From contig WLIV01000033.1 in NCBI GenBank assembly GCA_009702045.1, positions 1 to 41,219 on the forward strand: 41,219 nt of DNA. Direction: 5' to 3'. Of the stretch, positions 1 through 41,219 are shown one piece after another (positions within the stretch are counted from its first letter, which is position 1; every line of letters begins with the position of its first letter). The notes under the pieces were generated by a model. That model was not told the DNA's origin, ran no database searches, and worked only from the letters and a program-made list of their open reading frames with translations. The position numbers were made by a program, and so were the translations under genes. This DNA comes from Actinomycetota bacterium. GTDB taxonomy: Bacteria > Actinomycetota > Acidimicrobiia > Acidimicrobiales > Ilumatobacteraceae.

Positions 1-1620
1 AAGACCCGTTACAGCACGCCGGGCGTGGGCCTCATCAGCCCGCCGCCGCACCACGACATCTACTCGATCGAGGATCTCAAGCAGTTGATCCACGACCTCA
101 AGAACTCGAACCCGGCCGCACGTGTGCACGTCAAGCTGGTGTCCGAGGTCGGGGTCGGCACGGTCGCCGCTGGTGTCAGCAAGGCCAAGGCCGATGTGGT
201 GCTGATCTCCGGTCACGATGGTGGCACCGGTGCCAGCCCGCTGACGTCGCTGAAGCACGCCGGTGCACCGTGGGAACTCGGCCTCGCCGAGACCCAACAG
301 ACGTTGCTGTTGAACGGGCTTCGCGATCGCATCGTCGTGCAGGCCGATGGCCAGCTGAAGACCGGTCGCGATGTCGTCATCGCCGCCCTCCTGGGCGCCG
401 AGGAGTTCGGCTTTGCCACCGCCCCGTTGGTGGTCAGCGGCTGCATCATGATGCGCGTCTGTCATCTCGACACATGCCCGGTTGGAGTCGCCACGCAGAA
501 CCCGGAACTGCGCAAGCGGTTCAGCGGCAAGCCCGAGTTCGTGGTGACGTTCATGGAGTACATCGCCGAGGAAGTGCGCGAGCACATGGCCCGTCTGGGT
601 TTCCGTACGATGCAGGAGATGGTGGGCCGCGTCGAGGTGCTCGACACACGTGACGCGATCGACCACTGGAAGGCGAAGGGTCTCGACATCAGCCCGATCC
701 TGGCCATCCCACAGAACCCCTACGGGCAGACCCTGCACCAGTCGGTGACGCAGGATCACGGTCTCGATGACGCGCTCGATCAACTGCTGATGCGCGAGTG
801 CGCACCCGCTGTCGAACGCGGCGAGCGGGTGACGCTCGATCTGCCGATCAAGAACGTCAACCGGACGGTCGGCACCATGCTCGGTTCGGCGATCACCAAG
901 GCCCACGGCGGAAAGGGACTGCCGGACGGCACGGTCACGCTCAACTTCCGCGGTTCGGCCGGTCAGAGCTTCGGTGCCTTCGTGCCCGCCGGTGTGACGA
1001 TGACCCTCGAAGGTGATGCCAACGACTACGTCGGTAAGGGACTCTCCGGTGGTCGCATCGTGGTGCGTCCCGATCGTGTTGCGTTGTTTCCAGCAGAGGA
1101 CAACGTGATCGCCGGCAACGTCATCGGCTACGGCGCGACGGGCGGCGAGATCTTCTTGCGCGGCACTGTCGGCGAGCGTTTCTGCGTGCGCAACTCCGGT
1201 GCCACCGCCGTCGTGGAGGGAGTGGGCGACCATGCCTGCGAGTACATGACGGGCGGTCGTGTGGTGGTGCTCGGTCCTACTGGCCGCAACTTCGCTGCTG
1301 GTATGAGCGGCGGCATCGCCTACGTGTACGACCCGGATGATTCGTTCGCTGCTCGTGTGAACAAGGAGATGGTGCGGTTGCAAACGCTCGGCGACACCGA
1401 CCGCGAGTTCCTGCTCGAGACCGTGCGCAAGCACGCCGACCACACCGGCTCGGCTGTGGCGACACGCATCATCGCCGAATGGTCGGCCGAGAGCACGAAG
1501 TTCAAACGGGTGATGCCCATCGACTACGAACGGGTGCTCAACGTGATGAAGGACGCCGAGGCCGCTGGTCTCGACGAAGAAGCGACGCTGGCAAAGGTGA
1601 TGGAGGCGAGCCGTGGGTGA
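1..1620 (+). CDS. gltB: Glutamate synthase large subunit, 3' part (5' end outside window)
   Basis: This is the C-terminal 539 residues of the NADPH-dependent glutamate synthase (GOGAT) alpha subunit, which makes two glutamates from glutamine and 2-oxoglutarate in the cytoplasm. The frame is open from the first base, so the gene is cut by the window edge; the full protein is usually about 1500 aa. The FMN-binding synthase domain is visible ([11 protein letters not shown]). It is followed by the 3Fe-4S ligands in the C-x5-C-x4-C pattern (visible residues 148, 154 and 159) and then the C-terminal GXGXG beta-helix domain with repeated glycine motifs such as GGxIxVRPD and [11 protein letters not shown]. 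The stop overlaps the gltD start by 8 bp, so the two subunits are co-translated. The amidotransferase N-terminus is not in view. The family call is very secure. Confidence 0.97.
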
Positions 1621-3067
1621 GACGACAGGTTTCCTGCAGTGGGATCGTCAGACGGCGGGGCACCGGCCTGTGGCTGTGCGTCTACGCGACTGGAAAGAGG
1701 TCTACGAGAAGTTCCCCGCGGATGTTCTGCACGAACAGGCCGGGCGCTGTATGGACTGCGGTATCCCGTTCTGTAACAACGGCTGCCCGCTGGGCAACCT
1801 GATCCCGGACTGGAACGACCTTTCGTACCGGAACCACTGGCGCGACGCGATCGACCGTCTGCACGCGACGAACAACTTCCCCGAGTTCACCGGTCGTCTG
1901 TGCCCGGCACCGTGCGAGTCGGCCTGCGTCGTCGGCATCAACGGCGACCCGGTGGCGATCAAGCAGGTGGAAGTCGAGATCATCGACCGCGCCTGGGACG
2001 AAGGCTGGGTGCTGCCCGAGGTGCCGACGGTGAAGACCGGTAAGCGTCTTGTGGTCATCGGCAGCGGCCCGGCAGGCCTCGCCGCTGCGCAGCAACTCAC
2101 TCGTGCGGGTCACGACGTGGTCGTGCTCGAGCGTGCCGATCGCATTGGCGGACTGCTGCGCTACGGCATTCCCGAGTTCAAGATGGAGAAGCGGCACGTC
2201 GATCGTCGCATCGCTCAAATGGAGGCTGAAGGCACTGAGTTCCGCACCAACGCGTCCGTCGGCGACGGGGTCGACATCGAGGTGCTGCTGGCGTCGTACG
2301 ACGCAGTGGTGCTGGCCTGTGGTGCGACCGAGCGTCGCGACCTGAACATCCCCGGGCGCGAGTTGGGCGGTGTCCACCAGGCAATGGAGTACCTGCCGTA
2401 CGCCAACCGGGTGCAGGAGGGCGACCTCGATCGGTCGCCGATCCACGTCGAGGGCAAGCACGTCGTCATCATCGGCGGAGGCGACACCGGCGCCGACTGT
2501 CTGGGTACTGCCCATCGGCAGGGCGCCGCATCGGTCACCCAGTTAGAGATCATGCCGCAGCCGCCCACGAAGCGGAACGCCGGGGGCAACCCCTGGCCTC
2601 AGTTCGCGATGGTCTACAAAGTGACGTCGGCACACGAAGAGGGCGGCGAGCGTCTGTACAGCGTCAACACTGAGCGCTTCCTTGCGGGCGACGATGGTCG
2701 CGTGCGTGCACTGCTGCTGCACGAGGTGCAGATGGTGAACGGTCGCTTCGAGAAGATCGAAGGCACCGACCGCGAACTGTCCGCCGACTTCGTGTTCCTG
2801 GCAATGGGCTTCGTTGGCCCGGAGAAGGGTTCGTGGCTCACCGGACTCGGCGTGAACTTCGACGAGCGTGGCAACGTGGCCCGCAACGACGCCTATATGA
2901 CCAACGTTCCCGGCGTGTTCGTGGCTGGCGACATGGGTCGTGGCCAGAGCCTGATCGTGTGGGCGATCGCCGAAGGGCGCTCGTGTGCCGCCGGTGTCGA
3001 TCGCTGGCTGATGGGGGAGACGCAGCTACCCGCACCCATCCCGCCGACGGAGCGACCCCTTCTCTGA
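1613..3067 (+). CDS. gltD: Glutamate synthase small subunit
   Basis: This is the 484-aa FAD/NADPH subunit that passes electrons from NADPH to the large subunit. The N-terminal iron-sulfur region carries Cys46, 49, 54 and 58 ([13 protein letters not shown]) and Cys97, 101 and 105 (CPAPCESAC). The FAD dinucleotide motif GSGPAG is at 150-155 and the NADPH motif GGGDTG at 288-293. The C-terminal [13 protein letters not shown] is the usual second FAD contact. The GTG start at 1613 lies inside the end of gltB and matches the family N-terminus (GFLQWDR). Length is normal for the family. The gene ends before a separate leaderless gene, so the gltBD transcript probably stops near 3070, although I see no clear hairpin there. 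Confidence 0.97.
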
Positions 3068-3093
3068 GGTCACACGCTCTAGGCTGTATGACC

Positions 3094-3678
3094 ATGCAGA
3101 TGAAGTGGTTGGCTCCGGCAATCCTCGCCGTGTCCGTACTGGGTGCTGGCGGCGTCCTCGCCGCCTGTGGCGACAGTTCCACGGCCAGCAGCACGACGGT
3201 TGTGATGATGGGAGCGACCAACTACCAGACCTTGCCCGTCACTCAAAGTACGTTGCCGCCCGCCACCACACTGCCGCCCATGCCGGGCCAGATCACCAGC
3301 GACGAGCAGAGCTACACGGTCCAGCCGAACGATTACATGGGCCTCATCGCGTCGATGTACAGCGTGTCGATTGCTCAGCTCGCCACCGCCAACGGGTGGC
3401 CCGATGCAGGCGCCACTCACAAGCTCTACGCCGGCGATGTGATCAAGATCCCGGCCGGCGCCATCGTGCCGATCCCCACCAGCTCCACCGAAGCAACTGC
3501 TGCACCGACGACCGCTCCGTGTATCAAGGGTACGCACACGATCGTGTCCGGTGAGACGCCGGGCTTGGTCGCCAAGCAGTACGGCGTCACCCTCCAGCAG
3601 TTGGGTCTGGTGAACTTGCACACCAAGGGCTACAGGTCCTTCATCGTGGGTGTGAAGATCAACATCCCCTGCAAGTGA
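3094..3678 (+). CDS. LysM-repeat lipoprotein
   Basis: This 194-aa secreted lipoprotein probably sits on the outer face of the membrane and binds peptidoglycan. Residues 1-24 form a lipoprotein signal peptide ending in a lipobox (LAAC, lipidated Cys25). A Thr/Ser/Pro-rich linker follows to about residue 70. The first LysM repeat spans about 73-120 (YTVQPND...KIP) and the second about 137-193 (HTIVSGE...NIP). No catalytic domain is seen. I chose ATG 3094 rather than ATG 3088 because a TAGGCT -10 hexamer at 3080-3085 puts the likely transcription start at 3094; starting at 3088 adds only two residues. YceH/DUF480 follows after 4 bp, so the two are probably co-transcribed. The actual ligand is not known. 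Confidence 0.85.
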   Translation: MQMKWLAPAILAVSVLGAGGVLAACGDSSTASSTTVVMMGATNYQTLPVTQSTLPPATTLPPMPGQITSDEQSYTVQPNDYMGLIASMYSVSIAQLATANGWPDAGATHKLYAGDVIKIPAGAIVPIPTSSTEATAAPTTAPCIKGTHTIVSGETPGLVAKQYGVTLQQLGLVNLHTKGYRSFIVGVKINIPCK

Positions 3679-3682
3679 TCGC

Positions 3683-4351
3683 ATGCTGACCGTCATCGAG
3701 GCACGGGTGCTCGGCTGCCTGCTGGAGAAGGAACGTACAGTTCCCGACCAGTACCCGCTGACGCTGAACACGCTGGTCTTGGCCTGCAACCAAACGACAT
3801 CGCGCGAACCGGTGATGCATCTCGCAGATCACGAGGTCGAGGCCGTGTTGTTGGGGCTGAAGTCGCAGACACTCGTGAGGTACGTGCATCCGGCGCATGG
3901 TCGCAGCGTCACCCGCTATCGGCAGGTGGCCGACGAAGCGTGGGGCATCGATGCGCCGAGCGCTGCGTTGCTGGCGGTGTTGCTGTTGCGTGGTCCGCAG
4001 ACGTCAGCTGAACTCGCGACTCGCACCGAGCGGATGCACGTGTTCGCATCGCCGGCGCAGATGGAGACCACGTTGGCCGAGTTGGTGTCGGCAGGGATGG
4101 TGCAGGCGTTGGGCCGTCAGCCTGGCCAGCGGGAACACCGTTGGCAACAACTGCTGGCCGAGGAAGTGGTGGCAGCTGGCCATGAGGATGGCAGTGTGCC
4201 TGCCCCACCTCCGGTGATGCGGACAACGGGCGTCACCGTCACCGACAGCGATCGGATCGCCGATCTGGAGCGGCGGATGGTGCGATTGGAGACCGAACTC
4301 GCCGGGCTGCTGACGGGAACTGACGCTCCCGAGTCGTCCATGCCTGAGTAG
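3683..4351 (+). CDS. YceH-family (DUF480) protein
   Basis: This is a 222-aa member of the YceH/DUF480 (UPF0502) family, recognised from its N-terminus (EARVLGCLLEKE, then PDQYPLTLNTLVLACNQ and SREPV). The family folds as two winged-helix units and has no settled biochemical role. Here winged helix one spans about 1-80 and the second about 85-170 (ALLAVLLLRGPQTSAELATR). A C-terminal heptad-like helix follows (about 190-212, DRIADLERRMVRLETEL), the kind of oligomerisation tail seen in the family. The gene begins 4 bp after the LysM lipoprotein and has no obvious Shine-Dalgarno sequence. Its TAG stop forms part of the probable -10 box of the next gene. Any DNA-binding role is inferred only from the fold. 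Confidence 0.88.
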   Translation: MLTVIEARVLGCLLEKERTVPDQYPLTLNTLVLACNQTTSREPVMHLADHEVEAVLLGLKSQTLVRYVHPAHGRSVTRYRQVADEAWGIDAPSAALLAVLLLRGPQTSAELATRTERMHVFASPAQMETTLAELVSAGMVQALGRQPGQREHRWQQLLAEEVVAAGHEDGSVPAPPPVMRTTGVTVTDSDRIADLERRMVRLETELAGLLTGTDAPESSMPE

Positions 4352-4361
4352 GGTTCTCAAA

Positions 4362-5087
4362 ATGGCAAAGTCCGATGAGATCGCCTACCTCGAGCGGATG
4401 GGGCAGGATGGGCAACTGCACGCCTTGGGCAAGCCGTGGTCCGATGCCGAACGCGCCCGCTTGCTGGGTGAGGTGGCGGCCCTGTTGTCGTTGCTGCCGC
4501 AGCCCCCGGCCCGCGTGCTCGACGTCGGTGCGGGCAGCGGCTGGACGGCGTGCATCCTGGCGATGGCCGGATATTCGGTCGTGGCCTCCGATATCTCGCC
4601 CGACATGGTGTCGCTGATCGCACTCAACGCCGAGCGCTACCGAGTGGAACTGGACGACGTGGTGGTGTCCGACTTCGAAGCGCTGCCATTCGACAACGAG
4701 TTCGACATTGTCGTGTTCTACGACTGCCTGCATCATTCCGACGACGAGGTGGCAGCGCTTCGTGGCGCCCATCGTGCGCTGAAGGTGGGCGGGATGTGCA
4801 TCACGCTCGAGCCGGGCGTCGGCCATCACACGTCACCGGGTTCGATCGTGGCGATGCAGCAGACCGGCGTCACCGAACGCGACATGCCACCACGACTCAT
4901 CATCTCCGCTGGACGCGCTGTGGGATTCACCGCATTCGAGGTGTATGAGCGGCCGCAGCACCCGATCCAACTCGGTGCCGGTCGGGTGCCCCGCGTGCGC
5001 ACGGTGCTGGCCCAAGCGGTGCGGTTCTTGAAGCAAGCGACTCCATTCGCCAGCACACGCGGCCACTTCGTGGTGTTGCGCAAGTGA
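4362..5087 (+). CDS. Class I SAM-dependent methyltransferase
   Basis: This is a 241-aa cytoplasmic methyltransferase of unknown substrate. The SAM-binding motif I is clear (VLDVGAGSGWTACIL, about residues 48-62), followed by the acidic end of strand two (VASDISPDMV). Motif II/III is VFYDCLHHSDDE and LKVGGMCITLEPG. The C-terminal third is basic and carries no further domain I can name. A TAGGGT hexamer (4349-4354), overlapping the stop codon of the preceding gene, lies exactly 7 nt before the ATG, so this gene may have its own leaderless transcript as well as read-through from the LysM-YceH pair. It converges on the acyltransferase at 5100 with only 12 bp between the stops. Confidence 0.88.
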   Translation: MAKSDEIAYLERMGQDGQLHALGKPWSDAERARLLGEVAALLSLLPQPPARVLDVGAGSGWTACILAMAGYSVVASDISPDMVSLIALNAERYRVELDDVVVSDFEALPFDNEFDIVVFYDCLHHSDDEVAALRGAHRALKVGGMCITLEPGVGHHTSPGSIVAMQQTGVTERDMPPRLIISAGRAVGFTAFEVYERPQHPIQLGAGRVPRVRTVLAQAVRFLKQATPFASTRGHFVVLRK

Positions 5088-5099
5088 CGGAGCGAGTGA

Positions 5100-6128
5100 T
5101 TAGCCCAGGTCGGGCCAGCGGCGCTTCTGGCGACGGCGCTGACCGGCCTTGCCCAGTTTGCGATGTTCGGCGAGCGCCCACTGGCGACGCCATCCGTTGT
5201 ACTCGGGTCCGGTGAGTTTCGGGTTGGTACCTGCCGCGGCTCGTTGCCGGGCGGTCCAGAAGTCGGTGAGCGCCTCGTCGGCCAGTGCAGTGACTGCGGC
5301 TTCGATACGGGTGTTGAACCGGCGGGTGCTCTCACCTTCGATGGGGTAGAGCGGCGAGCCGAACACGACCTTGGTCTTGCCAGGTTTCGGTCGTTTCATC
5401 CCTTTGCCGTAGATTGCCCCGGTGCCGTCGATGAACACCGGCACGACCGGTGCGCCGGTGCGGTTGGCGAGGTACGCGGCGCCACCCTTGAAGTCCTGCC
5501 CCCACCCGTCCGGTGAGCGGCCACCCTCGGGGTAGATCACCAGGCTCCAGCCGGTGTCGATCAGACGGCGCAGTTCGTCGCTGCTCTTGCGGCCGGTGAC
5601 CTCGCGGTCGATCGGGAACGCGTTGAGCGTGAGCGCGGCGAGCGTGCCCTTCACCTTCGTGTCGAAGAAGTAGTCGGCGGCTGCGGCCACGACGAGCTTT
5701 GAACGCCATGGCTCGGGCACGGCAACGATCATCACGCCCGTATCGAGGTGGCTGTGATGGTTCGGGGCGAAGATCATCGCCGGCGTCGTGTCGAGCCGTT
5801 CGAGGTCGGCGAGTCGGTCGAGGCCCTCAATCTCAGGGTCGGCGAGGAGCTTGATCGCCGCTCGCACCGGACCGTTGGTGACGATCGCGCGCACCACCTT
5901 GGCGGGTGCCTTGCGGGCCCAGTCGGTGTCGAAGTCGGCACCCAGTTTGCTGGGCGTCTGGGGGACCACCTGGCCCTTGGGCACCGACGGCTTGCGATAG
6001 GGGAAGCCCAGCGCCTTGGCCGGCTTGAGGACGGCCTGCACCGCCGACCCCGCAGCGTCGCCCAGCTTGGAAAGCTTGCGCAGCTGCGGTACCGAGCTCA
6101 GCTTGCTGGGGGTGTTCCGCAGCTTCAT
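5100..6128 (-). CDS. PlsC-type lysophospholipid acyltransferase family protein
   Basis: This is a 342-aa acyltransferase of the 1-acylglycerol-3-phosphate acyltransferase (PlsC) fold, which transfers an acyl chain to a lysolipid hydroxyl. The catalytic HX4D motif is His124-Asp129 (NHHSHLD). The substrate-phosphate motif is YPEGGRSPDG, and a later GAPVVPVFIDGTG matches block IV. The first 90 residues are a Pro/Lys-rich extension not typical of PlsC. I see no convincing membrane helix, so it may be peripheral. The start ATG overlaps the stop of the LarA-like gene (ATGA, 6125-6128), making it the last gene of the TetR-controlled operon. The acceptor is unknown; given a fatty-acyl reductase upstream it may be an unusual lysolipid or an alcohol. 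The motif call is strong, the substrate open. Confidence 0.88.
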   Translation of the reverse strand: MKLRNTPSKLSSVPQLRKLSKLGDAAGSAVQAVLKPAKALGFPYRKPSVPKGQVVPQTPSKLGADFDTDWARKAPAKVVRAIVTNGPVRAAIKLLADPEIEGLDRLADLERLDTTPAMIFAPNHHSHLDTGVMIVAVPEPWRSKLVVAAAADYFFDTKVKGTLAALTLNAFPIDREVTGRKSSDELRRLIDTGWSLVIYPEGGRSPDGWGQDFKGGAAYLANRTGAPVVPVFIDGTGAIYGKGMKRPKPGKTKVVFGSPLYPIEGESTRRFNTRIEAAVTALADEALTDFWTARQRAAAGTNPKLTGPEYNGWRRQWALAEHRKLGKAGQRRRQKRRWPDLG

Positions 6129-7714
6129 TGCACGTCCGCGACCAGCAGCGCCGGCACGTGCAGGTGAGTGATCGTGGCGTTGCGGCCGACCACATCGCTG
6201 GCGATCTCGAACGCGTCGTCCATCGTGCTGGCCGGTGTGAACCCGAGGCGGCGGACGGTGGGTGCGTCGCCGCCGACGATGATCACCTTGCCGGCGTGCT
6301 GCAGACCGTGTGCGCCCCAGTACCAGGCGTAGAACGGGTGCACGCCGTGGTAGGCGTTCCCGGTGCGGTACAGGTGCTTGTACCACTCGTCCTCGGCGTA
6401 CTGCTTCTCCCACTTGCGCGACATCTCCGCCGGGTTGGTGGTGTCGGTGAGCACCTGCTCGAAGAAATCGATGTAGCTGGGGTGGTGTACCGGGTTGAAG
6501 TCGCGGTACGTGGGGTGGGTCATGATGATGACTCCGCCTTCACGCACGAGCGGCTTGTTGCGGTACATGTTGAACAGGTACCCGAGCCCCATGCACATCA
6601 CCAACACCGGGTTCATCACGCCGTCCGGGTTGTAGGGGCTGACGAACGGGATGCCGAGTGTGAGGATGTCGGTCTGTCCCTGCACCTCGACGAGTTGCTG
6701 CTTGTACACGTGCTCGAGCGTCAGCTTGTGGACGGCCTCTGTCTCGCCGGCCTGCACGCTGGTCATCTGGTGCGGGCCTTCCATACCGTGGAAGATCTTT
6801 CGGGCGAGTTTGATCGGCGTGCGCTTCAACGCTTTGGTGGTGCCGAGGAATGTGGCGCGGTCCTTGGCGGTCCACTCCCACTCGCGCTTGTTGATGAAGC
6901 CGAACGGCTTCGGGAACATGTCGGTGTTCAACGTGGTCTCGATCTGGAAGATCTTCGGCCCGTGATCCTTCAGCACCTTGCCCAGTCGCCACACGCTGGT
7001 GTGCAGCGCGCTGTGGTGTCGGTGACCCATCAGACTGCGGGTGTTCTCCAGCGTCTCGGGATTGTGGTGAAAGCTGAGGCAGCGGTACGAGGCGAGGCCC
7101 GTGGTGATGCTCTTCCATCCGCCGTCCATCGCGACGGAGTTGATGTTGACGTAGATCACCAGGTCGCTCTCGGCGGCACGCTTGTTGATCTCCAACACCT
7201 CACCGTGATCGGTGGTGCCGATGACCTCGAGGTTGTCGTGATCTTCGGCATCGTGCTGGTACAGCATTCCGCGGCCGTGGAACGCGTCGTAGACGCGGTC
7301 GCCGAGTGCGTGGCGCAGTTCGTACTCGTGCATGCGCCGGTGCAGGCCGAGGGCGGCAATCAGGTGCACATCCTCGACACCGGCCTCGGCGACGAGGTCG
7401 AGCACTGCCTCGATCACTCGTTGGCGGTTGTCGGGGCGCTCCATCTTCGGCAGCGGCAGGCTGACGTCATCGAACGCGATGGTCAACTTCATACCTGGGA
7501 AGAGCAGCGTGGGGAGCGGGTCTTGGTCGATCGGGTTCAGCAGTGCATGGCGGATTGCGCCGTCGACGTCCTTGATGGCATCGAGTGGCTCGGGTGGGTA
7601 GATCACCCGGCTGCGACCGGCGGGCAACTTTTCGAGGCTGAAACCCTCGCCGCGCCAGAACAGGATCGGCGGAGTGGAGCGATCGACATCGAGGACGAAT
7701 CCGGGACGGGGCAT
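6125..7714 (-). CDS. LarA-like (lactate racemase N-terminal/DUF2088) protein
   Basis: This 529-aa protein resembles LarA, the nickel-pincer lactate racemase, which epimerises the carbon bearing a 2-hydroxyl. The matches are FDDVSLPLP (81-89, the DVTRPxP block), GLHRRM (123-128, LarA His108 region), HDAEDHDNLEVIG, and GGWKSI (198-203). Lys201 of GGWKSI aligns with the lysine that carries the pyridinium thioacid nickel cofactor in LarA. HH at 216-217 aligns near LarA His200. It is about 100 residues longer than LarA. The start ATG 7714 is 2 bp after the dehydrogenase stop and has a purine-rich GAGAGGGAAGAA upstream. No larB, larC or larE cofactor gene is in the window, so those must lie elsewhere if the protein is a nickel enzyme. 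Its substrate is unknown and is probably not simply lactate. Confidence 0.82.
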   Translation of the reverse strand: MPRPGFVLDVDRSTPPILFWRGEGFSLEKLPAGRSRVIYPPEPLDAIKDVDGAIRHALLNPIDQDPLPTLLFPGMKLTIAFDDVSLPLPKMERPDNRQRVIEAVLDLVAEAGVEDVHLIAALGLHRRMHEYELRHALGDRVYDAFHGRGMLYQHDAEDHDNLEVIGTTDHGEVLEINKRAAESDLVIYVNINSVAMDGGWKSITTGLASYRCLSFHHNPETLENTRSLMGHRHHSALHTSVWRLGKVLKDHGPKIFQIETTLNTDMFPKPFGFINKREWEWTAKDRATFLGTTKALKRTPIKLARKIFHGMEGPHQMTSVQAGETEAVHKLTLEHVYKQQLVEVQGQTDILTLGIPFVSPYNPDGVMNPVLVMCMGLGYLFNMYRNKPLVREGGVIIMTHPTYRDFNPVHHPSYIDFFEQVLTDTTNPAEMSRKWEKQYAEDEWYKHLYRTGNAYHGVHPFYAWYWGAHGLQHAGKVIIVGGDAPTVRRLGFTPASTMDDAFEIASDVVGRNATITHLHVPALLVADVQ

Positions 7715-7716
7715 GG

Positions 7717-8880
7717 CTAGTTCTTCCCTCTCATATCGAACGCGATCTTCACTGCACCGCGTCGGCCACTGGTGGCTGCGTGAGCGATGGCGTCGGTGTA
7801 GTCCTTGAGCGAATACGTGGCCGACACGAGTCGGCCGAGATCGTGATGCCGCACCACGTCGATCGCGCTGGCGAAGTCGGCGTGTGTGTAGGCGTAACAG
7901 CCGCGGATGGCCGTCTCGCGGTGCCACAACGAGGTGAGTTCGAGCGACACGTTGGAGGGCATACCCACCACCTGCACCTCGCCGCCAGGGGCGACGACCT
8001 GCAGCGCTTGCTGCAGCGACTCGCTGCTGCCGACACAGTCGATGACGTGTGGCGCACCGCATGTCAACTGCTCGCCGAACACGAGCGACTTGCTGGCCGA
8101 GCGCACGTGGCGCGGCAACTCGTCGCTGGTGCACACGATGTCGGCGCCGAACTCCTTGGCCAGACGCTTCTGCTCGGCGTACCGGGCAGTCACGATGATC
8201 GGGGCATGCCGGGTCGTGGAGTCGTGTAGGGCGGTGATGGCCGCGAGTGTCAGCAGCCCGAGTGTGCCGGCGCCGATGATGACCGTCTGCTTGCCGGTGT
8301 AACGGGCCGCGGCGTGGACAGCGCAGGCCGTGGGCTCGATGAGCACGGCGGCTTCGTCGCTGAGGTCGTCGGGGACATCGACGAGTTGCGTCGGGTGGGC
8401 GAGCATCTCGTTGCTCCAGCCGCCGCCGGTGTCGGTGCAGAAACCGGTCTGCAGACCCGGTTGGAGATGGCCGAACGCAATGCGCTCGCACAGGTTGATG
8501 TGCCCCTCCGCACACGCATGGCACACGGGTGAGATGCCGCGAGTGACGCACGACAGCACGGGGACGACGACGACACGCCTGCCGGCCTTTCCGTCATCGT
8601 TGATCACGTTGGCGACGACTTCGTGGCCGGGCGTGAATGGGTAGCTGACCAACGGGTCGAAGTACGCCGAGGCCGACCCGTCAATCAGCGACAGGTCGCT
8701 GCCGCAGATACCCGACAGTCGGGGACGCAGGCGCAGCCATGCCGGCGTCGGCAGCGGGAGTCGTTCGTCGGATTGCAGGCCGAGCGGGCCGACGTGTGCA
8801 CCGGCGCCGGGCATGATCGCTCCGGCGATGCGAGCCATCGCGAACTTGGCAGGTTTGCGAGAGAAGACCAAACGGCTCAT
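7717..8880 (-). CDS. Zinc-dependent medium-chain alcohol dehydrogenase
   Basis: This is a 387-aa MDR-family dehydrogenase that interconverts an alcohol and an aldehyde or ketone with NAD(P). Catalytic zinc ligands appear as Cys59 (GICGSD) and His86-Glu87 (GHE). The structural zinc lobe has Cys111, 120, 123 and 131, with unusual spacing between the first two (C-x8-C). The Rossmann motif is VIIGAGTLGLLTL. Its ATG overlaps the TGA of the upstream FAR-HAD gene (ATGA, 8877-8880), and its stop is 2 bp before the LarA-like start. The position directly after a fatty-acyl reductase suggests it acts on a long-chain alcohol or aldehyde, or on a polyol head group, but the sequence alone does not say which. 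Confidence 0.9.
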   Translation of the reverse strand: MSRLVFSRKPAKFAMARIAGAIMPGAGAHVGPLGLQSDERLPLPTPAWLRLRPRLSGICGSDLSLIDGSASAYFDPLVSYPFTPGHEVVANVINDDGKAGRRVVVVPVLSCVTRGISPVCHACAEGHINLCERIAFGHLQPGLQTGFCTDTGGGWSNEMLAHPTQLVDVPDDLSDEAAVLIEPTACAVHAAARYTGKQTVIIGAGTLGLLTLAAITALHDSTTRHAPIIVTARYAEQKRLAKEFGADIVCTSDELPRHVRSASKSLVFGEQLTCGAPHVIDCVGSSESLQQALQVVAPGGEVQVVGMPSNVSLELTSLWHRETAIRGCYAYTHADFASAIDVVRHHDLGRLVSATYSLKDYTDAIAHAATSGRRGAVKIAFDMRGKN

Positions 8881-11237
8881 CGAACCACTCCGTTGCTGAA
8901 CGACTTCTTCCGCTCGCGCTCGGCCAACAGCGGCCCCAGTGGCAGCCACATCTTGGGGGCGCCGGACGACTTATCCCAGTGCTCGACCAACCAGCCGCGC
9001 TTGCGGGCGATGGCTGCCAGGCGGGTCTCGGGGTTCACTGCGACGGGGAATCCAACGGCTTCGAGCATCGGCAGGTCGCTGGAACTGTCGGCGTAGGCGA
9101 CGCTGTCCTCCAGCCTGAGGCCCTCTGACATGCAATAGTCGGCGAGGATCTCGGCACGGGTCTCGCCGATCGGCGGGACGACGGCCATGTTGCCGCTGTA
9201 GGTGCCGTCCGGTCGCACGCTGAGCTTGGCGGCGACGATCTCGTCGAACAGTGGGCGCAGACCCTCGACTGCGAAGTCGAGCGCGCCGGTGATCAGGATC
9301 GTCTTGTGTCCGAGCGCGCGGTGTTCACGCACGCGACGTAGGCCGGCGGGGAACGACTTGGCGAGGATCAGGTTCGCCAGCAACTCGGGTGAGTCCTCGG
9401 CGATCTGGGCCACCGGTGCGTCCTCGTAACGGCGGTAGAAGAAACGCAGGAAGTCGCTGCGGTCCTTGCGGTCGACGGCCTGCAGCGTGGGTGCCTCGGC
9501 GATCGTGCGCAACACGTAACGGATGCGCTCGGGCACGTTCAGCCGGCGGGTGGCCAACCACGAGTAGCTCTCGACCACGTTGCTGGAGATCAAGGTGTTC
9601 TCCAGGTCGAAGGCCGCGACATGACGGTCGGGGGACAGCACCGACCGGCGCAGGCGTGCGGTGCGATCGATCTTGCTCCGGCCCGGTGTGACCTTGGCAC
9701 GTGAGTGGTGCACGATCGAGGGCAGGTGGATACCGCTGATGTACTTCGTCCAGTCGACGCTACGCGGATCGAAGTTGAATGCGGCCTTGTCCGTCGCGTC
9801 GAGGGTGTCCCACACGGTGAGCAGCTGATCGACGGAGTACACCGCTTCGCACTCGGTGTAGAGGCCGTACAACAGCACGTACTCGTACGCGCGATCGATG
9901 TCGTTCTTCTTCTCCTCCAGCGAGGCGGCCCACGAGGCCTGCTTGCCGCGCAGTGGCAACGCCTGCAGGACCCGCTCGGTCTTGCCGGCGATGTTCTTCG
10001 CTCGCGCCAACTGCTCCTTGACGCGGCCACGCGCCGGGAACTTCCACTCGGGCACCACGATCGGCTGACCCTCGTTGTCGTACAACGGGTGCTCGGTGAA
10101 CCAGGCGCGGATGTCGTCGACCATCGCCTTGTAGCGCAGCGGATTCGTGCTGCCGCTGGCCACCTGCGTGATGTACGGGGCGCTGGGACCGGTAGCGGCG
10201 ACGGTGATGATCGCGGCGACGACGATGTCGACCGGGATGACGTCGACGATGCCTTCCGGCACACCGGGGAACTCGGACAACAGCCCGCGGGCGTAGCTGA
10301 GGATGACTGGCTCGGCCATCCGGAAGCCGCGGATCCAGCCAGGGAACGGCTCGGCCAGCGCCGACTCGATGATGCTGGGGCGCACGATGTTGACGGGCAG
10401 ATCGCCCTTCACTTCGGTGAGCGCTTGCTCGCCGAGTGCCTTGGTGTAGGCGTACGCGTCCGGCCAGCCGACGCTGGCGGCGCGAGAGCGGCCGGCTTCG
10501 ACGAGTTGCGCCTTCACCCATGCTTCGCGAAGGCTCTCGGTCTTGGAGGCGAGGGCAGGGCCACCTGCTGCACCGAGTTCCTTGCGCGCCTCGCTGCGGA
10601 AGAATGTGAGCTGTTCCGTGGTGCGGCTCTTGGCCTCGATATCGCCGCGCAGGCGGCGACTGGCCGCCACTTCCTTGCGCCAGTTGAGCCCAATGTCCCA
10701 GTGGCCCTCGCTGACCAACGCCTCGGGGGCGTGGCCGCGTCGGTTGCCGGCGACGTAGCACGTGCTGACACCCACCATGTGCGGGCGGATGCCCATCGCG
10801 TGGCAGGCCTCGGCGATACGTACCGGGCCCATCAGGTTGATCTCCACCGCGCTGTCGAGTGGGCTGTCGAACGAGACGGCGGCGGCGGAGTGAATGATGG
10901 TGTCGCAACTGGCGAAGATCGGCCGGTCGTGGTCGTTCAGACCCAGACCGTCGGCGCTGACATCGCCACCGATGGCGACGACGCGGCGAGCGACCATCTC
11001 CTCGAAGGTCTCGACACCGGCCGTGGCCAGTTCACCCTTGAGGCGGTCGAAGCAGTTGTTCTTGAAGATCTCACGGCGTACGCGTTCGGTCGCGTCGTGA
11101 CGTTTGCTGGGGCGAACGAGCAGCACCAGCGAGCACCCGGGGGCGCTGCGCAGCAGACGTTCGACGAGGGCGGTGCCCACGAACCCGGTGCTGCCGGTGA
11201 TGGCGATGCGCTTGCCCGCGAGTTGTTCGGCGATCAT
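8877..11237 (-). CDS. Fatty-acyl-CoA reductase fused to a HAD phosphatase
   Basis: This is a 786-aa two-enzyme fusion. The N-terminal part is an extended SDR of the fatty-acyl-CoA/thioester reductase type: Rossmann motif GSTGFVG (15-21), catalytic Ser158 (GVST) and Tyr262-x3-Lys266. Residues about 430-530 look like the FAR C-terminal (sterile) domain (FNFDPRSVDWTKY). The C-terminal 246 residues are a HAD-IB phosphatase: Asp544 in DLENT, Thr650 (ILIT), Lys671, and Asp717/Asp721 (ADSSSD). In motif I the usual second Asp is Glu546. Start: ATG 11237 sits 9 nt after a TACGCT -10 hexamer (11247-11252); ATG 11258 would add seven residues. It is the first gene of the operon and its promoter overlaps the TetR-type palindrome. 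The likely product is a fatty alcohol or aldehyde; the phosphatase substrate is unknown. Confidence 0.87.
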   Translation of the reverse strand: MIAEQLAGKRIAITGSTGFVGTALVERLLRSAPGCSLVLLVRPSKRHDATERVRREIFKNNCFDRLKGELATAGVETFEEMVARRVVAIGGDVSADGLGLNDHDRPIFASCDTIIHSAAAVSFDSPLDSAVEINLMGPVRIAEACHAMGIRPHMVGVSTCYVAGNRRGHAPEALVSEGHWDIGLNWRKEVAASRRLRGDIEAKSRTTEQLTFFRSEARKELGAAGGPALASKTESLREAWVKAQLVEAGRSRAASVGWPDAYAYTKALGEQALTEVKGDLPVNIVRPSIIESALAEPFPGWIRGFRMAEPVILSYARGLLSEFPGVPEGIVDVIPVDIVVAAIITVAATGPSAPYITQVASGSTNPLRYKAMVDDIRAWFTEHPLYDNEGQPIVVPEWKFPARGRVKEQLARAKNIAGKTERVLQALPLRGKQASWAASLEEKKNDIDRAYEYVLLYGLYTECEAVYSVDQLLTVWDTLDATDKAAFNFDPRSVDWTKYISGIHLPSIVHHSRAKVTPGRSKIDRTARLRRSVLSPDRHVAAFDLENTLISSNVVESYSWLATRRLNVPERIRYVLRTIAEAPTLQAVDRKDRSDFLRFFYRRYEDAPVAQIAEDSPELLANLILAKSFPAGLRRVREHRALGHKTILITGALDFAVEGLRPLFDEIVAAKLSVRPDGTYSGNMAVVPPIGETRAEILADYCMSEGLRLEDSVAYADSSSDLPMLEAVGFPVAVNPETRLAAIARKRGWLVEHWDKSSGAPKMWLPLGPLLAERERKKSFSNGVVR

Positions 11238-11257
11238 GCGCTCGTCAGCGTAGCGCA

Positions 11258-11281
11258 TCTCTCTACCATGTGGTAGAGAGA
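11258..11281. promoter_or_regulatory. TetR-type operator: 24-bp perfect palindrome
   Basis: An 11-bp inverted repeat (TCTCTCTACCA, TG spacer, TGGTAGAGAGA) with no mismatch lies between the divergent FAR-HAD operon and the TetR gene. On the minus strand it covers the expected -35 region of the operon promoter (-10 TACGCT at 11247-11252). On the plus strand it contains TACCAT (11264-11269), a plausible -10 for tetR. Binding would therefore block both promoters, giving repression and autoregulation. The symmetry is seen directly; the protein that binds is inferred from position. Confidence 0.85.
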
Positions 11282-11289
11282 ACATCGAC

Positions 11290-11886
11290 ATGGCCCGTAC
11301 TGACACTCGCGCGCGCATTCTGGAGGCCGCCACCGACCTGTTCGGGCTGCGCGGGGTGGATGCCGTGTCGCTCGATGTCATTGCCGCCGAGGTGGGGGTG
11401 GCCAAACAGACGCTGTTGTACTGGTTCCCCAGTAAGGACGATCTGGTGCAGGCGGTGTTGGTGCACACCGCACTGCAACTCGGGGTGGTGATCCAGGCCG
11501 CCATCAGGTCGTCCACTGACGATCCACTCGACCGTATCGAGGCGGTGGTGAAAGCCGTGTTTCGGCCCGCGGTGCGGCGGCCGTCGCTGCTCGGCCTGAT
11601 TCGCGAAGTCAGCCGGTTGTCGCCGGCGCTGGGGGAACGCTTCAGCGTCGAGTTGAAGCCACTCGTCGACCGCGCCGTGATCTACCTGCAGTCGGAGATG
11701 GATCGCGGGCGCATTCGTCGTGCCGACCCGCGTCTGATCGCCGCCCTTTGCTACGCCACGGTCACCGGCATCGCCACCGAACCCGAGGTACTGCGCACCG
11801 TCGGTTGGCAGACGAACACAGTGGAGTTGCGCAAGCTGCGCAGCGAACTGCTCGCCTTTCTCAGGGCTGCGCTAGCTCCGGCGTAA
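11290..11886 (+). CDS. TetR/AcrR-family transcriptional regulator
   Basis: This is a 198-aa regulator with the TetR helix-turn-helix at about residues 9-52 (RARILEAATDLFGLRGVDAVSLDVIAAEVGVAKQTLLYWF, read as separate blocks). The C-terminal ligand domain is divergent, as usual. Start ATG 11290 gives the typical short N-terminal arm and follows a purine stretch (AGAGAGA, ending 9 nt upstream). The gene is divergent from the FAR-HAD/ADH/LarA/PlsC operon with the palindrome between, so it most likely represses that operon and itself and responds to an acyl-CoA or lipid intermediate. It converges with the M20 hydrolase, with 19 bp between the stops. Many TetR regulators of lipid genes bind acyl-CoA, but here that is inference. 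Confidence 0.92.
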   Translation: MARTDTRARILEAATDLFGLRGVDAVSLDVIAAEVGVAKQTLLYWFPSKDDLVQAVLVHTALQLGVVIQAAIRSSTDDPLDRIEAVVKAVFRPAVRRPSLLGLIREVSRLSPALGERFSVELKPLVDRAVIYLQSEMDRGRIRRADPRLIAALCYATVTGIATEPEVLRTVGWQTNTVELRKLRSELLAFLRAALAPA

Positions 11887-11905
11887 TCACCCGAGGCCAT
11901 TGAGC

Positions 11906-13135
11906 TCACCGGTTCACGGCCTCCAGCACCGCTTGGTGGAAGGCGGTGATGCCCTTGGTCAGGTGATCGTCGGGTGTGTCTTCTTCCTTCGTGTGCGACA
12001 GACCGGCGATCGACGAGGTGAACACCATCGCCGTGGGTACGACGCGGGCCATCTCCGATGCGTCGTGCAGTGCACCGCTGGCCAGTTCGAAGCGATGGCC
12101 CTCGACGGCCTCGACAGCGTTGCGGACGGACTCGACGAGCGCTGGGTCGAAGATCATCGGCGGGATGCGGAAGATGTGCTCGAACTCGACCGAGCAGTCC
12201 TCGGCGGCGGCTGCTGCTGCGGCGGCAGCTTTTGCGTCCGCGAACATCGCGGCCAGCGCGTCGGGGTCGATGTGGCGCATGTCCATCGTGCACACGGTCT
12301 CGCCGGGCACCGCGGTGACGACACCCGGTTTGCACGTGACGACGCCCACCGTGGTGACGCCGTTGTGCCGCTTTCCTATCTCGGCCAGTTCAAGCGTGAA
12401 GCGGCTCATCGCGCGCAGCGAGTCGCGGCGCATGTGCATTGGCATCGTGCCTGCATGGGCCGCTTGGCCGCTGAAGATCAGACGTTCGCGTTCGATGCCC
12501 ACTGTGCCGGTGACGACGCCGACACCGAGGCCATGTTGCTCCAGGACCGGGCCTTGCTCAATGTGTAATTCGAGATACGCGACCACGTGCTCGAGCCGTG
12601 TGCGGGCGCCGTCCATCGCCTCCAGTGCCACACCGTGTTGAGCCACGACCTCAGGCAGCGCGTTGCCCCACTTGTCCTTCAGATCGCGCAGGATGTCGAG
12701 GTCGAGTGTGCCGACCACGGCTCCCGAGCCGAACAGGCTGCGACTGAAGCGAGCGCCCTCCTCGTCGGCCCAGTCGACGAGCGCGAACGACCGCTTCGGC
12801 GGGTTCGGCAGCGCAGCGAGGGAGCGCAGCACCTCCAGACCACCCATCACGCCGAGTGCCCCGTCGAGCCAGCCACCAGCGGGGACCGAGTCGAGGTGTG
12901 AGCCGACCACCACGGTGTCGGCCGACTGCCCCTGCAGATATGCCCACAGGTTGCCGGCCTCGTCCTGGTCAACCGTCACCGGCAGCGTGGACAATTCCTC
13001 GCGGAGCATTGCGCGTGCTTCGGCCCATTCGGGGGTCCAGCACAGGCGGCGCGAGCCAGCCGGGCCGCCGGTGCGGTTGGCCAGTTCGCGGAGATCTCGG
13101 ATGGCGCGTTGGGCGTCGAAAGTAGCAGTGGTCAC
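11906..13135 (-). CDS. M20-family N-carbamoyl-amino-acid / allantoate amidohydrolase
   Basis: This is a 409-aa cytoplasmic di-metal hydrolase of the hydantoinase/carbamoylase branch of M20, which removes the carbamoyl or ureido group from N-carbamoyl-L-amino acids, allantoate or ureidoglycolate. Metal ligands are His80 and Asp91 (GSHLDSVPAGGWLDG) and Glu126 (DWADEEGARF). LHIEQGP and a late HDASEMA supply further ligands typical of this branch. An alanine run (about residues 315-324) is a low-complexity insertion. The GTG 13135 start is set by TAACGT (13143-13148) exactly 7 nt upstream; its TAA is also the stop codon of the preceding gene. No hydantoinase or purine genes lie nearby, so the substrate cannot be fixed from context. 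Confidence 0.88.
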   Translation of the reverse strand: MTTATFDAQRAIRDLRELANRTGGPAGSRRLCWTPEWAEARAMLREELSTLPVTVDQDEAGNLWAYLQGQSADTVVVGSHLDSVPAGGWLDGALGVMGGLEVLRSLAALPNPPKRSFALVDWADEEGARFSRSLFGSGAVVGTLDLDILRDLKDKWGNALPEVVAQHGVALEAMDGARTRLEHVVAYLELHIEQGPVLEQHGLGVGVVTGTVGIERERLIFSGQAAHAGTMPMHMRRDSLRAMSRFTLELAEIGKRHNGVTTVGVVTCKPGVVTAVPGETVCTMDMRHIDPDALAAMFADAKAAAAAAAAAEDCSVEFEHIFRIPPMIFDPALVESVRNAVEAVEGHRFELASGALHDASEMARVVPTAMVFTSSIAGLSHTKEEDTPDDHLTKGITAFHQAVLEAVNR

Positions 13136-13145
13136 GCCGCGGACG

Positions 13146-13883
13146 TTAGCGCGCGACGGAGAACGCAAGCATCGCTTCGGCGATGGGTGCGAGCTGTGTC
13201 GCCGTGACCGACACGGGCCCGAGGACGGGAGCGATGGTGGTTTCGGTGACGGGTCCGCTCGCCTTGGCGAAGGCCTTGCGGGCGTTCACGCCGTAGGCCG
13301 TGATGGCGACGCTGGTGCCGTCGGGGGCGACCGCTAGCACCGAGACGACATGAGGCCCCTCGGACACGAACGTGTGGTCATCGGTGGCGGTGAACTTCAC
13401 TTCGCTGGGAATCCACTGCGGCGATGCGGCGGCGATGGAGCGCCATGCGGTGATGGTGAGTTCCGTGCCATCGGCGAACGTGACGTACACAATGCGGTCC
13501 GTCGGGCAGTAGGAGGTATCCGGGGCCACGTCGCGAATAGCCGAAGTGGCGTACGAGCCAATGTTGGCGGCGATGGACGACAGGCCGGTCTTCGCGAAGT
13601 CGCCGAGTCTCGTGCTGGCGCTGATCTCGCCGTTGAGGTTCAACGCGCCGCTGGCGTCGTAGGCGTACCAGTACTTCGCCGCCGCGTTCACGGTGCCGGG
13701 ATCGTCGATGCATCCGATGTCAGCCGGGGTGTTGGCGATCGGCACGGTGGGCACCGGTGGTCTGGCGGGAGTGTCCTCGCGCTGCCACAACATTGCGCCA
13801 GCGACGACTACGACCAGGACGACCATGGCGGCGGACATTGCCCGTCGGCGCTGCCGTCGGCGGCCGAGCATGTGGAATCCCAT
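13146..13883 (-). CDS. Membrane-anchored extracytoplasmic protein of unknown function
   Basis: I do not recognise this 245-aa protein. A very basic N-terminus (GRRRQRRR, residues 7-14) precedes one hydrophobic helix at about 16-34 (MSAAMVVLVVVVAGAMLW), which gives an N-in single-pass topology. The rest is predicted outside. It has two cysteines, in DIGCIDD and SYCPTDR, that could form a disulfide, and mostly beta-type sequence (VYVTFADGTELTITAW). Its ATG is 1 nt after the ddl stop, so it is translated with D-Ala-D-Ala ligase and may act in wall synthesis, though that is only positional. The TAA stop doubles as the first half of the -10 box of the M20 gene downstream. Confidence 0.8.
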   Translation of the reverse strand: MGFHMLGRRRQRRRAMSAAMVVLVVVVAGAMLWQREDTPARPPVPTVPIANTPADIGCIDDPGTVNAAAKYWYAYDASGALNLNGEISASTRLGDFAKTGLSSIAANIGSYATSAIRDVAPDTSYCPTDRIVYVTFADGTELTITAWRSIAAASPQWIPSEVKFTATDDHTFVSEGPHVVSVLAVAPDGTSVAITAYGVNARKAFAKASGPVTETTIAPVLGPVSVTATQLAPIAEAMLAFSVAR

Positions 13884-13884
13884 G

Positions 13885-14976
13885 TCAGTGTGCGGTGTTC
13901 CGCCGGCGTCGACCGTGCCGCTCGATCGCCAACTGCACGAGTTCGTCGATGAGGTCGTGGTACTCGACACCGCTGGCGATCCACAGCTTGGGGTACATCG
14001 AGATCGGAGTGAACCCCGGCATCGTGTTCACCTCGTTGAGCAGGAAGCCGCGACCGTGTTCCTCGAAGAAGAAGTCGACGCGTGAGAGGCCCTCGCAGCG
14101 CAGCGCCGAGTAGGCCCGCAATGCCAAGGCGCGCACCTGATCGGACTGCGCTGGTGTCAGCGGCGCGGGAATCAACGCTTGCGAGCCGTTGTCCACGTAC
14201 TTGTCGGCGTAGTCGTAGAACTCTGCACCGGGGATGATTTCTCCGGGAACGCTGGCCCTGGGCTGCAAGTTGCCGAGCACCGCGACCTCGATCTCACGAC
14301 CCTCGATCGCTTCCTCGACGACGGCCCACTCGTCGTAGGCGAACGCCAGGTCGAGGGCGTCGTTCAGGGCCTCGACGGTCTTGGCCTTGCTCACGCCGAC
14401 GGACGAGCCCATGTTCGCCGGTTTGACGAAGACGGGGAGGCCCAGTGAGTTGGCCAGGTGCGCTGGAGTGCCCGGGCCACGCAGGTCGGCGCGCAGTGAG
14501 ATGTGGCGCGGCTGCGGGAGTCCGTGCGCTGCAGCGACCTCCTTGGCCATGGCTTTGTCCATCGCCACGGCTGAGCCCAAGACGCCAGAGCCGACATACG
14601 GAAGGTCGGCGAGCTCGAGCATTCCTTGTACGGTGCCGTCCTCGCCAAGCGGTCCGTGCAGCAGCGGCACCACGACGGTGACGGCGCCGGACGACGGCGT
14701 GATCGCCACGGTGGGCTCGATCACCGATCCCTGCGGGTCCAGCCTGCCCGGCAGCGCATGTAGGCCTTCGGCCAGCGCAGCGAGCGCGTCTGTCGCCACC
14801 CGCCATCTGCCGTCGCGCCCGATGCCGATCGGTGTGATGCGGTACTTCGCCGGGTCGGCCGCCTTCAGCACGTGCGCTGCGGTCGTGCAACTGACATCGT
14901 GTTCTGCCGACTGCCCGCCGAACAGGACGATGAGATGGATCCGCTTGTCGTCGGTGGGCGGGGTCGCGGCCGTCAT
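13885..14976 (-). CDS. ddl: D-alanine--D-alanine ligase
   Basis: This is a 363-aa ATP-grasp enzyme that joins two D-alanines for peptidoglycan in the cytoplasm. Family blocks are FGGQSAEHDVS (19-29), HGPLGEDGTVQG (107-118), VKPANMGSSVGVSK (184-197) and the C-terminal NEVNTMPGFT. Length is normal. The ATG 14976 lies 9 nt after TACCGT on the minus strand (14991-14986), which interlocks with the murF -10 on the other strand. MurF uses the dipeptide this enzyme makes, so the two neighbours catalyse consecutive steps. The active-site loop reads KYVDNGSQ; judging depsipeptide versus dipeptide preference would need an alignment. Confidence 0.96.
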   Translation of the reverse strand: MTAATPPTDDKRIHLIVLFGGQSAEHDVSCTTAAHVLKAADPAKYRITPIGIGRDGRWRVATDALAALAEGLHALPGRLDPQGSVIEPTVAITPSSGAVTVVVPLLHGPLGEDGTVQGMLELADLPYVGSGVLGSAVAMDKAMAKEVAAAHGLPQPRHISLRADLRGPGTPAHLANSLGLPVFVKPANMGSSVGVSKAKTVEALNDALDLAFAYDEWAVVEEAIEGREIEVAVLGNLQPRASVPGEIIPGAEFYDYADKYVDNGSQALIPAPLTPAQSDQVRALALRAYSALRCEGLSRVDFFFEEHGRGFLLNEVNTMPGFTPISMYPKLWIASGVEYHDLIDELVQLAIERHGRRRRNTAH

Positions 14977-14985
14977 GCGACCCCG

Positions 14986-14995
14986 ACGGTACCGT
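14986..14995. promoter_or_regulatory. Symmetric divergent promoter of ddl and murF
   Basis: The 10-bp palindrome ACGGTACCGT contains a TACCGT -10 hexamer on each strand. On the plus strand TACCGT (14990-14995) is 8 nt before the murF ATG. On the minus strand TACCGT (14991-14986) is 9 nt before the ddl ATG. The two -10 boxes share the central two bases (TA), so two polymerases could not occupy them at once. Both genes would be leaderless. Confidence 0.75.
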
Positions 14996-15003
14996 GTTGT
15001 GCG

Positions 15004-16353
15004 ATGCGTTTCCGAGCAAGCGACGTGGCCGCTGCCACAGGTGGTCGACTCCACGGGCCCGATGTGGCGATCGACGGTGTCTGCTTCGATTCGCGTGCGC
15101 TGCAACCGGTGCAACTGTTCGTGCCCCTGGTGGCCGAACGTGACGGCCATGAGTTCATCGGCGAAGCGATGCACCGCGGTGCGGCGGCGTACCTCACGTC
15201 CAGGCCGACGGGCACCGTTTCGGGAACGGCGATCGAGGTGCCCGACACGTTGCGAGCGCTGATGGCACTGGCCGCGCTTCTGCGTGGTCGGCTCGACGGT
15301 CCGGTCATCGGCATCACCGGATCTGTCGGCAAGACCAGCACGAAGGATCTTGCCTGGGCGGCACTCGCTGCCAGTCGTCGCACGTGGGCCAACGAGCGCA
15401 GCTTCAACAACGAACAGGGTCTGCCCACCACGTTGCTGAACACTCCTGATGACACTGAGGTGTTGGTGCTGGAGATGGGGATGCGCGGCCACGGCGAGAT
15501 CGCCGAGTTGTGTCGTATCGCTCGGCCGACGCTCGGTGTGGTCACTCGCGTCGCCGAGGCGCACAGCGATCGCGTGGGTGGCATCGAGGGCGTTGCCCGA
15601 GCGAAGGGCGAACTCGTTGAAAGCCTCCCACCGACCGGTGTGGCAATCCTCAACTACGACGACATTCGCGTGCGCGCGATGGCCGAGCGCACGTCGGCGG
15701 CGATCGTCTACTACGGCGAGAGCGCAGACTCTGCTGTGCACGTGCGCGTGTCGCAAGTGCGCCTCGACGACATCGCTCGGCCCACGTTCGCCCTTGACAC
15801 CCCGTGGGGCTCGGCCACGGTGCATCTTGGCGTCAGCGGTCGGCACATGGTGCACAACGCGGCGGCTGCGCTGGCATGCGTCGGTGCGGTCGGCGGCGAT
15901 CTCTTGGCCGGTGCTGCCGCGCTCAGCGATGTGGGGATGACCTCGATGCGGATGGAGATCCAGCGGACGGCGGCGGGTGCGACGATCCTGAACGACTCGT
16001 ACAACGCCAACCCCACCAGCATGCGCGCTGCGCTCGACGCGCTGGCCGTCCTTCCGGCGAGTCGTCGGGTCGCAGTGTTGGGGCTGATGGCCGAGATCGC
16101 CGACGCGGAAGCCGAGCACCGCTCGATCGTCGCATACGCACGCGGTCACGGCATCGAAGTGCTCGCCGTCGGCACCGACCTCTACGGACTCACCCCGGTG
16201 ACCGACGCTGTGGCAGCGCTGGGGTCACTCGCCGGTGGAGATGCCGTGCTCGTCAAAGGTAGCCGTGTGGTCGGGCTTGAGCGCGTGGCGGCCGCCCTGT
16301 TGCTCGACCCGTCGGTCGATGCGCTCGATATCGCACCACCACGACAGCCCTAG
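15004..16353 (+). CDS. murF: UDP-N-acetylmuramoyl-tripeptide--D-alanyl-D-alanine ligase
   Basis: This is a 449-aa Mur ligase that adds D-Ala-D-Ala to the UDP-MurNAc-tripeptide, the last cytoplasmic step before the lipid intermediates. The N-terminal domain reads CFDSRALQPVQLFVPL and the ATP P-loop is GITGSVGKTSTK (103-114). NERSFNNEQGLPTTLL and LEMGMRGHGEI are MurF signatures. The C-terminal domain has DSYNANPTSMRAAL and LVKGSRVVGLE. Start ATG 15004 is fixed by the shared ddl/murF promoter 8 nt upstream. The last 129 bp, including the conserved KGSR motif, overlap the 3' end of the convergent MFS gene on the other strand. Confidence 0.96.
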   Translation: MRFRASDVAAATGGRLHGPDVAIDGVCFDSRALQPVQLFVPLVAERDGHEFIGEAMHRGAAAYLTSRPTGTVSGTAIEVPDTLRALMALAALLRGRLDGPVIGITGSVGKTSTKDLAWAALAASRRTWANERSFNNEQGLPTTLLNTPDDTEVLVLEMGMRGHGEIAELCRIARPTLGVVTRVAEAHSDRVGGIEGVARAKGELVESLPPTGVAILNYDDIRVRAMAERTSAAIVYYGESADSAVHVRVSQVRLDDIARPTFALDTPWGSATVHLGVSGRHMVHNAAAALACVGAVGGDLLAGAAALSDVGMTSMRMEIQRTAAGATILNDSYNANPTSMRAALDALAVLPASRRVAVLGLMAEIADAEAEHRSIVAYARGHGIEVLAVGTDLYGLTPVTDAVAALGSLAGGDAVLVKGSRVVGLERVAAALLLDPSVDALDIAPPRQP

Positions 16354-17562
16354 CGCGCAGACCGCGCCGAACCCCAACACCCAGCGAGCGCCGATCGCGT
16401 CCATCACCGGTGCGAACAACATGTTCCCCACCGGCACCGTTCCGCCGAACGCCATGAACCACAGCGCCATGACGCGCCCGCGTTCATTGTCGGCGAGACG
16501 ACTCTGGAAGATGGTGTTCATCGAGGTCGTGGTCGCGAAGTAGGCGAATCCCAGCAGTGCACCGGTGATGAACGCCCACAGCGGCGTGCGCACGACGGCG
16601 AACAGGCCGAGGAACAGCGCGAATGCCGCGAACCCGCGCCGGACGAGCATGCGTTTGTCAGTCCCCACGAACACCGTGCCGATGGCCAATCCGCCGAGGC
16701 ACGCGCCCATGCCCCACGTGGCGTAGATCCACTCGTAGGTCGTGCTGTTCTTCTTCACGCCGAAGTTGAGCCGCACTACTGCGGCGAACAGTCCCACGTA
16801 GGGCAGCGACACGAGTGAGAACACGAACAGGGTGGCCAGCAGGCGGCTCACCGCCGGGCGGTCGCGCACGATACGGATACCCGAGGAGAGCGCGCGAAGG
16901 CCGCCGGGCTGATTGCTGGGTGCTGGCCGCGGGATGCGCGTGCGCAGCAGACCACCAACCACGAACAGGTAGGTGACTGCGTTGATGAGGAAGATCTGGG
17001 CGATAGACGCGCCGAACGAGCGCAGCACGGCGACGATGATCGGACCGACCACTCGCGACCCGTTGATCAGCACTGAGTTCAAGGAGACAGCACCCGCCAG
17101 GTCGTCCCTGCTGACGAGCGATGGCAACATCGCCGACCATGCCGGCGCGTTGAGCGCGTTGCCGCATCCCACCCCCATCGCCACGAGGAAGATCGACCAC
17201 ACCGGAGCGTTGGCCGCGGCCAAGGGGGCGAGCGCCGCGGAGAAGGCCAGCTGCACCAGCTGCATCCAGATCAACCACTTGCGACGATCAAAGCGATCGG
17301 CGATGACCCCGGCCGGAAGCGACAGGAAGAACAGCGGGCCGAGCTGGGCGAACACCATCGCGCCGACGAGTGTGGTGCTGTCGGTGCGATCGAGGATGTA
17401 GACCGGCAGGATCACGTTCTGCATCCAGGTGCCGATGTTGGAGGAGAACGACGCCATCCACATGCGACGGAAGTCCGGGTAGGCGAGAGCCGCGCGTGCG
17501 CTGCCTGGACGGTGCGGGTGCTGCACCAGCGTCCGGCGCTCGGGGGATGAGGTGGCCGACAT
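16225..17562 (-). CDS. MFS transporter, EntS-like (MFS_3) exporter
   Basis: This is a 445-aa integral membrane protein with about 12 hydrophobic segments, of the MFS_3/enterobactin-exporter-like group. Typical blocks are RMWMASFSSNIGTWMQ near the N-terminus, the loop 2-3 motif GVIADRFDRRK, and GRVMALWFMAFGGTVPVGN in the second half. The exported compound is unknown. I chose ATG 17562 (MSATSS) over an upstream GTG at 17607; TAGTGT lies 15 nt before this ATG, which would give a leader of only a few bases. The C-terminal 43 residues are antisense to the end of murF and extend past the last helix as a charged tail (EQQGGRHALKPDHTATFDE). The crotonase diverges from it across 70 bp. Confidence 0.9.
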   Translation of the reverse strand: MSATSSPERRTLVQHPHRPGSARAALAYPDFRRMWMASFSSNIGTWMQNVILPVYILDRTDSTTLVGAMVFAQLGPLFFLSLPAGVIADRFDRRKWLIWMQLVQLAFSAALAPLAAANAPVWSIFLVAMGVGCGNALNAPAWSAMLPSLVSRDDLAGAVSLNSVLINGSRVVGPIIVAVLRSFGASIAQIFLINAVTYLFVVGGLLRTRIPRPAPSNQPGGLRALSSGIRIVRDRPAVSRLLATLFVFSLVSLPYVGLFAAVVRLNFGVKKNSTTYEWIYATWGMGACLGGLAIGTVFVGTDKRMLVRRGFAAFALFLGLFAVVRTPLWAFITGALLGFAYFATTTSMNTIFQSRLADNERGRVMALWFMAFGGTVPVGNMLFAPVMDAIGARWVLGFGAVCALGLSWWCDIERIDRRVEQQGGRHALKPDHTATFDEHGISTGE

Positions 17563-17632
17563 GTGACGAGTGGGTTCGACACTAGGGGGCACGGCGATGC
17601 CCGCCACGATCGTGGTCTGTCACACTTGGCAC

Positions 17633-18406
17633 ATGTTGGAGACCGGACCGTTCGACACGCTCGTGGCCACCGTCGACGGTGTCCGTGGAGCACTGCAGCT
17701 GAATCGCCCCGAAAAGCTGAATCCGCTCAGCATGCACACCCTGCACGAGATCGAGCTGGCCGCTCGTTGGTTCGACGAGCGCCACGACGTCAAGGTGGTG
17801 GTGGTCAGCGGGGCAGGCCGGTCGTTCTCCGCTGGCGCCGACCTCACTTCGTTCAACGGGGCTGCACCGTTGGAGGATCGCCAAGTGGGGTGGCGCATGG
17901 CCCGGGCGCTCGACGAGATGCGTGCCGTCACCGTCGCTCGCATTCACGGTTGGTGTGTGGGCGGTGGCTTGGTGGTGGCATCGGGCTGCGACCTGCGCAT
18001 CGCTGCTGACACCGCCCGGTTCTCGATCCCCGAGGTCGATCTGGGCATCCCGCTGGCGTGGGGCGGCATCCCGCGCCTCGTCCGTGAGTTGGGTCCGGCG
18101 CTGACGAAGGAACTGGTGATGACGTGTCGCCCATTCGACGCCGCCGAGGCCAAGGCCGCCGGGTTCCTCAACCGGGTCGTGCCGGAGGCTGCGCTCGATG
18201 CGGAGGTCGAGTCGCTGGTGCAGGTGCTGTTGGCCAAGCCGAAGTTGGCGCTGTTGGAGACCAAAGCGCACGTGAACGCGGTGACCGAATCGATGGTCGG
18301 TACCGGCCGCTCCTGGAGTGACGCAGATGGTCTGCTCGCCGGCCTGAGCGATGCCGAGGGCCGTGCGAGCGCACTGGCCTACCTGGAGCGCCTGCAGAAG
18401 AAGTGA
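17633..18406 (+). CDS. Crotonase/enoyl-CoA hydratase family protein
   Basis: This is a 257-aa crotonase-fold enzyme acting on an acyl-CoA. The first oxyanion-hole block is GAGRSFSAGADL. The second (HGWCVGGGLVVASGCDL) binds the thioester carbonyl, and FSIPEVDLGIPLAWGGIPRL follows. In true hydratases a glutamate normally sits right after the GGG-x of the second block (Glu144 of rat crotonase), but here that place is Val; the later glutamate of PEVDLG (Glu164 equivalent) is kept. That pattern points away from simple hydration and towards an isomerase or another crotonase reaction. CACACT at 17621-17626 lies 6 nt before the ATG. No beta-oxidation partners are adjacent. Confidence 0.88.
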   Translation: MLETGPFDTLVATVDGVRGALQLNRPEKLNPLSMHTLHEIELAARWFDERHDVKVVVVSGAGRSFSAGADLTSFNGAAPLEDRQVGWRMARALDEMRAVTVARIHGWCVGGGLVVASGCDLRIAADTARFSIPEVDLGIPLAWGGIPRLVRELGPALTKELVMTCRPFDAAEAKAAGFLNRVVPEAALDAEVESLVQVLLAKPKLALLETKAHVNAVTESMVGTGRSWSDADGLLAGLSDAEGRASALAYLERLQKK

Positions 18407-18641
18407 CGCGTCACCCCAGCGTTCGTGACACACACCGACCACGGCACGTGGAAGTCCGTGTGGGACGCGGATCGGCGCGGGGAGTGCGGTTAGGCCCGAA
18501 GGCGGAGCAAGGCGCGTCCAACGAGCACGGATCCGTTCGCCTCTGGGAGTGTTCGGTCCCGGAATTCGGGACTGAACACCCCCAGAAGGCGCATTGGGAC
18601 GATTCATTTCCAGAAGCCGACCGACGCGGATCAGCCCAGGA
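18407..18641. other. Intergenic region between convergent crotonase and LLM genes
   Basis: These 235 bp contain no credible gene. They hold the long hairpin at 18543-18585 and, next to the LLM stop, an 11-bp tandem duplication. Read on the minus strand, TGATCCTGGGC is repeated directly after the stop codon, so the first copy starts with the stop TGA itself. Confidence 0.7.
18543..18585. terminator. 19-bp-arm hairpin between convergent genes
   Basis: The arms are 18543-18561 and 18567-18585, with a five-base GAATT loop. Pairing is complete except for one A-C mismatch and one G-U wobble. It lies 137 bp after the crotonase stop and 57 bp after the LLM stop, so it could end both transcripts. There is no T-run on either side, which is common for actinobacterial hairpins but makes the terminator call tentative. 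Confidence 0.55.
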
Positions 18642-19682
18642 TCAGCCCAGGATCAACTCGGCGTAGCCGGCGAGGACTTCCTTGGGGCCGCCGACGAGGA
18701 ACGTGGTGATGCACGTCTCCTTCCACTGCTCCAACTCGGCCTTGATCTTGTCGGGCGGGCCGACGAGCGCAACGTCCTCCACCATGGCCAGTGGAATGGC
18801 CGCGGCGGCCTCCTGCTTCTTGCCGGCCAGGTACAGGTCTTGCACCTTGAGCGCCACGTCTTCCCAGCCCATGCGAGCGAAGACCTCGAAGTGGAAGTTG
18901 GCGCCACGGGCGCCCATGCCTCCGGCGTACAGCGCGAGGAACGGGCGCACCCAGTCGGCGCAGGCCTCGGGGTCGTCGCCGGGGATGATGTACACGGTGC
19001 TGGCCACCTCGAAGCGGTCGGCCTTGGTCGGGTCGCCCGACTTGGCAAATCCCTCGGCCAAGCGCTCCCGGTAGAAGGCGTCGTCCTTCGGGCTGAAGAA
19101 CAGCGGCAGCCAACCGTCGCAGATCTCACCGGCGAGCGCGACGTTCTTCGGGCCCTCGGCGCCGAGGAAGATCGGGATCTCCTTGCGCCGCGGGTGGATC
19201 GTGCTCTTCAGCGGCTTGCCCAATCCGGTGCCGGCTCTGTTCGGCATGTCGAAGAACTCACCGTGGAAGTCGATGGGTGTCTCGCGGCGCACGATGTCGC
19301 GCACGATCTGCACGTACTCGCGCGTGCGGGCCAGTGGCTTCGGGTACTCCTGTCCGTACCAGCCCTCCACCACCTGCGGACCGCTGGCGCCGACGCCGAG
19401 GATGAATCGGCCGTCGGACAGATGGTCGAGCGTCATCGCTGCCATCGCGGTTGCTGCAGGAGTGCGGGCGCTCATCTGCACGATTCCGGTACCGAGGCGG
19501 ATTGTCGACGTCTGCGACCCCCACCACGCCAACGGGGTGAGTGCGTCGCTGCCGTATGCCTCGGCTGTCCACATCGAGTCGAAGCCGAGGCGCTCGGCCT
19601 CCAGGATCGCCTCGGTGACGCCCGCAGGTGGTCCGCTGCCCCAGTAGCCACTGTTGTAACCCAACCGAATGTCGCGTGCCAT
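18642..19682 (-). CDS. LLM-class (probably F420-dependent) oxidoreductase
   Basis: This is a 346-aa luciferase-like monooxygenase-fold protein. The N-terminal strand (IRLGYNSGYWG), WTAEAYGSDALTPLAWWGSQT, LGTGIVQMSARTPAATAMAA and FILGVGASGPQVVEGWYG are typical of the F420-binding actinobacterial subgroup (MSMEG_0777/Rv-type LLM enzymes). The substrate is unknown. The ATG 19682 is preceded by TACGGT (19695-19690 on the minus strand) at 7 nt, and the divergent GNAT gene starts only 12 bp away. F420 rather than FMN use is inferred from family resemblance. Confidence 0.88.
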   Translation of the reverse strand: MARDIRLGYNSGYWGSGPPAGVTEAILEAERLGFDSMWTAEAYGSDALTPLAWWGSQTSTIRLGTGIVQMSARTPAATAMAAMTLDHLSDGRFILGVGASGPQVVEGWYGQEYPKPLARTREYVQIVRDIVRRETPIDFHGEFFDMPNRAGTGLGKPLKSTIHPRRKEIPIFLGAEGPKNVALAGEICDGWLPLFFSPKDDAFYRERLAEGFAKSGDPTKADRFEVASTVYIIPGDDPEACADWVRPFLALYAGGMGARGANFHFEVFARMGWEDVALKVQDLYLAGKKQEAAAAIPLAMVEDVALVGPPDKIKAELEQWKETCITTFLVGGPKEVLAGYAELILG

Positions 19683-19697
19683 ATGGTGCACCGTATG
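19680..19697. promoter_or_regulatory. Interlocked divergent leaderless promoters of LLM and GNAT genes
   Basis: The 18-bp stretch is a palindrome with a single mismatched pair, centred on GGTGCACC (19685-19692). Plus strand: TATGGT (19682-19687), then 7 nt, then ATG 19695. Minus strand: TACGGT (19695-19690), then 7 nt, then ATG 19682. Each -10 box begins on a base of the other gene's start codon, so promoter and coding starts share the same bases. Confidence 0.75.
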
Positions 19698-20291
19698 CCC
19701 GACCCGATTCGAGTGGCGACCCGTGCTGACGTGCCACAGATTGCTCGCACCCTCGCCGCTGCCTTCGTCGACGATCCCGTGAAGCAGCACCTCACCGGGT
19801 TGGCCCATGTGGCGCCCGAGCGATCGTGGGCATTTTTCGAGGCGTTCACCCGGATTCAGTTGGCGCACGAACACGTCTACGTCACCGCCGGTGGGGAGGC
19901 CGCGGCGCTGTGGTCACCGCCCGGTGAGTGGAAGATTCCAGTGGCCACGATCCTGCGCTGGTCGCCTCGCTTCGTGCGGATGTACGGGCGCCGATTCCTG
20001 CCGAACCTCAAGGTGCTGACGACGCTGGAGGGGATGCATCCCACCGAGCCGCACTACTACCTCGAGTTCGTCGGCGTGCACCCCGACCACCAACGCAAGG
20101 GGTTGGGAATGGCGCTGCTCGAGCCAATGGTCGAGCGCGCCGACCGCGAGGGCGTGGGGATGTACCTGGAGAACTCGAAGGAGAAGAACCTCGCGTTCTA
20201 CGGGCGTCACGGGTTCCAGGTGCGTGCCCAGACGCACCTGCCCGGCCGCAACGGTCCGCCCGCGTGGCTCATGTGGCGCGACCCGAAGTAG
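19695..20291 (+). CDS. GNAT-family N-acetyltransferase
   Basis: This is a 198-aa acetyltransferase. The N-terminal strand (IRVATRADVPQIARTLAAAF) and the acetyl-CoA pyrophosphate motif VHPDHQRKGLGMALL (about residues 126-140) are clear, followed by MYLENSKEKNLAFYGRHGF. The middle (WSPPGEWKIPVATILRWSPR) is typical of a common actinobacterial subgroup of unknown substrate. ATG 19695 is set by the TATGGT box 7 nt upstream. A longer upstream open frame exists but would run antisense through the LLM gene and is not credible. Partner genes do not indicate the amine acceptor. Confidence 0.9.
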   Translation: MPDPIRVATRADVPQIARTLAAAFVDDPVKQHLTGLAHVAPERSWAFFEAFTRIQLAHEHVYVTAGGEAAALWSPPGEWKIPVATILRWSPRFVRMYGRRFLPNLKVLTTLEGMHPTEPHYYLEFVGVHPDHQRKGLGMALLEPMVERADREGVGMYLENSKEKNLAFYGRHGFQVRAQTHLPGRNGPPAWLMWRDPK

Positions 20292-20321
20292 CTCGGCTCG
20301 GCCTCTGCGAATGTTGGCGAT

Positions 20322-20402
20322 GAGATGTTGTACGGCCACATCTCAACGCCGAAGCTCGGCGCGCACGACCGTGAACGACTCCCAGCGACCGATGGTCGTG
20401 CG
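20322..20402. terminator. Two inverted repeats between convergent GNAT and P450 genes
   Basis: GAGATGT/ACATCTC (20322-20328 and 20338-20344, 9-nt loop) and CGCACGACC/GGTCGTGCG (20362-20370 and 20394-20402, 23-nt loop) lie in the 167-bp gap between the stops. Neither has a T-run. They may form a bidirectional termination zone. No gene is visible in the gap. Confidence 0.4.
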
Positions 20403-20458
20403 AGGTGGATCGACACGCGATAAGTCTGCCGCACGATGGCCGAGGACGCGACGGCCGC

Positions 20459-21676
20459 TCAGTGGCCCGCGTCGAAGGTGACCGGGAAGCGTGCTGGGCC
20501 GAAGATGCCCACACCCTCGGGCTTCCAGGTGATCTCGCCGTCGCGCCGCAGGTTCGGCATCCGCTGCGCGAGGAGCGGGAGCGCTTCTTGCAGTTCTGCG
20601 CGGGCGAGGGCTTGGCCGAGGCAGTAGTGGATCCCCGACCCGAATGTGAGGTGCGGTTGGTCGCCGTGATGGGCGGTGATGTCGAACGTGTCCGGGTCGC
20701 TGAACACTGATGCGTCCTTGTTCGACTCGGCGATGCCGATGCCGACGAACGTGCCCGCCGGGAACAACACATCGCGGTAGACAATGTCGGTGCTCGCGTA
20801 CCGCATTGTGCCGCGCACAGCGCCGAAGTAACGCAAGGTCTCCTCGACGGCTTTCGGCGCGAGATCGGGCCGCTCGGCCAGCAGTTGCCACTGCTCAGGA
20901 TGTTCGGCGAACAGCGAGAGCGCACAGCCCAGCTGGTTGCGGGTCGTGTCAGTGCCACCGACGATGACTGCGTTCACCATCATCACCAACTCGTCGTTAG
21001 TCAGCCGGTCGCCTTCCTCCTCGGCTGCGATCAGGTCGGTCAACAGGTCGTCGGCCGGCTTGTCACGGCGGTCGGCGATGAGTTGCGCCGTGTAGTCGTC
21101 CAGTTCCTGCTGACTGCGCATGATCAGGTCGAGTTTGTTCGCCATGTCGAGCGAGAAGATCTCGAGGATGTCGTTGGCCAGACGGCTGAACAGCTGCCAG
21201 TCGCTCTTGGGTGCGCCGAGCAGTTCGCAGATGATCGGGATCGGGTACGGCTCGCAGAGGTCGGTGGCGATGTCTGCCCGCCCGTTCGCCGCAACGTTGT
21301 CGACGAGGCCGTTCATCACTTCGCGCATGAACGGTCGCAACCGGTCGGCCTGACGGGGTGAGAATGCGGGTGCCACCAAGCGGCGCAGCCGGAGGTGGGT
21401 GTCGCCCTCGGCGCTGAGGATGCTCTCGCGCTGGCGGCCGAGGAACTGTTCGTTGGTGACGCCCATGATTTCAGCGATGCGTCCGGCAGCGTTGTGCCAC
21501 CGCTTGTCGCGCAGGATCGCAGTGGCGTCGTCGTAGTGCCACACGCTGTAGCCCACGAGGTTGCGCACCAGCCACACATCGTCCGGCAGGTTCATTCGCT
21601 CGGTGAACCGGCGGGCGCGCGACCCGTCGTCCATCGTCATCATCGGCAGGTCGAGGTCGCTGGCGAGCGTCGGCAT
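20459..21676 (-). CDS. Cytochrome P450
   Basis: This is a 405-aa soluble bacterial P450 that hydroxylates an unknown substrate. The heme-thiolate loop is FGSGIHYCLGQ with Cys352. The I-helix oxygen-activation motif is GGTDTT (240-245) and the K-helix ExxR is Glu279-Arg282. EGDTHLRLRRLVAPAFSP is the usual C-helix block. The start ATG 21676 lies 7 nt after TAGCGT (minus strand, 21689-21684). No ferredoxin or reductase gene adjoins, so it must use redox partners from elsewhere. It lies downstream of ald on the same strand, but a strong hairpin separates them, so it is probably transcribed alone. Confidence 0.95.
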   Translation of the reverse strand: MPTLASDLDLPMMTMDDGSRARRFTERMNLPDDVWLVRNLVGYSVWHYDDATAILRDKRWHNAAGRIAEIMGVTNEQFLGRQRESILSAEGDTHLRLRRLVAPAFSPRQADRLRPFMREVMNGLVDNVAANGRADIATDLCEPYPIPIICELLGAPKSDWQLFSRLANDILEIFSLDMANKLDLIMRSQQELDDYTAQLIADRRDKPADDLLTDLIAAEEEGDRLTNDELVMMVNAVIVGGTDTTRNQLGCALSLFAEHPEQWQLLAERPDLAPKAVEETLRYFGAVRGTMRYASTDIVYRDVLFPAGTFVGIGIAESNKDASVFSDPDTFDITAHHGDQPHLTFGSGIHYCLGQALARAELQEALPLLAQRMPNLRRDGEITWKPEGVGIFGPARFPVTFDAGH

Positions 21677-21690
21677 GCCGTGAACGCTAG

Positions 21691-21858
21691 GTGCCAGGTC
21701 TGGCCGCAGTCGTGTCAGGCCTGCAGTGCGAGTGCGTCGCCGCCGGCCCGAGTGGGTGGCGACCGCCGGCGCTACCCGAGTGGGTGGTGGCACCACGGGT
21801 GCCACCACCCACTCGGGTGCGCACGTGGCACTCAGGCCGGGGCCCTGGCACTCGCACC
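21691..21858. repeat. Nested inverted-repeat element between ald and the P450 gene
   Basis: Most of this gap is built from related inverted and direct repeats. The core is a perfect 21-bp hairpin (arms 21774-21794 and 21798-21818, ACG loop). A degenerate extra copy of the left arm lies at 21747-21764. Outside it, GTGCGAGTGC (21727-21736) pairs with GCACTCGCAC (21848-21857), and GTGCCAGG near 21691 pairs with CCTGGCAC near 21844. The core is placed to end the ald transcript on the minus strand. The extra arm allows an alternative fold. Confidence 0.7.
21774..21818 (-). terminator. Perfect 21-bp hairpin downstream of ald
   Basis: The two 21-base arms match without exception and are separated by three bases. 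The hairpin starts 42 bp after the ald stop (21860) on the minus strand and lies 98 bp before the P450 start. There is no T-run, so this would be an actinobacterial-type hairpin terminator or an mRNA 3'-end stabiliser. The structure is certain; the role is inferred. Confidence 0.6.
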
Positions 21859-21859
21859 T

Positions 21860-22981
21860 TCAGGGGTGGAGGGCGGTGAGTGGATCGACGGCGTCGACGC
21901 CCAGGAACTCGGCAACCGGCACGTTGGTGACATGGCCCTGGTGCGTGTTCAGGCCGAGCGCCAACGCCGCGTCTCGGGCACATGCGCCAGCCACACCGTG
22001 CTGTGCCAGTTCCAGTTGATAGGGGAGCGTGGCATTGGTGAGTGCGTAGGTGCTGGTGTGCGGCACGGCCCCCGGCATATTGCCGACGGCGTAGTGCAGC
22101 ACGCCGTGCAGTTCGTACACGGGCTCGGCATGGGTGGTCTCGTGGATCGTCTCAATGCAGCCACCTTGATCGACGGCGACATCGACAATCACGGCGCCCT
22201 TCTTCATCGACCGCACCATGTCCTCGCTCACGACCACGGGGGCGCGCCCACCGGCCACCAGGACCGCACCGATCACCAGGTCGGCATCGGCGAGATTGCG
22301 CTCGAGCGCGCCGCGGTTGGAGGCGAGGGTGACGATGCGGCCCTTGTTGATCTGGTCGACCCACCGCAGGCGATCGAGGTTCTTGTCGAACAGGACCACC
22401 TCGGCCTCCATACCAGCAGCGATCCATGCCGAGTTCCACCCGACGTTGCCAGCGCCAAGCACCACGACCTTGGCCGGTTGTACGCCGGGAGCGCCACCCA
22501 TGAGCACGCCGCGGCCACCGTTGTGGCGCTCGAGATAATGGGCACCCATCTGCGGCGCGAGGCGGCCGGCGACCTCGCTCATCGGTGCCAGGAGGGGGAG
22601 TGCTCCGCCGGGGAGTTGCACTGTTTCGTAGGCGATTGAGGTCGTTCTCGCGTCGACGAGCGCCTTGGCCACCGCCGGGTACGCGGCGAGATGCAAGTAG
22701 GTGAAGAGCGTCAGGTCAGGGCGCAGGAAGCCGAACTCCTCGGCCTTGGGTTCCTTCACCTTCACCACCAATTCCTGTGCCCACGCGTCAGCGGCGGTGG
22801 GCACGATGGTGGCACCGGCGGAGCGGTAGTCGTCGTCAGTGAAGCTGGCACCCTCGCCCGCGCCAGTCTCGACGAAGACGTCGACGCCGTGACGCTCGAA
22901 CTCGCGGACACCGTCGGGCGTCATCGCCACGCGGTACTCCTGGACCTTGATTTCCTTGGGGACACCGACTGTCTTCAGCAT
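21860..22981 (-). CDS. ald: Alanine dehydrogenase
   Basis: This 373-aa NAD-dependent enzyme interconverts L-alanine and pyruvate plus ammonia. Family blocks are VGVPKEIKVQEYRVAMTP at the N-terminus, VVKVKEPKAEE, SEVAGRLAPQMGA, the NAD motif VLGAGNVGW, VDVAVDQGG and the C-terminal VGNMPGAVPHTSTYALTNAT. Length matches the family (about 371). The start ATG 22981 is 6 nt after CATGAT on the minus strand. An Lrp/AsnC gene diverges 62 bp away, the arrangement known for ald and its activator AldR in mycobacteria. A large hairpin element follows the stop. Confidence 0.97.
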   Translation of the reverse strand: MLKTVGVPKEIKVQEYRVAMTPDGVREFERHGVDVFVETGAGEGASFTDDDYRSAGATIVPTAADAWAQELVVKVKEPKAEEFGFLRPDLTLFTYLHLAAYPAVAKALVDARTTSIAYETVQLPGGALPLLAPMSEVAGRLAPQMGAHYLERHNGGRGVLMGGAPGVQPAKVVVLGAGNVGWNSAWIAAGMEAEVVLFDKNLDRLRWVDQINKGRIVTLASNRGALERNLADADLVIGAVLVAGGRAPVVVSEDMVRSMKKGAVIVDVAVDQGGCIETIHETTHAEPVYELHGVLHYAVGNMPGAVPHTSTYALTNATLPYQLELAQHGVAGACARDAALALGLNTHQGHVTNVPVAEFLGVDAVDPLTALHP

Positions 22982-23043
22982 GGTTGGATCATGTGCCCTT
23001 GTGGCCCGTTGATCAACAGCAGATTCGGTGCCAGAGTGTGGAG

Positions 23044-23490
23044 ATGGCCGCTGAAACATTGGTACTTGACAAAGTTGACCAACGAATCATCGGTCATCTA
23101 CGCGTAGAAGGTCGGATCAGTTGGAAGGAACTCGCCGATCGGGTTCACCTGGCCCCTTCGTCGGTGGCGGATCGTGTCAGGCGGATGGAAGCCGCTGGCG
23201 TGATTCTGGGGTACTCCGCTCGCATCGACCCAGCCGCGACGGGGCGCACGGTGCGCGCAGTGGTGGATGTGGGCCTGCCCCCGGGTGCTGACCCGGCTGT
23301 ATTCGAGGCGCGTTTGGCCGAGCGCGAGGAGGTGGCGTTGGCGATGTACGTCACCGGCCCGGCCGACTACACGATCATCGTCGATTGTGAGGGCGCAGAA
23401 GGACTCGACACGTTCATCCGCTGGCTGAAGGCCGAGGCGGGGGTGGCGCGCACGGAGTCCAAGTTCGTGTTGCGCCCGATCCCGGTCTGA
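23044..23490 (+). CDS. Lrp/AsnC-family regulator divergent from ald (AldR-like)
   Basis: This is a 148-aa regulator with an N-terminal winged helix (LDKVDQRIIGHLRVEGRISWKELA, then SSVADRVRRMEAAGVI) and a C-terminal RAM/AsnC ligand domain (AVVDVGLPPG, MYVTGPADYTIIV). It probably senses an amino acid and controls the adjacent ald; in mycobacteria the equivalent AldR responds to alanine. ATG 23044 is preceded by GTGTGGAG and by CAGAGT at 6 nt. An in-frame TTG at 22984 would extend the protein by 20 residues that do not fit the family. The gene is followed 60 bp later by the aldehyde dehydrogenase. Confidence 0.9.
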   Translation: MAAETLVLDKVDQRIIGHLRVEGRISWKELADRVHLAPSSVADRVRRMEAAGVILGYSARIDPAATGRTVRAVVDVGLPPGADPAVFEARLAEREEVALAMYVTGPADYTIIVDCEGAEGLDTFIRWLKAEAGVARTESKFVLRPIPV

Positions 23491-23550
23491 CCCCGGCCGC
23501 AGACCCCGCGCCGCTGAACCGCGGACGGCGGCGTGACTACCATCGCTGAC

Positions 23551-24978
23551 ATGAGGAACTTCACGAACTTCGTCAATGGTCAGCACGTGGCGGCGGCAGA
23601 TGGTCGCACCACGAACGTGGTCAACCCTGTCACTGGGCAGGTGTACGCGACCGCCCCGCTGTCGGCCCAGGCCGACGTTGACGCGGCGATGTCCGCAGCA
23701 GCGACTGCGTACGAGGACTGGCGCGAGACGACGCCCAGCGAGCGTTCGCTCGCGTTGTTCCGCATCGCCGACGCGGTGGAGGCTCGCGCCGAGGAACTCA
23801 TCGCGCTGGAGGTGGAGAACTGTGGCAAGCCCGCCCACCTGACCCGGAGCGAAGAGATCCCGCCGATGGTCGATCAGATCCGCTTCTTCGCCACGGCCGC
23901 CCGTCACCTCGAGGGCAAGAGCGCTGGTGAGTACATGCGCGGCATGACCAGCATCATCCGCCGAGAAAGCATCGGTGTGTGCGCCCAGGTGGCCCCGTGG
24001 AACTACCCGATGATGATGGCCGTATGGAAGTTCGCCCCGGCACTGGCTGCGGGCAACACCGTTGTGCTCAAGCCCAGCGACACCACGCCGGCCACCACCG
24101 GACTGCTGGCCGAGATCGCTGCCGAGTTCCTGCCCGCCGGTGTGCTCAATGTCATCTGCGGCGATCGAGACACGGGTCGCAGCATGGTGCTGCACGACGC
24201 GCCGGCGATGGTCAGCATCACCGGCTCGGTGCGCGCCGGTATGCAGGTGGCCGAGGCCGCCTCGCACAGCCTGAAGCGGGTGCACCTGGAGCTCGGCGGC
24301 AAGGCTCCGGTCGTGGTGTTCGACGACGCCGACATTGCCGCGGCCGCCGAAGGCATCGCCATCGCCGGCTACTTCAACGCCGGCCAAGACTGCACGGCGG
24401 CCACCCGAGTGCTCGTCGCTCCCGGTGCGTACGACGACTTCGTGGCCGCGTTGGCCGAGCAGGCCAAGGGCCTCAAGACGGGCCAGCCCGATGACGAGGA
24501 CGTGCTGTTCGGGCCGGTCAACAACTCGACCCAACTTGCTCACGTGAGCGGCCTGGTCAGTCGTGCTCCGGCGCACGCCAACATCGTCGCCGGCGGCAGT
24601 CCAGTCGGTGGCAACGGCTACTTCTTCCAGCCGACGGTCATCGCCGACTTGCGCCAGAACGACGAGATGATTCAGAACGAGATCTTTGGTCCGGTCATCA
24701 CCGTGCAGAAGTTCACCGACGAAGACGAGGCCGTTCGCTGGGCAAACGGCGTCGAGTACGGCTTGGCCAGCAGCGTCTGGACGAAGGACTTCGGTCGGGC
24801 GATGCGCATGTCGAAGCGGCTCGACTTCGGATGTGTGTGGATCAACACCCACATCCCGCTCGTCGCCGAGATGCCCCACGGCGGCTACAAGAAGTCGGGC
24901 TACGGCAAGGATCTGTCGTCGTACGCGCTCGACGACTACACGCGCATCAAGCACGTGATGGCCAATATCAACAGCTAG
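23551..24978 (+). CDS. Aldehyde dehydrogenase, gamma-aminobutyraldehyde type
   Basis: This is a 475-aa NAD-dependent aldehyde dehydrogenase. Catalytic Cys is in [15 protein letters not shown] and the general-base Glu in [30 protein letters not shown] and LKPSD are cofactor-side blocks. The NAGQDCTAA form is typical of 4-aminobutyraldehyde (putrescine pathway) dehydrogenases. A polyamine importer 630 bp downstream supports that role. The start ATG is 7 nt after TACCAT (23538-23543). The TAG stop shares the palindromic CTAG (24975-24978) with the stop of the convergent Lrp gene. Betaine aldehyde is a possible alternative substrate. Confidence 0.92.
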
Positions 24979-25433
24979 TGGGCGCCCCAGGTGAACGTCT
25001 GCTTCACCAGGTCGAGGTAAATGAACGTCTCGGTGTTCCGCACGCCAGGGACGGCGCGAATGCGGTTCGTGAGGTCGAGCAGGGCCCCGTCGTCGGGAAC
25101 CACCACTTCGGCCATCAGGTCGTACGTTCCGGCGGTGACCACCAGGTAGTCGATGTCGGGCATTGCCTGCAGCGCTTTAGCGATGTCGTCGGTGGGACCC
25201 TCTGTGCGTACACCGATCATCGCCATGCGACGGAAGCCGTGAGCGAGCGGGTTGGTAACGGCGACCACCTGCATCACGCCGGAGTCGGTGAGGCGTTGGA
25301 CACGTTGCCGCGCCGCTGCCTCGGACAGGCCCACCGCGGCGCCGAGTCGGGTGTACGGCACCCGCCCGTCTCGCTGCAACACCTCGATGATTGCCCGATC
25401 TGTGTCATCGATATGTGTTCCGCTGCGATCCAT
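24975..25433 (-). CDS. Second Lrp/AsnC-family regulator
   Basis: This is a 152-aa regulator with an N-terminal winged helix ([23 protein letters not shown], read as blocks) and a C-terminal AsnC ligand domain ([17 protein letters not shown]). Its end overlaps the aldehyde dehydrogenase by 4 bp and its start faces the polyamine transporter operon across 176 bp, so it is well placed to control either. Start ATG 25433 is 8 nt after CATGAT on the minus strand; the same hexamer precedes ald. The actual target and ligand are not shown by the sequence. Lrp-type control of polyamine or aminobutyrate use is inferred. Confidence 0.92.
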
Positions 25434-25556
25434 CGGAACGGATCATGCCGTCCGCGAGTCGACTTCGCAAGGGAATCCGTCGCGTACACAGGTCGCGCTG
25501 ACGTGATCGGTCGTCCCCCACGTGCTCTGCGGCCAAGTCGGTGACTGTGGTATGCG

Positions 25557-25604
25557 TATAGTTCTGTGTGCCCGGCCGCGGCTGGTCGGGGCGACCATAG
25601 GGAG
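25557..25604 (+). promoter_or_regulatory. Promoter -10 and ribosome binding site of the polyamine importer operon
   Basis: TATAGT at 25557-25562 is a good -10 box and implies transcription from about 25569. AGGGAG at 25599-25604, 5 nt before GTG 25610, is a clear Shine-Dalgarno site. Unlike most genes here, this operon has a leader of about 40 nt. No convincing -35 is seen, so it may need an activator; the divergent Lrp regulator is the obvious candidate. Confidence 0.6.
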
Positions 25605-25609
25605 ACTCC

Positions 25610-28006
25610 GTGAGTGCAGAGCCCGCGCAGGGTGCGTCCGACTTCGTCATCACGCTGGACACAGTCCGCAAGGAGTTTGGCGAGTTCGTTGCCGTGGAGG
25701 GTGCCGACTTCTCGATCCGCCGCGGTGAGTTCTTCTCGCTGCTTGGGCCCTCAGGGTGTGGCAAGACCACGATCCTGAAGATGATCGCAGGCTTCGAGCA
25801 GCCAACCGGCGGGCGCATCATGCTCGAAGGCGCCGACGTCTCGGGCGTGCCGCCGTACAAGCGCAACGTCAACACGGTGTTCCAGGCGTATGCGCTGTTC
25901 CCGCACATGAGCGTGCTCGAGAACGTGGCGTTCGGCCTTCGCTCGAAGGGTGTCGCCTCGGCGGAGGCGATCCGCCGGTCCAAGGAGATGCTCGACATCG
26001 TTCGCCTCTCTGAGTTCGGCAGCCGCCGTCCGAACCAGCTGTCCGGTGGCCAGCAGCAGCGTGTTGCGCTGGCGCGTGCCTTGGTCAACATGCCCAGCGC
26101 GTTGTTGCTCGACGAGCCGTTGGCGGCGCTCGACCTCAAGCTGCGTGAGGCGATGCAGATCGAACTCAAGCGCATCCAGCGCGAAGTTGGAATCACGTTC
26201 ATCTTCGTCACCCACGACCAGGGTGAAGCGCTGACGATGAGCGATCGCATCGCGGTCATGAGCCGTGGCCGTGTCGAGCAGATCGGCACGCCTGAGGAGA
26301 TCTACCACACTCCGGCCAGCATCTTCGTCGCCGGCTTCATCGGCTCGGCGAACATGATGCCCGGTGCTCTCGACACGTCCAGCGGCTCACCGATCGCAGT
26401 GCTCGATTCCGGTCGCCGCCTTGCAGTGAAGTCTTCCGGCGAGGTCCGTGACGGCGACCCGGTGACGGTGATGATCCGCCCTGAGCGCATGCATGCCGTG
26501 GCCGGCGGTGGTGGCACCGATGAGCACAGCATCGACGGTGTCGTCACCCATGGCATTTTCCAAGGCTCCACGGTGCGCCTCGTGGTGCAGTCGTCCGAGG
26601 GCTACGAACTGATCGCCACGGTGGAAGACGACGACGACCTGCCGGACATCACGCCGGGCTCGCCAATCACGCTGCGCTGGAGCAACGAAGCCGGCTACCT
26701 GCTGCGGGGCCGCTCACAAGTCGTGGGCGCCACCACCACTGATGTCGACGAGGTGCAGGCTTCGCTCGACGGTGTGGAAATGGGCATCGGCAAGCCAAAG
26801 GACGACGGCGATGGCGGCAACGGACTCGGCCGGCGGGCACTGCTCGTGGGCGGCGGCCTGGTCGGCGCAGCGGTAGTGGTCGGCGGAGTGTTGGCGCTCA
26901 CCGGCGGCGGCGACAGCGGTTCCAACGCCGACGGTGGCGACGGCACCAAACTGGGCGGCGGCACGCTGGGCTCGGGTGCCGACACCGTGCGCATCCTCAA
27001 CTGGCAGGCGTACATCGACCCGTCCGAGGACGGTGCCATCGGCACGGTCGAGCGGTTCAAGGCCAAAGAGGGGGTCATCGCCGAGTACAGCGAGGACTTC
27101 AACGACAACAACGAGGTCTATGCCAAGTACTTCGAGCCGTACCTGGGCACCGGCAAGACCATGGACTACGACATCGTCTGCCCGACGTATTGGATGGCTG
27201 CGCGGCTGAAGAAGTTGGGCTGGCTCGAGCCACTGCCGCTCGACCTGATTCCCAACCGCGTGAACCTCGAGGATCGGTTCCTCACTGAGAGCTGGAACTT
27301 CGGCGCCACCTACAGCCTGCCGTGGCAGGCTGGCCTCACCGGCGTCGCCTACAACCCGGCGCTGACGGGCCGCGAGATCAAGAGCGTCATGGATCTGCTC
27401 GATCCCGAGTTCAAGGGCAAGGTCGCCTGCCTCACCGAAATGCGCGACACCATCGGGTTGTTCATGATGGGTCTCGGTCACGATCCGTCGGTACTCGATG
27501 AGGATGCGATCAACGAGGCGCTCGACACCATCGAGGAAGCGACCAAGAAGGGTCAGTTCCGGGCCTTCACCGGTAACGAGTACCTCGGCAGCCTGGAGAG
27601 CGGCGACTTCGTGGCCTGTGTGGCGTGGTCGGGCGACATCGTGCAGCTGAACTACACGCGTCCCGACATCAAGTTCGTGCTCCCCGAAGAGGGGGCGATG
27701 AGCTGGTACGACACGATGGTCATCCCCAAGGGCGCACCCAATGGTGTTGCCGCAGCGAAGTGGATGAACTATGTGTACGACCCGGAGCAGGCGGCGCAGA
27801 TCACCAACTACGTGCAGTACCTCAGCCCGGTGAAGGGTGTGCGCGACGAGCTGGTGAAGATGGGCGGCGATGCCGCAGCATTGGCCGACAGCCCGATCCT
27901 GTTCCCGGACACCGACACGCAGAAACGGTTGAAATCCTTCGCCTCGATGCCCGACACGCTCGACGCATCGGTCACCGATCGCTTCAACCGGATCATCGGG
28001 GGCTGA
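25610..28006 (+). CDS. Polyamine ABC importer: ATPase fused through a membrane helix to the substrate-binding protein (PotA-PotD)
   Basis: One 798-aa frame joins two normally separate subunits. Residues 1-370 are a complete PotA-type ATPase: Walker A GPSGCGKTT (46-54), signature LSGGQQQR (144-151), Walker B LLLDEP (165-170), H-loop His202, and a TOBE domain near 290-365. A linker follows, then Arg408-Arg409 and a hydrophobic helix (about 410-431), then a Gly/Ser/Asp-rich stretch. From about 457 comes a PotD/PotF-type binding protein (RILNWQAYIDP, DIVCPTYWMA, GNEYLGSLESGDFVACVAW). Topology fits: ATPase inside, binding protein outside. The helix looks like a former twin-arginine signal peptide kept as an anchor. 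An in-frame ATG at 26780 (residue 391) could also start a free binding protein. The potB ATG follows 1 nt after the stop. Confidence 0.93.
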   Translation: MSAEPAQGASDFVITLDTVRKEFGEFVAVEGADFSIRRGEFFSLLGPSGCGKTTILKMIAGFEQPTGGRIMLEGADVSGVPPYKRNVNTVFQAYALFPHMSVLENVAFGLRSKGVASAEAIRRSKEMLDIVRLSEFGSRRPNQLSGGQQQRVALARALVNMPSALLLDEPLAALDLKLREAMQIELKRIQREVGITFIFVTHDQGEALTMSDRIAVMSRGRVEQIGTPEEIYHTPASIFVAGFIGSANMMPGALDTSSGSPIAVLDSGRRLAVKSSGEVRDGDPVTVMIRPERMHAVAGGGGTDEHSIDGVVTHGIFQGSTVRLVVQSSEGYELIATVEDDDDLPDITPGSPITLRWSNEAGYLLRGRSQVVGATTTDVDEVQASLDGVEMGIGKPKDDGDGGNGLGRRALLVGGGLVGAAVVVGGVLALTGGGDSGSNADGGDGTKLGGGTLGSGADTVRILNWQAYIDPSEDGAIGTVERFKAKEGVIAEYSEDFNDNNEVYAKYFEPYLGTGKTMDYDIVCPTYWMAARLKKLGWLEPLPLDLIPNRVNLEDRFLTESWNFGATYSLPWQAGLTGVAYNPALTGREIKSVMDLLDPEFKGKVACLTEMRDTIGLFMMGLGHDPSVLDEDAINEALDTIEEATKKGQFRAFTGNEYLGSLESGDFVACVAWSGDIVQLNYTRPDIKFVLPEEGAMSWYDTMVIPKGAPNGVAAAKWMNYVYDPEQAAQITNYVQYLSPVKGVRDELVKMGGDAAALADSPILFPDTDTQKRLKSFASMPDTLDASVTDRFNRIIGG

Positions 28007-28007
28007 G

Positions 28008-28919
28008 ATGTCTGCCAAGGCCGACACCGGAGCGGATCGCTCCCTTCGCGAGGGACGCAAGATTCCGTACGTGCTCGCCATCCCCGCGATGGCGTTCATG
28101 TTCGTGTTCTTCATCATCCCGCTGATCTCATTGCTGAAGTCGTCGCTGTCCACCAAACCTGACCGCTTCAAGCCGCACTACGCGTTCACCTGGGAATGGA
28201 GCAACTACAGCGATGCCTTCACCCGCTTCGGCGGCCACCTGCTGCGCTCATTCGCCTTCGCCGGTGCCGCGACGTTGCTGTGCATCGTCGTTGCCTACCC
28301 CGTCGCCTACTTCATCGCCTTCAAGATGGGGCGTTGGCGCAATGTGCTGCTCGGTCTGGTGATGGTTCCGTTCTTCACCAGCTTCCTGCTGCGTACGTTG
28401 GCGTGGCAGTCGTTGCTCGCCGACCACGGCCCGGTCCTGGGCTTCGTGCGCAGCGTTCACCTCGGTGGCACGCTCGAGTGGTTGGGGGTGCTCGACAACG
28501 GGCGATTGCTGAACACGCCGCTGGCCGTCATCGGCGGTCTCACCTACAACTTCCTGCCGTTCATGTTGCTGCCGATCTACGTCAGCCTGGAGAAGATCGA
28601 CCGAGGTCTCATCGATGCCGCTGCCGATCTCTACTCGCCGTTCTCAGCCACGTTCCGCAAGGTGATCATGCCGCTGTCGCTCCCCGGTGTGTTCGCCGGC
28701 ACGCTGCTCACCTTCATTCCGGCCACCGGCGACTTCATCAATGCCCAGTTCCTCGGCGGCACGAACGAGCAGCGGGTCATCGGCAAGGCGGTGCAGAGTC
28801 AGTTCCTGAATCTCAACGACTATCCGTCGGCGGCTGGTATGAGCTTCGTACTGATGGCCATCATCACCACTCTTGTTCTGGTGTACACCAAGTTCATGGG
28901 AACGGAGGACCTCGCATGA
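28008..28919 (+). CDS. potB: Polyamine ABC transporter permease
   Basis: This is a 303-aa membrane permease with about six helices, of the PotB type, forming half of the putrescine/spermidine channel. After a charged N-terminus come helices from about residue 20 (YVLAIPAMAFMFVFFIIPLI). The EAA loop that contacts the ATPase is IDAAADLYSPFSATFRKVIMPLSLPG (read as blocks, about 204-229). ATG 28008 is 1 nt after the stop of the ATPase-binding-protein fusion, and its own TGA overlaps the potC start (ATGA), so the three are translated together. The call rests on the operon and the permease fold; the exact polyamine is unknown. Confidence 0.94.
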   Translation: MSAKADTGADRSLREGRKIPYVLAIPAMAFMFVFFIIPLISLLKSSLSTKPDRFKPHYAFTWEWSNYSDAFTRFGGHLLRSFAFAGAATLLCIVVAYPVAYFIAFKMGRWRNVLLGLVMVPFFTSFLLRTLAWQSLLADHGPVLGFVRSVHLGGTLEWLGVLDNGRLLNTPLAVIGGLTYNFLPFMLLPIYVSLEKIDRGLIDAAADLYSPFSATFRKVIMPLSLPGVFAGTLLTFIPATGDFINAQFLGGTNEQRVIGKAVQSQFLNLNDYPSAAGMSFVLMAIITTLVLVYTKFMGTEDLA

Positions 28920-29734
28920 GTGCCCGTACCAATCGAGCTGGCCGTCGGCCGTGGGGCAGCTACGTGCTCTACGGCGTCGCCGGGTTGGCGTTCGTCTACC
29001 TGTTCGTGCCGTTGTTTCGCATCGTGCAGCTCAGTTTCAACGTGCAGAAGGGCAAGAAGAACACGTCGTGGAACGGGTTCACCCTCGACAACTGGGCCAA
29101 CGCGTTCAAGTCCAGTAACTACATCGATGCGCTGAAGGAGAGCCTCAAGGTTGCATTGTGGGCCTGCTCCTTGGCGACGGTCATCGGCGCACTCGTGGCC
29201 ATCGCCATCACCCGCTACAAGCTGAAGGGCGGCACGTTCATCAACCTGATGTTGGTGATCCCGCTCACCACTCCCGAGATCGTCATGGGCGCCTCGCTGT
29301 TCACGCTGTTCTTCAACGAGGGTGTCAGCCGCGGCTTCTGGACGATCGTCATTGCGCACACGATGTTCTGCGTCTCGTTCGTGGCGTTGACGGTGAAGGC
29401 CCGCATCCGGGGCCTCGACTGGAGCCTCGAAGATGCCGCCTCAGATCTGGGAGCTGGTCCGTTGCGTACGTTCCGCAAGATCACCTTGCCGATCATCACT
29501 CCAGGTATCGCAGCTGCGTTCCTGTTGTCCATCGCGCTGTCGATCGACGACTACATCATCACGTCGTTCGTCGCCGGTGGCGTGAAGACCCTGCCCCGGC
29601 AGATCTTCGACGGTGAGAAGATCGAACTGCCCGCCCAGGTGCATGTCATCGCGTCAATGATCATGTTCGTGGCCATCGCGATCATCCTGGTCTCGAGCAT
29701 CGCCGGCAACCGGCGCAAGGCTCATCTCGGCTGA
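28916..29734 (+). CDS. potC: Polyamine ABC transporter permease
   Basis: This is a 272-aa partner permease of the PotC type, with about six helices. The EAA loop reads LEDAASDLGAGPLRTFRKITLP (blocks, about 169-190), followed by GIAAAFLLSIALSIDDYIITSFVAG, a strong PotC signature. A textbook Shine-Dalgarno GGAGGA (28904-28909) lies 6 nt before the ATG inside the end of potB. No separate potD follows because that domain is fused to the ATPase gene at the head of the operon. The operon ends at a 7-bp hairpin (29741-29758). Confidence 0.95.
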   Translation: MSARTNRAGRRPWGSYVLYGVAGLAFVYLFVPLFRIVQLSFNVQKGKKNTSWNGFTLDNWANAFKSSNYIDALKESLKVALWACSLATVIGALVAIAITRYKLKGGTFINLMLVIPLTTPEIVMGASLFTLFFNEGVSRGFWTIVIAHTMFCVSFVALTVKARIRGLDWSLEDAASDLGAGPLRTFRKITLPIITPGIAAAFLLSIALSIDDYIITSFVAGGVKTLPRQIFDGEKIELPAQVHVIASMIMFVAIAIILVSSIAGNRRKAHLG

Positions 29735-29740
29735 CCGAGA

Positions 29741-29758
29741 CACCGTGACTGCACGGTG
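29741..29758 (+). terminator. Hairpin after potC
   Basis: CACCGTG and CACGGTG pair perfectly around an ACTG loop, starting 6 bp after the potC stop. A T-run occurs only later (29776-29781), so it is a weak-form terminator separating the importer operon from the next gene. Confidence 0.5.
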
Positions 29759-29786
29759 GGCCGCTCGCGGCTAGCCTTTTTCCACC

Positions 29787-30740
29787 ATGCCAAGTACCAC
29801 CACGCCCCGCAGCGGGCCAGAATCCGACGGACCACCCCGAGTTGCCCTTGCTCCGGACGGTGCGCCGGTCTGGATGGCGGACGCGATCGTGGCCGGCGGC
29901 GGGCACCTTGTGCCGGTGGCGGAGGCTGAGGCGCTCGTGTGGGGTGCTCCTCGCGATCCAGTGGGTCTTGCGACGTTGCTCGACGAACACGATGAGCTTG
30001 CCTGGGTGCAACTGCCGTTCGCCGGAATCGAGCACTTCATCGACCTCGTCGACGATGATCGGATCTGGACGTGCGGCAAGGGTGTCTACGCCGAACCGGT
30101 TGCAGAGTTGGCGCTGTCGCTCGCGCTCGCGGGTCTGCGCAACGTGGTCGGCTATGCGCGCGGTACGCAATGGGGTGCACCGCTGGGCCGCAACCTGCTC
30201 GGTGCCAACGTCACCATCCTCGGCGGCGGTGGCATCGCTGAGTCGCTGTTGCGGCTGCTGCAGCCATTCGACTGCCGTGTCACCGTGGTGCGGAACCGTG
30301 TCACTGAGATGGAGGGTGCTGATGATGTACTCGGCGCCGATCGTTACGTCGACGCGCTCGCGGGTGCAGATGTTGTGGTCCTTGCATTGCCGCTCACCCC
30401 TGAGACCGAGGGCATGATCTCGCGCAGCGAACTCGAGCAGATGTCGTCGCATGCCTGGATCATCAACGTCGCTCGTGGCGGCCACATCGTCACCGACGAC
30501 TTGGTGTGGGCATTGCAGAACGGCGTCATCGGCGGAGCGGCACTCGATGTCACCGATCCAGAACCGCTGCCCGCGGGTCACCCGTTGTGGAGCCTGCCGA
30601 ACTGCATCATCACACCCCACGTCGGCAACACTCCGGAGATGGCGGTACCACTGCTCTCCGAGCGCATCGCGGCCAACGTGCGTCGCTTCGCCAACGGTGA
30701 GCCACTGCTCGGGCCAGTGCACGCGGGCCTCGGCTACTGA
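29787..30740 (+). CDS. D-isomer-specific 2-hydroxyacid dehydrogenase family protein
   Basis: This is a 317-aa NAD(P)-dependent dehydrogenase interconverting a 2-hydroxyacid and a 2-oxoacid. The catalytic Arg-Glu-His set is visible: Arg in NVARGGHIVT, Glu in DVTDPEPLP and His in TPHVGNT. The dinucleotide motif reads LGGGGIAESLL, with Ala in place of the last glycine of GxGxxG. The N-terminal catalytic domain is short and acidic. TAGCCT (29772-29777) lies 9 nt before the ATG. It is a single gene, followed by a tRNA. Substrate cannot be inferred: phosphoglycerate, glyoxylate and branched hydroxyacids are all possible. Confidence 0.9.
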   Translation: MPSTTTPRSGPESDGPPRVALAPDGAPVWMADAIVAGGGHLVPVAEAEALVWGAPRDPVGLATLLDEHDELAWVQLPFAGIEHFIDLVDDDRIWTCGKGVYAEPVAELALSLALAGLRNVVGYARGTQWGAPLGRNLLGANVTILGGGGIAESLLRLLQPFDCRVTVVRNRVTEMEGADDVLGADRYVDALAGADVVVLALPLTPETEGMISRSELEQMSSHAWIINVARGGHIVTDDLVWALQNGVIGGAALDVTDPEPLPAGHPLWSLPNCIITPHVGNTPEMAVPLLSERIAANVRRFANGEPLLGPVHAGLGY

Positions 30741-30775
30741 GCCGCGGCTGCTCCGTCCGGGCGCGGTTCGTCAGG

Positions 30776-30803
30776 TTGTGGCCGCGGGTTGGGCTGCTAG
30801 CCT
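30776..30803 (+). promoter_or_regulatory. Promoter of tRNA-Val
   Basis: TTGTGG (30776-30781) and TAGCCT (30798-30803) are separated by 16 nt, placing transcription near 30810, eight bases before the mature tRNA 5' end. The -10 is the same hexamer that precedes mshD and the hydroxyacid dehydrogenase. Confidence 0.55.
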
Positions 30804-30817
30804 TGCCGTGCTGCTGA

Positions 30818-30891
30818 GGGCGATTAGCTCAGTCGGCTAGAGCGCTACGTTCACACCGTAGAGGTCACGTGTTCGAGCCACGTATCGCCCA
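30818..30891 (+). tRNA. tRNA-Val (anticodon CAC)
   Basis: This is a 74-nt cloverleaf. The acceptor stem GGGCGAT pairs with ATCGCCC. The D-arm is GCTC/GAGC, the anticodon stem CTACG/CGTAG holds the loop TTCACAC (anticodon CAC), and the T-arm ACGTG/CACGT holds TTCGAGC. The discriminator base is A and no CCA is encoded. It reads the GUG valine codon, a very common codon in these genes. Confidence 0.96.
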
Positions 30892-30898
30892 CTAGAAA

Positions 30899-30928
30899 GG
30901 CCCCGGACAGCCCCTGGCTGCCGGGGCC
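30899..30928 (+). terminator. GC-rich terminator hairpin after tRNA-Val
   Basis: The arms are 30899-30912 and 30916-30928, thirteen pairs with one bulged A and a CCT loop, followed by TTGT. It starts 8 bp after the tRNA and clearly ends that transcript before the DUF3499 gene. Confidence 0.85.
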
Positions 30929-30967
30929 TTGTCGTATGCCGTGCGCTCGGCGAGTAGGTTCTCGGTC

Positions 30968-31468
30968 ATGGCACGACTCTGTGAGCGACCCGGCTGTTCG
31001 CAGCCTGCAGAGGCGCTATACGGCATGTCGGCAGAGCAGCTCACGGTGTGGCTCAAGCCGTACGACGTGGCGCTGGCCACGAGAGTGGGAGTGCTGTGTC
31101 GGCGTCACGCCGATGCGATGGTGGTGCCGCTTGGTTGGATGCTCGAGGATTGGCGAGAGCCGGTGCCGCGGCTGTTCAAGACCCGCGCGGTCCTGTCCGA
31201 GAAACCGATGAAGCCCAAACGCCGCACACATCGCCCGACGGGTGACGACACGGGGCAATTGGAACTCGTCGTCGCCGAAGTGGGGGAAGCACCGGCCCCT
31301 GAGGAATTGGTACCGGTGGAAACCGTAGAGCCGCCGGTTGAGGTCGCGGACAACCCGGTCGCTCCGTGGAGACCGGTGTTCGATCAGCGCAGCGATCTCG
31401 ATGGGCTGCTCGATGTGCGGTCGCCGTTGTTGTCCCGTGCGTTCCGCGGCCATTCGAACGAGACCTGA
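30968..31468 (+). CDS. DUF3499-family protein
   Basis: This is a 166-aa actinobacterial protein matching DUF3499 as I remember it: an N-terminal CxxPGC (ARLCERPGCSQPAEALY) and a later C-x2-H (VGVLCRRHADAMVVPLGW), a pair that could bind zinc. After residue 75 the sequence becomes charged, Pro/Glu/Val-rich and probably disordered (PAPEELVPVETVEPPVEVAD). Function is unknown. ATG 30968 is 7 nt after TAGGTT (30955-30960). The gene stands alone between the tRNA terminator and a bidirectional hairpin. Confidence 0.82.
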   Translation: MARLCERPGCSQPAEALYGMSAEQLTVWLKPYDVALATRVGVLCRRHADAMVVPLGWMLEDWREPVPRLFKTRAVLSEKPMKPKRRTHRPTGDDTGQLELVVAEVGEAPAPEELVPVETVEPPVEVADNPVAPWRPVFDQRSDLDGLLDVRSPLLSRAFRGHSNET

Positions 31469-31475
31469 GACGCGG

Positions 31476-31509
31476 CGCTGGCGCCCACCCCTGAGGGTAG
31501 GCGCCAGCG
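31476..31509. terminator. Bidirectional hairpin between convergent genes
   Basis: CGCTGGCGCC (31476-31485) pairs perfectly with GGCGCCAGCG (31500-31509). One mismatch inside, four more pairs (ACCC/GGGT) close a CTGA loop. It starts 7 bp after the DUF3499 stop and lies 9 bp past the stop of the minus-strand secreted protein, so it probably ends both. Confidence 0.7.
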
Positions 31510-31518
31510 GCGAGCGGG

Positions 31519-31959
31519 TCATCCAGCGCAGTTCGCCGTGATCCAGGTCTGCGCCTTCGCCAAACGGTTGGCGACGCGGGTGCTGTTCGCTTCGAGGCGT
31601 GCGAGCCGTTCATCGATCCGAGCGACTCGCTCCGTGTTCCCTGCGGTCTCCGCCTCGGCTCGCTTGGCCTGCAGCGCCGCCGTGCGTTCGGCCATCTTCG
31701 CCTGTTTGGCGGTGACCCTGGCGATGATCTCGGGGGACTTGGCGCACCGCTGCTCGGTGGTGAGCTTCGGGCGCTTGGCGGTTGGGTTGGCGTTGGCGTC
31801 GGGGTCGGCTGGCGTGCTGACGCTGGGGTCGGCACTCGTGCTGACACTGCTGCCGCGGCCATCGCGGCTGCCATTCGAGGCCGCCGAGGCGATGGCGCCG
31901 AAGCCGACAGTGCCGGCCAACGCGAGGCTGGCGAGTCCGAGGGTGAGCTTCTTGTTCAT
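31519..31959 (-). CDS. Small secreted helical protein, unknown function
   Basis: I do not recognise this 146-aa protein. Residues 1-26 are a clean signal peptide (MNKKLTLGLASLALAG...IASA). The mature part begins with a Ser/Asp/Pro-rich stretch and then forms one long charged helix (about 80-138, with heptad-like AKQAKMAERTAALQAKRAEAE), probably a coiled coil. Two cysteines (QRCAKS and the C-terminal NCAG) flank the helix and could be joined. Unlike most neighbours it has a Shine-Dalgarno-like GAAGGA about 9 nt before the ATG and therefore a real leader. It is probably exported to the wall region. No partner gene is evident. Confidence 0.82.
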   Translation of the reverse strand: MNKKLTLGLASLALAGTVGFGAIASAASNGSRDGRGSSVSTSADPSVSTPADPDANANPTAKRPKLTTEQRCAKSPEIIARVTAKQAKMAERTAALQAKRAEAETAGNTERVARIDERLARLEANSTRVANRLAKAQTWITANCAG

Positions 31960-32089
31960 GGTGTCGGATCCTTCGTGAGGGGTTCGTTCGTTCTGACAGC
32001 GCTCATGGTGCGCGACAGTTGTGAGGAATCTGTGAGCGAACGGCCAACGAACGACCAACTCGCGCCGGGCGATCGGCGATACTGAGCGT

Positions 32090-32542
32090 ATGGATGTGCA
32101 CGCTTCGCTCGACGCCGACTGCGACACCGATCGGCTGTTCTCGTTCGTCGATGACCTTGCGAAGTATCCGGACTGGATGGACCTGACCCATCGGGTGGAG
32201 GCTGATGGCGAGTCATCGGACGCAGCATGGAACGTCGAGTTGCGAGCCAGGCTCGGACCGTTGGCACGGAGCAAGCGGCTGCGAATGCAACGGTCAGTGC
32301 ACGACACCGTCGCTCACGTGGTGGTGTTCGAGCGGGCCGAGGCTGATGGTAAGCGACACAGCCACTGGGTGCTGAAGGCATCCGTCACCCAGCAGAGCGA
32401 GCAGCGCAGTCGGCTCGAGATGCACCTGCACTACGACGGAGCGCTGTGGACCGGTGGCGTGCTGGAGCGTGTGCTGACCGACCAGATCACTAGCGGTCGC
32501 GGTCGGTTACAGAAGTTGGTCAGCCCGTCGCCCACGCGCTGA
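32090..32542 (+). CDS. SRPBCC/polyketide-cyclase-like ligand-binding protein
   Basis: This 150-aa protein reads like a START/SRPBCC helix-grip domain: a first strand (HASLDADCDTDRLFSFVDDLAKYPDWM), then VVVFERAEADGKRHSHWVLKASV and a final amphipathic helix (VLERVLTDQITSGRGRLQKLV). Such proteins bind a hydrophobic ligand; none can be named here. GATACT (32078-32083) lies 6 nt before the ATG. The last 23 bp overlap the end of the convergent ABC ATPase gene. The family assignment is by pattern, not by strong motif. Confidence 0.75.
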   Translation: MDVHASLDADCDTDRLFSFVDDLAKYPDWMDLTHRVEADGESSDAAWNVELRARLGPLARSKRLRMQRSVHDTVAHVVVFERAEADGKRHSHWVLKASVTQQSEQRSRLEMHLHYDGALWTGGVLERVLTDQITSGRGRLQKLVSPSPTR

Positions 32543-33308
32543 AGCGGCCGTCTGGGCGTCGCTCGAGGTGCAGGGGCAAGCCGAAGCACTCGCTGAGCGA
32601 GTCGCTGTTCAGCGCGGTGGACAGAGGGCCACGGGCCACCACCTTTCCGTCGCGCAACATCAGCGTGTGCGTCATTCCCGGTGGCACCTCATCAAGGTGA
32701 TGGGTGACGAGGACCAGTGGGGGAGCGGCAGGGTCGAGCGTCAGTTCGGCCAATGCCTGCACCAACTGCTCGCGTCCACCGAGGTCGAGTCGAGCGCTGG
32801 GCTCGTCGAGCAACAGGACACCGGGTTCGTTCATCAACGTGCGCGCCAGCAACACCCGTTGCTGCTCACCAGAGGACACGGTGCCGAGTGAACGGGTGGC
32901 GGTCCACGCGACGCCCATCCGCTCCAGACACTCGATCGCGCGGGCCTCGTCGGCGGTGGTGTAGCGGTGCCACCACGGCTCTAGGGCTGCGTAGCGGGCG
33001 GTCATCACCACGTCGAGACAGCGCAACTCCGGGCGGATCTGAGCAGCGAGCGCTGCGGAGAGGTATCCGACCCTGCGGCGCAGTTGGCGCACGTCGGTGC
33101 GGCCGAGGCGTTCGCCCAGCACGTCGACGGTGCCGCTCGACGGATGTTCGTAGAGCGAGGCGATGCGCAGCAGCGTGGTTTTGCCCGAGCCGTTGGCCCC
33201 GAGGACCAGCCATCGCTCGGAGGGTTGCACCCGCCACTCGAGCGGGGCGAGGATGACTCGCTCGTCACGCACGAAGCTGACGTTCTTCAGATGCAACGTG
33301 CTGGCCAT
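32520..33308 (-). CDS. ABC transporter ATP-binding protein without a permease neighbour
   Basis: This is a 262-aa ABC ATPase. Walker A is GANGSGKTT, the signature VSSGEQQR, Walker B VLLLDEP and the H-loop VTHH. The overall sequence resembles the iron/molybdate-type stand-alone ATPases (ModF/YlmA-like). No permease or binding protein lies nearby, so it either pairs with a distant membrane protein or works outside transport. TATCGT (33323-33318, minus) is 9 nt before the ATG. It ends inside the SRPBCC gene on the other strand. Confidence 0.9.
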   Translation of the reverse strand: MASTLHLKNVSFVRDERVILAPLEWRVQPSERWLVLGANGSGKTTLLRIASLYEHPSSGTVDVLGERLGRTDVRQLRRRVGYLSAALAAQIRPELRCLDVVMTARYAALEPWWHRYTTADEARAIECLERMGVAWTATRSLGTVSSGEQQRVLLARTLMNEPGVLLLDEPSARLDLGGREQLVQALAELTLDPAAPPLVLVTHHLDEVPPGMTHTLMLRDGKVVARGPLSTALNSDSLSECFGLPLHLERRPDGRFSAWATG

Positions 33309-33363
33309 GACCCGTTGACGATACGGCGGGAACGGCGCCCGGGGGGTGTGCCCTCAACCCGAC

Positions 33364-33392
33364 TGTAACGCGAATGAAACAAATGCTAGGTT
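33364..33392 (+). promoter_or_regulatory. Direct-repeat site and -10 box of the first M23 gene
   Basis: TGTAAC (33364-33369) and TGAAAC (33375-33380) form a direct repeat with 11-bp period, one DNA turn. Six bases later comes TAGGTT (33387-33392), and 8 nt after that the ATG. The repeat covers the -35 region. The same layout with the same spacing precedes the paralog. It resembles the direct-repeat sites of the MtrA response regulator, which controls wall hydrolases in actinobacteria; that link is inferred. Confidence 0.6.
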
Positions 33393-33400
33393 GCCCACGC

Positions 33401-34525
33401 ATGCGCCGACTCGCTCTGACATTCGTCTTCGCTGTGTGCGTGGTCATGCCGGTGCTCCCGGCAGGAGCCACCCATGCGGACGAAACGGCCGCTCAGAAGG
33501 CGGCGCGTGAAATCGCCGATGCCCGCGACCAGGCCAACGCTGCCAGCGACGCCTACTTCGAGGCCGAGTCCAGGCTGGACAGTCTGTCCGTCGAGCAGCA
33601 GTTGCTGCAGGGGCAGATCAACGATCTGCAAGGGCAGGTCGCTGCCCTCAAGGTGCGGGTGCAGCAGGTGGCAGTCAACCGCTTCACTCGTTCGAATTCG
33701 ACTGGTTCGCCGATCCTGAATGGGTTTGATTCACCCGAGCAGCAGATGCAGATCGAGGCGCTTTCTGCCGTCATCGCTGACACTTCCGAGACCCAGTTCG
33801 ATGATTTCGCTGCTGTCCACCACGACATGGAGACCAAGCAGGGCGCGCTGCAGCGCAGCGAACAGCAGACCGTGCAACTGAGCACGAAGATGGCCGACCT
33901 GCGCGAGACCGCACTCTCCCAGGTCAAGCATCTCCAGCAGGTCGAGGCGCAACGACTGAAGGACAATGCGGTGCGGGCAGCGCTGGCTGCGGAGAACCAG
34001 CGCCGCGCCGCAAAGGCTGCGGCTGAGCGGGCTCGACAGGCCGAGGCGCAAGCCCGTGCGCGTCGTGCCCCGGCGACGGGTGGTGGCGGCAATGGCGGGC
34101 AGGCGTCGGCGCCGCGTAGCACCGACTGGGGCAACGTGTCGTGGGTGTGTCCTACGGGAACGGCAGCCGTCGGATTCAGCAATACCTGGGGAGCGCCCCG
34201 CTCGGGTGGCCGCCGTCACGAGGGGGTCGACATGATCGGCACCCGGGGTACGCCCGTACTTGCGGTGGTGGACGGTCGTGCGCAGGCCAAGACGAACGTG
34301 TTGGGTGGGAAGACCGTCTGGTTCATCGGAGATGACGGCAACTCCTACTACTACGCCCACCTCGACAGTTGGGTGAACCTCGGCCGGGTGCTCAAGGGGG
34401 ATGTCATCGGACTTCTCGGTCAGACCGGCAACGCCCAGTTCAGCACGCCGCACCTGCACTTCGAGATCCACCCGGGTCATGGCGCAGCGGTCGACCCGTA
34501 TCCCACCGTGCGGGCGCACTGCTGA
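33401..34525 (+). CDS. Secreted M23 (LytM-type) peptidoglycan endopeptidase, paralog 1
   Basis: This is a 374-aa exported wall hydrolase. Residues 1-27 are a signal peptide (RRLALTFVFAVCVV...THA). About 30-215 is a long coiled coil, as in EnvC/NlpD-like regulators, with NRFTRSN in the middle. The C-terminal M23 domain (about 240-374) has the zinc ligands in HEGVDMIG and HLHFEIHPG, so it should be active. Exactly two cysteines remain after the signal peptide: one in SWVCPTG and the last residue. ATG 33401 is 8 nt after TAGGTT; an upstream ATG at 33374 lies inside the regulatory repeat and is unlikely. It lies 133 bp upstream of its paralog. Confidence 0.93.
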   Translation: MRRLALTFVFAVCVVMPVLPAGATHADETAAQKAAREIADARDQANAASDAYFEAESRLDSLSVEQQLLQGQINDLQGQVAALKVRVQQVAVNRFTRSNSTGSPILNGFDSPEQQMQIEALSAVIADTSETQFDDFAAVHHDMETKQGALQRSEQQTVQLSTKMADLRETALSQVKHLQQVEAQRLKDNAVRAALAAENQRRAAKAAAERARQAEAQARARRAPATGGGGNGGQASAPRSTDWGNVSWVCPTGTAAVGFSNTWGAPRSGGRRHEGVDMIGTRGTPVLAVVDGRAQAKTNVLGGKTVWFIGDDGNSYYYAHLDSWVNLGRVLKGDVIGLLGQTGNAQFSTPHLHFEIHPGHGAAVDPYPTVRAHC

Positions 34526-34621
34526 GCATCCCTCACTGGCGCGCGCGGTGGCGGCACAATGGCACAGGTGTCGTCCGCGACCCTTCGCGCGCCGCGCCAG
34601 GGCTGCTGATGGTGGGGTGAC

Positions 34622-34650
34622 TGTAATGAAACTGCAACAACTGGTACCCT
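34622..34650 (+). promoter_or_regulatory. Direct-repeat site and -10 box of the second M23 gene
   Basis: TGTAAT (34622-34627) and TGCAAC (34633-34638) repeat with an 11-bp period. Six bases later is TACCCT (34645-34650) and 8 nt after that the ATG. Spacing is identical to the first M23 promoter, although the bases between have diverged, which suggests both sites are kept by selection after the duplication. Confidence 0.6.
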
Positions 34651-34658
34651 CGCTCCTC

Positions 34659-35819
34659 ATGCGTCGTTTCGCGCTCGTCGCACTTCTTGCTGTCTGTACG
34701 GCCTCGCCGGCGATCCCCGCGCGGGTCACCCACGCCGACGAATCGTCAGCGCAGAAGGCGGCGCGCGAGATCGCTGATGCTCGCGACCAGGCCGACGCAG
34801 CCGCTCAGGCCTATTTCGATGCGCAGGACCAATTGGGCGAGCTGACGGTGGAGCAGCAGCAACTTTCGGCCGCTGTTGCCGATTTGCAGAGCCAGGTGAG
34901 CTCGCTGCAGCTACGTGTACAAGAGGTGGCGATCAACCGCTTCACTCGGTCGAACGCGTCGGGTTCACTGATTCTCAGTGGGTTCGACACTCCTGAGGAG
35001 CAAATGCAGATGCAGGCGCTGTCGCAGGTCATCACCGACACCTCCGACACTCAGTTCGACGAATACGACTCGCTGAACCGCGACATGCAGGCCAAACAGA
35101 ACCAACTGCTGCGCAGTCAGAAGAAGACCGAGCAGCAGAAGTTGAACATGGCTGCACTGCGCGACAAGTCGCTGGCGCAGGTGCAACACCTCAAGAAGGT
35201 CGAGGCCCAGCGGCTGAAGGATCAGGCGGTCCGCAATGCCCTCGAGGCCGAGCAGAAGCGGCGCTCGCAGAAAGCGGCCGCCAACTCGGCGATCACGGTC
35301 TCCCAAACCGTGAATGGGAAGGAAGTCGTGGGGAGCGTGGTCGCGGCCCCGTCGAAGCGGGGCACTGGTGCCGGCGGCGTCACGGCCCCTGTCATCCGGC
35401 CCACCAGTTCCGGCGTCGACTGGAGCCGAACGAGCTGGGTCTGTCCCACGGGGAGAGCGAACGTGGGCTTCGGTCGCAGCTTCCGTCCCTTCTCGTTCGT
35501 CGCGTTCTGGCATCTCGGCATCGACATGATCGGCCACGAAGGCACGCCGCTCTTGGCGGTCGTCGATGGCGTGGCTCAGGCTCGCTCGAACACACTCGGC
35601 GGGCTGACGATCTTCCTCGACGGAGACGACGGCGTGTTCTACTACTACGCCCACCTCGAGGCCTACGGATCACTGGGCCGCGTGCGCAAGGGCGATGTCC
35701 TCGGGTACATGGGGATGACTGGTCATGCGGGCACCTACCACTTGCACTTCGAAATCCATCCGGGAGGCGTCATGCAGCCCCCGATCGACCCGTACGAAAC
35801 GCTGGCTGCACATTGCTGA
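34659..35819 (+). CDS. Secreted M23 (LytM-type) peptidoglycan endopeptidase, paralog 2
   Basis: This 386-aa tandem copy of the preceding gene shares the signal peptide pattern, the start of the mature part (ADES-AQKAAREIADARDQ-A), the coiled coil with NRFTRSN and the M23 domain. Zinc ligands are in HLGIDMIG and HLHFEIHPGG. The linker before the M23 domain differs (VNGKEVVGSVVAAPSKRGTG), and the active-site rim has FRPFSFVAFW where the paralog has TWGAPRSGGRR, so specificity may differ. The two mature cysteines (SWVCPTG and C-terminal HC) are conserved. It has its own promoter, so the two copies can be expressed separately. Confidence 0.93.
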   Translation: MRRFALVALLAVCTASPAIPARVTHADESSAQKAAREIADARDQADAAAQAYFDAQDQLGELTVEQQQLSAAVADLQSQVSSLQLRVQEVAINRFTRSNASGSLILSGFDTPEEQMQMQALSQVITDTSDTQFDEYDSLNRDMQAKQNQLLRSQKKTEQQKLNMAALRDKSLAQVQHLKKVEAQRLKDQAVRNALEAEQKRRSQKAAANSAITVSQTVNGKEVVGSVVAAPSKRGTGAGGVTAPVIRPTSSGVDWSRTSWVCPTGRANVGFGRSFRPFSFVAFWHLGIDMIGHEGTPLLAVVDGVAQARSNTLGGLTIFLDGDDGVFYYYAHLEAYGSLGRVRKGDVLGYMGMTGHAGTYHLHFEIHPGGVMQPPIDPYETLAAHC

Positions 35820-35850
35820 TTGTGGCGCCTGACCGCGGCAGACTGTCCCG

Positions 35851-36786
35851 ATGGACGACCTGACAGCGGCCTTGCGCGAGGTACTCGGAGGGTCCACGAT
35901 TACCTCCCTTACCAGGCTCAGCGGCGGTGCGTCACGCGACACGTTTCGGTTCGAGGCCGACGGCCGACCGCTGATCGTGCAGCGCCAACGGGGTGGCTAC
36001 GAGCGCGACATGGCGGTCGAGGCCACGGCACTGCGCCTGGCGGCTGCGGCCGGTGTGCCGGTGGCGGAAGTGGTCGCAGCCTCAACGGACCCATCGGCGT
36101 TGGGGGCCTCCTACCTGGTGGTGTCGGCCGTCGAAGGCGAGACCATCGCCCGCAAGATCCTGCGCGACGCCGAGTTTGATTCGGCGCGTGTGGCGTTGCC
36201 CGGTCAGTTCGGCGCAGCACTGGCGCGACTCCACTCCGCCGATGTGGCGGGTCTCGGCGACTTTCCTGCAGGCGACCCGCTGGACACGTATCGGGCCGTG
36301 CTCGATGAGGTAGGGCAGCCGCACCCGGCGCTCGAACTGGCCTACCGCTGGCTGCAGCAGCATCGGCCGGTGTCGCTGCCGGTGGCGCTCGTGCACGGCG
36401 ACTTCCGCCTCGGCAACGTGATCGTCGGACCGGAGGGATTGCGCGCGGTCATCGACTGGGAACTCGCTCACCTCGGTGACCCGATGGAGGATCTCGGGTG
36501 GCTGTGTGTGAAGGCGTGGCGTTTCGGCGGCACGTTGCCGGTCGCCGGCGTCGGAACCCGCGAGCAGCTCATCGCGGCCTACCAACAGGCCGGCGGCGAG
36601 GCTGTGGACTCAGAGGTGGTGCACTGGTGGGAGGTCTTTGGCACCTGGAAGTGGGGCATCATCTGCATCACCCAGGCGCTCGGTCACACCAGCGGCGTCT
36701 CACGCAGCCACGAACTCGCTGCCATTGGCCGACGTGTGTGCGAGAACGAGCACGACCTGTTCCTGGCACTGGAGGGTCGCTGGTGA
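35851..36786 (+). CDS. APH-type phosphotransferase family protein (ACAD10/11-like kinase domain)
   Basis: This is a 311-aa protein kinase-like fold enzyme of the aminoglycoside phosphotransferase family. The catalytic loop is LVHGDFRLGNVIV and the metal loop VIDWELAHLGDPMEDLGWL. SGGASRDTFRF is the nucleotide loop. This branch is usually encoded near acyl-CoA dehydrogenases and resembles the kinase part of ACAD10/11, which phosphorylates 4-hydroxyacyl-CoA, so a hydroxyacyl substrate is more likely than an antibiotic. CAGACT (35839-35844) is 6 nt before the ATG. The next gene overlaps it and belongs to the family that regularly accompanies it. Confidence 0.9.
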   Translation: MDDLTAALREVLGGSTITSLTRLSGGASRDTFRFEADGRPLIVQRQRGGYERDMAVEATALRLAAAAGVPVAEVVAASTDPSALGASYLVVSAVEGETIARKILRDAEFDSARVALPGQFGAALARLHSADVAGLGDFPAGDPLDTYRAVLDEVGQPHPALELAYRWLQQHRPVSLPVALVHGDFRLGNVIVGPEGLRAVIDWELAHLGDPMEDLGWLCVKAWRFGGTLPVAGVGTREQLIAAYQQAGGEAVDSEVVHWWEVFGTWKWGIICITQALGHTSGVSRSHELAAIGRRVCENEHDLFLALEGRW

Positions 36787-37130
36787 TTCCTCACGACAGT
36801 CCGTCTGCCGAGCAACTGGTGGAGGCCGTACGCGAATGGCTGCAGCGCGATGTGCTCACCAGCACGCAGGGCAGTGTGCAGTTCCACACTCGAGTTGCGA
36901 TCAACGTGCTGGCGATGGTGGAGCGCGAGCTGCAACTCGGGCCGACGCAGGCCGCCGTGCACCAGCAGCGTCTGGCGACGCTCGGGAGTGCCGACGACGC
37001 CGACCTGGCAGCGCGTATCCGCGACGGTGAACTCGACCACCGTCTCCCCGAGGTGCGCGAGCTGGTGTGGGCCAGCGTGCGCGACAAGCTCGCTGTTGCA
37101 AACCCGAAGTACCTCGACGCGCCCGGTTGA
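36783..37130 (+). CDS. DUF6285-family small protein
   Basis: This is a 115-aa, mostly helical cytoplasmic protein (QLVEAVREWLQRDV, FHTRVAINVLAMVERELQLG, HRLPEVRELVWASVRDKLAVANPKYL read as blocks). It matches DUF6285 as I know it, a companion of this kind of APH phosphotransferase. The GTG start overlaps the TGA of the kinase gene (GTGA, 36783-36786), so the two are translationally coupled and probably form a complex. Function is unknown. It converges with rlmN, with 16 bp between the stops. Confidence 0.82.
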   Translation: MIPHDSPSAEQLVEAVREWLQRDVLTSTQGSVQFHTRVAINVLAMVERELQLGPTQAAVHQQRLATLGSADDADLAARIRDGELDHRLPEVRELVWASVRDKLAVANPKYLDAPG

Positions 37131-37146
37131 GCGGCGAACTCGGCAG

Positions 37147-38208
37147 CTAGCTCGCGTCGGGGGCGGGGCGCTCCTTGCGGAGCACTACCGGCTGTCCAGC
37201 GGCTAGCTGGCCGCAGGCCGCGTCGATGTCGGTACCGCGATTGCGGCGCACCGTGGCGTTGACGCCGAGGTCGATCAGCTGTGTGTGGAAGGCCTGCACC
37301 TTCGACTTTGGTGACCCCACTGTTGGGTAGCCCGGTGTCGGGTTCAGCGGGATCAGATTCACGTGCGCCGGTAGCCGGAAGCGGCGACACAGCGCAGCCA
37401 GCTCCGCGGCATCGCTCGGACGGTCGTTGACCCCATCGATCAGCGCCCACTCGAAGCTGAGGCGGCGCCCCTTCGCATCAAGGTATTCGGCGCAGGCCTT
37501 CATCAATTCGTCGATCGGATACCGCTTGTTGATCGGGACCAGCTCGTCGCGCAATGTGTCGTTGGCAGCATGCAGCGACACTGCCAGGTTCACCGGCAGC
37601 GATCGCTGCGCCAGGGCACGGATGCCGGGGATGAGGCCCACCGTGCTGATCGTGAGGTGGCGAGCGGACAGCCCGATCGCACCATGGATTCGTTCGACAC
37701 TGGCCCATACGGTGGGCTCGTTGGCCATCGGTTCACCCATGCCCATGTAGACCACGTTGGCCAGTCGGCGGCCCATCGCCCTCGCGTCGCGGGCGGCGAC
37801 CACGACCTGTTCGACGATCTCGCCGACCGTCAGCTGCCGTGTGAATCCGGCCTGGCCGGTGGCGCAGAACCCACACGCCATGGCGCAGCCGGCCTGGCTG
37901 CTGACGCACACGGTGACCCGGTCGGGGTAGACCATCAGCACGGTCTCCACCCGGCTGCCATCGTGCAACTCCCACAGGTACTTCACCGTGTCGCCGTCGT
38001 CGTTCACCTGGCGCACTACTTGCGTGAGTGAGGGAGGCAGTTCTGCCGTGAGCCGTTCGCGCAGCGCCTTTGGAACGCTCGTGAGCTCGGCCGGCGCAGC
38101 GAGCTGCGTGTAGAGGCCGGACCACACCTGATCGAGCCGGTACCGCGGTTCACCGTGCAACAACTCAGCGAGCTCATCGCGGGTGGGCGTGTAGAGCGAA
38201 GTGGTCAT
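37147..38208 (-). CDS. rlmN: Dual-specificity RNA methyltransferase RlmN
   Basis: This is a 353-aa radical-SAM enzyme that methylates C2 of A2503 in 23S rRNA and A37 in some tRNAs. The iron-sulfur motif is CAMACGFC (CxxxCxxC). VYMGMGEPMANEP and LAVSLHAANDTLRDELVPINKRYP are RlmN signatures, and the methyl-carrying cysteine pair is completed by the C-terminal DAACGQL. The ATG is 25 bp after the mshD stop, with no clear ribosome site or -10, so it is probably read from the mshD transcript. Confidence 0.96.
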   Translation of the reverse strand: MTTSLYTPTRDELAELLHGEPRYRLDQVWSGLYTQLAAPAELTSVPKALRERLTAELPPSLTQVVRQVNDDGDTVKYLWELHDGSRVETVLMVYPDRVTVCVSSQAGCAMACGFCATGQAGFTRQLTVGEIVEQVVVAARDARAMGRRLANVVYMGMGEPMANEPTVWASVERIHGAIGLSARHLTISTVGLIPGIRALAQRSLPVNLAVSLHAANDTLRDELVPINKRYPIDELMKACAEYLDAKGRRLSFEWALIDGVNDRPSDAAELAALCRRFRLPAHVNLIPLNPTPGYPTVGSPKSKVQAFHTQLIDLGVNATVRRNRGTDIDAACGQLAAGQPVVLRKERPAPDAS

Positions 38209-38233
38209 GCGTGTACCGCGGGACGCTCGAGCG

Positions 38234-39133
38234 TCATTGGGGTGCTCCTGGCCGCCGGTAGGACTGTTCGGTACGCATGACGGTGAACCCGAGCGATTCG
38301 TAGAGACGCACCGCAGAGGTGTTCGTCGCGTCAACGTAGAGCATGGCCATCTCCGCACCGTTGCGTTGCATGTGTTGCAAGCCTGCCACGGTGAGAGCTC
38401 TGCCGAGGCCGAGGCCGTGGAAATCGGGGTGCACGGCGATGACATAGATCTCGCCGGCGAGACCGCCGTCATGGGCAGCACCTGGGTGCATCTTCGTCCA
38501 ACAGAAGGCTGCGAGGCGTTCGTCGCGTTCGTGCAGCAGGAACCCATCGGGGTCGAACCACGGCTCGCGGATTCGCTGTTCCAGGGCGGCGAGATCCCAG
38601 CCGCCTTGTTCGCCGTGGGCCGCGAAGGCCGCGTTGTTCACCGTCAGCCATGCCTGTTCATCGCGCCCGACTTCGAACGAACGGAGGGCCACCGTGGCGG
38701 CCTCAGTGATGGGCAACGCTCGTTGCATGTGCAACAACTGTCGGTCGGCCTTCATCCGAAGGTGTTCAGCGGTGCTGGCTGTTGCGGCGTCGGGTCGCGC
38801 CCACCATGTGATGGCCGCGTCGGGGGGGAGCTGCGCGACCAGAGCGATGAGCAACTCGCTGCGGTTTCCAGCCGGGTCGGCGCAGCGCAGCGTGTCGGCG
38901 ATGCCGTCGATCACGTACCCCTCGTTGCCAGTGGATGCCTGGGCGTACCCGACCAGTGCGTCGTCGTGGTAGCCGAGCGCGCCGACGAAGCCTGGTCGTG
39001 GTCCTTGCGTGAGGTCGAGCAGGAGGTGGTCGCTGAGCCGCGAGTCGTCCATGGCCTGCGCTTCGCTCAGGAAGTCGAGGACTTCCTGGCGTTCATCGAG
39101 GGAGAGGCGGCCGGCAGTGCGTACACGCAGCAT
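38234..39133 (-). CDS. mshD: Mycothiol synthase
   Basis: This is a 299-aa protein with two GNAT domains that acetylates Cys-GlcN-Ins in the last step of mycothiol synthesis, the actinobacterial thiol. The C-terminal domain carries NNAAFAAHGEQGGWDL, REPWFDPDGFLL, CWTKMHP and the acetyl-CoA motif VHPDFHGLGLGRALTVAGL, then MLYVDATNTSAVRLYESLGF; together these are diagnostic of MshD. The ATG 39133 is 8 nt after TAGCCT (39147-39142, minus). nth diverges across 61 bp. This gene is the best taxonomic marker in the window. Confidence 0.95.
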   Translation of the reverse strand: MLRVRTAGRLSLDERQEVLDFLSEAQAMDDSRLSDHLLLDLTQGPRPGFVGALGYHDDALVGYAQASTGNEGYVIDGIADTLRCADPAGNRSELLIALVAQLPPDAAITWWARPDAATASTAEHLRMKADRQLLHMQRALPITEAATVALRSFEVGRDEQAWLTVNNAAFAAHGEQGGWDLAALEQRIREPWFDPDGFLLHERDERLAAFCWTKMHPGAAHDGGLAGEIYVIAVHPDFHGLGLGRALTVAGLQHMQRNGAEMAMLYVDATNTSAVRLYESLGFTVMRTEQSYRRPGAPQ

Positions 39134-39194
39134 GGGCGTGGAGGCTACTCCGCGTCGCTTCCCGTAGTTCGGAGAACCGCCCTAGTCTCACGCC

Positions 39195-39845
39195 ATGGCC
39201 GCACCGCGAACTCCCAAGGGCCGGGCACGCGCGCTCGCGGCGCGCTTGGCAGTGGAGTATCCCGAGGCACTCTGTGAACTCGATCACTCGAATGCTTTCC
39301 AACTGCTAACGGCGACGATCCTGTCGGCTCAGTGCACCGATGTGCGGGTGAACATGGTGACCCCGGTGCTGTTCGCTCGCTACCCGGATGCTGAGGCGTT
39401 GGCGTCGGCAGCGCCGTCGGAGCTTGAGAGCATGATTCGCTCGACTGGCTTCTTTCAGAGCAAGGCGCGCCACCTGATCGGTATGGCGCAGACGCTGCTC
39501 GAACGGTTTCACGGCGAGGTGCCGTCGGCGCTGGCCGACTTGGTGGCGTTGCCTGGCGTCGGGCGCAAGACTGCGAACGTCGTACGCAGCGTCGCGTTCG
39601 GCCTCCCGGGTCTCCCCGTGGACACTCACGTGCTGCGCTTGACTCACAGATGGGGTCTCACCGCTGACGACGATGCCGTGAAGGTGGAGACGACACTGTG
39701 CGCGTATCTTCCCCCGGCCGAATGGGGGGCATTCAGCCTGCGCACGATCCTGCACGGTCGCCGTGTGTGCAGCGCACGGTCTCCGCAATGTGGGCACTGC
39801 GCGGTGGAGGATCTGTGTCCGGCCTCGTCGTTGCCAACTCGATGA
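39195..39845 (+). CDS. nth: Endonuclease III
   Basis: This 216-aa DNA glycosylase/AP lyase removes oxidised pyrimidines. The helix-hairpin-helix with the catalytic Lys is LPGVGRKTANVV and the catalytic Asp is in VDTHVLRL. ATILSAQCTD is the substrate-side block. The 4Fe-4S ligands follow the C-x6-C-x2-C-x5-C pattern near the end (CSARSPQCGHCAVEDLC). Length is normal. ATG 39195 is 6 nt after TAGTCT (39183-39188). The next element downstream is a candidate small RNA. Confidence 0.97.
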   Translation: MAAPRTPKGRARALAARLAVEYPEALCELDHSNAFQLLTATILSAQCTDVRVNMVTPVLFARYPDAEALASAAPSELESMIRSTGFFQSKARHLIGMAQTLLERFHGEVPSALADLVALPGVGRKTANVVRSVAFGLPGLPVDTHVLRLTHRWGLTADDDAVKVETTLCAYLPPAEWGAFSLRTILHGRRVCSARSPQCGHCAVEDLCPASSLPTR

Positions 39846-39874
39846 CGAGTGGTGCGAACCACTGGGAGTGAGAG

Positions 39875-39902
39875 TTGCACCGACTCGCAAACAGTGTATA
39901 GT
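39875..39902 (+). promoter_or_regulatory. Sigma70-like promoter of the candidate small RNA
   Basis: TTGCAC (39875-39880) and TATAGT (39897-39902) with a 16-nt spacer are among the best matches to the vegetative consensus in the window. Transcription would begin about A39909. Confidence 0.7.
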
Positions 39903-39908
39903 TGCCCT

Positions 39909-40007
39909 ATCAACCGGGTGCTGGTCATCTGGAACGCGTGCGATGCCGGGATCCGCCGCCTGGCATTGCCGAGTGACGGCCCCGAAAGGGGCCGTCGCTG
40001 TTGTTTT
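39909..40007 (+). ncRNA. Candidate small non-coding RNA, about 99 nt
   Basis: It is defined by a promoter upstream and a factor-independent terminator downstream (GACGGCCCC 39975-39983, GAAA tetraloop, GGGGCCGTC 39988-39996, then GCTGTTGTTTT). The body contains a further possible stem (ATGCC/GGCAT, about 39943-39947 and 39961-39966). There is no start codon with a ribosome site and no downstream gene on this strand until hisC at 40411, so it looks like a free RNA rather than a leader. I do not recognise the family. The annotation is inferred from signals only. Confidence 0.6.
39975..40007 (+). terminator. Factor-independent terminator of the candidate small RNA
   Basis: A perfect 9-bp GC-rich stem with a GAAA tetraloop is followed by a T-rich tail ending in TTTT. 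This is the most classical terminator in the window. Confidence 0.85.
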
Positions 40008-40131
40008 GGGCCCGTTTCGTGGCGCATGCGCTCACGTCGTGAACTGTGCTCGCAAAGTGTGTTGATGACCGTCAGGCGACGGAGCCCGGCAGAGGGCGCG
40101 TCACACTGAGTGGTCACTTCTGAGGATTGTC

Positions 40132-40335
40132 TCAGTGTGCAGCGGCGGCCAACTTGGCAGCGCGGCGCAGCAGACGAGATGCCGTGCGCAACGCTCGCTC
40201 GGCTTCGACCAATGCCCCGGCGACATCATCGTGCTGCGAGGCCTGATACCCCGGTACGAGATCTCCCACTTCATGTTGGTAGCGGTCGACGTGATCGGCC
40301 ATCACTGAGAGATGCGCGACGGGTGTGGAGGGCAT
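40132..40335 (-). CDS. Small helical protein of unknown function (67 aa)
   Basis: I do not recognise this short gene. The 67-residue product is acidic and His-containing at first (DHVDRYQHEVGDLVPGYQ) and then forms an amphipathic basic helix rich in Ala, Arg and Leu (ALVEAERALRTASRLLRRAA). There is no signal peptide or Cys. Support for it being real is the ATG at 40335 exactly 6 nt after CACACT (40347-40342, minus), the same box and spacing as at the crotonase gene. hisC diverges 75 bp away. A longer upstream open frame would run antisense through hisC and is not credible. Confidence 0.6.
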   Translation of the reverse strand: MPSTPVAHLSVMADHVDRYQHEVGDLVPGYQASQHDDVAGALVEAERALRTASRLLRRAAKLAAAAH

Positions 40336-40410
40336 CGTGACAGTGTGCCTGCTGGAGGCGTATCGGAATGCACCCGCGCCGCGTCGACGCACCTCGGTAA
40401 CGTGAACACT

Positions 40411-41219
40411 GTGACCCGAGTGCCCGTACGCGACGACCTCCGCGCCCTCGAGGGCTATCACTCGCCGCAGGTGAACGTCAGCGTTCGTCTGAACACCAAT
40501 GAGTCGCCGTTCGCACCGCCCACTGCATGGCGAGACGCCTTCGCCGCCGAACTCGCTCGCGTCGACTGGCAGCGCTACCCCGATCGAGGTGCGCGTGCGT
40601 TGCGCGAGGGCATCGCCGCGCAGCACGGCGTCAGCCCCGCACAGGTCTTTGCCGCCAACGGCAGCAACGAGGTGTTGCAAACGCTGGTGCTCACCTTTGC
40701 CGGCCCGGGCCGCACTGTGGCCACGTTCGAACCGACGTATCAGATGCACGGACAGATCGCCCGTGTCGCTGGCTCCATCGTGGTGGAGGGCGAACGCGCC
40801 CCCGACTTCACGCTCGACATGGCAGAGGTACAACGTGTGCTCAGTACCGCGTTGCCAGCCATCACGTTCCTGTGTTCGCCCAACAATCCCACCGGGCTGG
40901 TCGAACCAGAGGCCAAGATCCGTTCAGTGCTCGAACAGGCGCCAGGTCTGTTGGTGGTCGATGAGGCCTACGGTCAGTTCGCCGAGTGGTCAGCCCTCGG
41001 TCTGATCGACGAGGAGACTCCACTCGTCGTCACCCGTACCTTCTCCAAGACATGGTCGATGGCCGGTACCCGCCTGGGGTATCTCGTCGGTCCCGAGTGG
41101 TTGGTCGCCGAACTCGACAAGGTGGTGCTGCCGTACCACCTCGACACTGCCAAGCAGATTGCCGGGCGGCTCGCGCTGCAGTACGTCGACGAGATGGAGT
41201 CGCGCGTGCAGTTCATCAT
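40411..41219 (+). CDS. hisC: Histidinol-phosphate aminotransferase, 5' part (3' end outside window)
   Basis: This shows the first 269 codons of a class I/II PLP aminotransferase that converts imidazole-acetol phosphate and glutamate to histidinol phosphate. Blocks are VRLNTNESPFAPP, RYPDRGARALREGIA, AANGSNEVLQTL, FLCSPNNPTGL, VVDEAYGQF and the PLP lysine in TFSKTWSMAGTRLGY. The GTG 40411 start is 7 nt after TAACGT (40398-40403), the same -10 as the M20 gene, which also uses GTG. The frame is open to the window edge. A related aromatic or alanine-type aminotransferase of the same branch remains possible without the C-terminus. Confidence 0.9.
   Translation, partial: MTRVPVRDDLRALEGYHSPQVNVSVRLNTNESPFAPPTAWRDAFAAELARVDWQRYPDRGARALREGIAAQHGVSPAQVFAANGSNEVLQTLVLTFAGPGRTVATFEPTYQMHGQIARVAGSIVVEGERAPDFTLDMAEVQRVLSTALPAITFLCSPNNPTGLVEPEAKIRSVLEQAPGLLVVDEAYGQFAEWSALGLIDEETPLVVTRTFSKTWSMAGTRLGYLVGPEWLVAELDKVVLPYHLDTAKQIAGRLALQYVDEMESRVQFI

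Follow-up and report, generated by a model that had tools for sequence, protein, structure and literature searches.

A conserved, structured and apparently non-coding predicted small RNA with CCGCC hairpin loops, mostly found behind nth in the order Acidimicrobiales

Small RNAs built on a comparable plan have been described before in actinobacteria. The 6C RNA (RF01066) is defined by two stem-loops, each typically with six cytosines, and that of Corynebacterium glutamicum is about 100 nt long by northern blot (accessible part of PMC4046766). In Mycobacterium abscessus, according to the accessible part of PMC10470900, either of the C-rich loops of B11/6C alone represses the target via a G-rich sequence in its 5' UTR. 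We have analyzed a stretch of 41,219 nucleotides from a member of the Ilumatobacteraceae (contig WLIV01000033.1 of assembly GCA_009702045.1, hereafter the window) and found a predicted RNA gene that resembles 6C/B11 in being actinobacterial, about 100 nt long and made of two hairpins with C-rich loops. The resemblance stops at the loop sequences. Those of 6C are runs of about six or more C, whereas the typical loops here are UCCCGCC in hairpin 1 and AUCCGCCG in hairpin 2, and the first of them is replaced by CUGGU in the window itself. A published description of this RNA was not found among the literature matches listed, in a search largely without subscription journals. The terms Acidimicrobiales and sRNA co-occurred only in a review on Streptomyces development, with one mention each, and none of the papers searched paired Ilumatobacteraceae with noncoding RNA.

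The features of the locus are collected in Table 1. The RNA gene was delimited with two covariance models, R1 made from 27 sequences and a wider one, R2, made from 95, both of which gave full-length matches at the same 98 nt (96.5 and 81.5 bits respectively), very close to the roughly 99 nt predicted in a preliminary description of this DNA. In its own genome, a 3.65-Mb draft, the RNA is single-copy, the next match having 15.6 bits, which is chance level. The predicted fold of the 98 nt has an energy of -56.5 kcal/mol (z = -4.68), equalled by one of 200 shuffled sequences.

Table 1. Coordinates of the small RNA gene, its predicted elements and its neighbours in the window
Feature	Position	Strand	Remarks
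Small RNA gene	39909..40006	+	98 nt; predicted start, set by the promoter and the 5' limit of conservation
Candidate operator, CAC-N5-GTG dyad	39860..39870	+	just upstream of the -35 box; putative
-35 box, TTGCAC	39875..39880	+	TTGC at the same place in 14/14 loci; only 3/6 to TTGACA
-10 box, TATAGT	39897..39902	+	5/6 to consensus; -10-like box at the right distance in 56/110 members
Hairpin 1	39914..39932	+	from the fold; derived loop CUGGU replacing the usual UCCCGCC
Hairpin 2	39937..39971	+	from the fold; exposed loop AUCCGCCG at 39951-39958
Intrinsic terminator	39972..40006	+	12-pair stem, GAAA loop, T-rich tail; double-sided changes in all 10 modelled pairs
mshD-like mycothiol synthase	38234..39133	-	TIGR03448, 210.6 bits (cutoff 163.1)
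nth, endonuclease III	39195..39845	+	TIGR01083, 235.2 bits (cutoff 211.7); upstream neighbour
56-aa convergent small gene	40132..40302	-	tblastn match in 26/26 first-set loci; basic C-terminal stretch
tRNA gene	30818-30891		ordinary; the only Rfam match in the window

The similarity in plan raises the possibility that this is a divergent member of 6C, the more so since the Rfam test is weak: the 6C model matched the known 6C RNA of C. glutamicum, used as control, only below its cutoff. At the gathering score, no Rfam 15 family was found over the RNA in the window or in 30 other loci carrying it (members), 6C with its gathering score of 47 included. Scans at weak thresholds (E up to 10) of the window and of members L004 and L154 did not list 6C either, and the best sub-threshold match was Scr3202 in L154 (19.9 bits against a cutoff of 52). 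The whole genome of the window also lacked a 6C match at E up to 10, with the same weak control. Actually, two genomes (G040 and G042) carry the RNA described here and, as a separate element on a different contig, a 6C-like RNA that scores below the cutoff. Besides, the only 6C match at the gathering score was in L112, a non-member locus, and the four best 6C loci (L112 to L115) gave no R2 match with E up to 10; the three weak R2 hits, of 10.3-17.7 bits, were in L116 and L121. Together with the different loop sequences, these data make membership in 6C very unlikely in our estimation. By analogy, the RNA would at best work like 6C. As for the 6C loci themselves, L113, L114 and L115 have at about 1501-1581 (minus strand) 6C-like RNAs of 39.0, 34.0 and 32.4 bits (Rfam cutoff 47) in which we saw by eye three hairpins, terminator included, with a C run in each loop. 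Their appearance suggests an undercalled variant of 6C from the same bacterial family.

The preliminary description had noted a consensus promoter, TTGCAC-N16-TATAGT, ahead of the RNA. Both boxes are where it placed them, separated by 16 nt. The word consensus holds for the -10 box and fails for the -35 box, and a consensus promoter scan of the window did not list this site because of its poor agreement with TTGACA. The pattern TTGCRC-N15-18-TATAGT, devised after the site was seen, occurs once in the window and in none of 100 shuffles. The evidence that supports a promoter is comparative rather than consensus-based. We have inspected 14 loci, of which 13 are from the same genus and one is from a different genus in the family. 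All of them have TTGC at the -35 place, and with the columns anchored on it, GTGTA and the final T of the -10 region proved invariant. Over the wider set of 110 members, 51% had a correctly placed -10-like hexamer (at least 4/6), a proportion that fell to 2.4% at control offsets. In ten of the 14 loci (nine of the 13 from the same genus, and L006 from the other), the dyad upstream of the -35 box, a candidate operator, was located between -49 and -52 relative to the start of the RNA, and the columns upstream of it were little conserved. A second CAC-N5-GTG dyad is found in the window at 40102-40112, and in L005, L009, L010 and L011 at about +97, so that these dyads flank the RNA gene on both sides; there are 25 of them in the 39,111 bases of the 14 loci, 21 within -150 to +250 of the RNA start. 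The four loci with no dyad at -49 to -52 (L008, L016, L026 and L027) are exactly those that have a TCAA-N7-TCAA direct repeat, with an 11-nt period, at -71 or -72, upstream of the promoter. These repeats resemble the sites of OmpR/PhoB-type response regulators.

At the other end of the gene, the stem, GAAA loop and T-rich tail reported before were all there, and the stem turned out to be slightly longer than the 9 bp given: in the stem-loop at 39972-39999 the nine perfect pairs are followed by G-U, G-C and A-U, and the tail is GTTGTTTT. With its 12 pairs it has the longest stem among the 14 terminator-like sites detected across the window, the next best having 9. The number of such sites was no higher than in shuffled sequences in three scans (1 versus 1.3, 9 versus 8.4 and 4 versus 8.9), so the case for the terminator rests on stem length and covariation and not on the scan.

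The covariation was analyzed over the 25 modelled pairs of the two hairpins and the terminator. The set of 110 members is a selection, consisting of the window, 25 loci of the first alignment (A1), 40 loci from among the best model hits, 40 further hits chosen for diversity and four loci reached via nth. These last four (L032, L033, L034 and L036) belong to six nth loci scanned (L032-L037) among 80, the other two of which, L035 and L037, had no RNA match at E up to 1. One A1 locus, L031, is the same place as L165, and L165 alone was counted. In the two alignments fitted to the model (A2 and A3), a procedure that favours the model's structure, double-sided changes were found in all 25 pairs and none of 500 shuffles reached any of the measures. 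The proportion of cells pairing was 96.7% and 95.9%, versus 79.0% and 76.9% in the shuffles, and fell to 31-57% when the partners were slid. A2 includes two spurious reverse-strand rows (L135 and L015) that were dropped from A3. The structure-free MAFFT alignment A1, with 27 members (26 from the same bacterial family and one from the order), gave the same answer more weakly. Here double-sided changes appeared in 13 of the 25 pairs, 94.8% of the cells paired against 90.8% in the shuffles, and the observed values were reached by none of 500 shuffles on four of the five measures and by one on the fifth. The covariance search among relatives downstream of nth, which the preliminary description had suggested, was thus strongly positive. 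Its claim that no reading frame fits the region also held: in the 101 members with both motifs, the spacing between the first CCGCC and the CCGCC of hairpin 2 was scattered over the three frames (37, 35 and 29), so that a conserved reading frame was not found. By sequence comparison, the locus therefore has the features of a stand-alone small RNA, namely its own promoter, no reading frame, a covarying structure and an intrinsic terminator.

The loops of the RNA are conserved in sequence. CCGCC was found within the hairpin 2 stretch (nt 29-68) in all 110 members, and in the hairpin 1 loop in 100 of them. Both copies are predicted to be exposed, with a mean unpaired probability over the members of at least 0.97 at the five bases. 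The window and its close relative L003 (G009) are among the ten members with no CCGCC in hairpin 1, and the CUGGU form is confined to these two. The ten are spread over several genera and families, and judging from this taxonomic spread the loss or alteration of hairpin 1 apparently happened repeatedly.

With blastn at E <1e-5, run over 100 genomes including that of the window, the region was detected in 23 further genomes, none of them from outside the family. The covariance models reached much further. R1 (E up to 0.01) matched 71 of 221 genomes and 20 of 27 genera of the family, and 144 of 298 sampled genomes of the order Acidimicrobiales, corresponding to 93 of 171 genera. R2 found the RNA in 53 of the 296 genomes sampled from the class, and only one of these, the 85% complete draft G622 (61.8 bits), is not from the order. 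Over the phylum (246 genomes), R2 gave no score above 29.2 bits beyond the class, and outside the order R1 gave at most 32.9 bits. The R1 hits outside the order (22.7-32.9 bits) and in the class (G551, G586 and G605, with 30.1-31.7 bits) were treated as chance since they are absent among the R2 matches, the genome samples being partly different. One genome, G707, was matched by both models at different places. Many genomes had no R1 match at all (150 of the 221 of the family and 154 of the 298 of the order). Incomplete drafts do not explain these absences, since 39 of 79 good genomes of the family (at least 90% complete and at most 5% contaminated) also had none, as had 115 of 227 well-assembled genomes of the order. 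The distribution is that of an order-wide RNA family with gaps, which may reflect loss or the strict filters of the search. A few genomes gave two hits. G087 has one (of L200 and L201) behind nth and the other in a locus with no nth, and the two copies of G367 (L229 and L230), both near contig ends, may be assembly duplicates.

The genomic surroundings bear on two other explanations. As stated in the preliminary description, the RNA sits between nth and a small gene of the minus strand. The latter, for which Pfam and NCBIfam gave no match, is a conserved gene in the family and was found less often outside; its weakest tblastn match was in L031, from another family (E 0.021). Since nth is on the same strand and ends 63 nt before the RNA, the latter could be a mere transcription terminator, that is, the 3' end of the nth mRNA, and the terminator would indeed stop nth transcripts too. 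We find this highly improbable, since the RNA has a conserved promoter of its own and, upstream of the terminator, two hairpins with conserved loop sequences. Moreover, nth is not a constant companion: in the 109 other members, four of which were found through nth and thus bias these counts, it is upstream on the same strand in 87, convergent in 2 and absent from the fetched locus in 20, some loci being cut by contig ends. In eight of these 20, both the mshD-like match upstream and hisC downstream were found, indicating that the RNA is in its place where nth is missing.

The other explanation is a leader or attenuator of hisC. In the window, as in many family members, the start of this gene lies about 400 nt beyond the RNA. 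Read-through into hisC, which had been named as the outcome contrary to a free-standing RNA, is not what we found: the RNA ends in a terminator and a minus-strand gene intervenes. Besides, in other families most of the hisC genes located were 1.6-1.9 kb beyond the RNA, with 0.5-0.6 kb in two f27 members, and hisC was not found in the remaining loci, as fetched to only about 1.5-2.5 kb past the RNA. A role as hisC leader thus has next to no probability. The presence of the RNA in loci with no nth argues against its being an nth tail or a hisC leader, and these two readings, together with a coding small ORF and membership in 6C, were found less likely. Comparison of the loci shows that, throughout the order, the RNA has for the most part been passed on in its position behind nth, and that 39909-40006 is a conserved, structured and apparently non-coding unit with its own promoter and terminator.

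Regarding function, we consider it probable, though well short of certain, that this is the gene of a free-standing regulatory RNA of about 98 nt acting in trans, with its CCGCC loops pairing to sites on mRNAs. Transcription would start at 39909 and stop at about 40006, the RNA would be stabilised by its own stems, and a restricted group of mRNAs would offer GGCGG-type sites for pairing with the exposed loops. Partial redundancy between the two loops would leave hairpin 1 free to drift, as in the species of the window, with hairpin 2 kept in every member examined. The pairing mechanism is proposed by analogy with 6C/B11, and the tolerated loss of hairpin 1 would fit such redundancy. We have searched for loop-complementary sites in two genomes, covering 0.8 Mb of G025, a relative from the same family, and 0.4 Mb of G062. 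Near the start codons of 331 long genes of G025 they were not in excess: 7-mers complementary to hairpin 2 numbered 9 against a mean of 8.5 in the interiors of coding sequences, and those for hairpin 1 numbered 2 against 5.7. The Shine-Dalgarno control was clearly enriched (17 versus 4.3, with 6-mers). A permutation test in the same genome was not significant either, with 14 8-mers for hairpin 2 when 7.0 were expected (22 of 200 permutations as high) and 5 versus 6.4 for hairpin 1. An enrichment of GGCGGAT at G025 starts was dropped, at least two of the sites simply running into the ATG. The sole target result pointing toward pairing sites is an apparent excess of 8-mers in G062 (18 versus 6.1 for hairpin 1 and 21 versus 7.8 for hairpin 2, with 3 of 200 permutations each), which we disregarded because antisense frames had visibly contaminated the quick gene calls in this genome, whose GC content is 74%.

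The lack of excess at G025 starts, unlike the Shine-Dalgarno control, suggests either that the targets are few, and a few specific targets would escape such a test, or that the action is mediated by a protein. The second option, in which a protein would recognise the CCGCC hairpin loops and be titrated or guided by the RNA, is a serious rival, on balance doubtful. The hairpin 2 motif is more rigid than expected for an RNA that follows changing mRNA targets, and the missing excess of complementary sites is also in its favour. The decoys of CsrB/RsmZ type are alike in showing a short repeated motif in hairpin loops. However, the motif there is GGA, and known decoy RNAs usually carry many copies of it, while each RNA here has CCGCC in one or two copies only. 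We know of no CCGCC-binding protein in these bacteria. Coming back to the loops themselves, we tentatively suggest as a possibility that what keeps the CCGCC of hairpin 2 from changing is that it reads a single partner, ancient and itself invariant, which could be a dedicated RNA-binding protein or one conserved transcript. Hairpin 1 would be an optional second copy of the reader, kept, lost or retargeted by lineage, and the species of the window would have swapped in a new loop.

If trans regulation by this RNA is true, the order would possess a conserved RNA regulator for which a precise gene model, a loop motif and natural loop variants are at hand, making its function directly testable. 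The separate 6C-like RNA in turn suggests that C-rich loops may have been put to use repeatedly in actinobacteria, under different loop codes.
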